Assembly (NCBI RefSeq): GCF_008698145.1
Contig: NZ_RZNZ01000002.1
Coordinates: forward strand, 1 to 64,000
Source of the DNA: Bifidobacterium vespertilionis
GTDB lineage: Bacteria > Actinomycetota > Actinomycetes > Actinomycetales > Bifidobacteriaceae
Reading direction: 5' to 3'
Length of the DNA stretch: 64,000 bases
Below are positions 1 to 64,000 of this stretch, one piece after another. Within the stretch, counting starts at the first letter, position 1. The number at the start of each line of letters is the position of its first letter. The translations under genes and the position numbers were made by a program. Under the pieces are notes generated by a model that worked only from the letters and a program-made list of their open reading frames with translations, was not told the origin of the DNA and did not search any database.

Positions 1-16
1 ACTGTCGACGAGGCCG

Positions 17-47
17 TCGTAGGCAGCGTCAGATGTGTAAAAGAGCC
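17..47 (+). other. Nextera/Tn5-adapter-like sequence at the window edge
   Basis: Bases 20-43 closely follow the Illumina Nextera read-1 transposase adapter (GGCAGCGTCAGATGTGTA core intact, flanked by small mismatches). This suggests leftover adapter at a contig end rather than genomic DNA. The first ~50 bases should not be used to define the dnaE upstream region. Confidence 0.7.
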
Positions 48-116
48 GGCGGCCCCGCCTGGCCGCGGCCCCCGCATGCCCTGCCCGCTCGCCCAGCCCC
101 GGACAATACCGCGCGG

Positions 117-122
117 TACAGT
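117..122 (+). promoter_or_regulatory. -10 hexamer of dnaE, predicted leaderless
   Basis: TACAGT lies 7 nt before the ATG at 130 (TACAGT-GGAACCC-ATG). No Shine-Dalgarno sequence is present. The spacing puts the transcription start on or next to the A of the start codon. Confidence 0.55.
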
Positions 123-129
123 GGAACCC

Positions 130-3100
130 ATGACTGAATCCGGGAACTTCGTGCATCTGCATAATCACACGCATTACTCGCTGCTCGACGGTGCTTCGAA
201 GATCCCCAATCTGGCGAAGAAGGCCGCGAGCCTTGGCATGCCGGCCGTCGGCATCACCGACCACGGCAACATGCACGGCGCCTACGAGATGTACACGAAC
301 TGTGTGAAGAACGGCGTCAAGCCCATCATCGGCATCGAGGCGTACGTGACGCCGGAGACCGCCCGTCAGGACAAGTCGCGCGTGCACTGGGGCACCGAGG
401 CCCAGCGGCGCGACGACGTCTCCGGCGGCGGTTACATCACGCACCTCACGCTGTGGGCGCAGAACGATCGCGGCCTGGTCAACCTGCTCAAGGCGAGTTC
501 GGTGGCCAACCTCGAGGGCCGCGTGATGCGCTATCCGCGTATGGACAAGGATGTGCTGTCCACGTACCACGAGGGCGTGATCTGCGGATCGGGCTGCCCC
601 TCGGGCATCATCCAGACCAGGCTCGCGCTGGGCCAGTTCGACGAGGCCCTGCGCGCGGCGGGCGAGCTGCAGGACATCTTCGGCAAGGAGAACTTCTTCA
701 TCGAGCTCATGGACCACAACCTCGAGATCGAGCGGCGCAACGTGCCCGGCCTGCTCGAGATCGCCAAGCGGCTCAACGCGCCCCTGCTGGCCACGAACGA
801 TTCGCACTACGTTGAGGCCCAGGACGCGGAGGCCCAGGACGCGATGCTGTGCATCAACTCCGGCGAGCGGCTGGACAACCCCGATCGCTTCAAGTTCGAC
901 GGCACGGGCTACTACCTCAAATCCGCCGAGGAGATGCGCGAGCTGTTCAAGGACTTCCCCGAGGCGTGCGACAACACCCTCGAGATCGCCGACCGGTGCA
1001 ACGTGATGTTCGACGACGGCGAGGACGGCGCGTTCATGCCCAAGTTCCCGTGCCCCGAGGGCTGGGACGAGACCTCCCTGTTCCTCAAGAAGGTGGAGGA
1101 GGGCCTGGAGCGCCGCTACGACGGCAACCCGCCCGCCAAGGTTTTGAAGCAGGCCGACTACGAGTGCGGCGTGATCTGCCAGATGCAGTTCTGCGGCTAC
1201 TTCCTGGTGGTGGCCGACTACATCCAGTGGGCCAAGGACCACGGGATCATGGTGGGCCCGGGCCGTGGATCCGCTGCAGGATCGATGGTGGCGTACGCGA
1301 TGGGCATCACCGAGCTGGACCCGCTGGAGCACGGCCTGATCTTCGAGAGGTTCCTGAACCCCGAGCGCGTCTCCCTGCCGGATATCGACGTGGACTTCGA
1401 CCCGGAGGGCCGCCTCGACGTGATCAAGTACTGCGGCGAGAAGTACGGCACGGACAAGGTCGCGCAGTGCGTGATCTACGGCGTGATCAAGACCAAGCAG
1501 GCCCTGAAGGACTCGGCGCGCATCATGGGCTACGAGTTCTCGATGGGCGATCGGGTCACCAAGGCCCTGCCGCCGAGCAAGAACGGCAAGGATGCGTCCC
1601 TGAGCGAGATCTTCGACCCGAACTCGAAGCGGTACGCCGAGGCGCGCGAGTTCCGCGAGCTGTACGATTCGGACCATGATGCGCACATGATCATCGACAA
1701 GGCCAAGACGATCGAGGGTCTGATCCGCCAGACCGGCGTGCACGCGTGCGCCACGATCATGGGTAGCGAGCCGATCACGGACACCTCGCCCCTGCTGGAG
1801 CGCACCGACGGCACGATCACCACCACGTTCGAGTACCACACGTGCGAGACCCTGGGGCTGGTCAAGATGGACTTTCTGGGGCTTTCCAACCTCACGGTCA
1901 TCCACGACACCCTGAAGAACATCGAGGCGAACGGCAAGGAGCCGATCGACTATACGAAGATCCCGCTGGACGACCGCGAGACGTACAAGCTGCTTTCGCG
2001 CGGCGACACCTTGGGCGTGTTCCAGCTCGATTCCGACGGCATGCGAAGCCTGCTCAAGAGCCTCAAGCCGGATAACTTCAACGACATCTCGGCACTGATC
2101 GCCCTGTACCGCCCGGGCCCGATGGATATGGACTCGCACAACAACTACGCCAAGCGCAAGAACGGGCTGCAGAAGATCGAGCCGATCCACCCCGAGCTGG
2201 AGGAACCGCTCAAGCAGGTGCTCGACGAGACGTACGGTCTGATCGTCTACCAGGAGCAGGTGCAGTCCGCGGCCCGAATCCTGGCCGGCTACTCGCTGGG
2301 CAAGGCCGACGTGCTGCGCCGAGCGATGGGCAAGAAGAAGCCGGAGGTGCTGGCCAAGGAGAAGGTCCCGTTCTTCGCGGGCATGAAGGAGCACGGCTAT
2401 TCCGAGGAGGCCGCGCAGGCCGTGTGGGACGTGCTGGTCCCGTTCTCCGGCTATGCGTTCAACAAGGCCCATTCGGCCGCGTACGGCCTGATCTCCTACT
2501 GGACCGCGTACCTCAAGACCCATTACCCGGTCGAGTTCATGGCCGCCCTGCTTCAGGGCACGCGCGACAACAAGGACAAGACCGCCCTGTATCTGGGCGA
2601 GGCGAGGCGCATGGGCATCCAGGTGCTCTCCCCGGACGTCAACGAGTCCCGGTTCGAGTACTCGGCCGTGGGCGATGTGGTCCGCTTCGGTCTGGGCGCG
2701 ATCCGCAACGTGGGTGAGCGCGCGGTGGCGGACATCATCGCCGAGCGCGAGGGCCCGCGCGGCAAGTACGTGAACTTCATGGACTTCGTGCGCCGCGTGC
2801 CGATCACCGCGCTCAACAGGCGCCTGGTGGAATCACTCATCAAGGCCGGCGCGTTCGATTCGATCGACCCCAACCGCCGTGCCCTGTTCACGATCCACGA
2901 GTCGGCGATCGAGTCGGTGGTGAGCATCAAGCGCAAGCAGGCGGAGGGCCAGTTCGACCTGTTCGCCGACGAGGATGCGGGCGCGGACGCCGCGGCGATG
3001 GGCGACATGGAGATCACCGTGCCGGACATCGAGGAGTGGGACAAGAAGACCAAGCTCAACTTCGAGCGCGAGATGCTGGGCCTGTACGTGTCCGACCATC

Positions 3101-3684
3101 CGCTTTCGGGCATGCAGTCGGTGCTGGCGAGCCTGCGCGAGATGTCGATCGCGCATCTGATCGACCGTGCCAAGACCATGTCGGACGGCCAGCAGGTCAC
3201 GCTCGCCGGACTCATCACCGGCGTGGAGCGGCGCGTGTCCAAGAAGGGCAACCCGTGGGCGATCGTGACGATCGAGGACATGGAAAGCTCCATCCAGTGC
3301 ATGTTCTTCGGCAAGGTGTACGAGGCCGCGGCAACCGAAATGGCCGTGGACACCGTGGTGCAGATCCGCGGCCAGGTGGAGAAGCGCGACGAGACCGTGA
3401 GCCTGAGGGCCACGGAGATGCAGATCCCCACGCTGGAGGCGGCGGACGAGCGGCCGTTGACGATCACGCTGCCGCAGGTGGCCCTGGACCGCGGCAACAT
3501 GATGCAGCTCGGGCAGGTGCTCCACAGCCATCCCGGCACCTGCGAGGTCAAGCTCGCGATCATGGACGAGCGGGGCAACGCGCAGGTGCTCACGTTCGGC
3601 GACCGGTTCCGCGTCAAGCGCGACACCTCGCTGTTCGCGGAGATCAAGATCATCTTCGGCCCGAGCTGCCTGCCGGCGGCGTAG
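130..3684 (+). CDS. dnaE: DNA polymerase III subunit alpha (DnaE1)
   Basis: Replicative DNA polymerase catalytic subunit, 1184 aa, full length for the DnaE1 family. The N-terminus has the PHP domain with its histidine cluster (His9, His11, His13, His15). The polymerase palm carries GRGSAAGS near residue 378 and PDIDVDFD at ~417-424, which supplies catalytic aspartates. The finger and little-finger region follows, then a C-terminal OB fold near 1022-1065. The reading frame opens at 76, but ATG 130 is chosen because the protein then begins just before the PHP motif and a TACAGT hexamer sits 7 nt upstream. The extra N-terminal residues from 76 would come from sequence next to adapter-like DNA. 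A dispersed palindromic repeat follows the stop. Confidence 0.97.
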   Translation: MTESGNFVHLHNHTHYSLLDGASKIPNLAKKAASLGMPAVGITDHGNMHGAYEMYTNCVKNGVKPIIGIEAYVTPETARQDKSRVHWGTEAQRRDDVSGGGYITHLTLWAQNDRGLVNLLKASSVANLEGRVMRYPRMDKDVLSTYHEGVICGSGCPSGIIQTRLALGQFDEALRAAGELQDIFGKENFFIELMDHNLEIERRNVPGLLEIAKRLNAPLLATNDSHYVEAQDAEAQDAMLCINSGERLDNPDRFKFDGTGYYLKSAEEMRELFKDFPEACDNTLEIADRCNVMFDDGEDGAFMPKFPCPEGWDETSLFLKKVEEGLERRYDGNPPAKVLKQADYECGVICQMQFCGYFLVVADYIQWAKDHGIMVGPGRGSAAGSMVAYAMGITELDPLEHGLIFERFLNPERVSLPDIDVDFDPEGRLDVIKYCGEKYGTDKVAQCVIYGVIKTKQALKDSARIMGYEFSMGDRVTKALPPSKNGKDASLSEIFDPNSKRYAEAREFRELYDSDHDAHMIIDKAKTIEGLIRQTGVHACATIMGSEPITDTSPLLERTDGTITTTFEYHTCETLGLVKMDFLGLSNLTVIHDTLKNIEANGKEPIDYTKIPLDDRETYKLLSRGDTLGVFQLDSDGMRSLLKSLKPDNFNDISALIALYRPGPMDMDSHNNYAKRKNGLQKIEPIHPELEEPLKQVLDETYGLIVYQEQVQSAARILAGYSLGKADVLRRAMGKKKPEVLAKEKVPFFAGMKEHGYSEEAAQAVWDVLVPFSGYAFNKAHSAAYGLISYWTAYLKTHYPVEFMAALLQGTRDNKDKTALYLGEARRMGIQVLSPDVNESRFEYSAVGDVVRFGLGAIRNVGERAVADIIAEREGPRGKYVNFMDFVRRVPITALNRRLVESLIKAGAFDSIDPNRRALFTIHESAIESVVSIKRKQAEGQFDLFADEDAGADAAAMGDMEITVPDIEEWDKKTKLNFEREMLGLYVSDHPLSGMQSVLASLREMSIAHLIDRAKTMSDGQQVTLAGLITGVERRVSKKGNPWAIVTIEDMESSIQCMFFGKVYEAAATEMAVDTVVQIRGQVEKRDETVSLRATEMQIPTLEAADERPLTITLPQVALDRGNMMQLGQVLHSHPGTCEVKLAIMDERGNAQVLTFGDRFRVKRDTSLFAEIKIIFGPSCLPAA

Positions 3685-3727
3685 GGGATTTCGCTTCTTC
3701 ATCCATAGTGCAAGCTGGCCTTTCCAA

Positions 3728-3840
3728 CGTCATCCTGAGCGAAGCGCAGCGGAGTCGAAGGATCCTTAGCTTCCATGACTTGGTGCACAGTGGCCAAGGA
3801 TCCTTCGACTTCGGCCTGACGGCCTCCGCTCAGGATGACG
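3728..3840. repeat. Dispersed palindromic repeat, TCATCCTGAGCG family
   Basis: An inverted repeat begins CGTCATCCTGAGCG and ends CGCTCAGGATGACG. Internal arms read AGTCGAAGGATCCTT and AAGGATCCTTCGACTT. The same end sequences recur at 10035, 10393, 12061 and 61293. It lies directly downstream of dnaE and could form a long hairpin in RNA. Confidence 0.85.
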
Positions 3841-3893
3841 GAAAAGGCTGTCTTGCACTCATGATGACGAAAGAAAGGGAGAGGGCTGTGACC

Positions 3894-4292
3894 ATGGACG
3901 AGACCGAGCAACGCTGGATCGCGGACGCGCTGGAACGTCTCTCGCATTCCGCGTTCCGGGCCAAATTCACGCTGAGCGAGCGGGATCGTGCCTACGCGCG
4001 GGACAAGGGTCGCGATGCGATCGCCGATCATGCTCGCGATCTGCTGCGCAAGCGCGTGGGGGACGCCGAACCGCGCAACGACGGCCGGCAGACCCCGTGG
4101 CGCGGGCATCCGGTGTTCACGGCCCAGCACGCCACCGCCACCTGCTGCCGCGGGTGCATCGCCAAATGGCACGGGATCCCCAAGGGGCGTCCGCTCACGG
4201 ACGATGAGGTGGCGCGGCTCGCGGATCTGGTCATGGCGTGGATCGATCGCGATCTGGCGGCGCATCCGGACGATGAGCTGCGGCTGTTCTGA
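3894..4292 (+). CDS. DUF4186 domain protein
   Basis: A 132-aa soluble protein that I recognise as the DUF4186 family from its core (NDGRQTPWRGHPVF, then QHATATCCRGC and KWHGIPKGRPL). The Cys-Cys-x-x-Cys and conserved His residues could bind a metal; this is inference, and no function is established. The start is ATG 3894, with the purine-rich GGGAGAGG about 6 nt upstream; in-frame ATGs at 3861 and 3864 and a GTG at 3888 are alternatives. It stands alone between a dispersed repeat and the his operon promoter. Confidence 0.8.
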   Translation: MDETEQRWIADALERLSHSAFRAKFTLSERDRAYARDKGRDAIADHARDLLRKRVGDAEPRNDGRQTPWRGHPVFTAQHATATCCRGCIAKWHGIPKGRPLTDDEVARLADLVMAWIDRDLAAHPDDELRLF

Positions 4293-4430
4293 AGGCCATA
4301 TGGGGCAATCCAAGCGCGAAACCCCCGCTGGGAGGGCGGTTTGCGTCCGTTTCGGCGCGTAAATCGAGTGGTAACCGGGCGGGGAAGTCCGAAATGCGGG
4401 GATTGTACGCCGTTCGTCACATTGCGACCC

Positions 4431-4436
4431 TACACT
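4431..4436 (+). promoter_or_regulatory. -10 hexamer of the his operon, predicted leaderless
   Basis: TACACT is followed by 7 nt (TGGACCC) and the hisD ATG at 4444. There is no Shine-Dalgarno sequence, and the layout matches dnaE and proS. Confidence 0.55.
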
Positions 4437-4443
4437 TGGACCC

Positions 4444-5841
4444 ATGAGCGACAATTACATGCGAATCATCGACCTGAGGGGCAAGTCCCTCACCCGCGCC
4501 GAGCTGCTGGCGGCCATGCCGCGAGCCGACATGGGAACCTCCGAGGCGTCTGATCTGGTGCGCCCCATCCTCAACGACGTCAAGGAGCGCGGCGCCGCGG
4601 CCCTGCGCGACTTCGAGGAGAAGTTCGACCATGTGCGCCCCAAGCACCTGCGCGTGCCCGCCGAGGCGATGACCGCCGCGCTCGAGACACTTGATCCGGA
4701 GGTCCGCGCCGCCATCGAGGAGTCGGTGCGTCGCGCCCGCGCCGTGGCCGCCAACCAGGTGCCCAAGGATTTCCACACCGATCTGGCCCCCGGCGCCCGC
4801 GTGGCCGAGCGCTGGATCCCCATCCAGCGCGTGGGCCTGTACGTGCCCGGCGGCAAGGCCGTCTACCCCTCCAGCGTGATCATGAACGCCGTGCCCGCCC
4901 AGGCCGCCGGCGTCGAATCGTTGGCCATCGCCACCCCGCCGGCGCGTGACGACGCCGAGGGTCTGCCCAACAAGACCATCCTCGCCACCTGCGCCATTCT
5001 GGGCGTCACCGAGGTGTACGCGGTCGGCGGCGCCCAGGCCATCGCCATGTTCGCTTACGGCGCCAAGGGCTCCGAGCCGCAGGACGGCGAGGTGCTGTGC
5101 GATCCGGTGGACAAGATCACCGGCCCGGGCAACATCTTCGTGGCCACCGCCAAGTCGCTGGTCTCCGGCTTCGTGGGCATCGACGCGGTCGCCGGCCCCA
5201 CCGAGATCGGCATCATCGCGGACAAGACCGCCAACCCGAGCCTGGTGGCCGCCGACTTGATCGGTCAGGCCGAGCACGACGAGCTGGCCGGCTCCGTGCT
5301 GTTCACCGACTCCACCGAAATCGCAGACGCGGTCCAGGAGAACCTCAAGTACCGTGTGCCCAGGACCGAGCACGCCGAGCGCGTCGCCACGTCCCTGTCC
5401 GGCAAGCAGTCGGCCATCGTGCTCACCGACGATCTGGACCACTCCATCGACGCCGCCAACGCCTACGCGGCCGAGCATCTGGAGATCCAGACCACCGACG
5501 CGGACGCCGTGGTCAAGCGCATCAAGAACGCCGGCGCGATCTTCCGCGGCCCGTTCTCCCCGGTGCCGCTGGGCGACTACATGTCCGGCTCCAACCACGT
5601 GCTGCCCACCGGCGGCACCGCGCGATTCGCGGCTGGCCTGGGCGTGCACACGTTCATGAAGCCCGTCGAGGTCATCGAATACGACGAGGAGGGTCTGAAG
5701 GCCCTGGCCGCGCGCATCAACGCCTTCGCCGTCTCCGAGGATCTGCCCGCCCACGGCGAGTGCGTGCTCTCCCGCTTCGTGGAGGACCCGTACAACAAGG
5801 AGACGCTGCGCGAGCAGGAGAAGGAAGCGGGCCTTCGATGA
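4444..5841 (+). CDS. hisD: Histidinol dehydrogenase
   Basis: Catalyses the last two steps of histidine synthesis (L-histidinol to L-histidine, NAD-dependent, zinc enzyme). It is 465 aa, slightly longer than typical HisD. Visible family motifs include GLYVPGGKAVYPSSVIMNAV near 135-155, PVDKITGPGNIFV near 220-232, and EHLEIQ with the catalytic Glu344-His345 pair. HGECVLSRF lies near the C-terminus. It is the first gene of hisD-hisC-hisB-orf-hisH-priA. ATG 4444 is preceded by TACACT at the leaderless spacing; ATG 4459 is a possible internal start. Its stop overlaps the hisC start (ATGA), implying translational coupling. Confidence 0.97.
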   Translation: MSDNYMRIIDLRGKSLTRAELLAAMPRADMGTSEASDLVRPILNDVKERGAAALRDFEEKFDHVRPKHLRVPAEAMTAALETLDPEVRAAIEESVRRARAVAANQVPKDFHTDLAPGARVAERWIPIQRVGLYVPGGKAVYPSSVIMNAVPAQAAGVESLAIATPPARDDAEGLPNKTILATCAILGVTEVYAVGGAQAIAMFAYGAKGSEPQDGEVLCDPVDKITGPGNIFVATAKSLVSGFVGIDAVAGPTEIGIIADKTANPSLVAADLIGQAEHDELAGSVLFTDSTEIADAVQENLKYRVPRTEHAERVATSLSGKQSAIVLTDDLDHSIDAANAYAAEHLEIQTTDADAVVKRIKNAGAIFRGPFSPVPLGDYMSGSNHVLPTGGTARFAAGLGVHTFMKPVEVIEYDEEGLKALAARINAFAVSEDLPAHGECVLSRFVEDPYNKETLREQEKEAGLR

Positions 5842-6998
5842 GCACGATCCCCGCAAGTCTGCCGCTGAGGAACGACCTGATCGGCGAGGAGCCATACGGC
5901 GCACCGCAGCTGGATGTGCCCGTCTGCCTCAACGTCAATGAGAACCCGTACGCGCCGGAACCGGCCGTGTGCGACACGATCGCGCGCCGCGTGCGAGAGA
6001 TCGCGCCCACGCTCAACCGCTATCCGGACCGCGAGCACATCGAGCTGCGCCGCGCATTCTCCACGTATCTGGAGCGCGAATCCGGCGTGAAGCTGGACGT
6101 GGACGAGCTGTGGGGCGCGAACGGCTCCAACGAGATCATGCTCCAGCTCTTTCAGGCGTTCGGCGGACCCGGGCGCATCGCGCTGGGCTGCGATCCCACG
6201 TACTCCATGTACCCGGAGTACGCGCGCGATACCTTCACCACCTGGAAGCTGGCCCATCGCAACCCCGACTTCACGCTGAACGTGGAGCGCACCATCGAGG
6301 CGATCCACGAGGTCAAGCCCGCGATGGTCCTCATCACGTCCCCGAACAACCCCACCGGCACGCCGCTGGCCATGGACGATCTCAGGCGCCTGCTCGCCGC
6401 CTGCGAGACCGCATCGGTCACCGGGGCGCCCGAAGGCGTCCACTCGGTGCTCGTGGTGGACGAGGCGTACGTGGAGTTCCGCAACCCCGGCACGCCCAGC
6501 GCCGTCACGCTCATCAAGGACCACCCGAACCTGGCCGTCAGCCGCACCATGAGCAAGGCCTTCGCCTTCGCCGGCGCTCGCGTGGGCTACCTCGCGGCGA
6601 ACAAGGGCATCATCGACTGCGTGCGCATTGTGCGCATGCCGTACCACCTGTCCGCCGTCACGCAGGCCGCCGCCCTCGCCGCGTTCGAGCACACGGACGA
6701 GCAGCTGAGCCGCGTGGCCCATCTGCGCGAGACCCGCGAGGCCACCGCCGAATGGCTGCGCGCCCAGACGTACAAGGGCCAGCCGCTCGAGGTGGCCGAA
6801 TCCGAGTCGAACTTCCTGCTGTTCGGCGGGCATTTCGACGACCGCGACCGCATCTTCGAGGAGCTGCTCAAGCGCGGCATCCTCATCCGCGTGGTCGGCC
6901 CCGAAGGCTGGCTGCGCGTGTGCATGGGCACCGACGAGGAGATGGCCCGCTTCCGCGAGGCGTTCGCTCAGGTGCTGCGGCTGGTCGAGCAGGCGTAG
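5838..6998 (+). CDS. hisC: Histidinol-phosphate aminotransferase
   Basis: PLP-dependent fold-type I aminotransferase converting imidazole acetol phosphate plus glutamate to histidinol phosphate. It is 386 aa. The NENPYAPEP start region, SPNNPTGTPL, VVDEAYVEF and SRTMSKAFAFAGARVGY are all typical; Lys240 in the last motif should be the PLP Schiff-base lysine. The ATG overlaps the hisD stop by 4 nt, so translation is probably coupled. The frame runs open far upstream through hisD, but those codons are a shadow of hisD. Confidence 0.96.
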   Translation: MSTIPASLPLRNDLIGEEPYGAPQLDVPVCLNVNENPYAPEPAVCDTIARRVREIAPTLNRYPDREHIELRRAFSTYLERESGVKLDVDELWGANGSNEIMLQLFQAFGGPGRIALGCDPTYSMYPEYARDTFTTWKLAHRNPDFTLNVERTIEAIHEVKPAMVLITSPNNPTGTPLAMDDLRRLLAACETASVTGAPEGVHSVLVVDEAYVEFRNPGTPSAVTLIKDHPNLAVSRTMSKAFAFAGARVGYLAANKGIIDCVRIVRMPYHLSAVTQAAALAAFEHTDEQLSRVAHLRETREATAEWLRAQTYKGQPLEVAESESNFLLFGGHFDDRDRIFEELLKRGILIRVVGPEGWLRVCMGTDEEMARFREAFAQVLRLVEQA

Positions 6999-7064
6999 CC
7001 CGCAGACCCGATCGCGCGGCCCCACGGCATCGCGCGGCAAACACATACAAGGAGTTTTCGAATC

Positions 7065-7667
7065 ATGGCAAGAACAGCGACGATCGTTCGCAAGACCAGC
7101 GAATCCTCGGTCGAACTGAGCCTGAATCTGGACGGCACCGGCAAGACGGACATCGACACGTCCGTGCCGTTCTATAACCACATGATGACCGCCCTCGGCA
7201 AGCACTCGCTGATCGACCTGACCATCAAGGCGCATGGCGACACGGACATCGACGTGCACCACACCGTTGAGGACATCGCGATCGTGTTCGGCGAAGCCCT
7301 GAAGCAGGCCCTCGGCGACAAGCGAGGCATCCGCCGGTTCGCCGACGCCACCGTGCCGCTGGACGAGGCGCTGGCCAAGGTCGTGGTCGACATCTCCGGC
7401 CGGCCGTACTGTGTGTGCAGCGGCGAGCCCGCCGGCTACGAGTACTGCATGATGGGCGGCCACTTCACCGGTTCGCTCGTGCGCCACGTGATGGAGTCGA
7501 TCGCCCTGCACGCCGGCATCTGCCTGCACATGCAGGTGCTCGCCGGCCGCGACCCGCACCACATCGCCGAGGCCGAATTCAAGGCGCTGGCCCGCGCGCT
7601 GCGCTTTGCCATCGAGCCCGATCCGCGCATCGAGGGCCTGATCCCCAGCACCAAGGGGAGCCTGTGA
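7065..7667 (+). CDS. hisB: Imidazoleglycerol-phosphate dehydratase
   Basis: Sixth step of histidine synthesis, a manganese-dependent dehydratase. It is 200 aa and monofunctional, without the fused phosphatase of enteric HisB. The metal-binding histidine motifs [10 protein letters not shown] (near residues 61-70) and [18 protein letters not shown] near 165 are present, as is [22 protein letters not shown] at the start. AAGGAG lies 13 nt before the ATG. The stop overlaps the next gene by one base (TGATG). Confidence 0.96.
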
Positions 7668-8395
7668 TGGCGGACGATTTCAAGGGCCGCGGCGGTTCGT
7701 CCGACGACTTCAAGTCCGACGACTTCAACCCGGACGACGCGCATTTCAGCGACGAGGAGCTCGAGGCGGCGCTGGCCGGCTTCGAGAAGGAGTTCGCCGA
7801 TGCGGATGCGTCCGAGGATGCCGGCGCAAATGAGAATTCATCCGCAAATGATGATTCAATCAGCTCCCATGACTCGGATGCTCCGGAGGTTCCGGACGTG
7901 GAGGCCGGATTCGACGATGAGCTGCAGGGCCTGATCGGCAACAAGGCCAAGGTGGCGGTGATCATCACCCAGCTCGCCTCGGCCGACCTGCTCGCCGCGT
8001 TCTGCCAGCTTTCGGACATCTCCGCCAAGTGCGTCGCCTCCAAGGAGGGCGCGGTCGCCGTGCTGGACAACCTCAACGGTGACGGACCCGAGGCCGCGGC
8101 CAAGGACCTGACCACCGTGGTCTCCGGCATGGCCGTGGTGCTCGCCGTCAACCGCGCGGACAAGCTCGAGGCCAACCTCTACCTGCACGGCAAGCCGGGG
8201 GAGAGCTTCGTGCCTCCCGTGCTGTTCAGCTCCACGGCGCCGTTCGTGGAGGATCTGATGCTTGGCATCACGAACCTCGACGCGCTGCAGTCGCAGGGCT
8301 TCGCCGTCACGCCCACGTCCAAATTCGATCGCGACGCCGCCTTCCAGGTTATCGCCCAGCACACCAAGTTCGGCCGCGGGGCGCGCACGGAGTAG
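7667..8395 (+). CDS. Conserved hypothetical protein inside the his operon
   Basis: A 242-aa protein that I do not recognise as a named family. The first ~90 residues are strongly acidic and low in complexity (many Asp, Glu and Ser). The remaining ~150 residues look folded, with alternating hydrophobic stretches (KAVAVIITQLAS-like, TTVVSGMAVVLAVN). No signal peptide or membrane segment is seen. The ATG overlaps the hisB stop, and hisH follows after 55 nt, so it is co-transcribed with histidine genes. A role as an accessory or stability factor for the HisH/HisF step is possible but is only inferred from position. Confidence 0.8.
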   Translation: MADDFKGRGGSSDDFKSDDFNPDDAHFSDEELEAALAGFEKEFADADASEDAGANENSSANDDSISSHDSDAPEVPDVEAGFDDELQGLIGNKAKVAVIITQLASADLLAAFCQLSDISAKCVASKEGAVAVLDNLNGDGPEAAAKDLTTVVSGMAVVLAVNRADKLEANLYLHGKPGESFVPPVLFSSTAPFVEDLMLGITNLDALQSQGFAVTPTSKFDRDAAFQVIAQHTKFGRGARTE

Positions 8396-8450
8396 CGCGC
8401 CCACGCAGCAATCCACGGCAGCAATCGCGAAGCAGAAGGAGTAAGTCGTC

Positions 8451-9098
8451 ATGGTCAAGATCGTCGTATTCGATTATGGATTCGGCAACGTCCGTTCGAT
8501 GGTCCGCGCCCTCGCCAACCTTGGCGTGGACGTGACCCTCACCTCCGACTACCGCCAATCGCTTGAGGCGGACGGCCTTGTGGTGCCCGGCGTGGGCGCG
8601 TTCGGCGCGTGCATGGAGGGGCTGAGGCATGTCAGCGGCGATCGTGTGATCTACGATCGCGTCCGTTCCGACCGTCCGGTGCTCGGCGTGTGTGTGGGAC
8701 AGCAGGTGATGTTCGAGCTCGGTTTGGAGCATGGCGAAAACGCCAGGGGACTGGGTCTGATCGGCGGCACGGTCGGGCCGCTGGACGCCCCCGTGGTGCC
8801 GCACATGGGCTGGGACACCGTTCAGGCTCCGGCGGACAGCGTGCTGCTCAAGGGCGTGGAGGACGAGCGCTTCTACTTCGTGCACTCCTACGCGGCCATG
8901 GACGCGCGCCCGGCGGACCTGAGCCGCGAGCAGATCGATTTCGGCGATGCCGAACAGCGCGTCACGTGGTGCGAATACGGCAATAGCCGGTTCGTGGCCG
9001 CCTACGAGCGCGGTCCGGTGTACGCCTCCCAGTTCCATCCCGAAAAGTCCGCCGAGGCCGGCGCCCAGCTGCTTCGCAATTGGATCGCCGCGCTGTAG
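8451..9098 (+). CDS. hisH: Imidazole glycerol phosphate synthase, glutaminase subunit
   Basis: Class I glutamine amidotransferase that hydrolyses glutamine and channels ammonia to HisF. It is 215 aa. The catalytic triad is visible: nucleophile Cys81 in GVCVGQQ, and His196 with Glu198 in SQFHPEKS. The oxyanion region is [18 protein letters not shown] precedes the ATG by about 9 nt. The partner hisF is not in this window; priA follows 80 nt downstream. Confidence 0.96.
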
Positions 9099-9178
9099 GG
9101 ACTTCGCGCGTTTTCCGGGGCTGGACCGGGAGCCCTCCCGGAAGACCCTCTGGGAAAGACCATAGAAAGGATCACAAC

Positions 9179-9904
9179 ATGTCGTTGACTTTGCTTCCCG
9201 CTGTCGACGTGCGCGACGGCAAGGCCGTGCGCCTTCGCCAGGGCGAATCCGGTTCCGAAACCGACTACGGCTCGCCGCTCGAGGCCGCGCGTACGTGGGT
9301 CGAATCGGGTGCCGAATGGATCCATCTGGTGGATCTGGACGCCGCGTTCGGCACCGGCGACAACCGCGCCCAGCTGCGCGAGATCGTCCACGAGCTGGGG
9401 GACAAGGTGAAGATCGAGATGAGCGGCGGCGTGCGCGACGACGCTTCGCTCGACGCGGCTCTGGATGCCGGCGCCGCCCGCGTGAACATCGGCACCGCGG
9501 CGCTTGAAAACCCCGACTGGACCGCCTCCGTGATCCGCAAGTACGGCGATCGCGTGGCCGTGGGCCTCGATGTGCGCGGCCACACCCTCGCGGCCCGCGG
9601 CTGGGTCAAGGAGGGCGGCGACCTGTTCGAGACCATGAAGTTCCTCGACTCCGTGGGATGCTCCCGCTACGTGGTCACCGACGTGGCCCGCGACGGCATG
9701 ATGAGCGGCCCGAACCTCACACTCCTCAGGGAGGTGGCCGAGCGCACGGACGCGAAGGTCACCGCATCCGGCGGCATCGCCAAGCTCGACGATCTGCGCG
9801 CCATCCGCGAACTGTCCGATCTTGGCGTGGACTCCGCCATCCTGGGCAAGTCCCTGTACGCTAGGGCGTTCACCCTGGAAGAGGCCCTGGTCGTCGCCGG
9901 CTGA
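9179..9904 (+). CDS. priA: ProFAR isomerase, HisA/PriA type
   Basis: A (beta/alpha)8-barrel isomerase of histidine synthesis, 241 aa. In actinobacteria this enzyme (PriA) also performs the TrpF reaction of tryptophan synthesis. The N-terminal [15 protein letters not shown] carries the catalytic Asp10. A second acidic catalytic residue is expected in [13 protein letters not shown] near residue 168. The phosphate-binding motifs [10 protein letters not shown] and SAILGKSLY lie near the C-terminus. GAAAGGA precedes the ATG. Dual specificity cannot be proven from sequence, so HisA alone is the fallback call. It is the last gene of the his operon here. Confidence 0.93.
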
Positions 9905-10034
9905 CGGTCGTCGCCGGCTGACGGCGCGTCTTCGGCGTTGCTCCTCGGTCGACGTGCCTCGGCACGCCTTCCCTCGGTGCGCCTTGAAGCCGCGCGCGTC
10001 AGCCGGCTCCTCCGCTGACTTGAGGTGTTCTCCC

Positions 10035-10080
10035 GTTATCCTGAGCGCTGAGCCGTACATAGCGGCGTCGAAGGATCCTT
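10035..10080. repeat. Partial TCATCCTGAGCG-family repeat
   Basis: GTTATCCTGAGCGCTGAG followed by GTCGAAGGATCCTTG matches one half of the dispersed palindromic repeat. The mirrored half is missing. A GC-rich region between 9905 and 10034 contains a duplicated TCGTCGCCGGCTGACGG and no gene. Confidence 0.65.
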
Positions 10081-10156
10081 GAACCCTGTCAATTGGCCGT
10101 CGGCAACGTGTTTTCGATGCGCGTGGCAGCTGTTCCGCGGCAATTTCGGGGCTATG

Positions 10157-10374
10157 TTGCATAGTGGGGGCGGATTTCGGCCTTTGCAGAATGCTATACA
10201 TCAAAGTGGGGGCGTGAAATCCCGAGCATCCGCCATATTTGTCGCATCAGCTTGGCGTTTTTCCGCGGTTTTTCAATGGCCGTCGTTCCCGTGCGCCCGT
10301 CATGGCATGGCGGGGACGCCCCCACTTTGACGTATATCGCTCGGAAAAGGCCGAAATCCGCCCCCACTTTGCGA
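10157..10374. repeat. Mirrored repeat element, AGTGGGGGCG core with 42-bp step
   Basis: AGTGGGGGCG occurs at 10163 and 10205. Its reverse complement occurs at 10317 and 10359. The step is exactly 42 bp on both sides. The full arms (~58 bp) are near-complementary, with a ~95-nt centre. It lies between the convergent genes priA and the DUF2252 gene. Confidence 0.8.
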
Positions 10375-10392
10375 GATATCGAGTCGGAACCG

Positions 10393-10517
10393 TGTCATCC
10401 CGAGCAAAGGCCGAAGGCCGGAGTCCGGCTTCGCTCAGGATGACGAGGGTGACCATAGCCGCGCCTCGCTCAGGATGACGGAACAACTCCGCTTAACGGC
10501 TCAGCGCTCAGGATGAC
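10393..10517. repeat. Decayed TCATCCTGAGCG-family repeats
   Basis: GTCATCCCGAGC at the left and three right-hand ends (CGCTCAGGATGACG or close variants) lie within 125 bp. They suggest overlapping or partly deleted copies of the dispersed repeat. No gene is present. Confidence 0.7.
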
Positions 10518-10534
10518 GATGACGCCTTTTCCGG

Positions 10535-12013
10535 TCAGCTGGCGCAGGGCAGGTCGCCGTTCGCGATCAGCGACTTGAACACCTCGTAGTCGGCCTCGTT
10601 CTGGTCGGCGTAGCTCACCGCGAACGAAGCGATGGCCTGATCGAATTCGTCCGAGCCTCCCAGATAGTTTGCGATCGCCGTGGAGTCGCCGGTGCGCGCA
10701 TGCGCGTGCGCCAGACTCCACGCGCACATGCGGCCCAGATCGGACAGCGCCAGATCGTTGAGATGGTCGATGTCGATCGACCCCTTGCCGTTCCACAGCT
10801 GGCGCACGTAGTAGTCGCGCGGCTGGCCGTCCTCCGCGGTGAACGACGACCATCCAAGCAGTACGTCGGCCGTGGACTGGATCAGCTTCTGGCCCTGCAC
10901 CACGCGCTCGCCATGCGTGGCGTACGGGCTCTTGCCGCAGAACCGTTCCAGCACCGAATCGGTGGCCTCCTTCATCTGCAGGATCAGTGGGTCGTCGATG
11001 TCGCGTCCGGTGAGCATGGCGATCCACGCGCGCTGGCCCACCGAGCCCACGCCCACCACCTTGCGGGCGGCATCATGGTAGCGGTAGTGCTCCAGCACGT
11101 GGCGGCGATCGTCGTACAGGCTGTCCTTGTAGTTCTCCAACAACGTGAAGATGCGCTCCCGCAGCGCGTCTGGATCGGCGTAGGAAGACAGTCGGTCGAT
11201 CGGCACAAGCTCGGGCGGATTCTCGTTGAAGCGCAGGCGATCGCCATCATAATGGGCCAGCTTGGCGGCGGCCGCATCGGAGTCCTTGGTCTTGGCCTTC
11301 ATCGCCGCGGTCCGCAGCGTGCGGTTGCGCCGGCCGTCCTGCGTGCTTTCGTAGCGGTCGAGCGTGTGCTCCACATCCAGATGGTCGTACCAGGCTTCCA
11401 GATAGTCCATCTTGGAGAACTGGTCGATGCGGTTGCGGTACGTGTGCACGCATCGGGCCACGGCGGCCCTGCGCGCCTTGGGCTTGATGCCGTTCGCGCG
11501 TCCGCAAACCTCCACGCTCACCGCCAGACGCTTGACATCCCACTCCCAGGGACCCGTGGCCGTCTCGTCGAAATCGTTGACGTCGAACACCAGATGGGCC
11601 GAAGGGGAGCGGAAGATACCGAAGTTGCCGATGTGCGCGTCGCCCACGGCCTGCACCGGGATGCCGGTGACCGGAGTGTGCGCCAGATCGTACGCCTGGA
11701 TCAGCGCGGTGCCGCGGTAGAACGTGAACGGGCTCACGCTCATGCGCGCGTATCGCAGGGGAATGAGATCGCGCACGCGCCGGGCCGACTGCTCCTCCAG
11801 CAGGCCGATCACCTCGCGGCGGCCTTCGCGCACCTGCCACAGCGCGTGGCTCTCCAGCGGGGCCTTGGCGCGGGCGGCGATGCCGGCCCTGGCCCGCTCG
11901 CGCGGATCCGGCGCCTCGACCCACGAGGTCACGTCGATTTGCGGATACTCGTGCGGCGCCTCGGCCGCCAGCACGGCCGGATCCCAATGCTTCATGCTCT
12001 TCTCGCTGCTCAT
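10535..12013 (-). CDS. DUF2252 family protein
   Basis: A 492-aa cytoplasmic protein matching DUF2252, an uncharacterised family with remote likeness to aminoglycoside phosphotransferase/kinase folds. Family-like segments are RYARMSVSPFTFYRGTALIQAYDL, GDAHIGNFGIFRSPSAHLVFDVNDFDET and GVGSVGQRAWIAMLTG. The GDxHxxNFG and D-x-N-D-F-D motifs resemble a catalytic loop and metal site. No biochemical role is established. The start is ATG 12013, with TATGCT 8 nt upstream (leaderless-like); an in-frame TTG at 12022 is an alternative. It is divergent from glnA across a repeat-rich gap. Confidence 0.85.
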   Translation of the reverse strand: MSSEKSMKHWDPAVLAAEAPHEYPQIDVTSWVEAPDPRERARAGIAARAKAPLESHALWQVREGRREVIGLLEEQSARRVRDLIPLRYARMSVSPFTFYRGTALIQAYDLAHTPVTGIPVQAVGDAHIGNFGIFRSPSAHLVFDVNDFDETATGPWEWDVKRLAVSVEVCGRANGIKPKARRAAVARCVHTYRNRIDQFSKMDYLEAWYDHLDVEHTLDRYESTQDGRRNRTLRTAAMKAKTKDSDAAAAKLAHYDGDRLRFNENPPELVPIDRLSSYADPDALRERIFTLLENYKDSLYDDRRHVLEHYRYHDAARKVVGVGSVGQRAWIAMLTGRDIDDPLILQMKEATDSVLERFCGKSPYATHGERVVQGQKLIQSTADVLLGWSSFTAEDGQPRDYYVRQLWNGKGSIDIDHLNDLALSDLGRMCAWSLAHAHARTGDSTAIANYLGGSDEFDQAIASFAVSYADQNEADYEVFKSLIANGDLPCAS

Positions 12014-12021
12014 AGGCCCCA

Positions 12022-12027
12022 AGCATA
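12022..12027 (-). promoter_or_regulatory. -10 hexamer of the DUF2252 gene
   Basis: Read on the minus strand, TATGCT lies 8 nt before ATG 12013. This is within the range seen at the other predicted leaderless starts in the window. Confidence 0.4.
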
Positions 12028-12060
12028 CCCGTCCGCTGTACGGCGATGGTTCACTTTCCC

Positions 12061-12271
12061 TTCATCCTGAGCGCATGTTGGCTTTCCCGTCATCCTGAGC
12101 GAAGTCGTCCTCCGTCATCCTGAGCGCAATCCTGAGCGCAGTCGAAGGATCCTTAATTCCATGAGTACAGTTAAGGATCCTTCGACTCCGCTGCGCTCCG
12201 CTCAGGATGACGGCGGGGAAAGCCGCTCGCTCAGGATGACGGCGGGGAAAGCCGCTCGCTCAGGATGACGC
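12061..12271. repeat. Cluster of TCATCCTGAGCG-family repeats
   Basis: Four left ends (TCATCCTGAGCG or ATCCTGAGCG) are followed by the GTCGAAGGATCCTTAA/TTAAGGATCCTTCGAC palindrome and three right ends (GCTCAGGATGAC). The last two right ends sit in an exact ~29-bp direct duplication. The cluster occupies the divergent gap between the DUF2252 gene and glnA. Confidence 0.85.
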
Positions 12272-12335
12272 CGCCTTTACCCACTCCACGACATGTTAAC
12301 GGCGGATGAAATAATGTCATGCCACCATGGTCCGC

Positions 12336-13673
12336 ATGGATAAACAGCAAGAGTTTGCGCTGCGCACGGTCGAGGAACGCGACGTGCGCTTCATTCGTCT
12401 GTGGTTCACCGATGTGTTGGGCACGTTGAAGTCCGTGGCGATCGCACCTGCGGAGCTGGAGGCCGCGTTCGAGGAGGGACTGGGCTTCGACGGCTCCGCC
12501 ATCGAGGGTATGACGCGTGTTTCCGAGGACGACATGATCGTGCAGCCGGACCCGTCCACGTTCCAGATCCTGCCGTGGCGCGGCGGCCCCCAGGGCACCG
12601 CCCGCATGTTCTGCGACATTCTCACGCCGGAGGGGGAGCCGAGTCTGGGGGACCCGCGCCACGTGCTCAAGCGCGCGCTCGCCAAGGCGAAGGACAAGGG
12701 CTTCACGTTCTACGTGCATCCGGAGATCGAGTTCTACCTGTTCGAGAATCAGGACGACTGGTCCCAGGCGCCCAAGGCTATTGATGATGGCGGCTACTTC
12801 GACCACGTGCCGCGCAGCCCCGGCATGGACTTCCGCCGCGCCACCGTGAACTTGCTCGAGCAGATGGGCATCTCGGTGGAGTACTCGCATCATGAAGCCG
12901 GCCCGGGCCAGAACGAGATCGACCTGCGCTACGCCGACGCCCTGACCACCGCGGACAACATCATGACCTTCCGCACCGTGGTCAAGGAGATCTCGCTGGA
13001 GCGCGGCATCCACGCCAGCTTCATGCCCAAGCCCTTGGCGGACAAGCCCGGTTCCGGCATGCACACGCATCTGAGCCTGTTCGAGGGCGACACCAACGCC
13101 TTCTACGAGGCCGGCCAGGAGTTCAACATGTCGCTCACGGCCCGCCAGTTCGCAGCCGGCATCCTGTACCATGCGGCGGAGATCACGGCCGTGTGCTGCC
13201 AGTACGTCAACTCGTACAAGCGCCTGTGGGGCGGCAACGAGGCGCCGAGCTACATCTGCTGGGGCCACAACAACCGCTCCGCCCTGCTGCGCATCCCGCA
13301 GTACAAGCCCGGCAAGGGCAACTCGGCGCGCATCGAGTTCCGCGCGCTCGACCCGGTCGCCAACCCGTATCTGGCCTACTCGCTGCTGCTCGCCGCCGGT
13401 CTGGACGGCATCGACAAGCAGATGACGCTGGACGAGCCGACGAGCGACGACGTGTGGGAGCTCACCGATCCGGAGCGTCAGGCCATGGGCATCCAGCCGC
13501 TGCCGAGCTCGCTCGACGAGGCACTGAAGATCATGGAGCGCTCCGACTTCGTGGCCGATGTGCTCGGCGAGCACGCCTTCGAGTACTTCCTGCGTAACAA
13601 GCGCCAGGAGTGGGCGGAATACAATTCCCAGGTCACGCCGTACGAGCTGAGCAAGTATCTGCGCAGGCTGTAG
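12336..13673 (+). CDS. glnA: Glutamine synthetase, type I
   Basis: ATP-dependent amidation of glutamate to glutamine. It is 445 aa from ATG 12336. The N-terminus (MDKQQEF...VRFIRLWFTDVLG) matches the actinobacterial GlnA2-like GSI subgroup rather than the longer adenylylated GlnA1. Metal and substrate motifs are GFDGSAIEG, HPEIEFYLF, HHEAGPGQNEIDLRY, SGMHTHLSLF and NSYKRLWGGNEAPSYICWG. I see no NLPPEE-type adenylylation tyrosine motif, consistent with the short subgroup. ATG 12327 (9 nt after TAATGT at 12312) is an alternative start; 12336 is preferred by family alignment. Confidence 0.95.
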   Translation: MDKQQEFALRTVEERDVRFIRLWFTDVLGTLKSVAIAPAELEAAFEEGLGFDGSAIEGMTRVSEDDMIVQPDPSTFQILPWRGGPQGTARMFCDILTPEGEPSLGDPRHVLKRALAKAKDKGFTFYVHPEIEFYLFENQDDWSQAPKAIDDGGYFDHVPRSPGMDFRRATVNLLEQMGISVEYSHHEAGPGQNEIDLRYADALTTADNIMTFRTVVKEISLERGIHASFMPKPLADKPGSGMHTHLSLFEGDTNAFYEAGQEFNMSLTARQFAAGILYHAAEITAVCCQYVNSYKRLWGGNEAPSYICWGHNNRSALLRIPQYKPGKGNSARIEFRALDPVANPYLAYSLLLAAGLDGIDKQMTLDEPTSDDVWELTDPERQAMGIQPLPSSLDEALKIMERSDFVADVLGEHAFEYFLRNKRQEWAEYNSQVTPYELSKYLRRL

Positions 13674-13742
13674 GGGCTGCGGCTTCAAGTGCCGGTCGGG
13701 CCGTGCGGGTTCATTGGTTCATCCGGGCCGTGCGGGTTCATC

Positions 13743-13777
13743 CGGGCCGTGTGGGTCATTCGGCTCCACACGGCCCG
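13743..13777. terminator. Bidirectional hairpin between convergent genes
   Basis: A perfect 12-bp stem (CGGGCCGTGTGG / CCACACGGCCCG) with an 11-nt loop lies between glnA and the convergent gene at 13791. No clear T-run follows. Two tandem relatives of the left arm (CGGGCCGTGCGGGTTCAT) lie just upstream at ~13697 and ~13725. Confidence 0.6.
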
Positions 13778-13790
13778 ACATGTGATGTGC

Positions 13791-15488
13791 TCAGCTTTGA
13801 ACCTTCTGTGCGATCGGCAGCGTCGCGCTGATCGTTTTTTCATCGGTCGAGCTGCTGCCGGTCAGCGTCACCTGCACGTCCTGAATGCTGTCGGCATCCA
13901 TGCCGTCGGGCGCTTCGAACGCGATCGTCGCCGTGTGAAGAATGCCGGGTTTGATGCCGCGCAACGTCGAATACATGTCGTACTGCGGATCTGGCTCCTT
14001 GGACGTGTCCGCATAGCCTTCGGTGAGCTCGACATCCCGGATGCTGGCCTTCAAATCGAAATGATAGAAGAATGTGGTGGGCCGGCCCAGATCGTTGATC
14101 CACGCCACGCGGACCACCACCATCGGGCGGATCGCCCCGCCAACGGATGGGGCACCGCGATGGGCGTCGAGAATCGTCGCGTGCAGATCGCCCCACACCG
14201 TTTCGAACGTGGTCATGCCGGCCCTGTCCTCGTCGGTCGCCGTCGCATCGGAGCGGATCGGATCGTCGGCGCGCTCGGCCGCCAGCTCGGTCGGGGGAAC
14301 GTTCGCGCTGCTGGACACGGTCCCGGCGACGGGGAAGCGGCGGACCACAGCGTCGTCGAAGCGGTAATCGCCGATCCACACCTCCACCGGCGTCTGCTCG
14401 TCGGCAAGCGAATACACCAGCGTCACATTCTTCGTGGCACCAGGCTCCACGGCGACCATCCAGGACTCGCGATCATACGATTCCGGTACGCCCGCATCGC
14501 CGTGTTCGGGGTAAAGGTAGGTTTGATCGAGGGCGACACCGTGCTGGAACGCCCCCGCCGAGCACAGGTTCTGGAAGAAGGCGGACGCCGATCCGGTATT
14601 GGTCCATGCGTAGGTGACGATGACCGTGGGCTTCCGGTCGAATGTGTCGATCGGTCCGCGCGTGGCCGATACGATGCGGAACGTGCCAGATACGCCGTCA
14701 TCCCCGTTCAGCTCGACCTGATCATCGTGGATCACGGTGTCGCGGGTCTGGCGGGCGGAGGACTGTGAGTCCCCGTCCCACGTCATGGAGCCGATACCGG
14801 GGATGGACAGGTGCTTGCCACTGAGCGGGTTGCGGACGTTGATCGTCCCCGGTTCCGTCTCGATATATCCGCTCATCAGGCCCGCCGCGCACAGCAGCGC
14901 GAGGATGGCGCGGACCAGCCCGCCGCGCCTGCGATCGCGAACGTAAATGGCGATGGCGATCAGGGCGATCACCGCCGTGGCGACGGGGGCTATCTCCATG
15001 AACTGGGTTCGATCGAAATCGGTCTGGTCGACGGACCCGACGGCGGGAATCACCATTGCCGCGATCGCGCTCAGCAGCGCTATGGTGGCGAACAAATTGG
15101 ATTTTCGGCCGGTTTGCTGCTGGGGTTGCGCATGCCGGCCGGAAGGTTGGCCGGATGCCTGGCTGGATGCCTGATCGGACGTTTGGCCGGATGTCTGGTT
15201 TGTGGACGAGCGATCGACGCGCGTCGCTGGGTTCGGGGCATATGGGTGGTTGCCCGATTGTCCGGACTGTCTCGATTGTCCGGATTGCTCTGTTTGCCTT
15301 GTTTGACTGGGCCGCTGCGGTTGCGCGGATTGGGGCGTGGACGGTTTCGGCGACTCCCGCTCCTGATCCGTGTGCTCCCGATCCAACGACTTTGATGGAT
15401 CGACGTACGCCTGCGTCTCATCGGCGTCGAATGGGGAGACGTATCCGTCGTGGTTGAGGTCCCTGCCATCGTCTGAAAACAATCCCAT
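13791..15488 (-). CDS. Membrane protein with DUF5067-like domains and an N-terminal EF-hand-like loop
   Basis: A 565-aa protein of unknown function. Residues 9-20 (DLNHDGYVSPFD) match a 12-residue calcium-binding EF-hand loop (Asp1, Asn3, Asp5, Asp12). A Gln/Ser/Pro-rich linker runs to ~residue 130, followed by three hydrophobic segments (IALLSAIAAMVIPAV; VATAVIALIAIAIYV; AILALLCAAGLMSGYI). The rest is predicted extracellular and contains two copies of a DUF5067-like beta domain (PTVIVTYAWTNTGSA...FQ and PMVVVRVAWINDLGR...). The start is ATG 15488, with AAGGGGG about 7 nt upstream; the open frame upstream lacks such a site. Domain naming is from memory and moderate in certainty. Confidence 0.75.
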   Translation of the reverse strand: MGLFSDDGRDLNHDGYVSPFDADETQAYVDPSKSLDREHTDQERESPKPSTPQSAQPQRPSQTRQTEQSGQSRQSGQSGNHPYAPNPATRVDRSSTNQTSGQTSDQASSQASGQPSGRHAQPQQQTGRKSNLFATIALLSAIAAMVIPAVGSVDQTDFDRTQFMEIAPVATAVIALIAIAIYVRDRRRGGLVRAILALLCAAGLMSGYIETEPGTINVRNPLSGKHLSIPGIGSMTWDGDSQSSARQTRDTVIHDDQVELNGDDGVSGTFRIVSATRGPIDTFDRKPTVIVTYAWTNTGSASAFFQNLCSAGAFQHGVALDQTYLYPEHGDAGVPESYDRESWMVAVEPGATKNVTLVYSLADEQTPVEVWIGDYRFDDAVVRRFPVAGTVSSSANVPPTELAAERADDPIRSDATATDEDRAGMTTFETVWGDLHATILDAHRGAPSVGGAIRPMVVVRVAWINDLGRPTTFFYHFDLKASIRDVELTEGYADTSKEPDPQYDMYSTLRGIKPGILHTATIAFEAPDGMDADSIQDVQVTLTGSSSTDEKTISATLPIAQKVQS

Positions 15489-15645
15489 ATGAGCCCCCTT
15501 GCCGTCTTTCGCGCTGCTGCGCCCTCCATACGTCCAGTGTACGGCCCGGGGCGTTGGGACACCAGTGGGGTCAGTCGTGAAGTCGGTGCGGGAGGACTTG
15601 CGGCGGGTATAGTGGACGGGACGAATCGGGCACGGGCCAGGACGC

Positions 15646-15694
15646 GTGAGCGATTCGGACCTGTGAGTGAATCGGATCTGCGAGCGAATCGGAT
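15646..15694 (+). repeat. Three tandem ~17-bp units before a hypothetical gene
   Basis: GTGAGCGATTCGGACCT, GTGAGTGAATCGGATCT and GCGAGCGAATCGGATAG follow each other directly and end 12 nt before ATG 15707, just before the Shine-Dalgarno-like GGGGAGCGG. They could form an operator array. Confidence 0.6.
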
Positions 15695-15706
15695 AGGGGA
15701 GCGGCC

Positions 15707-16447
15707 ATGGAGTACACGTTCGAGGTGAATTGGGAGGCATACCGGCGCTGGTACGCCTCGCGCGACGCGAAGGAGATCAGGCGGGGCTTCCGCATTTTCG
15801 CCGCGTACTCCACGGTGTTCATGCTCGTGGGCGTGGCGTGTCTGGCGCTACTGCTGGCCGGGAAGATCACCAATGGCATGGGTCTGGGTGTGTGGATCGT
15901 GTTCGGCGTCACCATGGCGCAGTGGATCGTCTCGCTGATCGGCCTCGCCCGGCCGCGGCTGGTGATGATCAGCAACCGCCGGCTTGTGGAGCGCTGGTAT
16001 GCCTCGCGCGGCGTGAATGTGGAGGCCCTCAAGCTGATCGAACCGGACTATAGACAGTGGAGCGTGACCGTGCGCGGAAATGTGACCGATCTGGGCGTGG
16101 AGGAGACCATGGCCGATGGGTACCCGCTGCGGGTGCCCTTCGCCGTGCTGGATCCCCACGCCGAGACGATCGACGGGGCACTGTGCTACCGCGTGGCCGC
16201 GGATAAGGAAGGGCTGCGCATCTGGCGCGCGCTGAATCCGGTGTTGCATTTCCCCACGGGGCTCATCAACGGCACGGTGGTGGTGCCCATCCGCGCGATC
16301 GGTGATCCCGAGTTGTTCCAGACCGACGTGGCCCGTCGTATCGAGGCCCAGCGCAAGTCCGTGGTGGCGGAATCGACCGCCGCGGCCACCGGCAAGCGGG
16401 CCCAGACCCCGGTCATCGACGATCTGGCCGACTGGACGGACCGCTGA
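15707..16447 (+). CDS. Hypothetical membrane protein with two TM segments
   Basis: A 246-aa protein I do not recognise. Two closely spaced membrane helices (AYSTVFMLVGVACLALLLAG near 33-52, then a second from ~57 to 81) form a hairpin. A ~165-residue C-terminal domain follows, which should be cytoplasmic. No signal peptide is visible. ATG 15707 has GGGGAGCGG upstream. It is divergent from the DUF5067-like membrane gene and convergent with the gene at 16858, so it is probably monocistronic. Confidence 0.75.
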   Translation: MEYTFEVNWEAYRRWYASRDAKEIRRGFRIFAAYSTVFMLVGVACLALLLAGKITNGMGLGVWIVFGVTMAQWIVSLIGLARPRLVMISNRRLVERWYASRGVNVEALKLIEPDYRQWSVTVRGNVTDLGVEETMADGYPLRVPFAVLDPHAETIDGALCYRVAADKEGLRIWRALNPVLHFPTGLINGTVVVPIRAIGDPELFQTDVARRIEAQRKSVVAESTAAATGKRAQTPVIDDLADWTDR

Positions 16448-16495
16448 GGGGCGCGAAAAGCCGTCGGTGAGACTCCGAATCGCCAAACTACATCG

Positions 16496-16615
16496 GTATT
16501 TCCGAGTTGTGCATGCGACTTTCAGCAGAAGCCATATATCATCGCCGATATTCGGCTATTTTCCGCGGCTGCTATTCGCGGTAGGGCGGAAATGGCATGC
16601 ACAACTCGGAAATAC
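16496..16615. repeat. Perfect 21-bp inverted repeat flanking 78 nt
   Basis: Bases 16496-16516 (GTATTTCCGAGTTGTGCATG plus C) are the exact reverse complement of 16595-16615. The element lies in the convergent gap between the genes at 15707 and 16858. Confidence 0.85.
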
Positions 16616-16697
16616 GTTTGCCCCGCTCTTATCAAGTCGCATTGCAGCGCATAGTTTGGCTCAGAACAACGTAGTGTTGATTCCGGCTGCTGAATTG

Positions 16698-16813
16698 TTC
16701 CAACCTGCATCGCCAAAATCATGGATTGGAACGAATCCGCGTCTAAGCGTTCCCAAATGACCTCTGCGCTGCGGATTTCTTCCAGCCTGAGATTCTAGGG
16801 CTGCAGGTTGGAA
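16698..16813. repeat. Second mirrored element in the same gap
   Basis: TTCCAACCTGCA at 16698 is mirrored by TGCAGGTTGGAA at 16802. Inner segments AATCCGC and GCGGATT extend the pairing to arms of ~50 bp with mismatches. No gene is seen between 16448 and 16857; the gap consists of these two elements. Confidence 0.65.
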
Positions 16814-16857
16814 AGAATGGGCAGGAGGGGTCTCGGAGGGGAAATAATTGGATCGCG

Positions 16858-17814
16858 TCACTCCCGCGGATCGCCGAACCATGACGCGTAGATGATCGAG
16901 AAATTCCGGTTCCCATAGCTCGAACAGCCGTCGCCGGTGCCCGTGCCCGCCGCCAGCGCCGCCGCATTGGGCTGGTACGGCGTGTAGATGTACAGCAGTC
17001 GGGTCGCGTCGTTCTCGATGAACACGTTGCCGGTGCCGCACACCACATTAGGATGGTATTGGATGGCATTCACCCTGCCCGTGCGGAATTTGTAGCGCTC
17101 GCCGTTGGCGAGGTAATACCGGAATCGTCTGGCCGAGCCGATCACCTGATTCACGAACCCGGCGTACTGCGGGTCACAACTTGCGTCGTCCGGGCAGCTC
17201 AGGCCCATCGCCGCCTGATAGTTCCAATCGCTGGGAGGGGCGGCCGTGACCAGATGCTGTTCCTTCTGCATGAGCGTGAGCAGCACTTTCGGGCTCACGC
17301 CGCACGCCTTGGCGGCCGTGGACACCACCTGCGCGGCGCTTTGCCCGGTCGCGCCCTCGACCGCACCGCACAGCCCGTCCGCATCCTGCGCCTCCACGTC
17401 GAAGGTCTTGGATTTCAGGCACTGGTCGCCGCTGCATTTGGCACCCTTGACGTTGATGAAGTCCTGGATCTGGTCCACGCCCATCGATTCCGCGTCGAAG
17501 AACTGCCGGTCGGAGATGATATCGCCGGGATTAAAGTCGTATTCCACCGTGAACTCGCGCTGTTGCTCGCGCGCGGTGGCCACAAGCCGCTGGTACTCCA
17601 CCACGCGGATCAGGGCCAGGACCAGCGCCACCACAAGCACCGCGGAGACCATGGCCGTGCCCGCCATGATCGTCTTCTGCGCCACGCCGGCGTTGTGCCA
17701 TGTGCTCCGCCAGCGCGCCCAGCTGGCAGGGTCCGTCAGATCGGGGCGACGGACGGACCCCCTCCGTGCCGTTGCACGCCGATTGCGATTGCCGATGTTC
17801 TTGCCGTTGTTCAT
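16858..17814 (-). CDS. Membrane-anchored protein with a transglycosylase-like domain
   Basis: A 318-aa protein with a basic cytoplasmic N-terminus, one membrane helix (TIMAGTAMVSAVLVVALVLALI) and an exported domain. The domain has the pattern seen in a broad actinobacterial and clostridial family of cell-surface proteins: SPKVLLTLMQKEQHLV, then YQAAMGLSCPDD...CDPQYAGFVNQV, with several cysteines likely paired. The Glu in MQKEQ is placed like the catalytic Glu of lysozyme-type transglycosylases; this is inference. The start is ATG 17814, with TACAAT 10 nt upstream; ATG 17826 overlaps that hexamer. It is divergent from the SMR gene. Confidence 0.7.
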   Translation of the reverse strand: MNNGKNIGNRNRRATARRGSVRRPDLTDPASWARWRSTWHNAGVAQKTIMAGTAMVSAVLVVALVLALIRVVEYQRLVATAREQQREFTVEYDFNPGDIISDRQFFDAESMGVDQIQDFINVKGAKCSGDQCLKSKTFDVEAQDADGLCGAVEGATGQSAAQVVSTAAKACGVSPKVLLTLMQKEQHLVTAAPPSDWNYQAAMGLSCPDDASCDPQYAGFVNQVIGSARRFRYYLANGERYKFRTGRVNAIQYHPNVVCGTGNVFIENDATRLLYIYTPYQPNAAALAAGTGTGDGCSSYGNRNFSIIYASWFGDPRE

Positions 17815-17897
17815 ACCGGGCGACATTGTAGCGGCTCCGTCTGGGAGCGGCTGGGCGGTCGGCTAGAATGTCCCGCATGAGAAACAAGGGAGGATCG

Positions 17898-18233
17898 ATG
17901 GCCGTTACCTGGCTGCTGCTGTTCGTGACGATCATGTGCGAGGTGGTGGCGACGCTGTCGTTGCGCGCGTCGGCGGGCTTTTCCAAGCCGATCTGGGCGA
18001 TTCCGGTCGTCGCCGGCTACGTGGTCTGCTTCTATCTACTGTCCGTGGTGCTGGAGCGGGGCATGCCCACGGCGCTCGCCTATGGCGTGTGGTCGTGCGT
18101 GGGAATTATTCTCACGGCGATCGCCGCGCGCGTGATCTTCCACGACCCGCTCAACTGGAGGATGGCCGCGGGCATGGCGGTGATGATCATCGGCATCGCG
18201 ATCATGCAGTGGGGCACGCATTCGGCCGGGTGA
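17898..18233 (+). CDS. Small multidrug resistance (SMR) family transporter
   Basis: A 111-aa protein with four membrane helices, the full size of an SMR exporter (EmrE/SugE/Gdx group). The essential membrane Glu is in helix 1 (LLLFVTIMCEVVATLSLR). The typical IPVVAGYVVCFYLLSVVLERGMPTALAYGVWSCVG segment spans helices 2-3. Substrate cannot be assigned: quaternary ammonium compounds or guanidinium are both possible. ATG 17898 is preceded by AAGGGAGG; the open frame from 17868 adds 10 residues without a ribosome site. Confidence 0.9.
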   Translation: MAVTWLLLFVTIMCEVVATLSLRASAGFSKPIWAIPVVAGYVVCFYLLSVVLERGMPTALAYGVWSCVGIILTAIAARVIFHDPLNWRMAAGMAVMIIGIAIMQWGTHSAG

Positions 18234-18257
18234 CGGCGAGGAGCACAATGGATCGCC

Positions 18258-18491
18258 CTACATGCTCATGCCCAGCAATGCGAGACCGGGAGGCGTGAGC
18301 GGGAACACCAGCACGCCCACCAGCAGCAGCGCGCCGGCGACCTTTGTCCCGAACAGGTAGAAGTCGGTCGGCTCGCCGCCGCGGACGTCAAGGAAATGCT
18401 CGATTGTCCAGAGGGCTTCGGTCTTGAACAGGCAGAGCAGGCCGGACGCGAGGAGCAACACCTCGATGGCGATGAATGCGACGATGCTCAT
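18258..18491 (-). CDS. Small two-TM membrane protein, possibly DUF6199-like
   Basis: A 77-aa protein with two hydrophobic helices (IVAFIAIEVLLLASGLLCLF and VAGALLLVGVLVFPLTPPGLALLG) separated by EHFLDVRGGEPTDFYLFGTK. The GEPTDFYL-x-x-x-x-x-G pattern between two helices recalls the DUF6199 family, but I cannot confirm this. AAGGAGGG lies 7 nt before the ATG, strong support that it is translated. It is convergent with the SMR gene, the stops being 25 nt apart. Confidence 0.75.
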   Translation of the reverse strand: MSIVAFIAIEVLLLASGLLCLFKTEALWTIEHFLDVRGGEPTDFYLFGTKVAGALLLVGVLVFPLTPPGLALLGMSM

Positions 18492-18703
18492 GGCGACCCT
18501 CCTTGGTCGTTCGCGGCCGTACGCTGTCTTTCGCTGCCGTTCGCTTTCGTTCGTTGCGGATGCGGGGAATGGGCGCGGCACAGCGCAGGTGCATCCAGTA
18601 TACGGGTGATCCGCCCGTGACTCACGAACAAGCAGACTGGGAAAACCGGTGATTCCAAGCGGATTGCCGCGCAAAATCACCGGTCGCAATGCCGGTCCGC
18701 CGC

Positions 18704-21700
18704 CTAGCCCAGCAGCTTCCTCAGCCGTTGCATGCTCACGGGCTTGGCGGTGCCGAGCTCCTGCGCCCACAGGGAGACGTAGAATTCCTCGAGCAGCCAG
18801 CGGGCCTCGGTGGCGGTTTTCATCAGCGTTTCGTGCCGCGGTCCGGCCGGTTCGGCCTTCGCGCGGGACATGGCCTTGTCCACCAGCTGCTTGGCCTCGT
18901 CGGCCTCCCACGCCCAGCGCACGTCGCGGTTCTTGTCCGCCTTGGCCTTGGTGAGGCGGGTCAGATCGGCGCGCAGGTATCGCTCCACGTAGCACAGCGA
19001 GTACGGGGGAGTGGCCCCCACGAACCCGGGGTAGACCAACGTGGTGATGTGCTCGCGGATCGACTGCAGCACCGAAAGCATGGGCAGATCGGCCGGTCCG
19101 GAGACCGCCTTGTCCACTTCGGCATACCGCTTGAGGATCTCGACCACATCGCGCGCCACCGCGTACACCGTGTCCTCGAACACTTCGGTGACGCCCAGCA
19201 CCGCGTCGCCCAACGCGTCGTCGTCCGGCAGCTTGTCCACATCCGGCAGCAGCCGCTTCACGGCGGCCAGCTGGATGTCCTCCACCAGCGCCTTCGTGGA
19301 CTTGTACGGGGCCGATGCGAGCATCAGCGCCTCGCCGCCCAGCCAGCGGGAGGACACGCGCTCGGAGGGCAGGCGCAGCGCGTCCAGCGCGCCCTTCCAC
19401 AGCATCTCGGCGCGCGAAAGGGTGGTGGCGCCGGCCTTGTGCAGCAGGTTCGCCTGCTCCACCAGCTTGCCCTGATCGCCCGCGGCGGCGGCCTTGCGCT
19501 CCACCATCCTGCGGGCGGACGCCTCGGCCTGCGCGGCGAACTCGCGCTGCAGGGCCTTGAGGTCCTTGCCCTGGCCCATCACCTTCACCGGCGCACGGCC
19601 GCGGCCCCGGCGGTTCTTGGGCTGCGGCAGCTGCTGCTCCACGGCGAATGTCATGCGCAGGTACGGCGTGAGCTTGCCCCACAGTTCGGCGTTGAGCACC
19701 TCCGGATGGATCTGCGCGCCCACCGTGGCGATGGCCGCCTGCGTGAACAGATGTGAGAAATCCGGCACGGGGGAGGCGCCGGCCAGCGCCGGCTTGCGCA
19801 TGTCCCCGGAGCCGGGCAGGGACGGGTACCGCCCGTCGATCCACTCGCGGATCTTCCTCGCCGCGTCCGGCGCGGGCACGAACTGCACGCGCAGTTGCTT
19901 GGGTAGGGCCTTGATGAGCCCCACGATCAGCTCGTCCAGCAGGCCCGGCACATTCCATGTGAACTGGTCCGGCGTGAGCCTCGAGAGCACCTTGAGGGGG
20001 ATGTGCACGGTCACGCCGTCGGCGGGATCGTGAGGATCGTACACGTAGCTTAATCGCAGATCGATCGGCGTGCCGTCCGTGCCGGTGGTGTGCCAGTGGT
20101 CCGGGTAGTCGGACAGGCTCACTGAATCGGCGTCAGCCAGACGCTCCACCTTGTCCGGATCGAAGTTGAGCAGGTCGGGATGCTCGTCATGCTCGGTCTT
20201 CCACCACTTGGCCAGATCCGCCACGCACGTCACGTCCGCCGGGATCACGGCGTTGTAGAAGTCGAACAGGTCCTCGTCACTGACGATCTCGGCCATCTGG
20301 CGCGTGCGGTTCGCGTCCTCGGCCGCATCCTCCAGGATGTCGCGGTTGCGGGCCACGAACTCGTCGTAGCTGAACCGCTGCTGGATGTCGCCCTCCACCA
20401 GGCCCTGGCGCAGCAGGAAATCGCGCGCCTCGGCCGGGTTGATGCGGCCCCACTGCACCGTGCGGTCCTGCACGATCGGCAGACCATACAGCAGCACGCG
20501 CGCGCTCGCCACCGCGGACCCGCGCGAGCCCGACCAGTGCGGCTCGGCGTACGTGGTGCGCGTGAGGGAGCCGGCCAGCGGCTCGGCCCACGCCGGGTCG
20601 ATCGCCGCCGAATAGCGGGCCCACAGACGGCTGGTCTCCACCAGCTCGGTGCTCATCACCCACGGCGGGGTGGCCTTGGCCACCGCGGAGGCGGGGAACA
20701 GGGCGAAATGCGTGCCGCGTGCGCCCTGATACTCGTTCTTCGACTGCTTCTGGGCGCGCTTGATGGCCCTCGCGCGTGCCGCGCCCGTGAGCCCGGCGAA
20801 ATCGGACGCCTTCGGTTCGCGCACCACCTGCATGCCCAGATTGGACAGCAGGCCAGCGAGCATGGCGGTGTGGATGCCCCGGTCGTCCCAGGAGCAGACC
20901 ATGCTGTGCGCCGGCTGCTGGTTCAGGGGCAGCTGACGGGCCGCAAGATCCGGACGGGACGCCGGCTGCGGCTCGCCCACGTTGAACTTCAGCTCGTGGC
21001 ACATTTCCGTGAGCTGATGGACCAGATCGCGCCACTGGCGCATGCGCAGCCAGCTCAGGTACTCGGTCTTGCAGATGCGGCGCAGCGCGGAATTGCTGGG
21101 CTCGCCGTCCGCCTGGAACACGCGGTCCCACAGGTTCAGGGCGGTCAGGAAGTCGCTCGACGCGTCCGCGTAGCGGTTGTGGATGCGGTCGGCCTCGTCG
21201 CGGTTCTCGTCCGGGCGCTCGCGCGGGTCCTGCAGGCTCAGGAACGCCACGATCACCAGCACCGCGGCCAGCGTGTCCGGCGTGGACTTGGCCGCCTCGA
21301 TCACCATGCGCCCCAGACGCACGTCGATCGGGATGCGCGCCAGCTGGCGGCCGATGTGCGTGAGCGTGACCTCGCCGCGCTTGCGTCCGATCGCCTTGAG
21401 CTCCGTCAGCTCGTTGAAGCCGTCCGACACGGCCTTCATGTCCGGCGGGTCGATGAAGCCGAACCGCGTCACGTCCTCGGCCGTGCGCGCCACGCCCACG
21501 GAAAGCATGTGCAGCACCACCGCGCCCAGCGACGTGCGCAGGATCTCCGGCTCGGTGAATCGTGGGCGGGTCTCGTAGTCCTCGCGCGAGTACAGGCGGA
21601 TCGCGATGCCGTCGGCGATACGGCCGCATCGGCCGGCCCTCTGGTCGGCGCTCGCCTGGCTGATCGGCTCGATCGGCAGGCGCTGCACCTTCGCGGTCTT

Positions 21701-22813
21701 GGAATAGCGCGAGATGCGCGCGGTGCCGGGATCCACCACGTAGCGGATGCCGGGCACTGTCAGGGACGTCTCCGCCACGTTGGTGGCGATCACGATGCGC
21801 TGGTGGGTGTGCGACTCGAACACGCGATGCTGGTCCTTGGCGGACAGGCGCGCGAACAGCGGCATGATCTCGATCGCATCCGGCCGGCGCATGTCCTCGG
21901 CTCGCGGGCCGTAGTGGCGGCGCAGCGCGTTCTCGAAGTCGTGGATGTCGCGCTCGCCGGAGGCGAAGACCAGGATGTCCCGGGCGCCGCGCTCGTGGCT
22001 CGAATGGATGACCAGCTCGGCGCAGGCGCGGGCCACGGCGGTGGGCATGTCGGTGATGCCGTCCTCATCCGCGTGCGACCGGTTGCCGCGTCCGGGCCGG
22101 GCGTCGTCCTCGCCGGCGATCGCGCTGGCCAGCTCCTCGTAGTCGGCGTCGCCGGGCCTGGCTCCCACGGCGAATCCCGGCACCTCGCGCATCAGAGCCG
22201 GCGCGGTGCCCAGCGGCTCGTACACCACCTGCACCGGGTACGTGCGGCCGGACACCTCGATCACCGGCACCTTGGACTTCAGCGCATGCTCGAAGTGCTC
22301 CTGGAACTTCACCGAATCGATGGTCGCGGAGGTGATGATGAGCTTCAGATCGCGCCGCTTGGGCAGCAGGGCCGTGAAATAGCCGAGCAGGAAGTCGATG
22401 TTGAGGCTGCGCTCGTGCGCCTCGTCGATCACGATCGTGTCGTACTGGCTGAGCTTCGGGTCGCGCTGGATCTGCGCGAGCAGGATGCCGTCCGTCACCA
22501 CGCGCAGACGGGTCTTCGGCGAGCTTTCATCGGTGAATCGCACCTGGAAGCCCACCTCGTCGCCCAGACGCACGCCCAGTTCGGCCGCGATGCGTTCGGC
22601 CACCGTGCGGGCCGCGATGCGCCTCGGCTGGGTGTGCACGATCTGCCGGCCATGCGTGCCGCGTCCCATCTCCAGGAGGATCTTCGGGATCTGGGTGGTC
22701 TTGCCGGATCCGGTCTGGCCGGAGACGATCACCACCTGCGAGTCGCGCACGGCCCTGGCGATGTCGTCGCGCGCGGCGGAAACCGGCAGTTCGCCGGGGT
22801 ATTCGAACTTCAT
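18704..22813 (-). CDS. hrpA: ATP-dependent RNA helicase HrpA
   Basis: A DEAH-box RNA helicase of 1369 aa, full length for bacterial HrpA. Walker A is GQTGSGKTTQIPK near residue 34, motif II is VIDEAHERS (DEAH), motif III is SAT, and motif VI is QRAGRCGR. A HA2/OB region and a long C-terminal DUF3418-type domain follow. HrpA rescues stalled or collided ribosomes in E. coli and processes some mRNAs. It starts 28 nt after the upstream methyltransferase gene, so both are probably one transcript. AAGGA directly abuts the ATG, with a further AAAGGA upstream. Confidence 0.95.
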   Translation of the reverse strand: MKFEYPGELPVSAARDDIARAVRDSQVVIVSGQTGSGKTTQIPKILLEMGRGTHGRQIVHTQPRRIAARTVAERIAAELGVRLGDEVGFQVRFTDESSPKTRLRVVTDGILLAQIQRDPKLSQYDTIVIDEAHERSLNIDFLLGYFTALLPKRRDLKLIITSATIDSVKFQEHFEHALKSKVPVIEVSGRTYPVQVVYEPLGTAPALMREVPGFAVGARPGDADYEELASAIAGEDDARPGRGNRSHADEDGITDMPTAVARACAELVIHSSHERGARDILVFASGERDIHDFENALRRHYGPRAEDMRRPDAIEIMPLFARLSAKDQHRVFESHTHQRIVIATNVAETSLTVPGIRYVVDPGTARISRYSKTAKVQRLPIEPISQASADQRAGRCGRIADGIAIRLYSREDYETRPRFTEPEILRTSLGAVVLHMLSVGVARTAEDVTRFGFIDPPDMKAVSDGFNELTELKAIGRKRGEVTLTHIGRQLARIPIDVRLGRMVIEAAKSTPDTLAAVLVIVAFLSLQDPRERPDENRDEADRIHNRYADASSDFLTALNLWDRVFQADGEPSNSALRRICKTEYLSWLRMRQWRDLVHQLTEMCHELKFNVGEPQPASRPDLAARQLPLNQQPAHSMVCSWDDRGIHTAMLAGLLSNLGMQVVREPKASDFAGLTGAARARAIKRAQKQSKNEYQGARGTHFALFPASAVAKATPPWVMSTELVETSRLWARYSAAIDPAWAEPLAGSLTRTTYAEPHWSGSRGSAVASARVLLYGLPIVQDRTVQWGRINPAEARDFLLRQGLVEGDIQQRFSYDEFVARNRDILEDAAEDANRTRQMAEIVSDEDLFDFYNAVIPADVTCVADLAKWWKTEHDEHPDLLNFDPDKVERLADADSVSLSDYPDHWHTTGTDGTPIDLRLSYVYDPHDPADGVTVHIPLKVLSRLTPDQFTWNVPGLLDELIVGLIKALPKQLRVQFVPAPDAARKIREWIDGRYPSLPGSGDMRKPALAGASPVPDFSHLFTQAAIATVGAQIHPEVLNAELWGKLTPYLRMTFAVEQQLPQPKNRRGRGRAPVKVMGQGKDLKALQREFAAQAEASARRMVERKAAAAGDQGKLVEQANLLHKAGATTLSRAEMLWKGALDALRLPSERVSSRWLGGEALMLASAPYKSTKALVEDIQLAAVKRLLPDVDKLPDDDALGDAVLGVTEVFEDTVYAVARDVVEILKRYAEVDKAVSGPADLPMLSVLQSIREHITTLVYPGFVGATPPYSLCYVERYLRADLTRLTKAKADKNRDVRWAWEADEAKQLVDKAMSRAKAEPAGPRHETLMKTATEARWLLEEFYVSLWAQELGTAKPVSMQRLRKLLG

Positions 22814-22841
22814 TCCTTCGTCGTGTTCCTTTGTGTTCCCT

Positions 22842-23603
22842 TTATTCCTTCGCCACTTCGATCACGCGGTAGCCCTTGGCGGAATGGTATTTGGACACCG
22901 CGTAGCCCTCGCCCAGCGCGTTCGCCAGCCAGGGGATCAGGGAGTCCGCGCCCAGATTCTTCTGCACCACCAGATACGCTTCGCCGCCCGGGTTGAGACG
23001 GGGCAGCCAGGCCATGAGCAGATCGTGCAGCGCGTCCTTGCCGATGCGGATCGGCGGATTGGACCAGATCACGTCGAACGTGAGGTCCGCGGGCACGGCG
23101 TCGGCGGCCATCGTCTCCACATTGGCGCAGCCGTTGGCCTTTGCGTTCTTCGCCGTCAGCTCAATCGCGCGCTCGTTCACGTCGATCGCCACCACCCGGG
23201 CTTCCGGGCTCGCCTTGGCGAGGGCGATCGCGATCGGCCCCCAGCCGCAGCCGACGTCCAGGAACGTGCCCTCGGCCGGCGGCTGAGGCGCCTGCTTGAG
23301 CAGCACCGACGTGCCCAGATCCACGCGATTGCCGGAGAAGACGCCGTTCGATACCTCCACCGCGCACTCCTCGCCGCGCAGCGTCACGTTGAGCGTGCGG
23401 CGCACGTCCTCGGAGGAGGGGGCGGCGTTGAAGTACTGCTCGCCGTCCGCGGCCTTCTGGCGGGGCGGGCGGGGCTGCCTCTGGTCCTTCTGGTCCTGCC
23501 GGTCCTTCTGATTCCGGAGACTCCGCTTTGCCCCGCTCTGCCGTCCGGGTTTGTTCTGTCGCTGCGGTACGTTCTGCGGCGCGCCGCCATTCTGCCTGCT
23601 CAT
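22842..23603 (-). CDS. Class I SAM methyltransferase, RsmC-like small domain
   Basis: A 253-aa protein. Residues ~1-50 are basic, Gln/Arg-rich and low in complexity; the rest is a methyltransferase small domain (MTS). Motif I is FLDVGCGWGPIAIALA, motif II VVAIDVNERAIELTAKN and the catalytic SNPPIRIG (N-P-P motif). The N-P-P motif indicates methylation of an exocyclic amino group, as in RsmC-type 16S rRNA guanine-N2 enzymes. It is much shorter than E. coli RsmC and lacks the N-terminal pseudo-domain, so the exact target is uncertain. ATG 23603 is preceded by TAGGTT at 7 nt. hrpA follows in the same direction. Confidence 0.85.
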   Translation of the reverse strand: MSRQNGGAPQNVPQRQNKPGRQSGAKRSLRNQKDRQDQKDQRQPRPPRQKAADGEQYFNAAPSSEDVRRTLNVTLRGEECAVEVSNGVFSGNRVDLGTSVLLKQAPQPPAEGTFLDVGCGWGPIAIALAKASPEARVVAIDVNERAIELTAKNAKANGCANVETMAADAVPADLTFDVIWSNPPIRIGKDALHDLLMAWLPRLNPGGEAYLVVQKNLGADSLIPWLANALGEGYAVSKYHSAKGYRVIEVAKE

Positions 23604-23610
23604 CGAATCC

Positions 23611-23616
23611 AACCTA
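23611..23616 (-). promoter_or_regulatory. -10 hexamer of the methyltransferase-hrpA operon
   Basis: On the minus strand, TAGGTT-GGATTCG-ATG places the hexamer 7 nt before ATG 23603 without a Shine-Dalgarno sequence. The block is nearly the same as at proS. Confidence 0.55.
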
Positions 23617-23787
23617 TTTCCGTTTTTTCTTGTCGTTCCGCCCGCCATGCCTTGCGGGTCCCGTTCACATGTACGGATCCATGATAGTGACAGGGACGGT
23701 CCACGGCGCGGACGTTCTGCGGCGCAATGTCTGGCAAATTGCGAATAATGGGGAAAGCAACAATCCAATCGTGTATCAGGGGTGCCA

Positions 23788-25332
23788 TTGAGCCAAGACC
23801 AGTCGATTAGCAACGACGACGCATTGAACGACCGGACGATGTCGGGGGACATCGAAACAACACTTCCGCAGGAGCATGCTGCACCGGACGACAACGTGCT
23901 GGCGAGCCAGTCGGACGTCCTGCTCGACCAGCCGCTGGATTCGGGCGCAGAAACCCATGATCTGGCCTGGCAGGAGCGTCAGCAGCGCAACGAGCTCAAG
24001 CGTGTGGCCGGTCTGGGCGAGCTCAAGGACGTCACCGAGGTCGAATACCGCAAGGTGAGGCTTGAGCGCGTGGTGCTGGTGGGCGTGTGGTCCAGCGCCG
24101 TCACCACGTCGGCCAAGGCGGAGGAGTCCCTGCGCGAGCTGGCCGCGCTGGCGGAGACGGCCGGCGCCGTGGTGTGCGACGGTCTGCTGCAGCACCGCTT
24201 CAAGCCGGATGCGGCCACGTACGTGGGCTCCGGCAAGGCGCGCGAGATCGCGGACATCGTGGCGCAGGACGAGGCTGACACGATCATCGTGGACGACGAT
24301 CTGGCCCCCTCCCAGCGACGCGCGCTCGAGGACGTGGCCAAGGTCAAGGTGGTGGACCGCACCGCCGTGATCCTGGACATCTTCGCGCAGCACGCCACCA
24401 GCCGCGAGGGCAAGGCGCAGGTGGAGCTCGCGCAGCTCGAGTACATGCTGCCCAGGCTTCGAGGCTGGGGTGGTTCGCTGTCCCGCCAGGCCGGCGGTCG
24501 CGCTGCCGGTGCAGACGCGGGCATCGGCTCGCGAGGCCCCGGCGAGACCAAGATCGAGATGGACCGCCGCGTGATCCGCAATCGCATCGCGCGTCTCAAG
24601 CGGCAGATCCGCGAGATGGCGCCGGCCCGCGAGGTCAAGCGCGGGTCACGCCGCCGCTACGGTCTGCCCACCGTGGCCGTGGTGGGCTACACCAACGCGG
24701 GCAAATCGTCGCTCACCAACCGGCTGACCGGTTCCGCCGAGTTGGTGGAGAACGCCCTGTTCGCCACACTGGATACGGCCGTGCGCCGCGCCACCGCCCG
24801 CGACGGCCGCTATTACGCCTACGTGGATACGGTCGGGTTCGTGCGCCGGCTGCCCACGCAGCTCGTGGAGGCGTTCAAGTCCACGCTGGAGGAGGTCGCC
24901 GAGGCGGACATCATCCTGCACGTGGTGGACGGATCCCACCCGGACCCGTTCTCTCAGATCGACGCGGTCAACGCCGTGCTCGCGGACATCCCCGGCACGG
25001 AATCGATCCCGCGCATCGTGGCGTTCAACAAGTCGGACCGGATCGACGGGGCGACGCGCTCGCGGCTCGAACAGCTGGAGCCGGACGCGCGGATCGTCTC
25101 CGCGTATTCGGGGGAGGGGATCGACGCGCTGCGCGATGCGATCGAGGCCCTGCTGCCCACGCCCAACGTGCATGTGGAGGCGATCCTGCCGTACACGGCC
25201 GGGTCGCTGCTGTCCCAGATCCGCGAGTACGGCAAGGTGGGCGCCGTGGAATACCTGCCCGAGGGCGTGCGCGTGGAGGCCGATGTGAACGATCGCATGG
25301 CCGCCAAGGTGGTGGAGCAGTCGGTCGGATAG
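23788..25332 (+). CDS. hflX: GTPase HflX
   Basis: A ribosome-associated GTPase that splits stalled or hibernating ribosomes, 514 aa. An N-terminal acidic extension (~70 aa) precedes the HflX domain (DAATYVGSGKAREI; IIVDDDLAPSQRRALE; VVDRTAVILDIFAQHA), a glycine-rich linker (RGPGETKIEMDRR) and the G domain. G1 is GYTNAGKSS near 298, G3 DTVGF and G4 NKSD. TTG 23788 is chosen because AGGGG sits 5 nt upstream. GTG 23782 and ATG 23839 are alternatives; the N-terminus is not conserved enough to decide. It is divergent from the methyltransferase-hrpA operon. Confidence 0.93.
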   Translation: MSQDQSISNDDALNDRTMSGDIETTLPQEHAAPDDNVLASQSDVLLDQPLDSGAETHDLAWQERQQRNELKRVAGLGELKDVTEVEYRKVRLERVVLVGVWSSAVTTSAKAEESLRELAALAETAGAVVCDGLLQHRFKPDAATYVGSGKAREIADIVAQDEADTIIVDDDLAPSQRRALEDVAKVKVVDRTAVILDIFAQHATSREGKAQVELAQLEYMLPRLRGWGGSLSRQAGGRAAGADAGIGSRGPGETKIEMDRRVIRNRIARLKRQIREMAPAREVKRGSRRRYGLPTVAVVGYTNAGKSSLTNRLTGSAELVENALFATLDTAVRRATARDGRYYAYVDTVGFVRRLPTQLVEAFKSTLEEVAEADIILHVVDGSHPDPFSQIDAVNAVLADIPGTESIPRIVAFNKSDRIDGATRSRLEQLEPDARIVSAYSGEGIDALRDAIEALLPTPNVHVEAILPYTAGSLLSQIREYGKVGAVEYLPEGVRVEADVNDRMAAKVVEQSVG

Positions 25333-25434
25333 GGATGTGGCGCGATGGCGGGGGACGCGCGGCGGCGCCTTGGCTGCGCGTGCGGCCGCGGTCTGGCGGC
25401 CCCGTGCCCTGCAGGGCGATGTAATCGATAGAAT

Positions 25435-26538
<1,104 letters not shown>

Positions 26539-26562
26539 TCCTCTCCGTTTCGCTGGCATATG

Positions 26563-26590
26563 AAGGGTCCCCTTTTGGGGACCCTTTTTT
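26563..26590 (+). terminator. Intrinsic terminator of ldh
   Basis: AAGGGTCCCC and GGGGACCCTT pair perfectly across a 4-nt loop (TTTT), and the T-run continues for TTTT after the stem. This is the clearest rho-independent terminator in the window. Confidence 0.9.
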
Positions 26591-26758
26591 CGTACTTGGG
26601 GTTGGAGTTGCTGGAGTCGCTGCGGTGGGGTGCTTAGGTGGGGATGTATCGGACTGTCCGGGGTGGGGCCTGTCTTGAGGGCTGTCTCGGCGGGGCTGTC
26701 TCGGTGGAGCTGTTGGAGTCTGATGAATGGTGCTTGCGTGTTGCGTCGATCGGGTCTA

Positions 26759-26785
26759 TTCTCAATAACGTTTTGTTATTGAGAA
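26759..26785. promoter_or_regulatory. Operator-like palindrome upstream of the cation efflux gene
   Basis: A perfect 11-bp inverted repeat (TTCTCAATAAC-GTTTT-GTTATTGAGAA) in otherwise GC-rich DNA. It ends 6 nt before TATGAT (26792-26797), so it would cover the -35 region. A metal-sensing repressor of the ArsR/SmtB or similar type is a reasonable guess from the downstream gene. Confidence 0.7.
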
Positions 26786-26812
26786 ATTAGGTATGATGAA
26801 CCGAGGTGGCGC

Positions 26813-27769
26813 ATGGCGCACGATCATTCCGGGATGATGTCGGGGGATGCGAAAAATGTGGAAGATGGCGGTGCGGGGCATCAGCGCAGGCTGATGATGA
26901 CGCTGGGGCTTACGGGCACGGTGTTTGTGGCCGAGGTTGTGGGTGCTGCCATCACCGGATCCCTGGCCCTGCTGGTTGATGCCGGTCACATGCTCACGGA
27001 CATGTCCGTGCTCATCGCATCCACGATCACCGCGGTTCTGATGCGCCGCAAGCCCAGCAGCAGTCGTACATGGGGATGGGCGCGCCTTGAGGTGCTCACG
27101 GCGGCCGGAGGGGCGATCGTGCTGTTCATTGTGGGCGTATATGCGCTCGTGGAAGCCGGCATGCGGTTGTTTGGCGGTCGATCCGATGGCGTGCACGATG
27201 TGAATCTGCTGCTGTTCTTCGGCATCCTCGGTCTCGCCGCGAATCTTGGATCGATCGGGATTCTTGCCTCGCAGCATGCGGACAATATGAATATGCGCGC
27301 GGCGTTCCTTGAGGTGATGAACGATGCCCTCGGCTCGGTGGCGGTAGTGATCTCCGCGCTGGTCATGATGTCCACAGGATGGGGTGGCTTCGATGCGGTG
27401 GCCGGTGGCCTGATCGCGATCCTGATGATCCCGCGTGCCGTCAAACTGCTGCACACCGCCGTCCGCGTGCTGCTTGAGGAGACGCCCCAGGGGCTTGATC
27501 TCGATGCCGTGCGTGTGCATCTGGAGGGCGTGCCGCATGTGGTGGCCGTGCATGATCTCCATGCGAGCACGGTGGCGACCGGAATGCCGCGGTTGACAGC
27601 CCATGTGGTTGTGGAGCGCGGCCTGACCATGGAGCAGGCTGCCGAGGTGCTCCATCAGCTGCAGGATTGCCTGCGCGAGCATTTCCCGGTGGCGATCGAG
27701 CACACCACGTTCCAGCTCGAGCCTGATGGATATGAGGCGAAGAATCCCGAGGAGGCCATACATTCCTGA
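26813..27769 (+). CDS. Cation diffusion facilitator (CzcD/ZitB-like) transporter
   Basis: A 318-aa membrane antiporter of the CDF family, likely exporting Zn2+ or a similar divalent metal. Six membrane helices are visible, with a His-containing N-terminal tail (MAHDHSGMM). The helix 2 metal site HMLTD (H-x-x-x-D) is intact. The helix 5 site reads EVMND, so the usual His is Glu, which may alter metal preference. A C-terminal cytoplasmic CDF domain (~residues 215-318) follows. GAGGTGG precedes the ATG. The upstream palindrome suggests metal-dependent control. Confidence 0.92.
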   Translation: MAHDHSGMMSGDAKNVEDGGAGHQRRLMMTLGLTGTVFVAEVVGAAITGSLALLVDAGHMLTDMSVLIASTITAVLMRRKPSSSRTWGWARLEVLTAAGGAIVLFIVGVYALVEAGMRLFGGRSDGVHDVNLLLFFGILGLAANLGSIGILASQHADNMNMRAAFLEVMNDALGSVAVVISALVMMSTGWGGFDAVAGGLIAILMIPRAVKLLHTAVRVLLEETPQGLDLDAVRVHLEGVPHVVAVHDLHASTVATGMPRLTAHVVVERGLTMEQAAEVLHQLQDCLREHFPVAIEHTTFQLEPDGYEAKNPEEAIHS

Positions 27770-27798
27770 CGGTTCGATTGACGGTGGCGGTCGTCATT

Positions 27799-27985
27799 CT
27801 TGTGGTCAGCCTGCCATGGTAGTTGGCTGCTTGCCGCGGAGCGAGGCTGTTTGCCATGGCGGTTGGTTGCGCGCCATGACGTCTGGCTTTCTGCCTGTCT
27901 GCCATGGCGGTTGGTTGCTCGCCATGATGGCTGGCTATCTCTGCCTGCCGTGACGGCTGGCTGCCTGCCATGACGGCTGTTGTGA
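27799..27985. repeat. Degenerate ~20-bp tandem repeats
   Basis: About eight units related to TGCCATGGCGGTTGGTTGC follow each other at ~20-27 bp steps; one long unit is nearly repeated at 27854 and 27900. They fill the convergent gap between the efflux gene and lexA. No ORF in the region looks real. Confidence 0.7.
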
Positions 27986-28074
27986 TGGCCGATTCTGAGC
28001 GATCGCTGTAGCGGTTTCCCGTTTTGGCGGTCAGTCGCTACAGTCTGCCGCTACAGGCGTTGGTAGTTAGGCAC

Positions 28075-28803
28075 TCAGATTTTGCGCAGTACGGTCACCA
28101 CCTTTCCCATGATTTCGGCATGGGTGCCGTCAATGGGGGAATATGCGGGGTTGTGTGGCATGAGCCAGATGTGGCCGTTTTCCTTGCGGAAGGTCTTTAC
28201 AGTGGCCTCGTCACCAAGCAATGCGGCAACGATATCGCCGTTGGCTGCATTGTGCTGCTCGCGCACCACCACGAAGTCGCCGTCGCAGATGGCTGCATCG
28301 ATCATGGAGTCGCCGTGGACCTCCAGCATGAACAGGTTGCCTGTACCGGTGAGTCGCTCGGGCAGCCTCATAACATCCTCCACGTGCTGTTCCGCGGTGA
28401 TCGGCACGCCGGCGGCGATGCGACCGACAAGCGGCACATCCCGCGACTGTGCAATGGAGGCAGGCTCTCCATCTGTGGGCTGCTCGCCGGCGGCAAAAGG
28501 CAGGATCGCGGCGAGACGTGGTGCTTCCGCCATATCTTCCGGTTGCTCGATGATTTCAATGGCCCTGCCCTTATTGGCGTTCATGCGGATATAGCCCTTG
28601 TCTTCCAGGGCCTCCAACTGATGTTTGACCGACGACGGGCTTTTCAGCCCCGCAGCTTCACCGATTTCCCTGAATGACGGTACGAACCCAAATCGGTCCA
28701 TGTGGGTGCGGATGGCATCCAGCACCTTTCGCTGACGGTCGGTGAGTGTCCGCTCGGTCTTGCGGGTGCGACTGCGTGAGGGATCGAACGGATTCGTGCT
28801 CAC
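28075..28803 (-). CDS. lexA: LexA repressor
   Basis: SOS regulator with RecA-stimulated self-cleavage, 242 aa. The N-terminal winged helix (TDRQRKVLDAIRTHMDRFGFVPSFREIGEAAGLKSPSSVKHQLEALE) is followed by a linker and a peptidase S24 domain. The cleavage site is Ala131-Gly132 and the Ser/Lys dyad is Ser166 (GDSMID) and Lys203 (ATVKTF). The start is GTG 28803, with GAAAGGAG 6 nt upstream; the frame extends to 28863, but the extra codons run into the operator region. Predicted LexA boxes between 28861 and 28943 imply autoregulation together with the divergent LysM gene. Confidence 0.97.
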   Translation of the reverse strand: MSTNPFDPSRSRTRKTERTLTDRQRKVLDAIRTHMDRFGFVPSFREIGEAAGLKSPSSVKHQLEALEDKGYIRMNANKGRAIEIIEQPEDMAEAPRLAAILPFAAGEQPTDGEPASIAQSRDVPLVGRIAAGVPITAEQHVEDVMRLPERLTGTGNLFMLEVHGDSMIDAAICDGDFVVVREQHNAANGDIVAALLGDEATVKTFRKENGHIWLMPHNPAYSPIDGTHAEIMGKVVTVLRKI

Positions 28804-28860
28804 TGGAATCTCCTTTCGTGCTGTGCTTTCGTCCAGTGTAGCGTGATCGGTGAAAAAAAA

Positions 28861-28943
28861 CAAACATCTGTTCGAAGCGTGTCGGGCGTGTCGTAGAACA
28901 GATGTGCGATAATCAAACAGACGTTCGATAGCACATCAGTTCG
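28861..28943. promoter_or_regulatory. Cluster of four LexA (SOS) boxes between lexA and the LysM gene
   Basis: Matches to the Gram-positive SOS box CGAACNNNNGTTCG are CAAACATCTGTTCG (28861-28874), AGAACAGATGTGCG (28895-28908), CAAACAGACGTTCG (28914-28927) and AGCACATCAGTTCG (28930-28943). A GATAAT -10-like hexamer (28908-28913) lies between boxes two and three, so bound LexA would block the LysM promoter. Confidence 0.8.
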
Positions 28944-28957
28944 AAAGGAGTGGTCCG

Positions 28958-29299
28958 ATGGTATGGGGACACAAGACTGCTATGAACATGGTTGGCTCGG
29001 AGGCTGCGGCATTGCCTCTCCGTAAGTGGTTGGCTGCACTGCTGATGTCTGCGATGCTGTTGGCTGGAATGCTGATGGCCGCGAATTCCACCGCATGGCG
29101 GGTTTCCGCGGCTGGCACGGAGGATATGGTCAGCTATACCGTTCGCCCAGGGGACACATTGTGGGAATATGCAGCTCAAGCCACGCCGGAGGGAGGTGAC
29201 GTCAATGACACCTTGGATGAGCTCATGCGGCTGAATCATTTGGATTCGGTGCAGCTTTCCGTGGGACAGCGCATTATGGTGCCTTCCGGGGATGATTAG
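28958..29299 (+). CDS. LysM-domain protein, probable SOS cell-division inhibitor (YneA/DivS-like)
   Basis: A 113-aa single-pass membrane or secreted protein. An N-terminal hydrophobic helix ([20 protein letters not shown]) is followed by a C-terminal LysM domain ([50 protein letters not shown]) for peptidoglycan binding. GAAAGGAG lies 7 nt before the ATG. The order lexA / LysM gene / nrdR is the same as lexA-Rv2719c-nrdR in Mycobacterium tuberculosis, and YneA of Bacillus is also a LysM protein next to lexA that blocks division during SOS. The four LexA boxes upstream support that role; the division effect itself is inferred. Confidence 0.88.
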
Positions 29300-29366
29300 C
29301 ATGTTTTTCGGTCAGGACGCAACCCGCCGGTGGCGTGTGAAAGGGTTGACGGGTTACTGTAGGGAT

Positions 29367-29810
29367 ATGCATTGTCCCTTTTGTCAGAACCCCGACACCA
29401 AAGTCGTGGATACACGTATCAGCGAAGACGGCCACGCCATCCGCAGGCGTCGTGAGTGCCCCAAATGCGGCAAACGTTTCACTACCATGGAAACGTCCAC
29501 GTTGCTGGTAGTCAAGCGCTCCGGTAATGTGGAGCCCTTCAGCCGCGACAAGGTTATCTCCGGCGTGCGAAAGGCATGTCAAGGTCGTCCCATTCGCGAG
29601 GAGGACCTGAAACTGCTGGGGCAGCGCGTTGAAGAGGATCTTCGGTCTCGGGGTCTTGCCCAGATTCCTTCCGAGGAAGTCGGGCGGGCGATACTGAAGC
29701 CGTTGCGCGATCTCGATGAGGTGGCGTATCTGCGATTTGCCAGCGTATACCAGAACTTCAGCAACCTTGCTGATTTCGAGAATGCGATAAGAGAACTCAA
29801 GGTTCGCTGA
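29367..29810 (+). CDS. nrdR: Transcriptional repressor NrdR
   Basis: Nucleotide-sensing repressor of ribonucleotide reductase genes, 147 aa. The zinc ribbon has Cys3, Cys6, Cys31 and Cys34 (HCPFC ... CPKC), and an ATP-cone domain follows ([24 protein letters not shown]). The start ATG 29367 gives the universal MHCPFC N-terminus; TACTGT lies 6 nt upstream and there is no Shine-Dalgarno sequence, so the mRNA may be leaderless. The gene may also be reached by read-through from the SOS-controlled LysM gene. Confidence 0.96.
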
Positions 29811-29872
29811 AGCAACGCCGGAAGCCGCAAGGCTGGAAGCTGGAAGGCCGTTTACGGGCTTGTATAGCAAGA

Positions 29873-29907
29873 GGCTCTGTCTCCGGTATCGAATCGGAGA
29901 CAGAGCC
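29873..29907. terminator. Bidirectional terminator between nrdR and serA
   Basis: A perfect 13-bp stem (GGCTCTGTCTCCG / CGGAGACAGAGCC) with a 9-nt loop sits between two convergent genes. No long T-run follows on either strand. Confidence 0.75.
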
Positions 29908-29946
29908 AGCGGAGAAAAACCGACGCTGTGTGCGTAGGTTATCTTG

Positions 29947-31146
29947 TCACTTCACAATGCGCATGCGAATCGTGCCATCGAGATGGGCCAGACGATCCAG
30001 CGTGGCCTCGCTCGGCATGGTGGCCACATCGGTGACCACATAGCCAAGCTCGCCTTCGGTGGCCAGGGACTGGGCGGAGATGTTGATGTTCTCATCGCCG
30101 AGCACGTGGTTCACGCGGGCGAGCACGCCGGGCAAGTTCTCGTGCAGGTGCGCGATGCGCGCGACGCCGGTGTGCGGACCCAGATTGAGCTGCGGCACGT
30201 TGACGGACAGGGAAGTGGAACCCTTTTCGACATAGTCCTCAAGGCGCTGGGACACGAAGTGGCCGATCGCCTCCTGGGCTTCGAGCGTGGAACCGCCGAT
30301 GTGCGGGGTGAGGATCATGTTGTCCTCTTCAGCCAGAGGCGTCTGGAACGGATCGCCGCTCTTCTTCGGCTCGACCGGGAACACGTCCACGGCTGCGCCG
30401 GCGATGTGACCGGAGTCGAGGTGACGCTTCAGGGCATCCAGATCGGCCACAAAGCCACGGGAGAGGTTGATGAAGATGGCACCCTGCTTCATATGTGCGA
30501 ACTGGTCCTCGCCGAAGAAACCGGTGTTGGACTTGCGGCCGTCAACATGCAGGGTCACGGCATCGGACTGCTCAAGCAGGTCGTTAAGGGTCTCGCAGCG
30601 CACCGCGTTGCCGAGGGCCAGCTTCTCCTCAAGGTCGTAGAACACCACGCGCATGCCCAGAGCCTCGGCAAGCACCGAGAGCTGGGAGCCGATGTTGCCG
30701 TAACCAATGATGCCCAGAGTCTTGCCACGCACCTCGTGCGAGCCGGAGGCGGACTTGTCCCACGTGCCGTGCTTGATGTGGTGGGTGTGGGCGGGGATGC
30801 GACGCATCAGGCAGATGATGTCGCAGATCACCAGCTCAACCACGGAGCGGGTGTTGGAGTACGGGGCGTTGAAGACGGCAATGCCCTGCTTGCCGGCGGC
30901 GGTCAGGTCAACCTGGTTGGTGCCGATGCAGAAGCAGCCCACGGCGGTCAGGCTCGGACGGGCCTGAACCACCTTGGCGGTGACGTTGGTCTTCGAGCGC
31001 ACGCCCAGCAGATCAACGCCATCAAGAGCTTCGATGAGTTCGTCCTCGCCGAGGGCGCCCTTCATGGTCTCGACTTCAAAACCATGATTGCGCAGGCTCT
31101 CGGCGGCGAAGGGGTGGATATTCTCCAATAGTAGAGCTTTAGGCAT
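29947..31146 (-). CDS. serA: D-3-phosphoglycerate dehydrogenase
   Basis: First step of serine synthesis (3-phosphoglycerate to 3-phosphohydroxypyruvate, NAD-dependent). It is 399 aa, with the substrate-binding segment GCFCIGTNQVDL, the Rossmann motif GIIGYGNIGSQLS and a C-terminal ACT domain (~residues 325-399) for serine feedback. It lacks the extra ASB domain of mycobacterial SerA, so it is the E. coli-like short type. The ATG has TAAAGT 7 nt upstream and no Shine-Dalgarno sequence. That hexamer overlaps the stop codon of the upstream helicase gene, so serA probably has its own promoter there. Confidence 0.96.
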   Translation of the reverse strand: MPKALLLENIHPFAAESLRNHGFEVETMKGALGEDELIEALDGVDLLGVRSKTNVTAKVVQARPSLTAVGCFCIGTNQVDLTAAGKQGIAVFNAPYSNTRSVVELVICDIICLMRRIPAHTHHIKHGTWDKSASGSHEVRGKTLGIIGYGNIGSQLSVLAEALGMRVVFYDLEEKLALGNAVRCETLNDLLEQSDAVTLHVDGRKSNTGFFGEDQFAHMKQGAIFINLSRGFVADLDALKRHLDSGHIAGAAVDVFPVEPKKSGDPFQTPLAEEDNMILTPHIGGSTLEAQEAIGHFVSQRLEDYVEKGSTSLSVNVPQLNLGPHTGVARIAHLHENLPGVLARVNHVLGDENINISAQSLATEGELGYVVTDVATMPSEATLDRLAHLDGTIRMRIVK

Positions 31147-31153
31147 GGCACCT

Positions 31154-31159
31154 ACTTTA
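31154..31159 (-). promoter_or_regulatory. -10 hexamer of serA, overlapping the helicase stop codon
   Basis: On the minus strand TAAAGT-AGGTGCC-ATG gives the 7-nt leaderless spacing. The TAA of the hexamer is also the helicase stop codon. Confidence 0.5.
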
Positions 31160-33436
31160 GAGGGGAAGGTCGTCCGCGTCGCGTTCGGTCCGCACTATGG
31201 TCAGGCGCTGCGTCGGTCGGGTCATCGCCACATACAGGTCGGATGCGGCCACCAGACGGGATGCGGCCTCGTTTTCGATCTCGCCGGGCTGCACCACCAC
31301 CACGGCGTCGTATTCGAGTCCCTTGACCTCTTCGGTATCGCACACCACCACCTGGCGGTCCCATGTGCCCTGTGCTTCGAGACGTTTGGCGTTCTTGTCG
31401 CCCAAAGTCCTGACGATGGCTTTGGACACGGCACGGCGCAGCGCGGGGAGCCGGTCAACCGGGGCGATTACCGCCACACGGCCAGTGCCGTCGGCGGAGA
31501 CGAACTCCTGGGCCAGTCGGGCTGTGGTCTTGGCCGTGCGACGGATCAGATCGTCGTCGTCCTCGGCAAGCAGTCGCTGGACCGAGCCGGGCACCTGACG
31601 GACCGCGTTGACCGTGGAGATGTACAGGCCCTCCGCGGTGGCGAACGAGGACGCCATCTCCGAAACCTCCTTGGGGTTGCGGTAGTTGATGGTCAGCTCG
31701 TTGAGATCCCAATTGCCCGCGCCGAACAGGGGGTTGAGCGTCTTCTCCCAGCGGCGTGTGCCGCCCAGCGCCGAGGTCTGCGCCACATCGCCAACGATCG
31801 TGAAGGAACGCGAGGGGCAGCGGCGGATCAGCATGCGCCAATCCATGGCCGTGAGCTCCTGCGCCTCGTCCACCACGATGTGCCCATACGTCCACTCGCG
31901 GTCCGAGGCCGCGCGCTGGGCGGCCGTCTCATCGTCCACGCCGTTGATCTGATCGATCAGCATCTGCGAGGTCACGATGCCCGAGCCGATGCCGGCCTGC
32001 GCCAGCGTATCGCGCGCGTACTGTTCCTCGGCGGCGCGCTGGGCGTCGGCGGCGGCGTTGCGGTTCGCGAGCTTCGGATCGGGGCCCAGCAGTTCGAAGG
32101 CCTCGTCGAGCAGCGGAATGTCCGAACGGGTCAGGGGAGCGCCCTTTTCGCGGGTGAGCTCCGCCACATCGTCATCCGTGAGCCACGGGGCGAAGCGCTT
32201 GAGCCGCTTGGGCTTGGAGAACATGTTGTCGATCAGCCACTCGGCGTTCATCGGCAGCCAGCAGAGGTTCAGCGTGGTGCGCACCTTGTCGTTCATGCGC
32301 AGCAGCGAGGTCACGCGGCTCAGCTCCGACTGCTCGGGCGTGTAGTCGAGCTGTTCGGCATAGCGTGCGGTCATCGCGCGCAGCATGCTCTTGACGAACG
32401 TCTCGCGGGCCTTGTTGTGGGGCTGGCGGGTGCGCTTGGCATCCATCTGCGCCTGCTCGATGTCCACGGCGCGCATGGGCACCTGAAAGCCGTTGACCGG
32501 CACGGTCGGCAGATCCTTCGGAATGCGGACGCGGGACGCCACGGCATTGGCGACGGCGGAGGCCATGCGCTTGTCTCCCTTGAGCTGGGCTGCCCGCGGG
32601 GTGTCGGTCGACTTCGCCTCGATATCCGGGATCAGATCGGCGATGGTGCGGCTCACCACGCCGGTCTCGCCCAGAGACGGCAGCACCTGGTCGATGTAGT
32701 GCAGGAACGCGGACGACGGTCCCACCACCAGCACGCCCGAGTGCTCGAGTGCGCGTCGGTGGGTGTACAGCAGATAGGCGGCGCGGTGGAGCGCGACGGC
32801 GGTTTTGCCGGTGCCGGGACCGCCCTGCACCACCACGGCGCGCTTCAGATCGGTGCGGATGATGCGATCCTGCTCCGCCTGGATGGTGGCGACGATATCG
32901 GTCATCTTGCCGGTGCGGCGGGAGCTCAGCGACGCCAGCAGCGCGCCTTCGCCGGTCAGTGTTCCGGCCGAGGACGCCTCGCCCACCTGATCGGAGTGCA
33001 CGTCGAGCACCTCGTCCTCCACGCCCACCACCTTGCGGAAGCTCAGCGTGATATGACGTCGCATCACAATGTCGCCATGACTCGAGGGGGTGGCCTCGTA
33101 GAACGGACGGGCGGCCTCGGCGCGCCAGTCGGTCAGAATCGGCTCGTGCTGCTCGCTGGACAGGCCGATGCGGCCGATGTACCGGCGCTCGCCGGCGGAC
33201 GTGTCGAGCCGTCCGAAGACCAGACGATCCTCAACGGCCCTGAGCTGCGAGAGACGATCCTCATACATGGTGGCGAAGGAATCGCGCTCGGTGCGCTGGG
33301 TGGGCGAGCCGTGGGAGCCGGCCGCGCGCACCTCGCTCAAACGTTCGCGCGCCTGGGAGCGCAACGAGTCCAGACGCCCATAGGCGCGATCGACCGACTG
33401 CTGTTCCTCGCTCAACTGAGCCGCGTAACCGGACAT
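31157..33436 (-). CDS. HelD-like superfamily 1 helicase (RNA polymerase recycling factor)
   Basis: A 759-aa UvrD/Rep-like SF1 ATPase. Walker A is GGPGTGKTAVALHRAAYLLY near residue 205, Walker B VVVDEAQELTAMDW, and the late motif YVAMTRPTQRLTIV. The long N-terminal coiled-coil region (LSEEQQSVDRAYGRLDSLRSQARERL) is typical of HelD, which enters RNA polymerase and releases it from nucleic acids. Actinobacterial HelD/HelR proteins can also protect against rifampicin; whether this one does is unknown. ATG 33436 is chosen, with GGGAGAGGGA upstream. ATG 33466 is an alternative without a ribosome site. Confidence 0.88.
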   Translation of the reverse strand: MSGYAAQLSEEQQSVDRAYGRLDSLRSQARERLSEVRAAGSHGSPTQRTERDSFATMYEDRLSQLRAVEDRLVFGRLDTSAGERRYIGRIGLSSEQHEPILTDWRAEAARPFYEATPSSHGDIVMRRHITLSFRKVVGVEDEVLDVHSDQVGEASSAGTLTGEGALLASLSSRRTGKMTDIVATIQAEQDRIIRTDLKRAVVVQGGPGTGKTAVALHRAAYLLYTHRRALEHSGVLVVGPSSAFLHYIDQVLPSLGETGVVSRTIADLIPDIEAKSTDTPRAAQLKGDKRMASAVANAVASRVRIPKDLPTVPVNGFQVPMRAVDIEQAQMDAKRTRQPHNKARETFVKSMLRAMTARYAEQLDYTPEQSELSRVTSLLRMNDKVRTTLNLCWLPMNAEWLIDNMFSKPKRLKRFAPWLTDDDVAELTREKGAPLTRSDIPLLDEAFELLGPDPKLANRNAAADAQRAAEEQYARDTLAQAGIGSGIVTSQMLIDQINGVDDETAAQRAASDREWTYGHIVVDEAQELTAMDWRMLIRRCPSRSFTIVGDVAQTSALGGTRRWEKTLNPLFGAGNWDLNELTINYRNPKEVSEMASSFATAEGLYISTVNAVRQVPGSVQRLLAEDDDDLIRRTAKTTARLAQEFVSADGTGRVAVIAPVDRLPALRRAVSKAIVRTLGDKNAKRLEAQGTWDRQVVVCDTEEVKGLEYDAVVVVQPGEIENEAASRLVAASDLYVAMTRPTQRLTIVRTERDADDLPL

Positions 33437-33623
33437 AAACGGGTTCCCTCTCCCTAACGAATGCAAAAAACTAGGAAAACAAGCCTACTCCGACCTCCCT
33501 ACGGATCGATCGGTTGCCGTGCGGCCCAGATTGAATTTTGAGTGAACTTGCACACATGGGGCCTTTGGAAGGCCTTTGGAAGACATGATGCATCGATGAC
33601 GCAGGCCGCAAACCGCATATTCC

Positions 33624-33697
33624 GTATACGCGTATACAGAAAGTACGGTTTAGAGGCACCAAATGGTCGTTTCTGTATATGCGTATACAGAAACGAC
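33624..33697. promoter_or_regulatory. Pair of GTATAC palindromes between helD and mraZ
   Basis: GTATACGCGTATAC (33624-33637) is a perfect 14-bp palindrome. A second site at 33666-33697 has 14-bp perfect arms (GTCGTTTCTGTATA and its complement) around TGCG. Both share GCGTATACAGAAA, 51 bp apart. In the 747-nt divergent gap these look like operators for an unknown regulator. Confidence 0.55.
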
Positions 33698-34072
33698 GTT
33701 AAGACGGTCGCAGATGGCGCAAATTGTATCGGCCCGTACCAAAACGTACGTGAGAGTTTTTGGACGGCTTCGGTCTGTGGGTCTGTGGAAGGCAACGGCG
33801 GAAACTCGCGCGAGGAGGCGACACGGAAACGTGCGTGGGGCGGAAGGTTTGGCGGTGGAAGGTGTGGCGGAAGGACATGGCCTCGAAACGCCCTAGAACC
33901 GCCCTAGTAAACGCTCCTCGTCGTTCCTGGGCCGTCCCTAGGTCGTTCCTATGCCGTTCCTAGGTCGCCTCTGGGTCTTCCCCGCCCCAACTCGCCGCCT
34001 CCGTGCGCAACGCAGTGCATAACCCGTCCCGCTGCCCGCGCTCTTGTGCAGGAAAAGGGTAGTTTTCTCCCC

Positions 34073-34112
34073 AAAGTGGGGATAACTGGTGAACTGTGGG
34101 GTAGAGTGGGGA
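34073..34112 (+). promoter_or_regulatory. MraZ operator repeats
   Basis: GTGGGG at 34076, CTGGTG at 34086, GTGGGG at 34096 and GTGGGG at 34106 recur at an exact 10-bp step. MraZ is known to bind direct TGGGN repeats with 5-nt spacers upstream of its own gene. This array is about 70 nt before mraZ and probably mediates autoregulation of the division cluster. Confidence 0.75.
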
Positions 34113-34183
34113 ACGTTGTGAGCAGTGTACCCATTTCGGTGTGAATAACCGCCAAATCGATCGAAATCCTAAGGAGGTGGGGC

Positions 34184-34660
34184 GTGACGGACGAACTCGA
34201 CGACGCATTCGACGCGCTGCCCCCGCTCCTGCTGGGCACCTACACGCCGAAGATCGATGTCAAGGGCCGCATGGCGCTGCCCGCGAAGTTCCGCTCCCAG
34301 CTGGGCGCCGGACTGGTCATGGCGCGCGGCCAGGAACGCTGCGTGTATCTGCTGCCGATCAGCGAATTCCGTCGCGTGGCGGCGCAGATCCAGCGCACGT
34401 CGCTGGGCAACAAGGCCGCCCGCGAGTACCTGCGTGTGTTCCTGTCCGGCGCCACCGACGAGGTCCCGGACAAGCAGGGGCGCGTGCTGGTGCCGCAGAT
34501 GCTGCGCGATTACGCCGATCTGGGGGACGACATTGTGGTGATCGGCGTGGGCACGCGCGCCGAGGTGTGGAACCGTGCGGCGTGGGAGGAATACCTCAAG
34601 GAGAAGGAAGAGGCGTATTCCGACATCGCCGATGACGTATTGCCGGCGATGGACTTCTGA
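34184..34660 (+). CDS. mraZ: Transcriptional regulator MraZ
   Basis: First gene of the division/cell wall cluster, 158 aa. Two SpoVT-AbrB-like domains carry the paired D-x-x-x-R motifs (DVKGRMALPAKFR and DKQGRVLVPQMLR). MraZ forms a ring and represses the dcw promoter in E. coli, while RsmH counteracts it. GTG 34184 has an ideal AAGGAGG 6 nt upstream. The stop shares one base with the rsmH ATG. The GTGGGG repeats upstream fit self-binding. Confidence 0.95.
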   Translation: MTDELDDAFDALPPLLLGTYTPKIDVKGRMALPAKFRSQLGAGLVMARGQERCVYLLPISEFRRVAAQIQRTSLGNKAAREYLRVFLSGATDEVPDKQGRVLVPQMLRDYADLGDDIVVIGVGTRAEVWNRAAWEEYLKEKEEAYSDIADDVLPAMDF

Positions 34661-35790
34661 TGGGTGGATTGCGGATGAACGAACAGAATGTGACCGAAAC
34701 GAACATGACCTTGAACGATCAGGCGAACAGCCAGGTGAACAGTAACAGCCAGCTGAACGATCAGGCGGATAACCAGACGGCCGGCGGCCCCGAGCCCGAT
34801 CTGAGCGCGATCCATCTTCCCGTCCTGCTGGAGGACTGCGTGGATCTGGTGACCCCCGCCCTCATGCATCCCGGCGCGGTCGTGGTCGACTGCACCCTGG
34901 GGCTGGCGGGCCATTCCACGGCCTTCCTCAAGGCCGCCCCCGAGGCACGGCTCATCGGCATCGATCGCGATGCGGAGGCGCTGGCGCTGGCCACCCGCCG
35001 CATCACCGAGGCCGGATTCGCAGACCGGTTCACGCCGGTCCACGCGGCCTTCGATGAATTGGCCGATGTGCTGGACGCCCATCACACCAAGGCGGACGCG
35101 GTGTTCATGGATCTGGGCCTGTCCAGTCTGCAGATCGACGAGACCGATCGCGGCTTCTCCTATTCGCACGACGCTCCGCTGGACATGCGCATGGACGCCA
35201 CGCAGGCCGTCACCGCCGCCGCGATACTGGCCGATTATTCGGCGCAGGATCTGACCCGCATCTTCCGCGAATACGGTGAGGAGCGGTTCGCCCGCCAGAT
35301 CGCGAACCGGATCGTGCGCGATCGCGAGACGGAACCGCTCACCACCTCCGGCCAGCTCAATCGTCTGGTGGACGCCGTGGTGCCCCAGGCCCATCGTCCG
35401 GCCGGCAACCCTGCCAAGCGCGTGTTTCAGGCGCTGCGCATCGAGGTCAACGGCGAGCTGGACAAGCTCGCGCGCACCCTGCCGCAGGCCGCCTCCCATC
35501 TCAATGTGGGCGGACGCATCGTGGTGGAGTCGTACCACTCGCTGGAGGACCGCACGGTCAAGCGCTTCATGGCCAGGGGACTGACGGCGGACGTGCCGGC
35601 GGGCCTGCCGGTCATCCCGCCGGATGCCCAGCCGTTCTTCAAGGAGCTCACGCGCGGCGCGGTCAAGGCCGATCGCGCGGAGATCGAGCGCAACCCCCGT
35701 TCCGCGTCCGTCAGGCTCAGGGCCGTGGAGCTCACGCGGGAACTGCCCGCACGTTGGATGAAGCGTTTCGTTCAGGAAGGGAGGGGCTGA
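34660..35790 (+). CDS. rsmH: 16S rRNA (cytosine-1402-N4) methyltransferase
   Basis: Modifies C1402 in the ribosomal P site; 376 aa. The SAM motif is VVDCTLGLAGHSTAFL (usual GGGGHS softened to GLAGHS), with IGIDRDAEAL and the conserved DLGLSSLQID and RGFSYSHDAPLDMRMD. The catalytic region around YHSLEDRTVK is present. The first ~45 residues are Asn/Gln-rich and low in complexity, an extension not found in most RsmH proteins. ATG 34660 overlaps the mraZ stop by one base; ATG 34675 is a shorter option. Confidence 0.95.
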   Translation: MGGLRMNEQNVTETNMTLNDQANSQVNSNSQLNDQADNQTAGGPEPDLSAIHLPVLLEDCVDLVTPALMHPGAVVVDCTLGLAGHSTAFLKAAPEARLIGIDRDAEALALATRRITEAGFADRFTPVHAAFDELADVLDAHHTKADAVFMDLGLSSLQIDETDRGFSYSHDAPLDMRMDATQAVTAAAILADYSAQDLTRIFREYGEERFARQIANRIVRDRETEPLTTSGQLNRLVDAVVPQAHRPAGNPAKRVFQALRIEVNGELDKLARTLPQAASHLNVGGRIVVESYHSLEDRTVKRFMARGLTADVPAGLPVIPPDAQPFFKELTRGAVKADRAEIERNPRSASVRLRAVELTRELPARWMKRFVQEGRG

Positions 35791-36476
35791 TGCCCGCAGC
35801 ACTTCGCAGCACGCGGTCGGCGTCCGGATCGGCTCGCACCGCAGGCTCCGCCCGCACCGCCGCATCGCAGCGCACCTCATCCTCGCAACGCACCGCGGGA
35901 ACGGCCAGGGCGGCCGCTTCGGCCCGCAGCGCGGCCAATCCGGCCAAAAGCCGCCCGCGCACCGAGTCCGCCGCCAGCGCGCGCCCGGAACTGCATGTGA
36001 TCCAGGGTCGCAAGAAGTCCCTGGATGCGCAGGCCGTCACCGACGGCTTCCAGCGGCTGCTCTCCTGGGTCCTCAACCGCCGTTCGCCGTTCATCACCAC
36101 CGTGGTGGCGGCCCTGTTCCTCATGGGCACGCTGCTGGGCACGCTGGCCCTGCGCACGCAGATGATCGAGAACTCGTTCGAGGCGACCAGGCTCAACAGG
36201 TCGATCGCCATGCTCACGCAGGACTCACAGACCTATGAGAGCGAGCTCAACCGTCTGGAGGCCCAGCTGCCGCAGAAGGCTCAGGAGATGGGAATGGTCC
36301 CGCAGTCCGGTTCCATCTCCATCGACCTGCAAGGCTACCAGCCATCCGACGCGGCATCGGATGCTGCGTCGTCGGGCGCAGCGGCGTCGGACGGTGCCGG
36401 ATCGGACGCCGCCGCTTCAGCCGGCTCGGCTAATGGAACCACCGACGCCTCCAACACCACCGCGGAAGGACGGTGA
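35790..36476 (+). CDS. ftsL: FtsL-like septum formation protein
   Basis: A 228-aa bitopic membrane protein in the ftsL position between rsmH and ftsI. An Ala/Ser/Arg/Thr-rich cytoplasmic N-terminus (~85 aa) precedes one helix (FITTVVAALFLMGTLLGTLAL) and a coiled-coil stretch (RTQMIENSFEATRLNRSIAMLTQDSQTYESELNRLEAQLPQKAQEMGMV). It ends in an Ala/Ser/Asp-rich tail. FtsL joins FtsB and FtsQ in the divisome. The call rests on topology and position, because FtsL sequence is poorly conserved. The ATG overlaps the rsmH stop (TGATG), with GGGAGGGG upstream. Confidence 0.82.
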   Translation: MPAALRSTRSASGSARTAGSARTAASQRTSSSQRTAGTARAAASARSAANPAKSRPRTESAASARPELHVIQGRKKSLDAQAVTDGFQRLLSWVLNRRSPFITTVVAALFLMGTLLGTLALRTQMIENSFEATRLNRSIAMLTQDSQTYESELNRLEAQLPQKAQEMGMVPQSGSISIDLQGYQPSDAASDAASSGAAASDGAGSDAAASAGSANGTTDASNTTAEGR

Positions 36477-36481
36477 CGCCA

Positions 36482-38293
36482 ATGCCCATCGTCAACTGGT
36501 TCAAGCGACGTCTCGCCAAGCACACGCCGTTCTACAACCGCGTGATGGCCGTGGTGATCGTGTTCGCCGTCATCGCCTCCATCTCCGTGGCGCAGCTCGC
36601 GCGCATCCAGCTGCTGGATGGATCCTCCACGGCCCAGGCCGCGACCAACAGCCGCACGGCCAAGGCGGTGCTCACGGCGCAGCGCGGATCGATCGTGGAC
36701 ACCAACGGCAACGTGCTGGCCCAGAGCGTGGAGCGCTACATGATCATCGGCGACCCGCTGGTGGCCAGCACCTTCGAACCGGTGGACTGCGGTACCACGA
36801 AAGCCAAGAATTACGGCTACTGCCACAGCATCGACGGGCAGAACGTGGGGGAGACCGGCCCGGCCGCCGTGGCCCGCCTGCTCGCGCCCGTGCTCGGTCT
36901 CAACGCCATGGAGCTCGGCGCCAAACTGACCGGCACCAACCGGTATGTGATCCTCGCCAAGGACGTGGAGCCCGCCGTCAAGCGCCAGATCGACCAACTG
37001 CACATCAGCAGCGTGGTGAGCGCCAAGAACACCAGCCAGCGCACATATCCCAACGGCACGCTGCTCGGCGCGCTGCTGGGCGGCGTGGACGACAGCGGCA
37101 CCGGCGTCTCCGGCCTGGAGCAGATGGAGAATGACACGCTCACCGGCACCGACGGCTACCAGATCTACCAGCAGGGCAATCTGGGGCAGAAGATCCCGGG
37201 CACACAGACGCAGTCCGTCGACCCGGTCAACGGCTCCACGGTCAAGCTCACCGTGGACCGCGACGTGCAGTGGTTCGTGGAGAACACCATGGTGGAGGCC
37301 AAGAAGCAGTACAACGCCAAATGGGCCATGGCCGTGGTCTCGGACGTCAACGGCAACATCCTCGCCCTGGCGGATTCCGACCAGTACGAGGCCGGCAGCA
37401 CCGAGGCCAAACTCAACACCTCGCGCGTGGGCACCTATCTGTTCGAGCCCGGATCCACCGGCAAGGTCATCGCCATGTCCGGCCTGTTGCAGGAGGGCCT
37501 GCACAAGGCATCCGACCAGTTCACCGTGCCCTCCACGATCACCGAGGACGGACAGACCTACAAGGACTCGCACGAGCACGGCACCAGCAAGTGGACGCTC
37601 GCCGGCATCCTGCAGAACTCCTCGAACGTGGGCATGATCATGGCCTCCAAAAACCTCTCCGACGCCAAGCGCTACGAGTACCTCACCAAGTTCGGCGTGG
37701 GCCACACCTCCGGGCTCGGGCTGCCGGGCGAATCGGCCGGATGGCTCAGCCCCGCCGACAAGTGGGACCGCCGCACGCGCAACACCGTCCTGTTCGGCCA
37801 GGGCTATTCGGTCACGGCCCTGCAGCTGACGAACATCGGTGCCACGATCGCCAACAAGGGCGTTCGCCCGCAGCAGAAGCTCATCAAGTCCACGATCGAC
37901 GCGAACGGCAAGGAGATCGCCACCCCGTCCGACGGCGCCACGCGCGTGGTGGACGAGGGCGTGGCCAATGAGATGCTCAACGCCATGGAATCCGTGGCCG
38001 AGAACTATTCCAAGACCGTTTCCGTTCCGGGATACCGCGTGGCCGCCAAGACGGGCACCGCCGAGGTGGCCGGCGATTCCGGGGCCCTGACCTCGATCGT
38101 GGCCGACTGGGTGGGCATCCTGCCCGCCGACAACCCGCAGTTCGTGGTCACCGTGGTCATGAAGGACCCCACGGGCACCTACGGCGGCGTGACGGCCGGC
38201 CCGGTGTTCGCCAAGATCGCCCAGTTCCTCATGCAGAAGTACGAGGTCGATCCGTCGTCGCCGCGCACGGACGCCATACCGACGGAATGGTGA
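36482..38293 (+). CDS. ftsI: Septal peptidoglycan transpeptidase (penicillin-binding protein 2/FtsI)
   Basis: A class B PBP of 603 aa. An N-terminal helix (MAVVIVFAVIASISVAQLA) is followed by the PBP dimerisation domain and the transpeptidase domain. Active-site motifs are S-x-x-K at Ser325-Thr-Gly-Lys328, S-x-N at Ser380-Ser-Asn382 and K-T-G at Lys523. No PASTA repeats are present. ATG 36482 has GGAAGGA upstream; GTG 36473 overlaps the ftsL stop and is an alternative. It works with the glycosyltransferase FtsW, encoded 5 kb downstream. Confidence 0.95.
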   Translation: MPIVNWFKRRLAKHTPFYNRVMAVVIVFAVIASISVAQLARIQLLDGSSTAQAATNSRTAKAVLTAQRGSIVDTNGNVLAQSVERYMIIGDPLVASTFEPVDCGTTKAKNYGYCHSIDGQNVGETGPAAVARLLAPVLGLNAMELGAKLTGTNRYVILAKDVEPAVKRQIDQLHISSVVSAKNTSQRTYPNGTLLGALLGGVDDSGTGVSGLEQMENDTLTGTDGYQIYQQGNLGQKIPGTQTQSVDPVNGSTVKLTVDRDVQWFVENTMVEAKKQYNAKWAMAVVSDVNGNILALADSDQYEAGSTEAKLNTSRVGTYLFEPGSTGKVIAMSGLLQEGLHKASDQFTVPSTITEDGQTYKDSHEHGTSKWTLAGILQNSSNVGMIMASKNLSDAKRYEYLTKFGVGHTSGLGLPGESAGWLSPADKWDRRTRNTVLFGQGYSVTALQLTNIGATIANKGVRPQQKLIKSTIDANGKEIATPSDGATRVVDEGVANEMLNAMESVAENYSKTVSVPGYRVAAKTGTAEVAGDSGALTSIVADWVGILPADNPQFVVTVVMKDPTGTYGGVTAGPVFAKIAQFLMQKYEVDPSSPRTDAIPTEW

Positions 38294-38351
38294 CATGGCA
38301 TGATGGACGGTGGAATCCGCTCCAACGGCGGATACAAGGAAGGGAATGCCG

Positions 38352-39239
38352 ATGGGTTCGGTCAGTGAGTCGCTGATGCAGCACATGACGCTCGGCGCGC
38401 TGTGCAGCAGGTACGGGCTGGTGCTCCAGCCTCCGTTCGCCTCCCCGGTCACGGTCACGTCTCTGGCCGATGATCTCGATTCGGTCCGTCCGGGGTCGCT
38501 GTACGTGCCCACGGGCACCGATCCGACGCCCGAGCTGCTGCATCAGGCCCTGGAGCGCGGCGCCTACGCGGTGCTGGCCCCCATGGCCGTGCGCGGGATG
38601 CTGGTGAACGCGGATCTGCCCGTGCTCTACGGCGATCTGGATGCGGCCCAGCTGGGCGCGCTGGCGTCGGGGATCGCCGGAGGTCCGTCGGACGCGCTCG
38701 CCATGTTCGGCGTGTGCGGCCCCAAGGCCGACGAGACGATCCGCGTGCTCGCCGAGTTCCTGCACGTGCTGGGCAATCCGGTGGGGCGCATCTCGGCGCA
38801 GGGGTCGTTCGCGCTCGACCGCGAGCTGAACATCGAATACCCGCTCAACACCTTCGAGGTCCAGCACGTCCTGTCCGTGTGCGCGGAGGACGGCGCGGCC
38901 GCGGTGGTGGTGGCGATCGACGAGCGCACGCTGCACCGCGGGTCGCTGAGCGCAGTGAACATGGACGTGTTGGCCGTTGCGGACGACGACAGGCTGAGCG
39001 TGGACACCCAGCGGCACCTGCTGGCCGCGGCGGCCGCCGAATACGGCTTCGCGATCGGCGAGGACACCCATGTGACGTGGCGGACCAGCGAGTCCGACGC
39101 GATGGCCATCCAGGCGAGCTCCACGGACGATCCGCTGAGCGTGAACCGGCTGTCCACCAGCATCGCCATGGTGATGGCGGCCGGTGTGCGCAAGGGGAAC
39201 ATCAGGAACGCGCTGCGCGTCTCGCGAGAGCTGTCCTGA
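38352..39239 (+). CDS. Degenerate MurE-like protein lacking the ATP-binding motif
   Basis: A 295-aa protein in the usual murE position (between ftsI and murF). The N-terminal Mur ligase substrate domain is recognisable (VTSLADDLDSVRPGSLYVPTG; ALERGAYAVLAP). Where MurE has the P-loop GTNGKTTT, this protein has GPKADETIR (residues 123-131), with no Lys-Thr-Thr. It also ends after ~295 aa, so most of the central and all of the C-terminal ligase domain are missing. It cannot be an active amino-acid ligase; a functional murE must lie elsewhere. The frame is clean and AAGGAAGGG precedes ATG 38352, so it is translated and probably kept for another role. Confidence 0.8.
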   Translation: MGSVSESLMQHMTLGALCSRYGLVLQPPFASPVTVTSLADDLDSVRPGSLYVPTGTDPTPELLHQALERGAYAVLAPMAVRGMLVNADLPVLYGDLDAAQLGALASGIAGGPSDALAMFGVCGPKADETIRVLAEFLHVLGNPVGRISAQGSFALDRELNIEYPLNTFEVQHVLSVCAEDGAAAVVVAIDERTLHRGSLSAVNMDVLAVADDDRLSVDTQRHLLAAAAAEYGFAIGEDTHVTWRTSESDAMAIQASSTDDPLSVNRLSTSIAMVMAAGVRKGNIRNALRVSRELS

Positions 39240-39346
39240 CGGGCTTGCGGCCCGGCTCGCGGGCGGGCGCGGACCCGGCTCACGGGCCTGAACGAACAAG
39301 TGAAACGAACGAGAACGAACAGATTGCTGAAAGGTTGGTTGCGACT

Positions 39347-40846
39347 GTGTGCGAACCGAATATGATGCCCATGTCCCTTGCCGAGATTGCCGAGGCGGTC
39401 GGCGGCAGGCTGGCAGGAGTCCCGGGGGACGTCGGCGAGGCCGTCGCCACCAGCGCGGTGAGCGATTCCCGCCAGGTGCGCGCCGGCTCGGTCTTCGTGG
39501 CCATCAAGGGCGAGCGCGTGGACGGCCACGACTTCGTGGCGTCCGTGGGGGACAAGGGCGCCGCGGCGGCGATCGTGGAGCATGAGGTGCCAGGCGCGGC
39601 CGTGCCGCAGATCGTGGTGGACAACAGCGTGAAGGCCTTGGGCGCGCTGGCCCGGCACAACATCGAACGCCGCCGTGCATCCGGCGAGCCGTTCCGGATC
39701 GTCGGCATCACCGGTTCCGTGGGCAAGACCACCACCAAGGACCTGCTCAAGGCCATGCTGGCCGAGCTGGGCCCCACCGTGGCCCCCGTCGGATCGTTCA
39801 ACAACGAGATCGGCCTGCCGCTCACCGCCCTCAAGGTGGGCCCGGCCACCCGCTACTTCGTGGCCGAGATGGGCGCGAACCATCTGGGCGAGATCGCGTA
39901 CCTGACCACCATCGCACCGCCGGACATCGCCGTGGTGCTCAAGGTGGGCTGCGCGCATCTGGGCGAGTTCGGCTCGGTGGAGCGCATCGCCCAGGCCAAG
40001 AGCGAGATCGTGCGCGGCGAGCTGCCCCACGGCGTGACCGTGCTCAACGCCGATGACGTCCACGTGGCGGCCATGAAGGACATCGCCCCGGGCGACGTGG
40101 TCTGGTTCGGCCGTGAGAACGACCACGACGGCCGCGCGCTGGCCCTGAGGGCCCTGGACGTGCTCCACGACGAGCTCGACCACCCGTTCTTCGAGCTGAC
40201 GGATGGCAAGGACACCGTGCCGGTCCATCTGGCTATCTGCGGCGACCACAACGTGATGAACGCGCTTGCGGCCTCCACCGTGGCCGGCATGCTCGGCCTG
40301 CCGTTGGACGCGATCGCCCGCGTGCTCGAGGACCAGAAGCACATCAGCCCCCATCGCATGGCCGTCAGCCGCGTGAGCCGCGAGGGCGCCGACTTCACGC
40401 TGATCGACGACTCCTTCAACGCGAACCCCGATTCCATGCGTGCCGGCTTGGACGGCCTGGCCGCGTGGGGCGCCTCCCGCGCCGCCCAGCCCCATCGCGT
40501 GGCGGTGCTGGGCGCGATGCTCGAGCTCGGCGCCGACGGCGACCGGCTGCACCATGACATCGGCGCCTACGCGGCGGATCTGGGACTGGACGTGGTGATC
40601 GCGGTCGGATCGTCCTCGGACGCGTCGCTGGACGAGCTGGCCGGGCGGATCGCCGACGGTGCCCGCGAGGCCGCCGAAGCCCGTGCCAAGGCGGGCAAAA
40701 CGGCCGCGAAGGTCCTGCTGGTGCACAGCGCCGACGAGGCGGACAAGGCCGTGATCGCGGACGCGGCGGACGCGCAGGATCCGGTCGTGCTGCTCAAGGG
40801 CTCGCACGCCTCCGGTCTGAGCGCTTTGGCCGAACGCTGGGCGTAG
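39347..40846 (+). CDS. murF: UDP-N-acetylmuramoyl-tripeptide--D-alanyl-D-alanine ligase
   Basis: Adds D-Ala-D-Ala to the muropeptide precursor in the cytoplasm; 499 aa. The Mur ligase order is intact: N-terminal substrate domain (VSDSRQVRAGSVFVAIKG), the P-loop GITGSVGKTTTKDLL, the central motifs AEMGANHLGEI and GDHNVMNALAA, and the C-terminal domain with DDSFNANPDSM. GTG 39347 has AAAGG 12 nt upstream. ATG 39362 or 39371 would give shorter proteins; the true start is not certain. It is followed by mraY. Confidence 0.94.
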   Translation: MCEPNMMPMSLAEIAEAVGGRLAGVPGDVGEAVATSAVSDSRQVRAGSVFVAIKGERVDGHDFVASVGDKGAAAAIVEHEVPGAAVPQIVVDNSVKALGALARHNIERRRASGEPFRIVGITGSVGKTTTKDLLKAMLAELGPTVAPVGSFNNEIGLPLTALKVGPATRYFVAEMGANHLGEIAYLTTIAPPDIAVVLKVGCAHLGEFGSVERIAQAKSEIVRGELPHGVTVLNADDVHVAAMKDIAPGDVVWFGRENDHDGRALALRALDVLHDELDHPFFELTDGKDTVPVHLAICGDHNVMNALAASTVAGMLGLPLDAIARVLEDQKHISPHRMAVSRVSREGADFTLIDDSFNANPDSMRAGLDGLAAWGASRAAQPHRVAVLGAMLELGADGDRLHHDIGAYAADLGLDVVIAVGSSSDASLDELAGRIADGAREAAEARAKAGKTAAKVLLVHSADEADKAVIADAADAQDPVVLLKGSHASGLSALAERWA

Positions 40847-40905
40847 GATCCAAGGCAGAGGACCCGAAGGATTTCAATCCAAGGAAGAAGCAAAGGAACA
40901 AGACA

Positions 40906-40929
40906 ATGAACTGTGGGGTGTGGCTGTGA
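40906..40929 (+). other. Seven-codon ORF overlapping the mraY start
   Basis: ATG 40906 encodes MNCGVWL and stops at TGA 40927-40929, overlapping GTG 40926 of mraY by 4 nt (GTGA). A purine-rich AAAGGAACAAG lies 6-15 nt upstream. The layout would allow termination-reinitiation control of mraY. Translation is unproven. Confidence 0.4.
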
Positions 40930-42026
40930 TAGCGCTCATCGTCGGAATGCTGGTGTCGCTCATCGTGACCCTGGTGGGCACGCCGCTGCTGATCAGGCTG
41001 GTGCACAGGCTGCATTACGGCCAGTACATTCGCCAGGACGGCCCGAAGTCGCATCAGGTCAAACGCGGCACGCCCACCCTGGGCGGCGTGGTCATCAACC
41101 TCGCCGTCCTGCTGGGATGGGGGTCCTCGGCGCTGTTCCGCTACTTCCGGACCGGCGACCTGCCCTCGTGGTCGGCCGTGCTCGTGCTGTTCGCGATGCT
41201 CTCCATGGGCCTTCTGGGCTTCATCGACGACTTCGCCAAGGTGCGCAAGAAACAGAATGAGGGCCTGACCATCCACGGCAAGTTCATCGGCCAGTTCATC
41301 TTCGCCACGGCCTACGCGGTGCTCGCGCTCATGGTGCCCACCAAGTCGGGCATGCCGAGCGCCCAGGCCGGCATGAGCTTCATCGAGACGCCGTTCGTCA
41401 GCTTCGACTTCGCCGGGCGCGCGGTGGCGATCGTGCTGTTCGTCATCTGGGTGAACCTGCTGCTCACCGCATGGACGAACGCCGTCAACCTCACCGACGG
41501 CCTGGACGGACTGGCCGCCGGCAGCTCCATGATCGCGTTCGTGGGCTTCGCGATCATCGCGTTCTGGGAGAGCTACCACATCAAGGGCGGCACCCACGAG
41601 GGCTTCTCCTACGCGGTGTCCGATCCGCTGGACCTGACGATCATCGCCGTGTGCGCGGCCGTGGCCTGCTTCGGCTTCCTGTGGTACAACGCCAACCCGG
41701 CCGAGATCTTCATGGGCGACACCGGCTCGCTGGCCCTGGGCGGCCTGTTCGCAGCCCTGTCGATCGCCACGCACACCGAGTTCCTGGCCATCATCCTGGG
41801 CGGCCTGTTCGTGATCGAGGTGTGCTCCGACGTGATCCAGATCACCTCGTTCCACCTCACCCACAAGCGTGTGTTCAAGATGGCCCCGATCCACCACCAC
41901 TTCGAGCTGTGCGGATGGCCGGAGACGCGCGTGGTGGTGCGCTTCTGGATGATCGAGCTGATCTTCGTGCTCGTCGCCCTGGTGATCTTCTACTCCGATT
42001 GGGCCGCGCGATCCGGCCTGCTGTAG
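40926..42026 (+). CDS. mraY: Phospho-N-acetylmuramoyl-pentapeptide transferase (MraY)
   Basis: Makes lipid I by moving phospho-MurNAc-pentapeptide to undecaprenyl phosphate at the inner membrane face. It is 366 aa with about ten membrane helices. Hallmarks are KSHQVKRGTPTLGG, the Asp pair in GFIDDFAKV, NAVNLTDGLDGLAAG, the metal-binding NPAEIFMGDTGSLALGG and the HHHFEL loop. The start is GTG 40926 or GTG 40920; both lie inside or after a mini-ORF. No strong Shine-Dalgarno is next to either start, in keeping with reinitiation. Confidence 0.94.
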   Translation: MIALIVGMLVSLIVTLVGTPLLIRLVHRLHYGQYIRQDGPKSHQVKRGTPTLGGVVINLAVLLGWGSSALFRYFRTGDLPSWSAVLVLFAMLSMGLLGFIDDFAKVRKKQNEGLTIHGKFIGQFIFATAYAVLALMVPTKSGMPSAQAGMSFIETPFVSFDFAGRAVAIVLFVIWVNLLLTAWTNAVNLTDGLDGLAAGSSMIAFVGFAIIAFWESYHIKGGTHEGFSYAVSDPLDLTIIAVCAAVACFGFLWYNANPAEIFMGDTGSLALGGLFAALSIATHTEFLAIILGGLFVIEVCSDVIQITSFHLTHKRVFKMAPIHHHFELCGWPETRVVVRFWMIELIFVLVALVIFYSDWAARSGLL

Positions 42027-42179
42027 CGGGTCCCGCGGGTTGATGGTCCGGCCGGTGGCGGGCCGCGCCGGACCTGTGGTAGACCGTGACTGTAACAAGA
42101 CCGCGCAAGAATGCCGGTGGACTGACGAATATGCCGGTGGGATGAACGGGTCGCGCGACCCGGATGGGAGTGACAAGCG

Positions 42180-43604
42180 ATGATCGATCTGAGTGACAAG
42201 ACCGTGATGGTGGCCGGCCTGGGCGTGTCCGGACGCAGTGTGCGGGAGGTGCTGGCCGGCAGGGCCAAGCGCGTGATCGGCGTGGACGAGCGGCGCGACG
42301 ACGCCGATCTCAAGTCCTTCGAGAACCTGCCGTGGGAGGAGATCGACATGGTCATGACCTCCCCGGTGTTCAACCCGCGCACCCCGTTCATCCTGGAGGC
42401 CCAGCGCCGCGGCATCCCGGTGGTCAGCGAGGTGGAGCTCGCCTGGATGCTGCGCGCGGACAACGCGAGGACCGGCCGGCCGGCCGGATGGATCGGCATC
42501 ACCGGCACCAACGGCAAGACCTCCACCACGGAGATGACCTCCGCCATGCTCACCGCCGCGGGCCTGACCGCGCCGGCCGTGGGCAACATCGGCAAGGCGG
42601 TCTCCCACGCGGCCGTGGATCCCGCCAACGACGCGCTGTGCGTGGAGCTGAGCTCCTTCCAGCTGCACTTCACGGACTCCCTGGAGCTTGACTGCGCGGT
42701 CATCACCAACCTCGCCGACGACCACCTCGACTGGCACGGCGGCTTCGAGAACTACGCGCACGACAAGTCCAAGGTCTACCGGGGCGTCAAGCGCGCGCTG
42801 GTCTACAACGCGGACGACGAGCGGGTCTCCGCGATCGCGCGCAAGGCCCAGCCTGCGCCCGGATGCCGCATGGTCGGGTTCACGCTGGGCGAGCCCGATG
42901 CCGGCCAGATCGGCGTGAAGGACGGCTGGGTGGTGGACATGAGCGGCGTGGCCGGACAGCCCGTCGGCGAGCCCGTCCGTCTGGCCCCCGTCGCATCGTT
43001 CACGCATCTGACCGAGCCGGACGGCACGGTCTACCCGCATCTGCTGGCCGACGGCCTGACCGCGTTGGCGCTGGCGCTGGGTTACGGCATCGACGCTGAG
43101 CCGGCCGTCAGGGCCCTGCAGGGCTTCGCGCCCGGCGGCCACCGCATCGTCACCGTCGCCACGTCCGCCGACGGCATCCGCTTCGTGGACGATTCCAAGG
43201 CCACCAACGCGCACGCCGCCCATGCCTCCCTGTCCAGCTTCGGCCCCAAGTCCGTGGTGTGGATCGCCGGCGGGCTGGCCAAGGGCAGTCGATTCGAGCA
43301 GCTGGTGGCCGATCAGGCGCACACCATCGCCGCCGCCGTGATCATCGGCAAGGACCAGCAGCCCATGCTGGATGCCTTCGCGGCCAGCGCGCCGGATATC
43401 CCGCTGACCGTGATCGACCCGGAGCCGAACGACACGGTCATGGAGCGCGCGGTGGAGGCTGCGGGCCGCTTCGCCAAGCCGGGCAATGTGGTGCTCATGG
43501 CCCCCGCCTGCGCATCGATGGACCAGTTCAAGTCGTACGCGGATCGAGGTGACCGCTTCGCCGCCGCGGCCGCGCGTTGGGTTGGCGAGCATGGCGCGCG
43601 CTGA
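42180..43604 (+). CDS. murD: UDP-N-acetylmuramoylalanine--D-glutamate ligase
   Basis: Cytoplasmic ligase adding D-Glu to UDP-MurNAc-L-Ala; 474 aa. The N-terminal Rossmann-like domain begins [13 protein letters not shown]. The P-loop is [14 protein letters not shown], followed by [19 protein letters not shown] and the C-terminal [12 protein letters not shown] and [19 protein letters not shown] lies 9 nt before the ATG. A ~150-nt gap separates it from mraY. The 3' end overlaps ftsW by 14 nt. Confidence 0.96.
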
Positions 43605-44955
43605 TCGGGCCGAACGCACGGAACGCGACGGACGCACGGAACGCGATGGGCGCCGGACCGCGTCGTCGTCCGCGAACGCCGCCGGGTCCGCGAACGCCTC
43701 ATGGGCGGCGCGCGTCTCCGGATCGGACGCGTCGCGGGGCAGAGGCAGGTCCGGGTCCTCGCCGTCCGCCGGGGCTTCGCGCTCCGCGCGGGGCGAGAGC
43801 CGCTACACCGGCTGGCGCACGCTGCTCAACCCGCTGTGGTGCTACTGGGGATTCATGGCCTCCGTGATCGTGGTCACGATCTTCGGCCTGCTCATGGTGT
43901 TCTCCAGTTCCTCGGTGGACGCGGTGTCCAACAACCAGTCCCCGTGGTCCGAGCTCATCGACCAGGGCATCTTCTGCGCGGTGGGCTTTGTGGCCGCGGG
44001 ACTGGCCATGCGCATGCCCCAAAAGTTCTACCAGCGGCTGGGCGGCGGCATCATCGTCTTCGCATGGCTCCTGCAGGCCCTCACCTTCACGCCGCTCGGC
44101 AAGTCCGTCAACGGCAACAACGGCTGGATCCATCTGGGACAGCTGTCCTTCCAACCGGCCGAATTCCTCAAGCTCGCGCTGTGCATCTGGCTGCCCGCCG
44201 GCATGATCCTGTGCCAGCGCAGGCTCAGGAGCCACAAGCTCCTCAAGGCGTACGCCCCCGCCCTCGTCGTATCCCTGATCAGTTTCGGTCTGGTGATGGC
44301 GGGCAAGGACCTGGGCACCGCCATGATCATCGTGCTCCTGTGCGCGTTCGCGTTCCTGATCGGCGGATTCCCCATCAAGGTGCTGCTGGCGGCCTGCGGC
44401 GCGGGCGTCGTGGGGATCGTGGCCATGTTCGTGCTCGGCAGCAGCAACCGCATGCAGCGCATCCTGGCCACCTACGGCAGCTGCACGGCCGAGCAGGCGC
44501 AGGGCGTGTGCTTCCAGTCCATCCACGGCACCTTCGCCATGGGCTCCGGCGGCCTGTTCGGCGTGGGGCTGGGCAATTCGCGCGAGAAGTGGAACTACCT
44601 GCCGGAGGCGCACAACGACTTCATCTTCGCGATCATCGGCGAGGAGCTCGGCTTCGTGGGCGCCACGCTGCTCGTGCTCGGCTTCGTGACCATGGGCTGG
44701 TGTCTGGTGAGCGTGGCCCTGCAGTGCAGGGACGCCTACGCGCGCATGGTGATGGTGTGCATCGCCGGGTGGATCGTGGGACAGGCGCTCATCAACATCG
44801 CCGTCGTGCTGGGCATGCTGCCGGTCATGGGCCTGCCGATGCCGTTCGTATCCTCCGGAGGCTCGGCGCTGGTCATGTGTCTGGCGGCCTCCGGCGTGGC
44901 CGTGCGGATGATGCGCGCGCAGCCGGACATCAAGGCCGCCCTGGCCAAGGCGTGA
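43591..44955 (+). CDS. ftsW: Lipid II polymerase FtsW (SEDS family)
   Basis: Septal peptidoglycan glycosyltransferase, 454 aa with ten membrane helices. SEDS hallmarks are [79 protein letters not shown] and [14 protein letters not shown]. The first ~70 residues are Arg/Ser/Ala/Gly-rich and disordered. The start ATG 43591 lies inside the end of murD (14-nt overlap), so translation is coupled. The partner is FtsI in this cluster. Confidence 0.95.
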
Positions 44956-44988
44956 CGCCCCGGGTTTCCGCGAGGGTCCCTTGGGGGC

Positions 44989-44994
44989 TAAGCT
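44989..44994 (+). promoter_or_regulatory. -10 hexamer of murG inside the dcw cluster
   Basis: TAAGCT-GACACTC-ATG gives a 7-nt spacing with no Shine-Dalgarno sequence before murG. It suggests an internal promoter that starts a leaderless murG-murC-ftsQ transcript. Confidence 0.5.
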
Positions 44995-45001
44995 GACACT
45001 C

Positions 45002-46174
45002 ATGAGTGAAAAGAAGGTTCATGTTGTGCTGGCCGGCGGTGGCACGGCCGGGCACGTCAATCCGCTGCTGAGCGTCGCCAACGCCATCAAGGCCAAGAGG
45101 CCGGACGCCGTCGTCACCGTGCTGGGAGGCACCACCGGACTGGAGAACCAGCTGGTGCCCGCGGCGGGATTCGAGATGGACACCATCGAAAAGGTGCCCT
45201 TCCCGCGTTCCATCAACGCAGCCGCCTTCCGATTCCCGTTCCGCTGGACGCGCGAGGTGCGCAAGGTCAAGGCCATCCTCACGGCCCGCCAGGCGGATGT
45301 GGTGTGCGGCTTCGGCGGCTACATCTCCGCGCCCGTGTACCGCGCCGCCAAGAAGATGGGCCTGCCCATGGCCATCCACGAGCAGAACGCCCGCGCCGGC
45401 ATGGCCAACAAGCTGGGCGCACGCTGGGCCGACTACATCGGCACCGCGTATGAGAACACCGGTCTGAAGCCGGGGGAGAGGACCCGCGTGGAGCGTGTGG
45501 GCCTGCCCCTGCGCCCGGCCATCGCATCCCTCGCGGCCCGTCTCGAGGCCAATCCGCAGCTCGCCCGTGTGGAGGCCGCCTCCCAGCTGGGCGTGGATCC
45601 CACGCGCCCGCTCGTGCTCGTCACCGGCGGCTCGCTGGGCGCCCAGAGCCTCAACGAGGCCGTGGCCTCCAGCGCCAGGCAGCTGCTCGCCCACGCCCAG
45701 GTGGTGCATCTGACGGGCCGCGGCAAGCTCAAGGAGGTGCGTGAGCTGGTCGCCAAGTCCGCCGGCAAGGACGTGCTCAACGACCTCGGCATCGACCATG
45801 TGGGTCAGGGCGACTACCACGCCGTCGAATACCTGGAGCGCATCGACCTCGCGTTCGCGTGCGCCGATCTGGTGATCTGCCGCTCCGGCGCCGGTTCCGT
45901 CAGCGAGATCGCGGCGCTCGGCCTGCCCGCCGTCTACGTGCCGCTGCCCATCGGCAACGGCGAGCAGCGCTTCAACGCCCAGCCGGTGGTCGAGGCCGGC
46001 GGCGGCATCATGGTGTCCGACGCCGATTTCACCACGCAGTGGGTGCTTGCCAACGTGCCGTCTCTGCTGGCCGACCACGATCGTTTGTCCGCGATGGGCA
46101 AGGCGGCGTGGGGCTACGGCATCCGCGACGCAGCCGACGTCATGGCGGACCGCGTGCTGTCGCTGATCCGGTAG
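45002..46174 (+). CDS. murG: UDP-GlcNAc transferase MurG (lipid II synthase)
   Basis: Peripheral membrane glycosyltransferase converting lipid I to lipid II; 390 aa. The N-terminal glycine-rich loop is [45 protein letters not shown] and the donor-site segment [25 protein letters not shown] with [17 protein letters not shown] follow. ATG 45002 is preceded by TAAGCT at 7 nt. murC follows after 113 nt. Confidence 0.96.
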
Positions 46175-46287
46175 CCGCGTTCCGCGTGGCGACTTGTCCG
46201 CCCGGCGCACGACTGGCCGGGCGGACGCCGGTCTGGGCGCATGACCATAATGTGTACAGCCCTGTCATCGTTTCAAGGAGTGTCCCC

Positions 46288-47892
46288 GTGACCGAATCCA
46301 CCGTTGTGCTTGACCCCACCCATGCATCCTTCGCCCCCGGCGAAACCGTGTCGGATCTGGGCGTCACCCATTTCATCGGCATCGGCGGGGCCGGCATGAG
46401 CGTGCTCGCCGAAATGCTGCACGAGGAGGGCGTGGCCGTCGCCGGATCGGACCGCGAGGAAAGCGCCAAGACCGATCGTCTCAAGGAGCTCGGCATCGGC
46501 GTGCGCATCGGGCAGAAGGCGGAGAACGTCGCCGGCGCGCGCACCGTGGTCTTCTCCAGCGCCATCAAGCCGGACAATCCGGAGATCGTGGCCGCGGCCG
46601 CCGCGGGGGAGAGGATCGTGCATCGCAGCGACATCCTCGCCCTGCTGCTCAACGCCAAGCGCGGCGTGACCGTGGCCGGCGCGCACGGCAAGACCACCAC
46701 CAGCGCCCTGCTTTCCCATATTCTCGTCAACGCCGGCACTGGCGACCTCGCCGATCCGAGCTATGCGATCGGCGGCTCCATCCAGACCCCGGACGGCGGC
46801 GTCAAGGACGGCGGCCACGCGGGCCGCGGCGGCGTGCTCGTGGCCGAGGCCGACGAATCGGACGGCAGCTTCGAAAAGTACACGCCCGAAATCGCCATCA
46901 TCACCAACGCCGAGCCCGATCATCTGGACCATTACGGCGATGCCGCGCACTATCACGCCGCATTCGTGGAGCATGCCGGGCACGCACGCGGGCATGTGGT
47001 GATCTGCGGCGACGACGCCGGCGCGCTGGACGTGATCGCGCAGCTGCCCGACGACGTGGCCGCGCGCACGATCGTCTACACCACCGCGCCCGCCGATCTG
47101 CCCGCGGCGGTTTCCGGCCGCGTGGAGGCCGTCGTGGCGATCGACCACGAGCGCGAGGCGGCCGAATCCGGCGCCGAACGATTCTCCATCGCCATCCCCG
47201 CCGGTTTGCTGGACCGGGAGGCCCCGGCCAGCGCCCCGGCGCGCATTGTGCCCGTGTCGCTGGTCATCTCCGGCATCCACAACGCCCGCAACGCCACCGC
47301 CGCCATTCTTGCGGCCGCGTTGCTCGGCATGGATCCGGACGTGGCCGCCAAGGCCGCCGCGGACTTCCGTGGCGCCGCCCGCCGCTTCCAGATCCGCGGC
47401 GTGGTGGAGGGCGTGACCGTGGTGGACGATTATGCGCACCACCCCACCGAGATCGCCGCGCTGCTCGACGCCGCCCGCCGCCGCTACCCCGGCGCCACGC
47501 TGCGCGTGCTGTTCCAGCCGCACCTGTTCTCCCGCACCAAGTTCTTCGCGCGCGAGTTCGCCGAGGCCCTGTCCAAGGCCGACGATGTGATCGTCACCTG
47601 CATCTTCCCCGCCCGCGAGAAGGCCGAGGATTTCCCCGGCGTGGGCGGCCAGACCGTGGTGGATGCCGCCGCGGGCGTGGCGCACGATCCTCAGGACGAC
47701 TGGATCCACGCCGTGCCGGACATGTGCCAGGCCGCCAAGATGCTGTGCATGCGCGCGCATCGAGGCGATGTGCTGTTCACCGTGGGCGCCGGCGACGTGA
47801 CCCAGATGGCCACCGTGATGCTGCGCGTGCTCGAGGCGCACCGCGAAATGCATCAGATCCACGATTCCGCGTCCTCGGCGGAGCGGCAATGA
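46288..47892 (+). CDS. murC: UDP-N-acetylmuramate--L-alanine ligase
   Basis: Cytoplasmic ligase that adds L-Ala to UDP-MurNAc; 534 aa, somewhat longer than usual. The N-terminal motif is HFIGIGGAGMSVLAEMLHEEG, the P-loop VAGAHGKTTTSALLSH, then EADESDGSF, NAEPDHLDHYG, GIHNARNATAA and the C-terminal VVDDYAHHPTEI and FQPHLFSRTKFF. GTG 46288 has AAGGAG 9 nt upstream. The stop overlaps the ftsQ ATG (ATGA). Confidence 0.96.
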   Translation: MTESTVVLDPTHASFAPGETVSDLGVTHFIGIGGAGMSVLAEMLHEEGVAVAGSDREESAKTDRLKELGIGVRIGQKAENVAGARTVVFSSAIKPDNPEIVAAAAAGERIVHRSDILALLLNAKRGVTVAGAHGKTTTSALLSHILVNAGTGDLADPSYAIGGSIQTPDGGVKDGGHAGRGGVLVAEADESDGSFEKYTPEIAIITNAEPDHLDHYGDAAHYHAAFVEHAGHARGHVVICGDDAGALDVIAQLPDDVAARTIVYTTAPADLPAAVSGRVEAVVAIDHEREAAESGAERFSIAIPAGLLDREAPASAPARIVPVSLVISGIHNARNATAAILAAALLGMDPDVAAKAAADFRGAARRFQIRGVVEGVTVVDDYAHHPTEIAALLDAARRRYPGATLRVLFQPHLFSRTKFFAREFAEALSKADDVIVTCIFPAREKAEDFPGVGGQTVVDAAAGVAHDPQDDWIHAVPDMCQAAKMLCMRAHRGDVLFTVGAGDVTQMATVMLRVLEAHREMHQIHDSASSAERQ

Positions 47893-49265
47893 CCGGTCGC
47901 GTCGTCTCCTCCGGCTCCTCCGGGGAACCGCGCACGGCCAAATCGTCGGGGCGAGCTTCTTCCTCCTCCGGGGCTGCCGGAACTTCCAGAGCTCCCAAGG
48001 TTTCAGGTGTTTCCAAGGCTTCCGGGGCTTCCGGAACTCCGCGGTCATCCTCCGGCGCGGGGGTTTTCGGCGCTTCGGGATCCGGCGCCCCCTCCGGCAC
48101 GTTCAAGGCCGCGCGCAAGCGTTCCGCGATGGCCGCGCGCAACGCCGCCGCCACTGCGGGCCGCAGCGCTTCCGCATCGCGCGTGAAGCCCGGCAAGCCG
48201 GCCGCCCAGGGCAAGGTCTCGCAGACCAAGCGCCCGTTCCCGCGATTCCCCAAATTCCCCGGGGCCGTGGAGGAGCCGCATAGCACCGGAAACACCCCGC
48301 AATCCGGCCGTTCCGTGCAAACCGGACGTTCCATGCAATCCGGCCAACCCGCCCGCGTCGGCAGGGCCGTCGGATCGGCAGGGGCGCAGACCCCCGCGGC
48401 GCGTCCCACGCGATCCCAGCCGGGCGGATTCGTGGATGCGCGTCATCTGGGCACCGACCGCACGGTGGGCGAACGTCTGCGCGACGAGGGATCCGGCCCA
48501 TTCCGCCGGCCCAAGGTGATCGGCTTCACCGCCCGCGCCAAGGAGGAACGCAAGGCCCGAACCCTGTCCATCCTCATCCGCGTAGGGCTGGCTCTGGCCG
48601 TTGTGGCCGTGGTTTCCGGCCTGACGTGGCTGCTGTTCTTCTCCCCGGTGCTCAAGCTGCAGGCCGGTCAGATCCGCGTCGAGGGTGCGAACGAATGGGT
48701 CACCGAGGAGCAGGTCTCCCAGATCGCCGCCAAACAGGCGGACAAGTCGTTGCTCGTCGTCTCCACCGGGTCGATTGCCTCGGAGCTCAAGGCCATGCCC
48801 GGCGTCACCACCGCCGATGTGGCCAAGCAGTGGCCGCACGGCCTGTCCATCACCGTGGCCGCCCAGAAGCCCGCCGCCGTGCTCAAATCGGCCGACGGGT
48901 CGATGACGGCCGTGGACAGCCAGGCGCGCGTGCTCAACGCCGTGGGCGCCTCCGTGGCCGGCATCCCGGTGATCGACGTGGATGATGTGGACAGCGGTCT
49001 GCAGAACCGTGCCGTGCAGCAGGCGCTGCAGATCCTGGCCTCCCTGCCCGAATCGATGCGCCAGCGCACCACGTCGGTGACCGCCAAGACGCAGGACTCG
49101 GTCACCACCGTGCTGGATGGCGGCAACTACACGATCGTGTGGGGCGACGCCTCGCAGTTGGAGCTCAAGAAGGCCGAGGTGGACAAGATCATCAACGATC
49201 CGGCCGTGATCGGCGACAAGCACCAGGTCAACGTCAGTTCGCCCAAGAAGCCGATCATCAAGTAG
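47889..49265 (+). CDS. ftsQ: Cell division protein FtsQ/DivIB
   Basis: A bitopic divisome protein of 458 aa. The first ~226 residues form an unusually long Ser/Gly/Ala/Arg-rich cytoplasmic region. One helix (LSILIRVGLALAVVAVVSGL, from ~226) is followed by the POTRA domain (LQAGQIRVEGANEWVTEEQVSQIAAKQADKSLLVVSTGSIASELKAMPGVTTADVAKQWPHGLSITV) and the beta domain. The ATG overlaps the murC stop by 4 nt. The cluster ends here: dtd follows on the opposite strand, and no ftsA, ftsZ or sepF is present. Confidence 0.92.
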   Translation: MTGRVVSSGSSGEPRTAKSSGRASSSSGAAGTSRAPKVSGVSKASGASGTPRSSSGAGVFGASGSGAPSGTFKAARKRSAMAARNAAATAGRSASASRVKPGKPAAQGKVSQTKRPFPRFPKFPGAVEEPHSTGNTPQSGRSVQTGRSMQSGQPARVGRAVGSAGAQTPAARPTRSQPGGFVDARHLGTDRTVGERLRDEGSGPFRRPKVIGFTARAKEERKARTLSILIRVGLALAVVAVVSGLTWLLFFSPVLKLQAGQIRVEGANEWVTEEQVSQIAAKQADKSLLVVSTGSIASELKAMPGVTTADVAKQWPHGLSITVAAQKPAAVLKSADGSMTAVDSQARVLNAVGASVAGIPVIDVDDVDSGLQNRAVQQALQILASLPESMRQRTTSVTAKTQDSVTTVLDGGNYTIVWGDASQLELKKAEVDKIINDPAVIGDKHQVNVSSPKKPIIK

Positions 49266-49282
49266 CCGGGCGTGGGGTGCGC

Positions 49283-49768
49283 CTACGCTTTGCGCATCAG
49301 CTCGTCGGTGTCCATCACGATCGTCACGGGCCCGTCGTTGACCAGCCCCACGCGCATATGCGCGCCGAAACGCCCCTCGCGCACCGGTATGCCGCCCGAC
49401 CGCAGCGCCTCGTTGAACTTGATCCACACGATGTCCGCGTGATCGGGCTTGCCGGCCTTCACGAAGCTCGGCCGGTTGCCCTTGCGCACGTCGGCGAACA
49501 GCGTGAACTGCGAGATGGACAGGATTTCCCCGCCCACGTCCTGGATCGACTGGTTCATCTTGCCCTGCGCGTCCTCGAACACCCGCAGGTTCAGGATCTT
49601 GTGCGCCAGCCATGCGATCTCGTCGTCGCCGTCCGAATCCTGCACGCCCACCAGCAGCACATATCCCAGGCCGATCTGCTGGGGTTCGAAGGTGGGGTCG
49701 ATCTCGCCGCTGGCCTCGTCGACCACATCGACGCTCGCCTGACTCACACGCTGCAATACGATTCTCAT
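49283..49768 (-). CDS. dtd: D-aminoacyl-tRNA deacylase
   Basis: Removes D-amino acids (and glycine from tRNA-Ala) from mischarged tRNAs; 161 aa. Family motifs are MRIVLQRVSQASV at the start, the active-site SISQFTLFADVRKGNRPSF, and FGAHMRVGLVNDGPVTI, which carries the Gly-x-x-x-x-x-N-x-GPVT cross-subunit region (the usual MQV is MRV). An internal stretch (DEASGEIDPTFEPQQIG) is longer than in E. coli Dtd. TACAGT lies 7 nt before ATG 49768. Confidence 0.95.
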   Translation of the reverse strand: MRIVLQRVSQASVDVVDEASGEIDPTFEPQQIGLGYVLLVGVQDSDGDDEIAWLAHKILNLRVFEDAQGKMNQSIQDVGGEILSISQFTLFADVRKGNRPSFVKAGKPDHADIVWIKFNEALRSGGIPVREGRFGAHMRVGLVNDGPVTIVMDTDELMRKA

Positions 49769-49775
49769 GCGTTCC

Positions 49776-49781
49776 ACTGTA
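49776..49781 (-). promoter_or_regulatory. -10 hexamer of dtd, predicted leaderless
   Basis: Minus-strand TACAGT-GGAACGC-ATG is almost identical to the dnaE start block (TACAGT-GGAACCC-ATG). Confidence 0.6.
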
Positions 49782-49860
49782 GCCGATCGGACGGGCGGGG
49801 CGGCTGGGCTGCTCAACCGGGCCGGGCGATCGGACGGGGCGGGCGATCGGGCTGCCTAAC

Positions 49861-49912
49861 CGGAGGCATTGGTCGGAGGCGTGGGTCGGAGGCGTGGGGC
49901 GGAGGCATTGGC
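49861..49912. repeat. Four tandem 13-bp units
   Basis: CGGAGGCATTGGT, CGGAGGCGTGGGT, CGGAGGCGTGGGG and CGGAGGCATTGGC run head to tail upstream of dtd, next to the compound repeat element. Confidence 0.75.
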
Positions 49913-49929
49913 CGGTCCGCCTGTGCCGT

Positions 49930-50396
49930 GACGCGGGGTGTGACTGGGCGTGTGACGCGGGGTGTGACCCGGCGTGCGTTGTGACCCGGCGTGTGACATG
50001 GTGTGGACGCACCCGGTCACGGGGCATCAAAAACGTTGAAATAAAGCCATTTTAAAACCCCTGTGACCGGGAATGGGCACACCCGGTCACACCCCGCGTC
50101 ACAACGCACGCCATGTCACGCCCCCGATCGCGCCCGGCCCCGCCTGCCCACTCCCGACTGCCCACACCCGATCGCGCCCGGCCCCGCCTGCCCACTCCCG
50201 GCCACGTCCGGCCGCAAACTGGGCAAATCGGGATCATCGCAACGCAAACTGGGCAAACCAGGACGTTCGATTTGCAAACTGGGCAGAACGGAACATCTGG
50301 AGGCCGATTTTGGCGTCCAGACGACCAGATCTGCCCAGTTCACAAAACAACAGTCCCGATCTGCCCAGTCTGCGACACAACAGGGGGCACAAACAT
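49930..50396. repeat. Compound mirrored repeat element, copy A
   Basis: Module 1 (~49930-50112) has GTGAC recurring mostly at 12-bp steps on the left and GTCAC on the right around an AT-rich centre (CGTTGAAATAAAGCC). Module 2 (50214-50370) has AAACTGGGCA three times at 30-bp steps (50216, 50246, 50276), then two inverted copies (CTGCCCAGT at 50331 and 50361). The whole is near-identical to the reverse complement of 58595-59012. No gene is supported between 49769 and 50566. Confidence 0.85.
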
Positions 50397-50566
50397 TACA
50401 ACCGGACAGAACCCGAAACCATCCCCCCACGATGTGGAAACGGGGGATCCAAAAGCCGGGCCGCATTCGCCCCGTGGCGTCCTCATCCGTATGCTTGACC
50501 GGGCCAATTGAACAAGTACGTAGTCAAGATTGAATCTACGATGCTATTGCCAAGGAAAGGAATCCG

Positions 50567-50908
50567 ATGAAGAAAACCATCAGCGCGATGCTGGGCGCGG
50601 CCATGCTCATTGCCCTGGGATCCTGCGGCGCCGGCGAGCCTGCGGAGCAGAAGAGCGAGGCGGCGCAGCCCACGCTCTCCTCCATCACCGTCAACTACAC
50701 CGGCTCCACCGATCCGGACACCACGATCAGCGATCTGAGCAACATGGAGGTGACCGGCCAGTACAGCGACGGCGCGACGAAGACCCCGGAGGGATGCGAG
50801 CTGCTGAGCCCGGTGACGCTGAAGCCCGGCACCACCTATCTGGTGACCGTGGTGTGCGGCAGCGTGACCGGCGACACGACCGTGACCGGCAGCGGCGAGG
50901 CGCAGTGA
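50567..50908 (+). CDS. Small lipoprotein
   Basis: A 113-aa exported lipoprotein of unknown function. The signal peptide MKKTISAMLGAAMLIALGSCG has a lipobox (LGSC) with lipidation at Cys20. The mature part (~93 aa) is Thr/Ser-rich with beta-strand patterning (LSSITVNYTGSTDPDTT; GATKTPEGCELLSPVTLKPGTTYLVTVVC) that recalls a bacterial Ig-like fold with one disulphide. AAGGAAAGGA precedes the ATG. It is monocistronic and faces the convergent ssrA gene. Confidence 0.82.
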   Translation: MKKTISAMLGAAMLIALGSCGAGEPAEQKSEAAQPTLSSITVNYTGSTDPDTTISDLSNMEVTGQYSDGATKTPEGCELLSPVTLKPGTTYLVTVVCGSVTGDTTVTGSGEAQ

Positions 50909-51031
50909 TGCGGAGTCGGTGACGGCGGGCATTTGGCGGGCCGGTGGCGATAGTACGGCGGCCCGCCGCGCGATGCCCAAGGTGTGCGCAATATGACGCT
51001 CAATAGCGCGCAATATGCGCGGAATATGAAA

Positions 51032-51073
51032 GAGGGCTTGGAATCGTTGGTTTTTCAACGTTTCCAAGCCCTC
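51032..51073 (-). terminator. Terminator of ssrA
   Basis: A 12-bp outer stem (GAGGGCTTGGAA / TTCCAAGCCCTC) and an inner CGTTG/CAACG stem. On the minus strand the hairpin is followed by TTTCAT. It lies just beyond the tmRNA 3' end and may also stop the lipoprotein transcript. Confidence 0.75.
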
Positions 51074-51082
51074 TGGCTTTGT

Positions 51083-51475
51083 GGAGCTGCGGGGAATTGA
51101 ACCCCGGTCCGATGACCGAACCCTCAGTCTTCTACGTGCGTAGTCTGCTGGCCGTATGGCATTTTTTCTGCCCCCATCTGTGTCGCAGACAACCGATGGC
51201 GGGCATATCCACAGTTAAAGTCCCGACGTCGCCCTGCGGCCCGGCGACATCAGCAAGTCTTCTAAACGACGCTCAGCTTCTCCCCGAAGACATGAGAGAG
51301 TGAACGGAGCGGCTGCTCACTGGTTAATCCTGGCGCGAAGCTCAGGCAGCGAGAGCGAACTCAGTGCGGTTAGATTTAGCACTTATTCTTTTGCAGGGGA
51401 CATCCACGAGCGGACCCTGCGTTCTCGGCACGCTTCCCTGCGACGAACAGGTCACCGTCGAAACCGATCAGCCCC
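51083..51475 (-). ncRNA. ssrA: Transfer-messenger RNA (tmRNA)
   Basis: Rescues stalled ribosomes by trans-translation. The 5' end (GGGGCTGATCGGTTTCGAC) and the 3' tRNA-like part (GGACCGGGGTTCAATTCCCC, then GCAGCTCCA) pair as an acceptor stem with the T-arm intact. The CCA end is not encoded in full. The tag ORF (51380 down to 51342) reads AKSNRTEFALAA followed by TGA, the Bifidobacterium tag. One-piece form, about 393 nt; the exact 3' end is accurate to a few bases. Confidence 0.96.
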
Positions 51476-51605
51476 AATCTTGAATTATCAAGCTTCCGAC
51501 CATTTCCGTATGGATCCGGACGGACATTTCAATTTACCACAGTTGATACAACAAATCAAATCGGACGATTATTCCCAAGGCCTTCCCATCGTCCCCTCGG
51601 GCGGG

Positions 51606-51611
51606 TAGGTT
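51606..51611 (+). promoter_or_regulatory. -10 hexamer of proS, predicted leaderless
   Basis: TAGGTT-GGAACCC-ATG places the hexamer 7 nt before the proS start codon, with no Shine-Dalgarno sequence. Confidence 0.55.
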
Positions 51612-51618
51612 GGAACCC

Positions 51619-53439
51619 ATGAGTTCCAAAGCATTACGAATGTCCACCATGTTCCTGCGCACTCTGCGCGAGGACCCCGCGGACGCGGACGTCGATTCGG
51701 CCAAGCTGCTCCAGCGCGCCGGCTACATCCGCAAGGCCGCGCCCGGCATCTGGACCTGGCTGCCGCTGGGCCTGAGCGTCCTCAACAAGATCGAGGCGAT
51801 CATCCGCGAGGAGATCAACGGCATCGGCGCCCAGGAGGTCCACTTCCCGGCCCTGCTGCCGCGCGAGCCCTACGAGGCCACCCACCGCTGGGAGGAGTAT
51901 GGCGACAACATCTTCCGTCTCAAGGACCGCCACCAGGCCGACTACCTGCTCGCGCCCACCCATGAGGAGATGTTCACCCTGCTGGTCAAGGACATGTACT
52001 CGTCCTACAAGGACCTGCCCGTCACCCTGTACCAGATCCAGACCAAGTACCGCGACGAGTTCCGCCCGCGCGCCGGCCTGATCCGCGGCCGCGAGTTCAT
52101 CATGAAGGACGCCTACTCCTTCACCATCGACGAGGAGGGCATGCGCAAGGCGTACCACGACGAGCGCGGCGCCTACGAGCGCATCTTCCAGCGCCTCGAC
52201 CTCAAGTACGTGCCGGTGTTCGCCATGTCCGGCCCCATGGGCGGCTCCGCCTCCGAGGAGTTCCTGGCCCCCATGGCCATCGGTGAGGACACCTTCGCAC
52301 TGGCCCCTTCCGGCAAGGCGTGGAACGTCGAGGCCCTGACCACTCCGGAACTGCCCGAGATCGACAGCTCGAACACCCCCGCCGCCTCCAAGCGCCCCAC
52401 CCCGGACGCCAAGAGCATCGAGAACATGATCGCGCGCGCCAATGCGGACAACCCGCGTGCGGACGGCCGCGAGTGGCAGGCTTCGGACATCCTCAAGAAC
52501 GTGGTCATCACCGTCAAGCACCCCGAGGACGCGGACCACGACGAGCCGTGGCGCGAGGTCATCGTGGTGGGCGTGCCCGGCGACCGCACGGTGGACATGA
52601 AGCGTCTGGAGGCTCAGTTCGCGCCGGCCGAGCTTGAGGAGGCCACCGAGGAGGACCTCAAGAAGCATCCCGAGCTGGTCCCCGGCTACATCGGTCCGAT
52701 GGTCCTCGGACCGCAGGCCAAGGCCGCCGGCGTGGAGGAGCCCGTGCGCTACTTCGTGGACGCGCATGTGGTCAAGGGCTCCGCATGGTTCACCGGCGCC
52801 GACGAGAACGAGGTCGACTACTACGATCTGGTCTACGGCCGCGATTTTGAGGCGGATGGCCGCGTGGAGGCCGTCGAGGTCCGTCACGGCGACATGAGCC
52901 CGGACGGCTCCGGCCCGCTCAGCTTCGAGCGCGGCGTGGAGATCGGCCAGGTCTTCCAGCTGGGTCTCAAGTACTCCAACGCGCTGGACCTCAAGGTGCT
53001 CGACCAGAACGGCAAGACCGTCCCGGTGTGGATGGGCTGCTATGGCATCGGCGTCTCCCGCGTGCTCGCCTGCATCGCCGAGACCCATCATGACGACGCC
53101 GGTCTGGCGTGGCCCGCGGTCATCGCCCCGGCCCAGGTGCATGTGGTGGCCACCGGCAAGGATCAGGCCGCCTTCGACGCCGCCGAGAAGCTGGTGGACG
53201 AGCTGGAGGAGCGCGGCATCGAGGTCATCTACGACGACCGTCCGAAGGTCTCCCCGGGCGTGAAGTTCAAGGATGCCGAGCTGATCGGCGTGCCGCTGAT
53301 CGCCGTCGCCGGCCGCGACACCGTGAACAACGGCACCATCGAGATCCGCAACCGCGACGGTTCGGACAAGGTCGCTGTGGCGGCGGCTGACGCCGCCGCC
53401 ACGCTGGCGGACCGCCTCGCGGCCCTGCTGCAGCGCTGA
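51619..53439 (+). CDS. proS: Prolyl-tRNA synthetase, bacterial type
   Basis: Class II aminoacyl-tRNA synthetase, 606 aa, with the bacterial architecture. Motif 1 and 2 regions ([47 protein letters not shown]) are followed by the inserted editing domain (INS, ~residues 220-400). Motif 3 is in [19 protein letters not shown]. The C-terminal anticodon-binding domain starts at ~500. ATG 51619 is chosen from the TAGGTT block 7 nt upstream; an in-frame start at 51610 is less likely. Confidence 0.96.
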
Positions 53440-53466
53440 ACGAAGAGCTGAAAGCGTCGATAGCGC

Positions 53467-53505
53467 AACAGGCCCGCCCGGAAAAACCGGGCGGGCCTGT
53501 TTCAT
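53467..53505 (+). terminator. Intrinsic terminator of proS
   Basis: A perfect 15-bp stem (AACAGGCCCGCCCGG / CCGGGCGGGCCTGTT) with an AAAAA loop follows the proS stop by 27 nt and runs into a short T stretch. Confidence 0.9.
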
Positions 53506-53588
53506 GTCCTTTTTCATGTTCGCACGGTCTATGGAACGAGGTGCGGTTGATGGGTGCGGCTGGGTATCGGGCGGTTTCTGCGTGGTAT

Positions 53589-53785
53589 CTGCATAATCAG
53601 GGGTACTTTTGCCCTTTTGCAGACACCTATCTGCATAATCGGGGTGATCGACGCGGCCGCTTCGGCCGATGAGCGCCGAATTGAAACGTTTGAATTAGTT
53701 TGTTCGGCATCGGGGATGAGGATGACCGTCCCTGATTATGCAGATAGGTGTCTGCAAAAATCGAAATGTACCCCTGATTATGCAG
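53589..53785. repeat. Mirrored repeat element, CTGCATAATCAGGGG core with 42-bp step
   Basis: CTGCATAATCAGGGG at 53589 and CTGCATAATCGGGG at 53631 are mirrored by CCCTGATTATGCAG ending at 53743 and CCCCTGATTATGCAG ending at 53785. Each pair is exactly 42 bp apart. TGCAGACACCTAT is also shared between arms. It lies between the convergent genes proS and the DUF559 gene, and the last copy overlaps the stop codon of the latter. Confidence 0.85.
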
Positions 53786-54725
53786 TTGTGGCCCATGGTG
53801 CCCTCCACAGGTGACGGGGCACGACATCCCAAAGAGGTTTGCGGGTTCTTCTTCGTCCGTCGCAGATCTGACGAACGGTCATTCTCGGGCGCAGGGGTAC
53901 CGGGACGCCGAGCACGGCCTCGCATTTCGTCGCGATGCGTTGTGCCAGTCGTTCCTCACCCTCCTCGCTGCGCAGATCCACCACCGTGACTTTGATGTAA
54001 ATCCATCCCAGATCTTCCAACTCCTCCCGCCGTTGGTCGTCGCGCAATACCTGATCCCCACTGAATCGATGGTAGTTCCCGTCATATTCAATGGCTATGC
54101 GGAGCTCCGGATAAGCATTGTCCAGAAAGATAATTCGGCCATTGGGCAGCCGAACCGGATGATTCACCACCGGTTCGGGCAGGCCGTACATCATCGGGAC
54201 CAATCGCGTGCGCGTCTCCTGGGAGGAGTCGGTGCCTTCCTGCATCAGCGCGAGCGCCCGGTGGCAATTGCGAATGCCGTGGAAATGATCGGCTCGCCCA
54301 AGATAGGCATGAAAGTCCTCCAAGGAGGCGCGGGTCAGCCGCCTGTCCCGACGCATCAGGGATTCTCCCAGCACGATGAGTTCCTTGAGAGTCAGTATGC
54401 CGGCATAGTGCGCCCATGTGCACACGGGCGTGGTGCACAGCACGGTCCTTCCGATGGGTGCCGCTTCTATTGGACCCGTCCATGACAGGAAACGCACGCC
54501 TTTGATCCGGCCCTTGCCGTTCTGATCCGCCACCACCACATCCATGTCGGTGCGGCGACGTTCGGCCTCGGGCTCGATGGGCTTCTCCACGGCGAGCAGC
54601 TCCAAGGCGTCGGACCTTGCGAAGACCAGCGGATGCTTGGTGCGGCGCTGCAGGGCGTCGCATGCCTCGAAACGACGGCGCTTCAGATCGGTGAGTGCTT
54701 CCAGTGAGTATGATTCGGTGCTCAT
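53778..54725 (-). CDS. Protein with C-terminal DUF559-type endonuclease domain
   Basis: A 315-aa cytoplasmic protein. The N-terminal ~170 residues resemble the AbiEi-like/winged-helix part of many actinobacterial proteins (LVFARSDALELLAVEKP; TTPVCTWAHYAGILTLKELIVLGESLMRR). The C-terminal part has a PD-(D/E)XK-like vsr/DUF559 fold (DNAYPELRIAIEYDGNYHR, then RREELEDLGWIYIKVTVVDL). Such genes are common in actinobacteria and have no settled role. TAGCGT lies 7 nt before ATG 54725. The stop codon and last codons lie in the adjacent mirrored repeat, so the C-terminus may have been altered by it. Confidence 0.75.
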   Translation of the reverse strand: MSTESYSLEALTDLKRRRFEACDALQRRTKHPLVFARSDALELLAVEKPIEPEAERRRTDMDVVVADQNGKGRIKGVRFLSWTGPIEAAPIGRTVLCTTPVCTWAHYAGILTLKELIVLGESLMRRDRRLTRASLEDFHAYLGRADHFHGIRNCHRALALMQEGTDSSQETRTRLVPMMYGLPEPVVNHPVRLPNGRIIFLDNAYPELRIAIEYDGNYHRFSGDQVLRDDQRREELEDLGWIYIKVTVVDLRSEEGEERLAQRIATKCEAVLGVPVPLRPRMTVRQICDGRRRTRKPLWDVVPRHLWRAPWATTA

Positions 54726-54732
54726 GCCTTCG

Positions 54733-54738
54733 ACGCTA
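54733..54738 (-). promoter_or_regulatory. -10 hexamer of the DUF559 gene, predicted leaderless
   Basis: Minus-strand TAGCGT-CGAAGGC-ATG has the same 7-nt spacing as the other predicted leaderless starts. Confidence 0.45.
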
Positions 54739-54804
54739 TCCGGTTCTTCCATCCGGCGAAAGCCCGAACCGTCCCGCGGTGCACAAGTGGATATCTCGTG
54801 TCGC

Positions 54805-54855
54805 TGTGGATGAATGTGGCCCGAAATGGCGGGGTTATGCAGGGGCTTATCCACA
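54805..54855. promoter_or_regulatory. DnaA-box-like sites upstream of ssb
   Basis: TTATCCACA at 54847-54855 is a perfect DnaA box, and TGTGGATGA at 54805-54813 is a one-mismatch inverted copy. They lie in the 408-nt divergent gap before ssb. I see nothing else defined in that gap apart from TATAAC near 55096, a possible ssb -10. No dnaA or AT-rich unwinding region is nearby, so this is not called an origin. Confidence 0.4.
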
Positions 54856-55133
54856 CAACGCGCTACGACACGCGCGAAACCATGGCTTGGGGGGACACAT
54901 TCGCGCACATCGGCCCGCGCGGCTTGAGGGCGGCGGCACCGATGGGGCACAGTGGGCATCACCGCTCAGGACGCGGCGCCGGACGGCACGGCGGGGAAAG
55001 GACCATCTCAGTCATCCCTCACTCTTCCCCATGCGTGTCCCTGCTGAGACGCCGCGGCCCGAAGCGGGCCAATGTCATCCCGGCCAAGACCGGGACCCTA
55101 TAACCGCAAACAGCCACAAGGAAAGGAACCAAC

Positions 55134-56165
55134 ATGGCACAGCAAGGCATCGTCACCATCAACGGATATGTGGGAGGCAAACCCCGCCGCCTGGGGCAGG
55201 AGGGAGGCACGCCCATCAGCGTGTTCAACATGGGCACCACGCGCAGCTTCTTCAGTCAGGCCAGCGGACAGTGGGTGGATCTGCCCACGCTCTGGGTCAA
55301 GGTGAAGGCGTTCCGTTCGCTGGCCCTCAACGTGCTGGATTCGGTCCACAAGGGGGAGCCAGTGATCGTGACCGGCCAGATCGGCATGGAGGAGTGGACC
55401 GATCGCGACGGCCGGCAGCAGACCACCATCGTGATCAACGCCACGAACATCGGGCACGATCTGAACACCGGCCGGTCGGTGTTCACCAAAATGCCGCGCA
55501 ATAACCAGAACGGGCAGGGCGACCAGCAGAATGGCCAGAATGCCCCTGGAGATCCTCAGCAGAACGGCGAGGGCCGGGATCCCTTCAATGAGTCGCAGGG
55601 GTACGGTGCCAACCAAGGATACGGCGGCAACCAGGGCTACGGCGGCAACCAGGGATTTGGTAATCAGGGCGATCAGGGTTACGGCGGCAATCAACAGTGG
55701 AACAATCAGCAGGGCAGCAACCAGCAGGCCAGTGGCGGCCCGGGGTACGGCAATCAGGGGTATGCCAACCAGCGAGGATATGGCGTCGGCGATGGGGGCG
55801 GCGCGTCCGGTCCGATGAACGGGATGCCGGGGCCGTCCGGGCAATCCGCGCCGGGTGCCTTCGATCGGGGCGTTGCCGATGCCGGCCCGTCGGCATGGTC
55901 CCAGCGCAATCAGCAGTCCTCGCAGCAGCCGCCCGTCCGCGCTCAGGAGCAATCGTCGCAGACCGGCATTCAGACCACGCAGACGTCGTCGCTTCAGTCC
56001 GGCGCCGCTCCGGGCTCGCAGCCGGGGGATGCTGCGCAGTCGGGGGAGTCCTCGCAGTCCACCACGGTTCAGCAGTCCGCCTTGTCTCAGCAGTCCGCCC
56101 CCGCACCGGCGGTTCAGACCGACAGCTTCGGCACCGAAACGGAGAATGGGAATGAGGAATTCTGA
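55134..56165 (+). CDS. ssb: Single-stranded DNA-binding protein with long low-complexity tail
   Basis: An SSB-like OB-fold protein of 343 aa. Residues 1-~120 form the OB domain (VTINGYVGGKPRRLGQEGGTPISVFNMGTT; WVDLPTLWVKVKAFRSLALNVLDSVHKGEPVIVTGQIGMEEWTDRDGRQQ). The remaining ~220 residues are Gln/Asn/Gly-rich with repeated NQGYGG units, like an intrinsically disordered linker. The C-terminus ends ETENGNEEF, acidic with a terminal Phe but without the classic DDDxPF tip. AAGGAAAGGA precedes the ATG. It may be a second SSB rather than the essential one. Confidence 0.85.
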   Translation: MAQQGIVTINGYVGGKPRRLGQEGGTPISVFNMGTTRSFFSQASGQWVDLPTLWVKVKAFRSLALNVLDSVHKGEPVIVTGQIGMEEWTDRDGRQQTTIVINATNIGHDLNTGRSVFTKMPRNNQNGQGDQQNGQNAPGDPQQNGEGRDPFNESQGYGANQGYGGNQGYGGNQGFGNQGDQGYGGNQQWNNQQGSNQQASGGPGYGNQGYANQRGYGVGDGGGASGPMNGMPGPSGQSAPGAFDRGVADAGPSAWSQRNQQSSQQPPVRAQEQSSQTGIQTTQTSSLQSGAAPGSQPGDAAQSGESSQSTTVQQSALSQQSAPAPAVQTDSFGTETENGNEEF

Positions 56166-56328
56166 GCGCGGGCGGCGGGCTCGAGGTCGGCTGCGGAACG
56201 AAACCAAGACCAGACCGCGGACCAGATCCGGCGATCAACCCCGCGGCGGTCGATCGCCGAGGTCGCCGCCCCTCGCCGGAAGCCCCGCGGGCGCCCGCCC
56301 GCTTTCGCTCTGAATTGTGTACCATCGC

Positions 56329-56384
56329 GAAAGCCCCTCCGAAACGCCGAAATGAGAAGGGATCGGCGCCCCGGAGGGGCTTTC
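56329..56384. terminator. Bidirectional terminator between ssb and pepO
   Basis: A perfect 13-bp stem (GAAAGCCCCTCCG / CGGAGGGGCTTTC) with a 30-nt loop. It serves two convergent genes. Confidence 0.75.
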
Positions 56385-56443
56385 TCGCGTCAGTGCTGAG
56401 TCAACGATGCATCAGCACTGCATCAAGCGATGCGTCGGCGCGA

Positions 56444-58516
56444 CTACCAGATGCGCACGCGATCGGCCGGGTCGAGCCACATGCCGTCGCCGGGCTTCAC
56501 ATCGAACGCCTCGGCGAACAGGTCCACGTTGCGCACGATGCCGTTGGTGCGGCACTCGGCGGGGGAGTGCGGGTCGATCTGCAGGTACTGCTCGGCCAGC
56601 TCGTCGCGGTTCTTTGTGCGCCAGATCGAGGCGTAGCTCAGGAAGAAGCGCTGCAGGCCGGTGAAGCCGTCCATCTCGGGCGCCTCGGCGAGCGCGGCGC
56701 GGATCGCCTCGGGGCTGCCGGATTCGGCGCTGGCCGGGTCGATCGCGAAGGCGTAGGCCTTGAGCGCGATGTTCACGCCGCCCAAATCGCCGATGTTCTC
56801 GCCGATCGTCAGCGCGCCGTTGACGTGCGGGGCCTTGCTCGGATCGTCCGCGTACTTGGCCTTGAGCTGCTCGGGCACGAAGGCGTTGTACTGCTCGATC
56901 AGCGCGTGGGTGCGGGCCTCGAAGTTCTTGCGATCCTCGTCGGTCCACCAGTTGTTGAGCTTGCCGTCGCCGTCGTACTGCGAGCCCTGGTCGTCGAAGC
57001 CGTGGCCGATCTCGTGGCCGATCACCGCGCCGATGCCGCCGTAGTTCGCGGCGTCGTCCGCCTCCGGGTTGAAGAACGGGGGCTGCAGGATGGCCGCCGG
57101 GAACACGATCACGTTCATGGTCGGCTCGTAGTAGGCGTTCACGGTCTGCGGGTTCATGAGCCACTCGTCCTTGTCCACCGGCTTGCCCACCTTGGCGAGC
57201 TGGTAGCCGGTCTCGTACAGGGCGGAGGCCTTGGCGTTGGCCGCGTAGGGGGCATCGGCGCTCACGTCGAGGGCGGAGTAGTCGCGCCAGTGGTTGGTGT
57301 AGCCGATCTTCGGGGAGAACTTGGAGAGCTTCTCCAGCGCCTTGGCCTTGGTGGCCTCGCCCAGCCAGTCGGAGTTCGAGATGGAGACGCGGTAGGCGTC
57401 GATCAGGTTGGCGACGAGCTGCTCCATGCGCTCCTTGGAGCTCTCCGGGAAGTGACGCTTCACGTACTCGCGGCCCACGTCCTCGCCGCAGGTGGCGTTG
57501 ACCAGGCTCACGGCGCGCTTCCAGCGGTCGCGCTGGGCCTTGGCGCCGGAGAGCACCTTGCCGTAGAAATCGAAGTTGGTCTCGTCGAACTGCTTCGACA
57601 GGCCGGAGGCGGCGCCGATGATCGCGTGCACGCGCGCCCACAGCTTCAGATCCTCCAGATCGGCGGACTTCCAGAAGTCGTTGAGGCCGGTCAGGAAGCT
57701 GGGCTCGTGCACGATCACCTTGGCGAACACGGCCTTGAGGTCGATCGGCTGGGCCTTGGCGGCGCTGGTCGCGTCGTAGGCGGTCTGCCAGGCGTCGATC
57801 CAGGCGGCCAGATCGAAATCGGCCAGCGTGGCGGCCAGATCCTCGAAGGAGGTGGGGTTGTAGGTCTTCACGGAGTCGCGCGTGGCCACGTTGTCCCAGT
57901 GGTGCTTGGCGATGCGGGTCTCCACATCAAGGTAGCGCTTGGCGGCCGCGTCGGCCTCGTCGCCGGAGGCGTAGCCGGCGTTCTCGAGCTGCTTGGCGAC
58001 CATGGCGACGTAGGCCTCGCGCACGGGCGCGTAGTGGTCGTCGCGGTAGTAGGCCTCGTCGGGCAGACCCAGACCGGCCTGCTCGATGTGCGCGATGTTG
58101 AAGTCGGGATTTCCCGGGTCGCCGAAGATGTACAGACCGAACAGGTCGGGGCCACCGGTGGGGTTGAGGATGCCGAGCACGCGGGTCAGCGCGGCCTTGG
58201 ACTCGGCGGCGTCGATGTCGTCAAGATCGGGGCGGATCGGGTTGATGCCGGCGGCCTCGATGGCGTCGGTGTCCAGGAAGCTCTTGTACAGGGCCGCGGA
58301 CTTGGCGGCGGGGCAGTCGTCCTCCTCGAGGATCTCGCGCACCTGCTTTTCGGCGTCCTCGGCGAGCTTGTCGAAGGAGCCGTAGCGGGAGCGGTCGTCG
58401 GGCAGACGATAGGTGTCGATCCACGGGCCGTTCACGTAGCGGAACAGGTCCTCGGATGGCTTGGTGACGGAGGAGAAGGATGCCGGATCAAGGCCGGAAG
58501 TCAGTGCATTGGTCAT
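56444..58516 (-). CDS. pepO: M13 family metallopeptidase (PepO-like endopeptidase)
   Basis: A zinc endopeptidase of the neprilysin family, 690 aa, with no signal peptide, so cytoplasmic. The N-terminal M13 domain is helical. The catalytic domain has NAYYEPTMNVIVFPAAILQPPFF, the zinc motif HEIGH (in GAVIGHEIGHGFDDQGSQYD, near residue 500), and GENIGDLGG with the third zinc ligand Glu. The C-terminal RVRIW end is typical of the family. It likely degrades short peptides taken up from the gut. TAGGCT lies 6 nt before ATG 58516. Confidence 0.95.
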   Translation of the reverse strand: MTNALTSGLDPASFSSVTKPSEDLFRYVNGPWIDTYRLPDDRSRYGSFDKLAEDAEKQVREILEEDDCPAAKSAALYKSFLDTDAIEAAGINPIRPDLDDIDAAESKAALTRVLGILNPTGGPDLFGLYIFGDPGNPDFNIAHIEQAGLGLPDEAYYRDDHYAPVREAYVAMVAKQLENAGYASGDEADAAAKRYLDVETRIAKHHWDNVATRDSVKTYNPTSFEDLAATLADFDLAAWIDAWQTAYDATSAAKAQPIDLKAVFAKVIVHEPSFLTGLNDFWKSADLEDLKLWARVHAIIGAASGLSKQFDETNFDFYGKVLSGAKAQRDRWKRAVSLVNATCGEDVGREYVKRHFPESSKERMEQLVANLIDAYRVSISNSDWLGEATKAKALEKLSKFSPKIGYTNHWRDYSALDVSADAPYAANAKASALYETGYQLAKVGKPVDKDEWLMNPQTVNAYYEPTMNVIVFPAAILQPPFFNPEADDAANYGGIGAVIGHEIGHGFDDQGSQYDGDGKLNNWWTDEDRKNFEARTHALIEQYNAFVPEQLKAKYADDPSKAPHVNGALTIGENIGDLGGVNIALKAYAFAIDPASAESGSPEAIRAALAEAPEMDGFTGLQRFFLSYASIWRTKNRDELAEQYLQIDPHSPAECRTNGIVRNVDLFAEAFDVKPGDGMWLDPADRVRIW

Positions 58517-58522
58517 GGTCCC

Positions 58523-58528
58523 AGCCTA
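58523..58528 (-). promoter_or_regulatory. -10 hexamer of pepO, predicted leaderless
   Basis: Minus-strand TAGGCT-GGGACC-ATG gives a 6-nt spacing, and the intervening bases resemble the GGAACCC block at other starts. Confidence 0.45.
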
Positions 58529-58594
58529 TCCGCGTTCGGCGACACGGGCGTGCGGGCGTGCGGGCGTGCGGTGGGCGCGCGGCCGGGGGTGTTC

Positions 58595-59012
58595 CCCCTG
58601 TTGTATTGCAAACTGGGCAGATCGGGACTGTTGTTTTGTGAACTGGGCAGATCGGGACTGTTGTTTTGTGAACTGGGCAGATCTGGTCGTCTGGACGCCA
58701 AAATCGGCCTCCAGATGTTCCGTTCTGCCCAGTTTGTGTTGCGATGATCACGATTTGCCCAGTTTGCGGCCGGACGTGGCCGGGAGTGGGCAGGCGGGGC
58801 CGGGCGTGACCGGGTGTGGTCGGGCGCGATCGGGGTGTGACATGGCGTGCGTTGTGACGCGGGGTGTGACCGGGTGTGCCCATTCCTGGTCACAGGGGTT
58901 TAAAAATGGCTTTATTTCAACGTTTTTGACGGCTCGTGACCGGGTGCGTCCACGCCATGTCACACGCCCGGTCACAACGCACGCCATGTCACACATCCAG
59001 TCACACGCCTCG
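58595..59012. repeat. Compound mirrored repeat element, copy B (inverted relative to copy A)
   Basis: Three ACTGGGCAG motifs end at 58620, 58650 and 58680 (30-bp step), followed by two inverted TGCCCAGTTTG motifs at 58726 and 58756. The GTGAC/GTCAC module with the AT-rich centre follows to ~59012. The block is near-identical to the reverse complement of 49930-50396, differing mainly by gain or loss of 30-bp units. It occupies the gap between the divergent genes pepO and the DUF308 gene; no gene is supported there. Confidence 0.85.
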
Positions 59013-59206
59013 TCATGCCATTGAGGGGGGCTCCGTCGCTCCGGATCACTCGACAATCTGTTGTGTGATGTTCAGATTTTAAGCCAGTTCCCAAGAAACG
59101 TTCATAGGTTGACGTTCAGAAGGCGGTTGGAGGGTCGTCGCCCGAGACACGGCGACGGCGGCCGGCCGCCCGAGAATGCGAAACCACTGATAGTTAAGGA
59201 GTCTCG

Positions 59207-60352
59207 ATGACTGGCAACGATGATCGTAAGCCCACCGCGGACGACCGCGGCGAAAACGAAGGCAATGGGAATCCGAAGGAGCCGTATGTGGAGAACCCCA
59301 ACGGCTACGGCGCGAACTATGTGAACCAGCCGCCGCAGGGGCAGTATGGCCAGCCCCAGCCGGGGCAGACGGCTGACCCGAACGGCCAGGGGACTCAGAA
59401 TGGTCAGAATGCCCAGAGCGGTCCGAATCCGTATGGCGGTCCGTATTACGGCCAGCCCGGCCAACAGGGCCAGCCCGGCCAACCCCCGTATGGCTATGGT
59501 CAGCCTTATGGCGGTCCGTATTATGGTCAGCCCTACGCCGGCCAGCCCTATGGCCAGTACCAGCAGAATCCCTATGGCGCTGGGTGGTATGGTCAGCCGG
59601 GCGCCGGTCCCGCCGGCGGTCCCGCGCAACCCGGTTCGCAGGGCCAGCAGGGCCCGCAGTACGGCCAGCCCTATGCCTACGCGCCCCGGCAGCAGCCCGG
59701 TCAGCCTGGCCAGCCCGGCGGGCAGGGCGGCCAGAATAACCCGAACGATTGGTACGCCGAATTCTCCCGCACCGACTTCAATCCCTTCAAACTGATCGAG
59801 GAGCGGCTGCCGCAGAAGGCCAAGAACTGGATCAAGGCGGTCTATGCGGTGGTGGGCGCCGCCGAGCTGCTGATCGGCCTTGCCCTGCTGGTCTGGCCCG
59901 GTCCCACGCTGGTGGTCGCGACCATCGCACTCGCGATCTACTTCATCATCTCCGGCATCGTGCGCGCGGTCACGGCCTTCGCGGTGCAGGGCGTGCCCGC
60001 CGGCTGGCGCGTGCTGGATGTGGTGGTGGGCGTGCTGCTGGCGATCGGCGGCATCGTGATGCTCAAAAACACCACGCTGTCCGCATCCACGCTGCTCATG
60101 CTCATCACCTCGCTGGTGGGCATCGGCTGGATCATGGAGGGCGTGATGAGCCTGGTGGAGTCGTGGCGCGTGCCGTCCTCCGGCTGGGCGGTCGCCTACG
60201 GTCTGATCTCCGTGTTCGCCGGCTTCGTGGTGCTGGTCTCGCCCATGCAGTCCACGGTGTTCCTGGTGGTCTTCGCCGGATGCGCGCTGATCGTGATGGG
60301 CGTCACGGCCATCGTCCGTGCCTTCAAGTTCGGGCGGGTTTCCGGAAAGTGA
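59207..60352 (+). CDS. HdeD/DUF308 family membrane protein with Gly/Pro/Gln/Tyr-rich N-terminus
   Basis: A 381-aa protein. Residues 1-~178 are a low-complexity cytoplasmic region with repeated YGQP and GGPYYGQ units. The rest carries about six membrane helices in the DUF308 pattern (AVYAVVGAAELLIGLALLVWPGPTLVVATIALAIYFIISGIVRAV; VVVGVLLAIGGIVMLKN; STVFLVVFAGCALIVMGVTAIVRAF). HdeD of E. coli is linked to acid resistance, but function here is unknown. TTAAGGAG lies 7 nt before the ATG. Confidence 0.88.
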   Translation: MTGNDDRKPTADDRGENEGNGNPKEPYVENPNGYGANYVNQPPQGQYGQPQPGQTADPNGQGTQNGQNAQSGPNPYGGPYYGQPGQQGQPGQPPYGYGQPYGGPYYGQPYAGQPYGQYQQNPYGAGWYGQPGAGPAGGPAQPGSQGQQGPQYGQPYAYAPRQQPGQPGQPGGQGGQNNPNDWYAEFSRTDFNPFKLIEERLPQKAKNWIKAVYAVVGAAELLIGLALLVWPGPTLVVATIALAIYFIISGIVRAVTAFAVQGVPAGWRVLDVVVGVLLAIGGIVMLKNTTLSASTLLMLITSLVGIGWIMEGVMSLVESWRVPSSGWAVAYGLISVFAGFVVLVSPMQSTVFLVVFAGCALIVMGVTAIVRAFKFGRVSGK

Positions 60353-60428
60353 CGCGGCCGGCCGGTTGTTGGGCGTTCGCGCTATGGTTATGTTCTAACT
60401 GAGAACCATGTTCGGTAGAAAGAAACTC

Positions 60429-61205
60429 ATGATTGAACTCAAAACGCCTCAGGAAATCGAAGAGATGAAGCCCGCCGGCCGTTTCGTCGGCAGCATCCTG
60501 CGCGAACTGCGCGACATGACCAAGGTCGGCACCAACCTACTGGAGATCGACGAATTCGTGCACAAGAAGATCGTCGATCGCAAGGGGGCCTCCTCCTGCT
60601 ACGTCGACTACGCGCCCGATTTCGGCACCGGCCCGTTCGCCCACTACATCTGCACCTCCGTGAACGACGCGGTCCTGCATGGCGTGCCCTATGACTACAA
60701 CCTCAAGGACGGCGATCTCGTCAGCCTCGACCTCGCGATCAACGTGGACGGCTGGGTGGGCGATTCCGCCATCAGCTTCGTGGTCGGCAAGGATCAGGCC
60801 GCCGATGATCTGCGTCTGATCAAGTGCACCGAGGAGGCGCTCGCCGCCGCCATCGAGGTCGCGCAGCCGGGCAATCGTCTGGGCGATGTGTCCTCCACCA
60901 TCGGTGACATCGCGCGCGAGTACGGCTACCCGATCAACCTCGAGTTCGGCGGCCACGGCGTGGGCCACATCATGCACGGCGATCCGCACGTGCCGAACGA
61001 CGGCCGCGCCCACCACGGCTACAAGCTGCGCCCAGGCCTGGTCATCGCCATCGAGCCGTGGTTCCTCAAGACCACGGACGAGATCTACCAGGATCCGAAG
61101 GACGGCTGGACCCTGCGCGCCTCCGACGGCTCGCGCGGCGCCCACTCCGAGCACACCATCGCGATCACCGAGAACGGCCCGGTGATCCTCACCGCGCGCG
61201 ACTGA
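60429..61205 (+). CDS. map: Methionine aminopeptidase, type I
   Basis: Removes N-terminal methionine from nascent proteins; 258 aa, single-domain type Ia. The usual start MIELKTPQEIEEM is at ATG 60429, with AGAAAG upstream. Metal ligands are in DLVSLDLAINVDGWVGDSAISF (two Asp), GHGVGHIMHGDP (His) and the C-terminal Glu pair (IAIEPWF; SRGAHSEHTIAIT). An in-frame ATG 60408 would add MFGRKKL and is preceded by CTAACT at 7 nt, so a leaderless start there is also possible. An intrinsic terminator follows. Confidence 0.95.
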   Translation: MIELKTPQEIEEMKPAGRFVGSILRELRDMTKVGTNLLEIDEFVHKKIVDRKGASSCYVDYAPDFGTGPFAHYICTSVNDAVLHGVPYDYNLKDGDLVSLDLAINVDGWVGDSAISFVVGKDQAADDLRLIKCTEEALAAAIEVAQPGNRLGDVSSTIGDIAREYGYPINLEFGGHGVGHIMHGDPHVPNDGRAHHGYKLRPGLVIAIEPWFLKTTDEIYQDPKDGWTLRASDGSRGAHSEHTIAITENGPVILTARD

Positions 61206-61222
61206 TTCGCTCGCGAATTCTC

Positions 61223-61267
61223 AAGCCCCTTCCGCGCTTGGCGTCTCCCAGCGGGTGGAAGGGGCTT
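61223..61267 (+). terminator. Terminator of map
   Basis: A perfect 11-bp stem (AAGCCCCTTCC / GGAAGGGGCTT) with a 23-nt loop 17 nt after the map stop codon, followed by CTTGCT. Confidence 0.75.
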
Positions 61268-61292
61268 CTTGCTATTCGGAGCCGGTCCCGCT

Positions 61293-61448
61293 GTCATCCT
61301 GAGCGGAGCCCGATAGGGCGGAGTCGAAGGATCCTTAACTCTGCGCACCAAATGATTGGTGTGTAATGGCCAAGGATCCTTCGCTGCGCTCAGGATGACA
61401 GCGGGGGCACATCGCTCAGGATGACCGTGCGGGCACGTCGCTCAGGAC
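61293..61448. repeat. TCATCCTGAGCG-family repeat with extra right ends
   Basis: The left end GTCATCCTGAGCG, the inner GTCGAAGGATCCTTAA / AAGGATCCTTCG palindrome and three right ends (GCTCAGGATGAC at ~61389 and ~61414, GCTCAGGA at ~61440) lie between map and gltA. The 382-nt gap also has a GCATTTCA/TGAAACATGC imperfect palindrome near 61510, but no gene. Confidence 0.8.
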
Positions 61449-61587
61449 GGCAACTGCGCATCCGGCCTCCCGGTGTGGCGCGGACGGGCGGCGCGGACAT
61501 CCCATGCCCGCATTTCAAGCATGAAACATGCCGTTTTACAGGCGGTTGATATGGTGGGGGCTCAATATCACGCCGAAAGGGGTAGCA

Positions 61588-62880
61588 ATGGCCACTGCCA
61601 AGCTGGATGTCGATGCAAGCAAGTATGAGCTGCCGGTCGTCAAAGCGACCGCCGGGCCCGACGGCATCGTGGTGTCGACCCTGCGCAACGACGGTTGGGT
61701 CACGCTGGATCCGGGATTCCTCACCACCGCGCAGTGCGAGTCGAAGATCACCTACATCGACGGCCAGCATTCCATCCTGCGCTACCGGGGCTACCCCATC
61801 GAGCAGCTGTGCGAGCAGTCCGACTTCCTGGAGGTCGCCTGGCTGCTGCGCTACGGCGAGTTGCCCACCCAATCGGAATTCGACAAGTTCGTCAAGGACA
61901 TCAACCACCGCACCATGGTGGGGGAGGACTTCCGCACCTTCATGGGCTCGTTCCCGCGCACCGCGCACCCCATGAGCGTGCTCGCCTCGGCGGTCAACGC
62001 GCTGGCCACGTTCTATCCGGACACCACGGACATCAACGACTCCGACCAGCTGGACGAGGCTGCCACGATCATCATGGCGAAGGTCCGCACGATCGTGAGC
62101 TACATCTTCCGCCGCCGCCGCGACGAGCCGATGCTCTACCCGGACTACGCGCGCGGCTATGTGGACGATTTCCTGCGCATGTGCTTCGCGGTGCCGTACG
62201 AGCCATTCGATTCCGATCCGCTGTACGTGCACGCGCTGGGCCGTCTGCTCATCATCCACGCCGATCACGAGCAGAACTGCTCCACCTCGGTGGTGCGCAT
62301 CGCCGGTTCGGCCCACGCCAACCTGTATTCGGCGGTGGCCGCCGGCATCAACGCGCTGTCCGGCCCGCTGCATGGCGGTGCGAACGAGGCCGTATTGCGC
62401 CAGCTCAAGGCCATCCGCGATTCGGGCAAGACCGTACGTGAGTTCGTGGAGGACGCCAAGAGGGACGGCGTGCGCATCTCCGGTCTGGGCCACCGCGTGT
62501 ACAAGTCGTACGATCCGCGCGCGGCCATCGCCCGCCAGTACATGGACAAGATCATGGAACGCGAGGACACCTCGAAGCTGCCCAGCGACGAGCGTGCGCT
62601 GTTCGATGTGGCCAAGGAGCTGGAGAGCATCGCGCTGAGCGACGATTACTTCGTCTCGCGCAACCTGTATCCGAACGTCGATTTCTACACCGGCCTGATC
62701 TATCGCGCGATCGGCTTCGATCCGGCCATGTTCACCACGCTGTTCGCGCTGGGCCGCATCCCCGGCTGGATCGCGCAGTACCGCGAGATGCTCGCCGATC
62801 CGGCCACGCGCATCGGCCGTCCGCGTCAGGTGTACACGGGCGCCACGCTGCGCGATTACGTGCCGATCGACCAGCGCTAG
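61588..62880 (+). CDS. gltA: Citrate synthase
   Basis: Condenses acetyl-CoA and oxaloacetate; 430 aa, hexameric type II. Motifs: GYPIEQLCEQSDFLEVAWLL, the catalytic His region HADHEQNCSTSVVRIAGSAHANLYSAVAAGINALSGPLHGGANEAV, GLGHRVYKSYDPRA, and the C-terminal RPRQVYTG. Bifidobacteria lack a full TCA cycle, so this enzyme feeds 2-oxoglutarate and hence glutamate synthesis; glnA in the same window uses that glutamate. GAAAGGGG lies 6 nt before ATG 61588. The frame opens at 61528, but those codons lack a ribosome site. Confidence 0.96.
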   Translation: MATAKLDVDASKYELPVVKATAGPDGIVVSTLRNDGWVTLDPGFLTTAQCESKITYIDGQHSILRYRGYPIEQLCEQSDFLEVAWLLRYGELPTQSEFDKFVKDINHRTMVGEDFRTFMGSFPRTAHPMSVLASAVNALATFYPDTTDINDSDQLDEAATIIMAKVRTIVSYIFRRRRDEPMLYPDYARGYVDDFLRMCFAVPYEPFDSDPLYVHALGRLLIIHADHEQNCSTSVVRIAGSAHANLYSAVAAGINALSGPLHGGANEAVLRQLKAIRDSGKTVREFVEDAKRDGVRISGLGHRVYKSYDPRAAIARQYMDKIMEREDTSKLPSDERALFDVAKELESIALSDDYFVSRNLYPNVDFYTGLIYRAIGFDPAMFTTLFALGRIPGWIAQYREMLADPATRIGRPRQVYTGATLRDYVPIDQR

Positions 62881-62901
62881 GCCATCGCCCGTCCGGCGGC
62901 T

Positions 62902-62941
62902 GTCGGATCAGGTTGGATCAGGTCGGATCAGGTCGGATCGC
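62902..62941. repeat. Tandem 10-bp repeat downstream of gltA
   Basis: GTCGGATCAG, GTTGGATCAG, GTCGGATCAG and GTCGGATCGC run head to tail, with a further GTTCGGATCAG at ~62952. Confidence 0.75.
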
Positions 62942-62964
62942 GGTCGAATTAGTTCGGATCAGTG

Positions 62965-63035
62965 TCAGGGCTTCGAAGGACGCCGTGTTTGGGCATGGGA
63001 AACCAAGGCCGCAAACACGGCGAAACCAGCCCTGA
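62965..63035. terminator. Nested hairpin between gltA and the histidine kinase gene
   Basis: An outer TCAGGGC/GCCCTGA stem encloses a perfect 11-bp stem CGCCGTGTTTG (62981-62991) / CAAACACGGCG (63012-63022). It separates two convergent genes. From 63036 to 63245 I see no gene; a TTTCAACGTTGAAA palindrome lies near 63086. Confidence 0.7.
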
Positions 63036-63245
63036 TCCCCGAATGTCCCCAAATGCCGGGCGCGAAGGGTGTGCGCCCTCGCGGTTTCAACGTTGAAACC
63101 TTTCAGTGTTAACGATAATGTGCATTGATATCCGGCCGCAATCGACCACTTTCCGTTTCCGTGAAGGTGATGGGGGTGTCTGTTGCCTTCCAAGCCGGTA
63201 TTTCAACGATTATAATGAATGATGGGGTACGAGATGTGACGTAGA

Positions 63246-64000
63246 TCACACCGGAATGCGGGCGTAACAGTTCCATTGTCGCTTGCCCGATCGCCACACC
63301 ATGTCGCCGCCGAGCTGCCTGACGACAGTCTGATGCGCGTTAAGGCCATGCCCGCCCAATGCGGCGTCGTCGCCATCGGACTCGTTGGCGTCCCGCAAGT
63401 CCGCATCGTCGGTTCTCGAAGCGTTCCACATGCACTGCTCGTTGATCTCCACAACCGTGCCCGCCGCATGCACGGACAGATCGTAGACGCTGTCCTCGGG
63501 TCTGCAGTGCTTGTTCACATTGGCGCACAGTTCGTGCAGCAGGGCCAGGATCTCGTCGCCGGTCACCGCATCGGGCACGCGGCTGAGCGTTCCGGTCACG
63601 CGCATGGTGCCATGGAAGCCCAGTGCGGACAGGCGATCGTGCTCGTCCTTGGCGTCCTGACGCAGGAGGCCAAGGAAAGCCTCCGTGCTCAGGCCCCGTC
63701 CGTGTGTGGGGGAGATGATGCGGTCCGGTTCGTCCGCAGCGCGCGGACGGGCATCCCGGGTGTCCGGGCCGTGAATCTCAGGCTCCCCGGGACGATTCCC
63801 GGCGATGCTCTCCCGCGCGTCCAGCAGCTGTTCGATCAGCTCGTGCAGGTTGCGCAGGGCTTGGGTGATGGCCTCATTGACGCGGGTCCATGCCTCACGC
63901 TGCTCCTCATCCGTCGCCTCGCGGGCCTGGCGCTGCGATTCTCGCGCGGCCAGCGACAGACGGTTGCTCACCTCGTCATGGATGCGCGCCGCAAGCTTGG
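63246..64000 (-). CDS. Two-component sensor histidine kinase, HisKA_3 type (3' part)
   Basis: The last ~250 residues of a NarL-partner type kinase; the 5' end lies beyond the window. The phosphoacceptor region is RIHDEVSNRLSLAARE at the very edge (His in IHDE). A spacer of ~90 residues follows, then the ATPase part: N-box ELCANVNKHCRPED and G-box-like GGHGLNAHQTVVRQLGGDMVWRSG. The N-box Asn is present. The ATG at 63971 inside this frame is not the true start, because the H-box lies upstream of it. The partner response regulator is not visible here. Confidence 0.82.
   Translation of the reverse strand, partial: KLAARIHDEVSNRLSLAARESQRQAREATDEEQREAWTRVNEAITQALRNLHELIEQLLDARESIAGNRPGEPEIHGPDTRDARPRAADEPDRIISPTHGRGLSTEAFLGLLRQDAKDEHDRLSALGFHGTMRVTGTLSRVPDAVTGDEILALLHELCANVNKHCRPEDSVYDLSVHAAGTVVEINEQCMWNASRTDDADLRDANESDGDDAALGGHGLNAHQTVVRQLGGDMVWRSGKRQWNCYARIPV

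Follow-up and report, generated by a model that had tools for sequence, protein, structure and literature searches.

Two inverted repeats in Bifidobacterium vespertilionis belong to a dispersed palindromic family whose core recurs across the genus and beside tyrosine integrases

Long, nearly identical repeats in inverted orientation raise the question of whether the DNA between them flips. Two such repeats, copies A and B, lie in a 64,000-nt stretch of the B. vespertilionis genome (contig NZ_RZNZ01000002.1, positions 1 to 64,000; the window), and a first-pass annotation had proposed that homologous recombination between them would invert the enclosed genes. A repeat search of the window bears out two inverted copies that are 88–93% alike and 8.2 kb apart, in the form of four inverted pairs: 49941-50124/58832-59015 (184 nt, 91%), 50243-50383/58628-58768 (141 nt, 89%), 50147-50264/58717-58834 (118 nt, 88%) and 50325-50391/58590-58656 (67 nt, 93%). 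A and the reverse complement of B share identical runs of up to 95 bp. Each copy joins two different hairpins, module 1 and module 2 (RNA fold z of −9.8 and −10.8). In hairpin 1, GTGACNNRGNGTG units at spacings of 12 and 17 bp, which are out of helical phase, form inverted arrays to either side of a 24-bp core, AAANCGTTGRAATNAAGCCRTTTY. The features of the segment are as follows.

49928..50125, + strand: copy A module 1, hairpin whose arms are inverted GTGACNNRGNGTG arrays
50030..50053, + strand: 24-bp core, apex of copy A module 1
50126..50203, strand not given: copy A GC-rich linker, with a 34-bp direct repeat at 50123-50156 and 50167-50200
50204..50391, + strand: copy A module 2, three forward and two reverse 30-bp CTGGGCAGATC units flanking the apex GGCCGATTTTGGCGTCC
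50567..50908, + strand: small lipoprotein-like gene (lipobox by eye; one weak Pfam match under the cut-off)
51079..51475, − strand: ssrA (tmRNA)
51610..53439, + strand: proS
53778..54752, − strand: gene annotated as DUF559 in the first pass (sole Pfam match, sub-threshold, REase_MTES_1575)
55134..56165, + strand: ssb
56444..58516, − strand: pepO (peptidase M13)
58590..58768, − strand: copy B module 2, two forward and three reverse 30-bp units in the A direction
58831..59015, − strand: copy B module 1, hairpin whose arms are inverted GTGACNNRGNGTG arrays, in the pepO/DUF308 gap
58903..58926, − strand: 24-bp core, apex of copy B module 1

As an inversion cassette, A and B would recombine to flip the 8-kb segment and two orientations would exist in the population, which the inverted orientation and the shared 95-bp run make possible in principle. 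However, a flipped gene order was found at none of 14 named relatives' loci, and six of them keep the full order proS-ssb-pepO-DUF308-map-gltA in the orientation of the window. No match to dtd, ftsQ or murC was found beside proS in the 14 relatives (four with <10 kb upstream), and tmRNA was not found in the six relatives' loci searched; hence, the unconserved junction is ssrA/proS and not copy A. Furthermore, the genome holds dozens of other copies, and the one nearest to A is on another contig. A and B are not singled out as recombination partners, nothing in these results shows that the genes between them flip, and we regard an inversion cassette as very improbable.

The family comprises at least 42 sites in the B. 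vespertilionis genome, all of them intergenic (42/42), with 36 module-1 and 34 module-2 clusters and no called gene inside any. Hence, A and B are two of many and not a special pair. The closest relative of A, the C45 copy on another contig, is 94% alike in module 1 and 97% in module 2, above the 91% and 89% between A and B. Module 2 precedes module 1 (m2-m1) in 18 of the 23 sites holding one of each, and in the 35 aligned module-1 copies the core is flanked on either side by unit arrays in opposite orientation. The first-pass annotation had counted the 30-bp units correctly (3+2 in A and 2+3 in B read in the A direction) and had concluded that units are gained and lost while their total stays at five. 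A, B and the C45 copy do each total five, but four others do not (L032, L038, L048 and L061, each 2+2), and these differing counts support gain and loss. It had also suggested looking for further copies, and the search gave dozens in the same genome and the core motif genus-wide. No description of the family was found among the open-licence PMC papers listed for Bifidobacterium repeats, palindromes or inversions, a scope that gives no proof of absence, and six 14-mers of the core appear in only two open-licence PMC papers, both unrelated.

The arms are confined to the B. vespertilionis genome and near relatives, whereas the core profile matches 109 of 112 Bifidobacterium genomes. Outside the genus, the profile search gave five weak matches in 4 of 95 genomes of the order. 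An exact-style core pattern is found in 27 of 101 genus genomes, compared with 0 for the reversed control. Arm units vary by species while the core stays common to the genus: strong inverted flanks (z>5) occur at 15 of 60 core loci and are built of other units, and the remaining 45 have no strong inverted flank. Across 40 non-redundant cores, core-anchored pairing is not above chance, which rejects the idea that every core is a hairpin loop. Together with the 45 loci, this indicates that outside B. vespertilionis the core does not usually form the apex of a hairpin. In B. moraviense, the orthologous pepO/DUF308 gap has the same layout, with the core inside inverted arrays but with different arms; because it is occupied in this species as well, the site is old. 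A Ter-like fork barrier is not supported: the best 70 of the listed matches, in 24 complete genomes, split evenly between the two directions relative to the fork (35 each) and do not cluster at the terminus (some genome sizes rounded).

The core is also found upstream of tyrosine integrases that have diverged from one another, at a distance of approximately 40–250 bp; in most cases, short direct repeats lie in the interval. Measured distances place it close upstream at 12 loci, plus phage PMBT6. Judged by eye and without statistics, short direct repeats are present at 11 of the 12 core-integrase loci and att ends at five. An integrase lies downstream of the core at 4 of 51 core loci (one of them weak) and not at the other 47, and core-integrase pairs occur in four extra stretches, among them L362 in the B. 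vespertilionis genome itself. Relatedness searches gave two, two and four further integrase loci, too few or truncated by a contig edge. Among viral contigs, four of eight have the core upstream of the integrase; PMBT6 is so arranged and has a second, inverted motif at the other end of its record. No motif lies within 1.5 kb at the other record end of phage Bbif-1, the motif was not found in phage BigBern1, and the core is upstream of the integrase in none of five Gordonia and Mycobacterium phages. The full-length integrases beside the core are mostly only 21–43% identical to each other, so it is unlikely that they themselves recognise the common motif.

The proximity to integrases and the recurrence of composite layouts, mostly in m2-m1 order, could also point to a non-autonomous mobile element, MITE-like or attP-derived, that was spread by a recombinase in trans with the core as part of its recognition. 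We consider this origin improbable, given that the integrases are too different for one common recognition site, the pepO/DUF308 site is old and no target duplications were seen. By eye, no sharp common ends stand out, either across 18 aligned m2-m1 sites or in the flanks to the right of 35 cores. The genome also lacks a Y1 transposase: PF01797 (Y1, IS200-like) has 0 matches, compared with matches in 5 of 14 for the control, and RAYT/REP transposition is not supported. Whole-copy blastn gave no match in phage and plasmid collections, and neither was retained as a source of the arms. A 30-nt core query matched 13 phage and 41 plasmid records; no Bifidobacterium is among the matches listed (20 of the 41 for plasmids), and these matches look like chance.

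Another alternative is that the element acts as RNA, with long hairpins at gene ends that terminate or stabilise messages and a core that is merely the loop. The very stable folds agree with this, as does the enrichment in convergent gaps (15/36 vs 10/85), although among gaps of ≥400 bp this enrichment is weak (p=0.09). Over 35 copies, two-sided changes are seen in 0 of 39 pairs, and degenerate letters pair in 41.6% of cases vs 47.7% in shuffles. An RNA stem under pairing selection is therefore not supported. In addition, the integrase-side cores are mostly outside any long hairpin, and tmRNA is the sole Rfam family in the window. Overall, a role as RNA seems unlikely.

On balance, we lean towards a reading of A and B, two members of a dispersed mosaic palindromic family, in which the core at the module-1 apex is probably the site of a predicted DNA-bending host protein, and module 1 would work like BIME-1/RIB. 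The host protein would bind and bend the core, the bend would draw the two unit arrays together, and the element would have a role in packing the chromosome or at the ends of genes. Composites would be copied between sites and, within each species, copying among units and sites would rewrite the arms. Against this reading stand the many core loci without an adjacent integrase or a strong inverted flank, the module-1 unit spacing out of helical phase, the weak convergent enrichment among gaps of ≥400 bp, and the position of A and B, each in a gap between divergently oriented genes and away from gene ends. More tentatively, Bifidobacterium may encode an IHF-like architectural protein of its own that recognises a 24-bp site, which diverse prophage and island integrases share in attP and around which several lineages independently built species-specific inverted arrays, RIB-like, with the bend site fixed. 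If true, this would give a concrete recognition site for a host factor of a medically used genus, explain one accessory site common to diverse bifidobacterial prophages and provide an actinobacterial parallel to the enterobacterial RIB, with a conserved bend-site centre and arms free to vary.

Among known repeats, BOX elements are built of box modules. To our knowledge they have no genus-wide core of the Bifidobacterium kind. Pneumococcal BOX elements are, like the Bifidobacterium family, modular interspersed repeats (PMC3049150). In E. coli BIME-1, IHF interacts with the central sequence between opposed REPs, and RIBs lie at the 3' ends of transcription units (PMC2817692). Module 1 is similarly an intergenic palindromic mosaic with opposed repeats around a central sequence, but its sequences differ, its arms of short-unit arrays are far longer and its host is actinobacterial. 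IHF binds and bends attP arms, and mycobacteriophage L5 is tabulated as using mIHF (PMC4111918). The core resembles a lambda-type attP IHF site in being located on the attP side, upstream of tyrosine integrases, and in being separated from them by short repeats; unlike such a site, it is a 24-bp genus-specific motif, and many of its chromosomal sites lack an integrase. Neisseria Correia/NEMIS elements, the 155-bp form of which has an IHF site and binds IHF in vitro (PMC2229807), are likewise small repeats with a bend-protein site, a candidate one in our case. However, the Neisseria elements are of the MITE type, with known empty sites as well as terminal repeats, neither of which was seen in the Bifidobacterium family. 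Unlike REP/RAYT systems, the B. vespertilionis genome has no RAYT-type transposase, and CGTC-tagged REPs are also described as being without a dedicated one in the part of PMC3733652 used here. GTAG- and CGTC-tagged REPs are dispersed palindromic repeats as well, but with units of 20–40 bp, and that part of PMC3733652 lists no Actinobacteria or Bifidobacterium. As a separate observation, a GTCATCCTGAGCG repeat adjoins many family copies and may, as a guess, be of the CGTC-REP kind.

Copies A (49930-50396) and B (58595-59012) are members of a family, not a pair. Their locations in the first-pass annotation were borne out by a repeat search of the window, which recovers them in inverted orientation through four pairings, and the longest identical run between them is 95 bp. 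Each copy holds two unlike modules: in module 1, an AT-rich apex lies between arms of GTGACNNRGNGTG units, which occur 16 times in the window and every time within A or B, and in module 2 the arms are 30-bp CTGGGCAGATC units around an apex that differs from that of module 1. Both copies fold far more stably than shuffles (z of -9.8 and -10.8).

Inverted pairings of copies A and B (repeat search) and module-1 apices (24-bp core)
49941-50124 with 58832-59015: inverted pairing 1, 184 nt, 91% complementary
50243-50383 with 58628-58768: inverted pairing 2, 141 nt, 89%
50147-50264 with 58717-58834: inverted pairing 3, 118 nt, 88%
50325-50391 with 58590-58656: inverted pairing 4, 67 nt, 93%
50030-50053, + strand: module-1 apex of copy A
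58903-58926, - strand: module-1 apex of copy B

Across 31 fetched stretches and the window, 36 module-1 and 34 module-2 clusters make up 42 family sites, a lower bound that leaves out two module-2 sites, on contigs C44 and C1, and further cores. One of each module is found at 23 sites, module 1 alone at 10, module 2 alone at 6 and multiples at 3, and a codon-usage caller finds all 42 free of genes. The nearest relative of copy A is a copy on contig C45 and not B (94% vs 91% in module 1, 97% vs 89% in module 2). Hence, of the near-identical inverted pair proposed earlier, the two inverted copies stand but their special pairing does not, given at least 42 sites and the closer C45 copy. Similarly, the counts of 3+2 (A) and 2+3 (B) 30-bp units were correct, but a total of five is not general, as fetched loci L032, L038, L048 and L061 have 2+2. 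At the 23 one-of-each sites the order is module 2-module 1 in 18 and module 1-module 2 in 5, A and B being within the 5; by reading, a GTCATCCTGAGCG palindrome adjoins many of the 18. Copies of a GTCATCCTGAGCG...GAAGGATCC repeat lie in the window at 3728-3839, 10047-10080, 12121-12285 and 61293-61451, and the repeat also flanks many composite sites elsewhere in the genome. No sharp common ends were seen in the composites inspected, and a Y1 transposase is absent from the B. vespertilionis genome.

Inversion of the segment between A and B by recombination, as the first-pass annotation envisaged, is not supported by gene order in relatives. Among 14 named proS loci (12 named Bifidobacterium or Gardnerella, one uncultured Bifidobacterium and one Aeriscardovia), the window order proS+ ssb+ pepO- DUF308+ map+ gltA+ is kept in six (B. 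cuniculi, tibiigranuli, canis, pseudolongum, apousia and moraviense) and partial in five, with the ssb match on the opposite strand in four of these five; three have proS alone. In none of the 14 does proS adjoin DUF308, as expected if the segment had flipped. No locus of the 14, four of which span <10 kb upstream of proS, matches dtd, ftsQ or murC, and tmRNA was not found in the six proS loci searched; the unconserved junction is therefore ssrA-proS, within the segment.

The interesting part of the A/B observation is the core, which is genus-wide, whereas the arms are not. Further copies, for which a search of Bifidobacterium genomes had been proposed, are many in B. vespertilionis itself (135 matches to the whole copy), but across the genus the whole copy matches 8 of 112 genomes, the other seven through the apex only, over 22-27 bases each. 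A 20-base core with at most two mismatches is present in 27 of 101 genus genomes (reversed pattern, 0). A profile built from 25 cores, on sequence only, has matches at E<=0.1 in 109 of the 112 genus genomes, 52 of them in B. vespertilionis and 1-36 in each other genome that matches. In an order-wide draw of 99 genomes it matched eight, of which four belong to the genus; the 95 from outside the genus yield five weak matches, spread over four genomes (best E 0.016). The consensus is AAANCGTTGRAATNAAGCCRTTTY (40 non-redundant cores, 30 genomes). At 51 core positions from other genomes, no called gene overlaps the core; the caller was trained on B. vespertilionis and detects few genes in species rich in AT. 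Core neighbours vary, from xfp and guaA to sugar transport genes, with tRNA genes near some cores. Near cores the 8-mer CGACACGC is over-represented, in 17 genomes vs <=5 in shuffles, orthologous loci accounting for part of this. In one complete genome a core directly follows dnaA (L355, 1513-1542), and in L347 two cores in direct orientation, at 1231 and 4414 (3.2 kb apart), flank one gene, presumably for a DUF262 (GmrSD-like) protein.

Among 60 core loci, fetched from other genomes and partly non-independent, the 150-bp flanks hold a strong inverted repeat (z>5) in 15, and flank pairing is above all 40 shuffles in 19. The inverted units there are unlike those of B. vespertilionis. In B. moraviense (L149), the pepO-DUF308 gap, which in B. 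vespertilionis holds copy B, carries two long hairpins of a 21-bp unit, GCGCTCCGCGTGACGCAG, and the first hairpin has a diverged core as its apex (15658-15684, 13.4 bits); site and core are common to the two species and both arms are different. Matches to this hairpin family number 54 in B. moraviense, 22 in B. vespertilionis and 20 in genome G005 (7 of 39 handles matched; G207 and G032 return identical rows and are counted as one genome, B. moraviense). Hairpins of this type with GGAGCG units occur in the B. vespertilionis genome, for example at G000:C46:98141-98300, C14:15475-15653 and C33:197752-197932. Over 35 module-1 copies, none of 39 predicted pairs had a two-sided change, and degenerate unit letters pair at 41.6%, below the 47.7% of shuffles. 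The arms are maintained as motif arrays; selection for a paired stem is not supported.

The core also recurs beside integrases. Scans with four core variants found eight viral contigs, four of which (L365, L367, L369 and L372) carry the core a short way upstream of a Phage_integrase gene; all but L368 were scanned for integrases, with none among five scanned proteins of L366, L370 and L371. L368 and L371 have low GC. Within 51 core loci (+-1.5 kb each), tblastn with five integrase queries places the start of an integrase or fragment <=~250 bp from the core in L063, L231, L296 and L304 (the last a weak match of 77 residues). In 51 yardstick loci (39 from B. vespertilionis, 12 from relatives; 533 kb), integrase matches occur in three, L362 among them, and therefore ~0.2 would be expected <=300 bp from 51 cores. 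Extra stretches with an integrase or fragment at the same distance are the orthologues L345 and L346, L356, and L362 from B. vespertilionis. Pfam supports the integrase in L063, L231 and L356, and assigns the fragments in L296, L304, L345 and L362 to none of its families. The integrase of L312 has its far end towards the core, and L081 and L223 have fragments at greater distance. Inspection by eye places two or three short direct repeats in the motif-integrase interval of 11 of 12 core-bearing loci, and the end of a tRNA or gene beyond the motif in L365, L231, L356, L362 and L372. An 8-kb stretch by glutamine synthetase in B. moraviense (L351) has a core near each end (872 and 8871) and an integrase beside one of them.

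Phage PMBT6 carries a motif, truncated by the record start, 166 bp upstream of the integrase (E 0.0055), and a second, inverted, at the opposite record end (E 0.0023). No motif was found in phage BigBern1, in five Gordonia and Mycobacterium phages, or in the 1.5 kb at the opposite record end of phage Bbif-1, whose integrase start coincides with a record end. The integrases compared are mostly 21-43% identical, with two nearer pairs at 87% and 67%. Because the core is common to such unlike integrases and restricted to one host genus, it is best read as a putative host-factor site. In lambda, the attP arms are bound and bent by IHF, according to an excerpt of PMC4111918.

Module 1 resembles E. 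coli BIME-1 in layout, with opposed repeats around a central sequence; an excerpt of PMC2817692 describes an IHF-interacting sequence between two oppositely oriented REPs, and a title cited in the excerpt assigns RIBs to the 3' ends of transcription units. The A/B elements would form a RIB-like family, of which the genus-specific core site is the new part. A host protein may bend the core and so draw the two arrays together, and the bent element might serve chromosome packing or gene-end functions. Convergent gaps account for 15 of 36 family sites vs 10 of 85 other gaps (p=4e-4), and for 14 of 32 vs 5 of 25 when restricted to gaps >=400 bp (p=0.09); A and B both lie between divergent genes.

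The window holds other repeats. A long inverted repeat between proS and the DUF559-like gene (53589-53785; 56-nt arms, 89%), containing CTGATTATGCAG-like units as well as an AT-rich apex, is seemingly another family of the same build as the A/B elements. An inverted repeat at 10153-10378 has 63-nt arms (86%) made of GTGGGGGCG units, and a tandem array at 27807-27986 comprises four imperfect copies of a 46-bp unit built around GCCATGGCGGTTGG.
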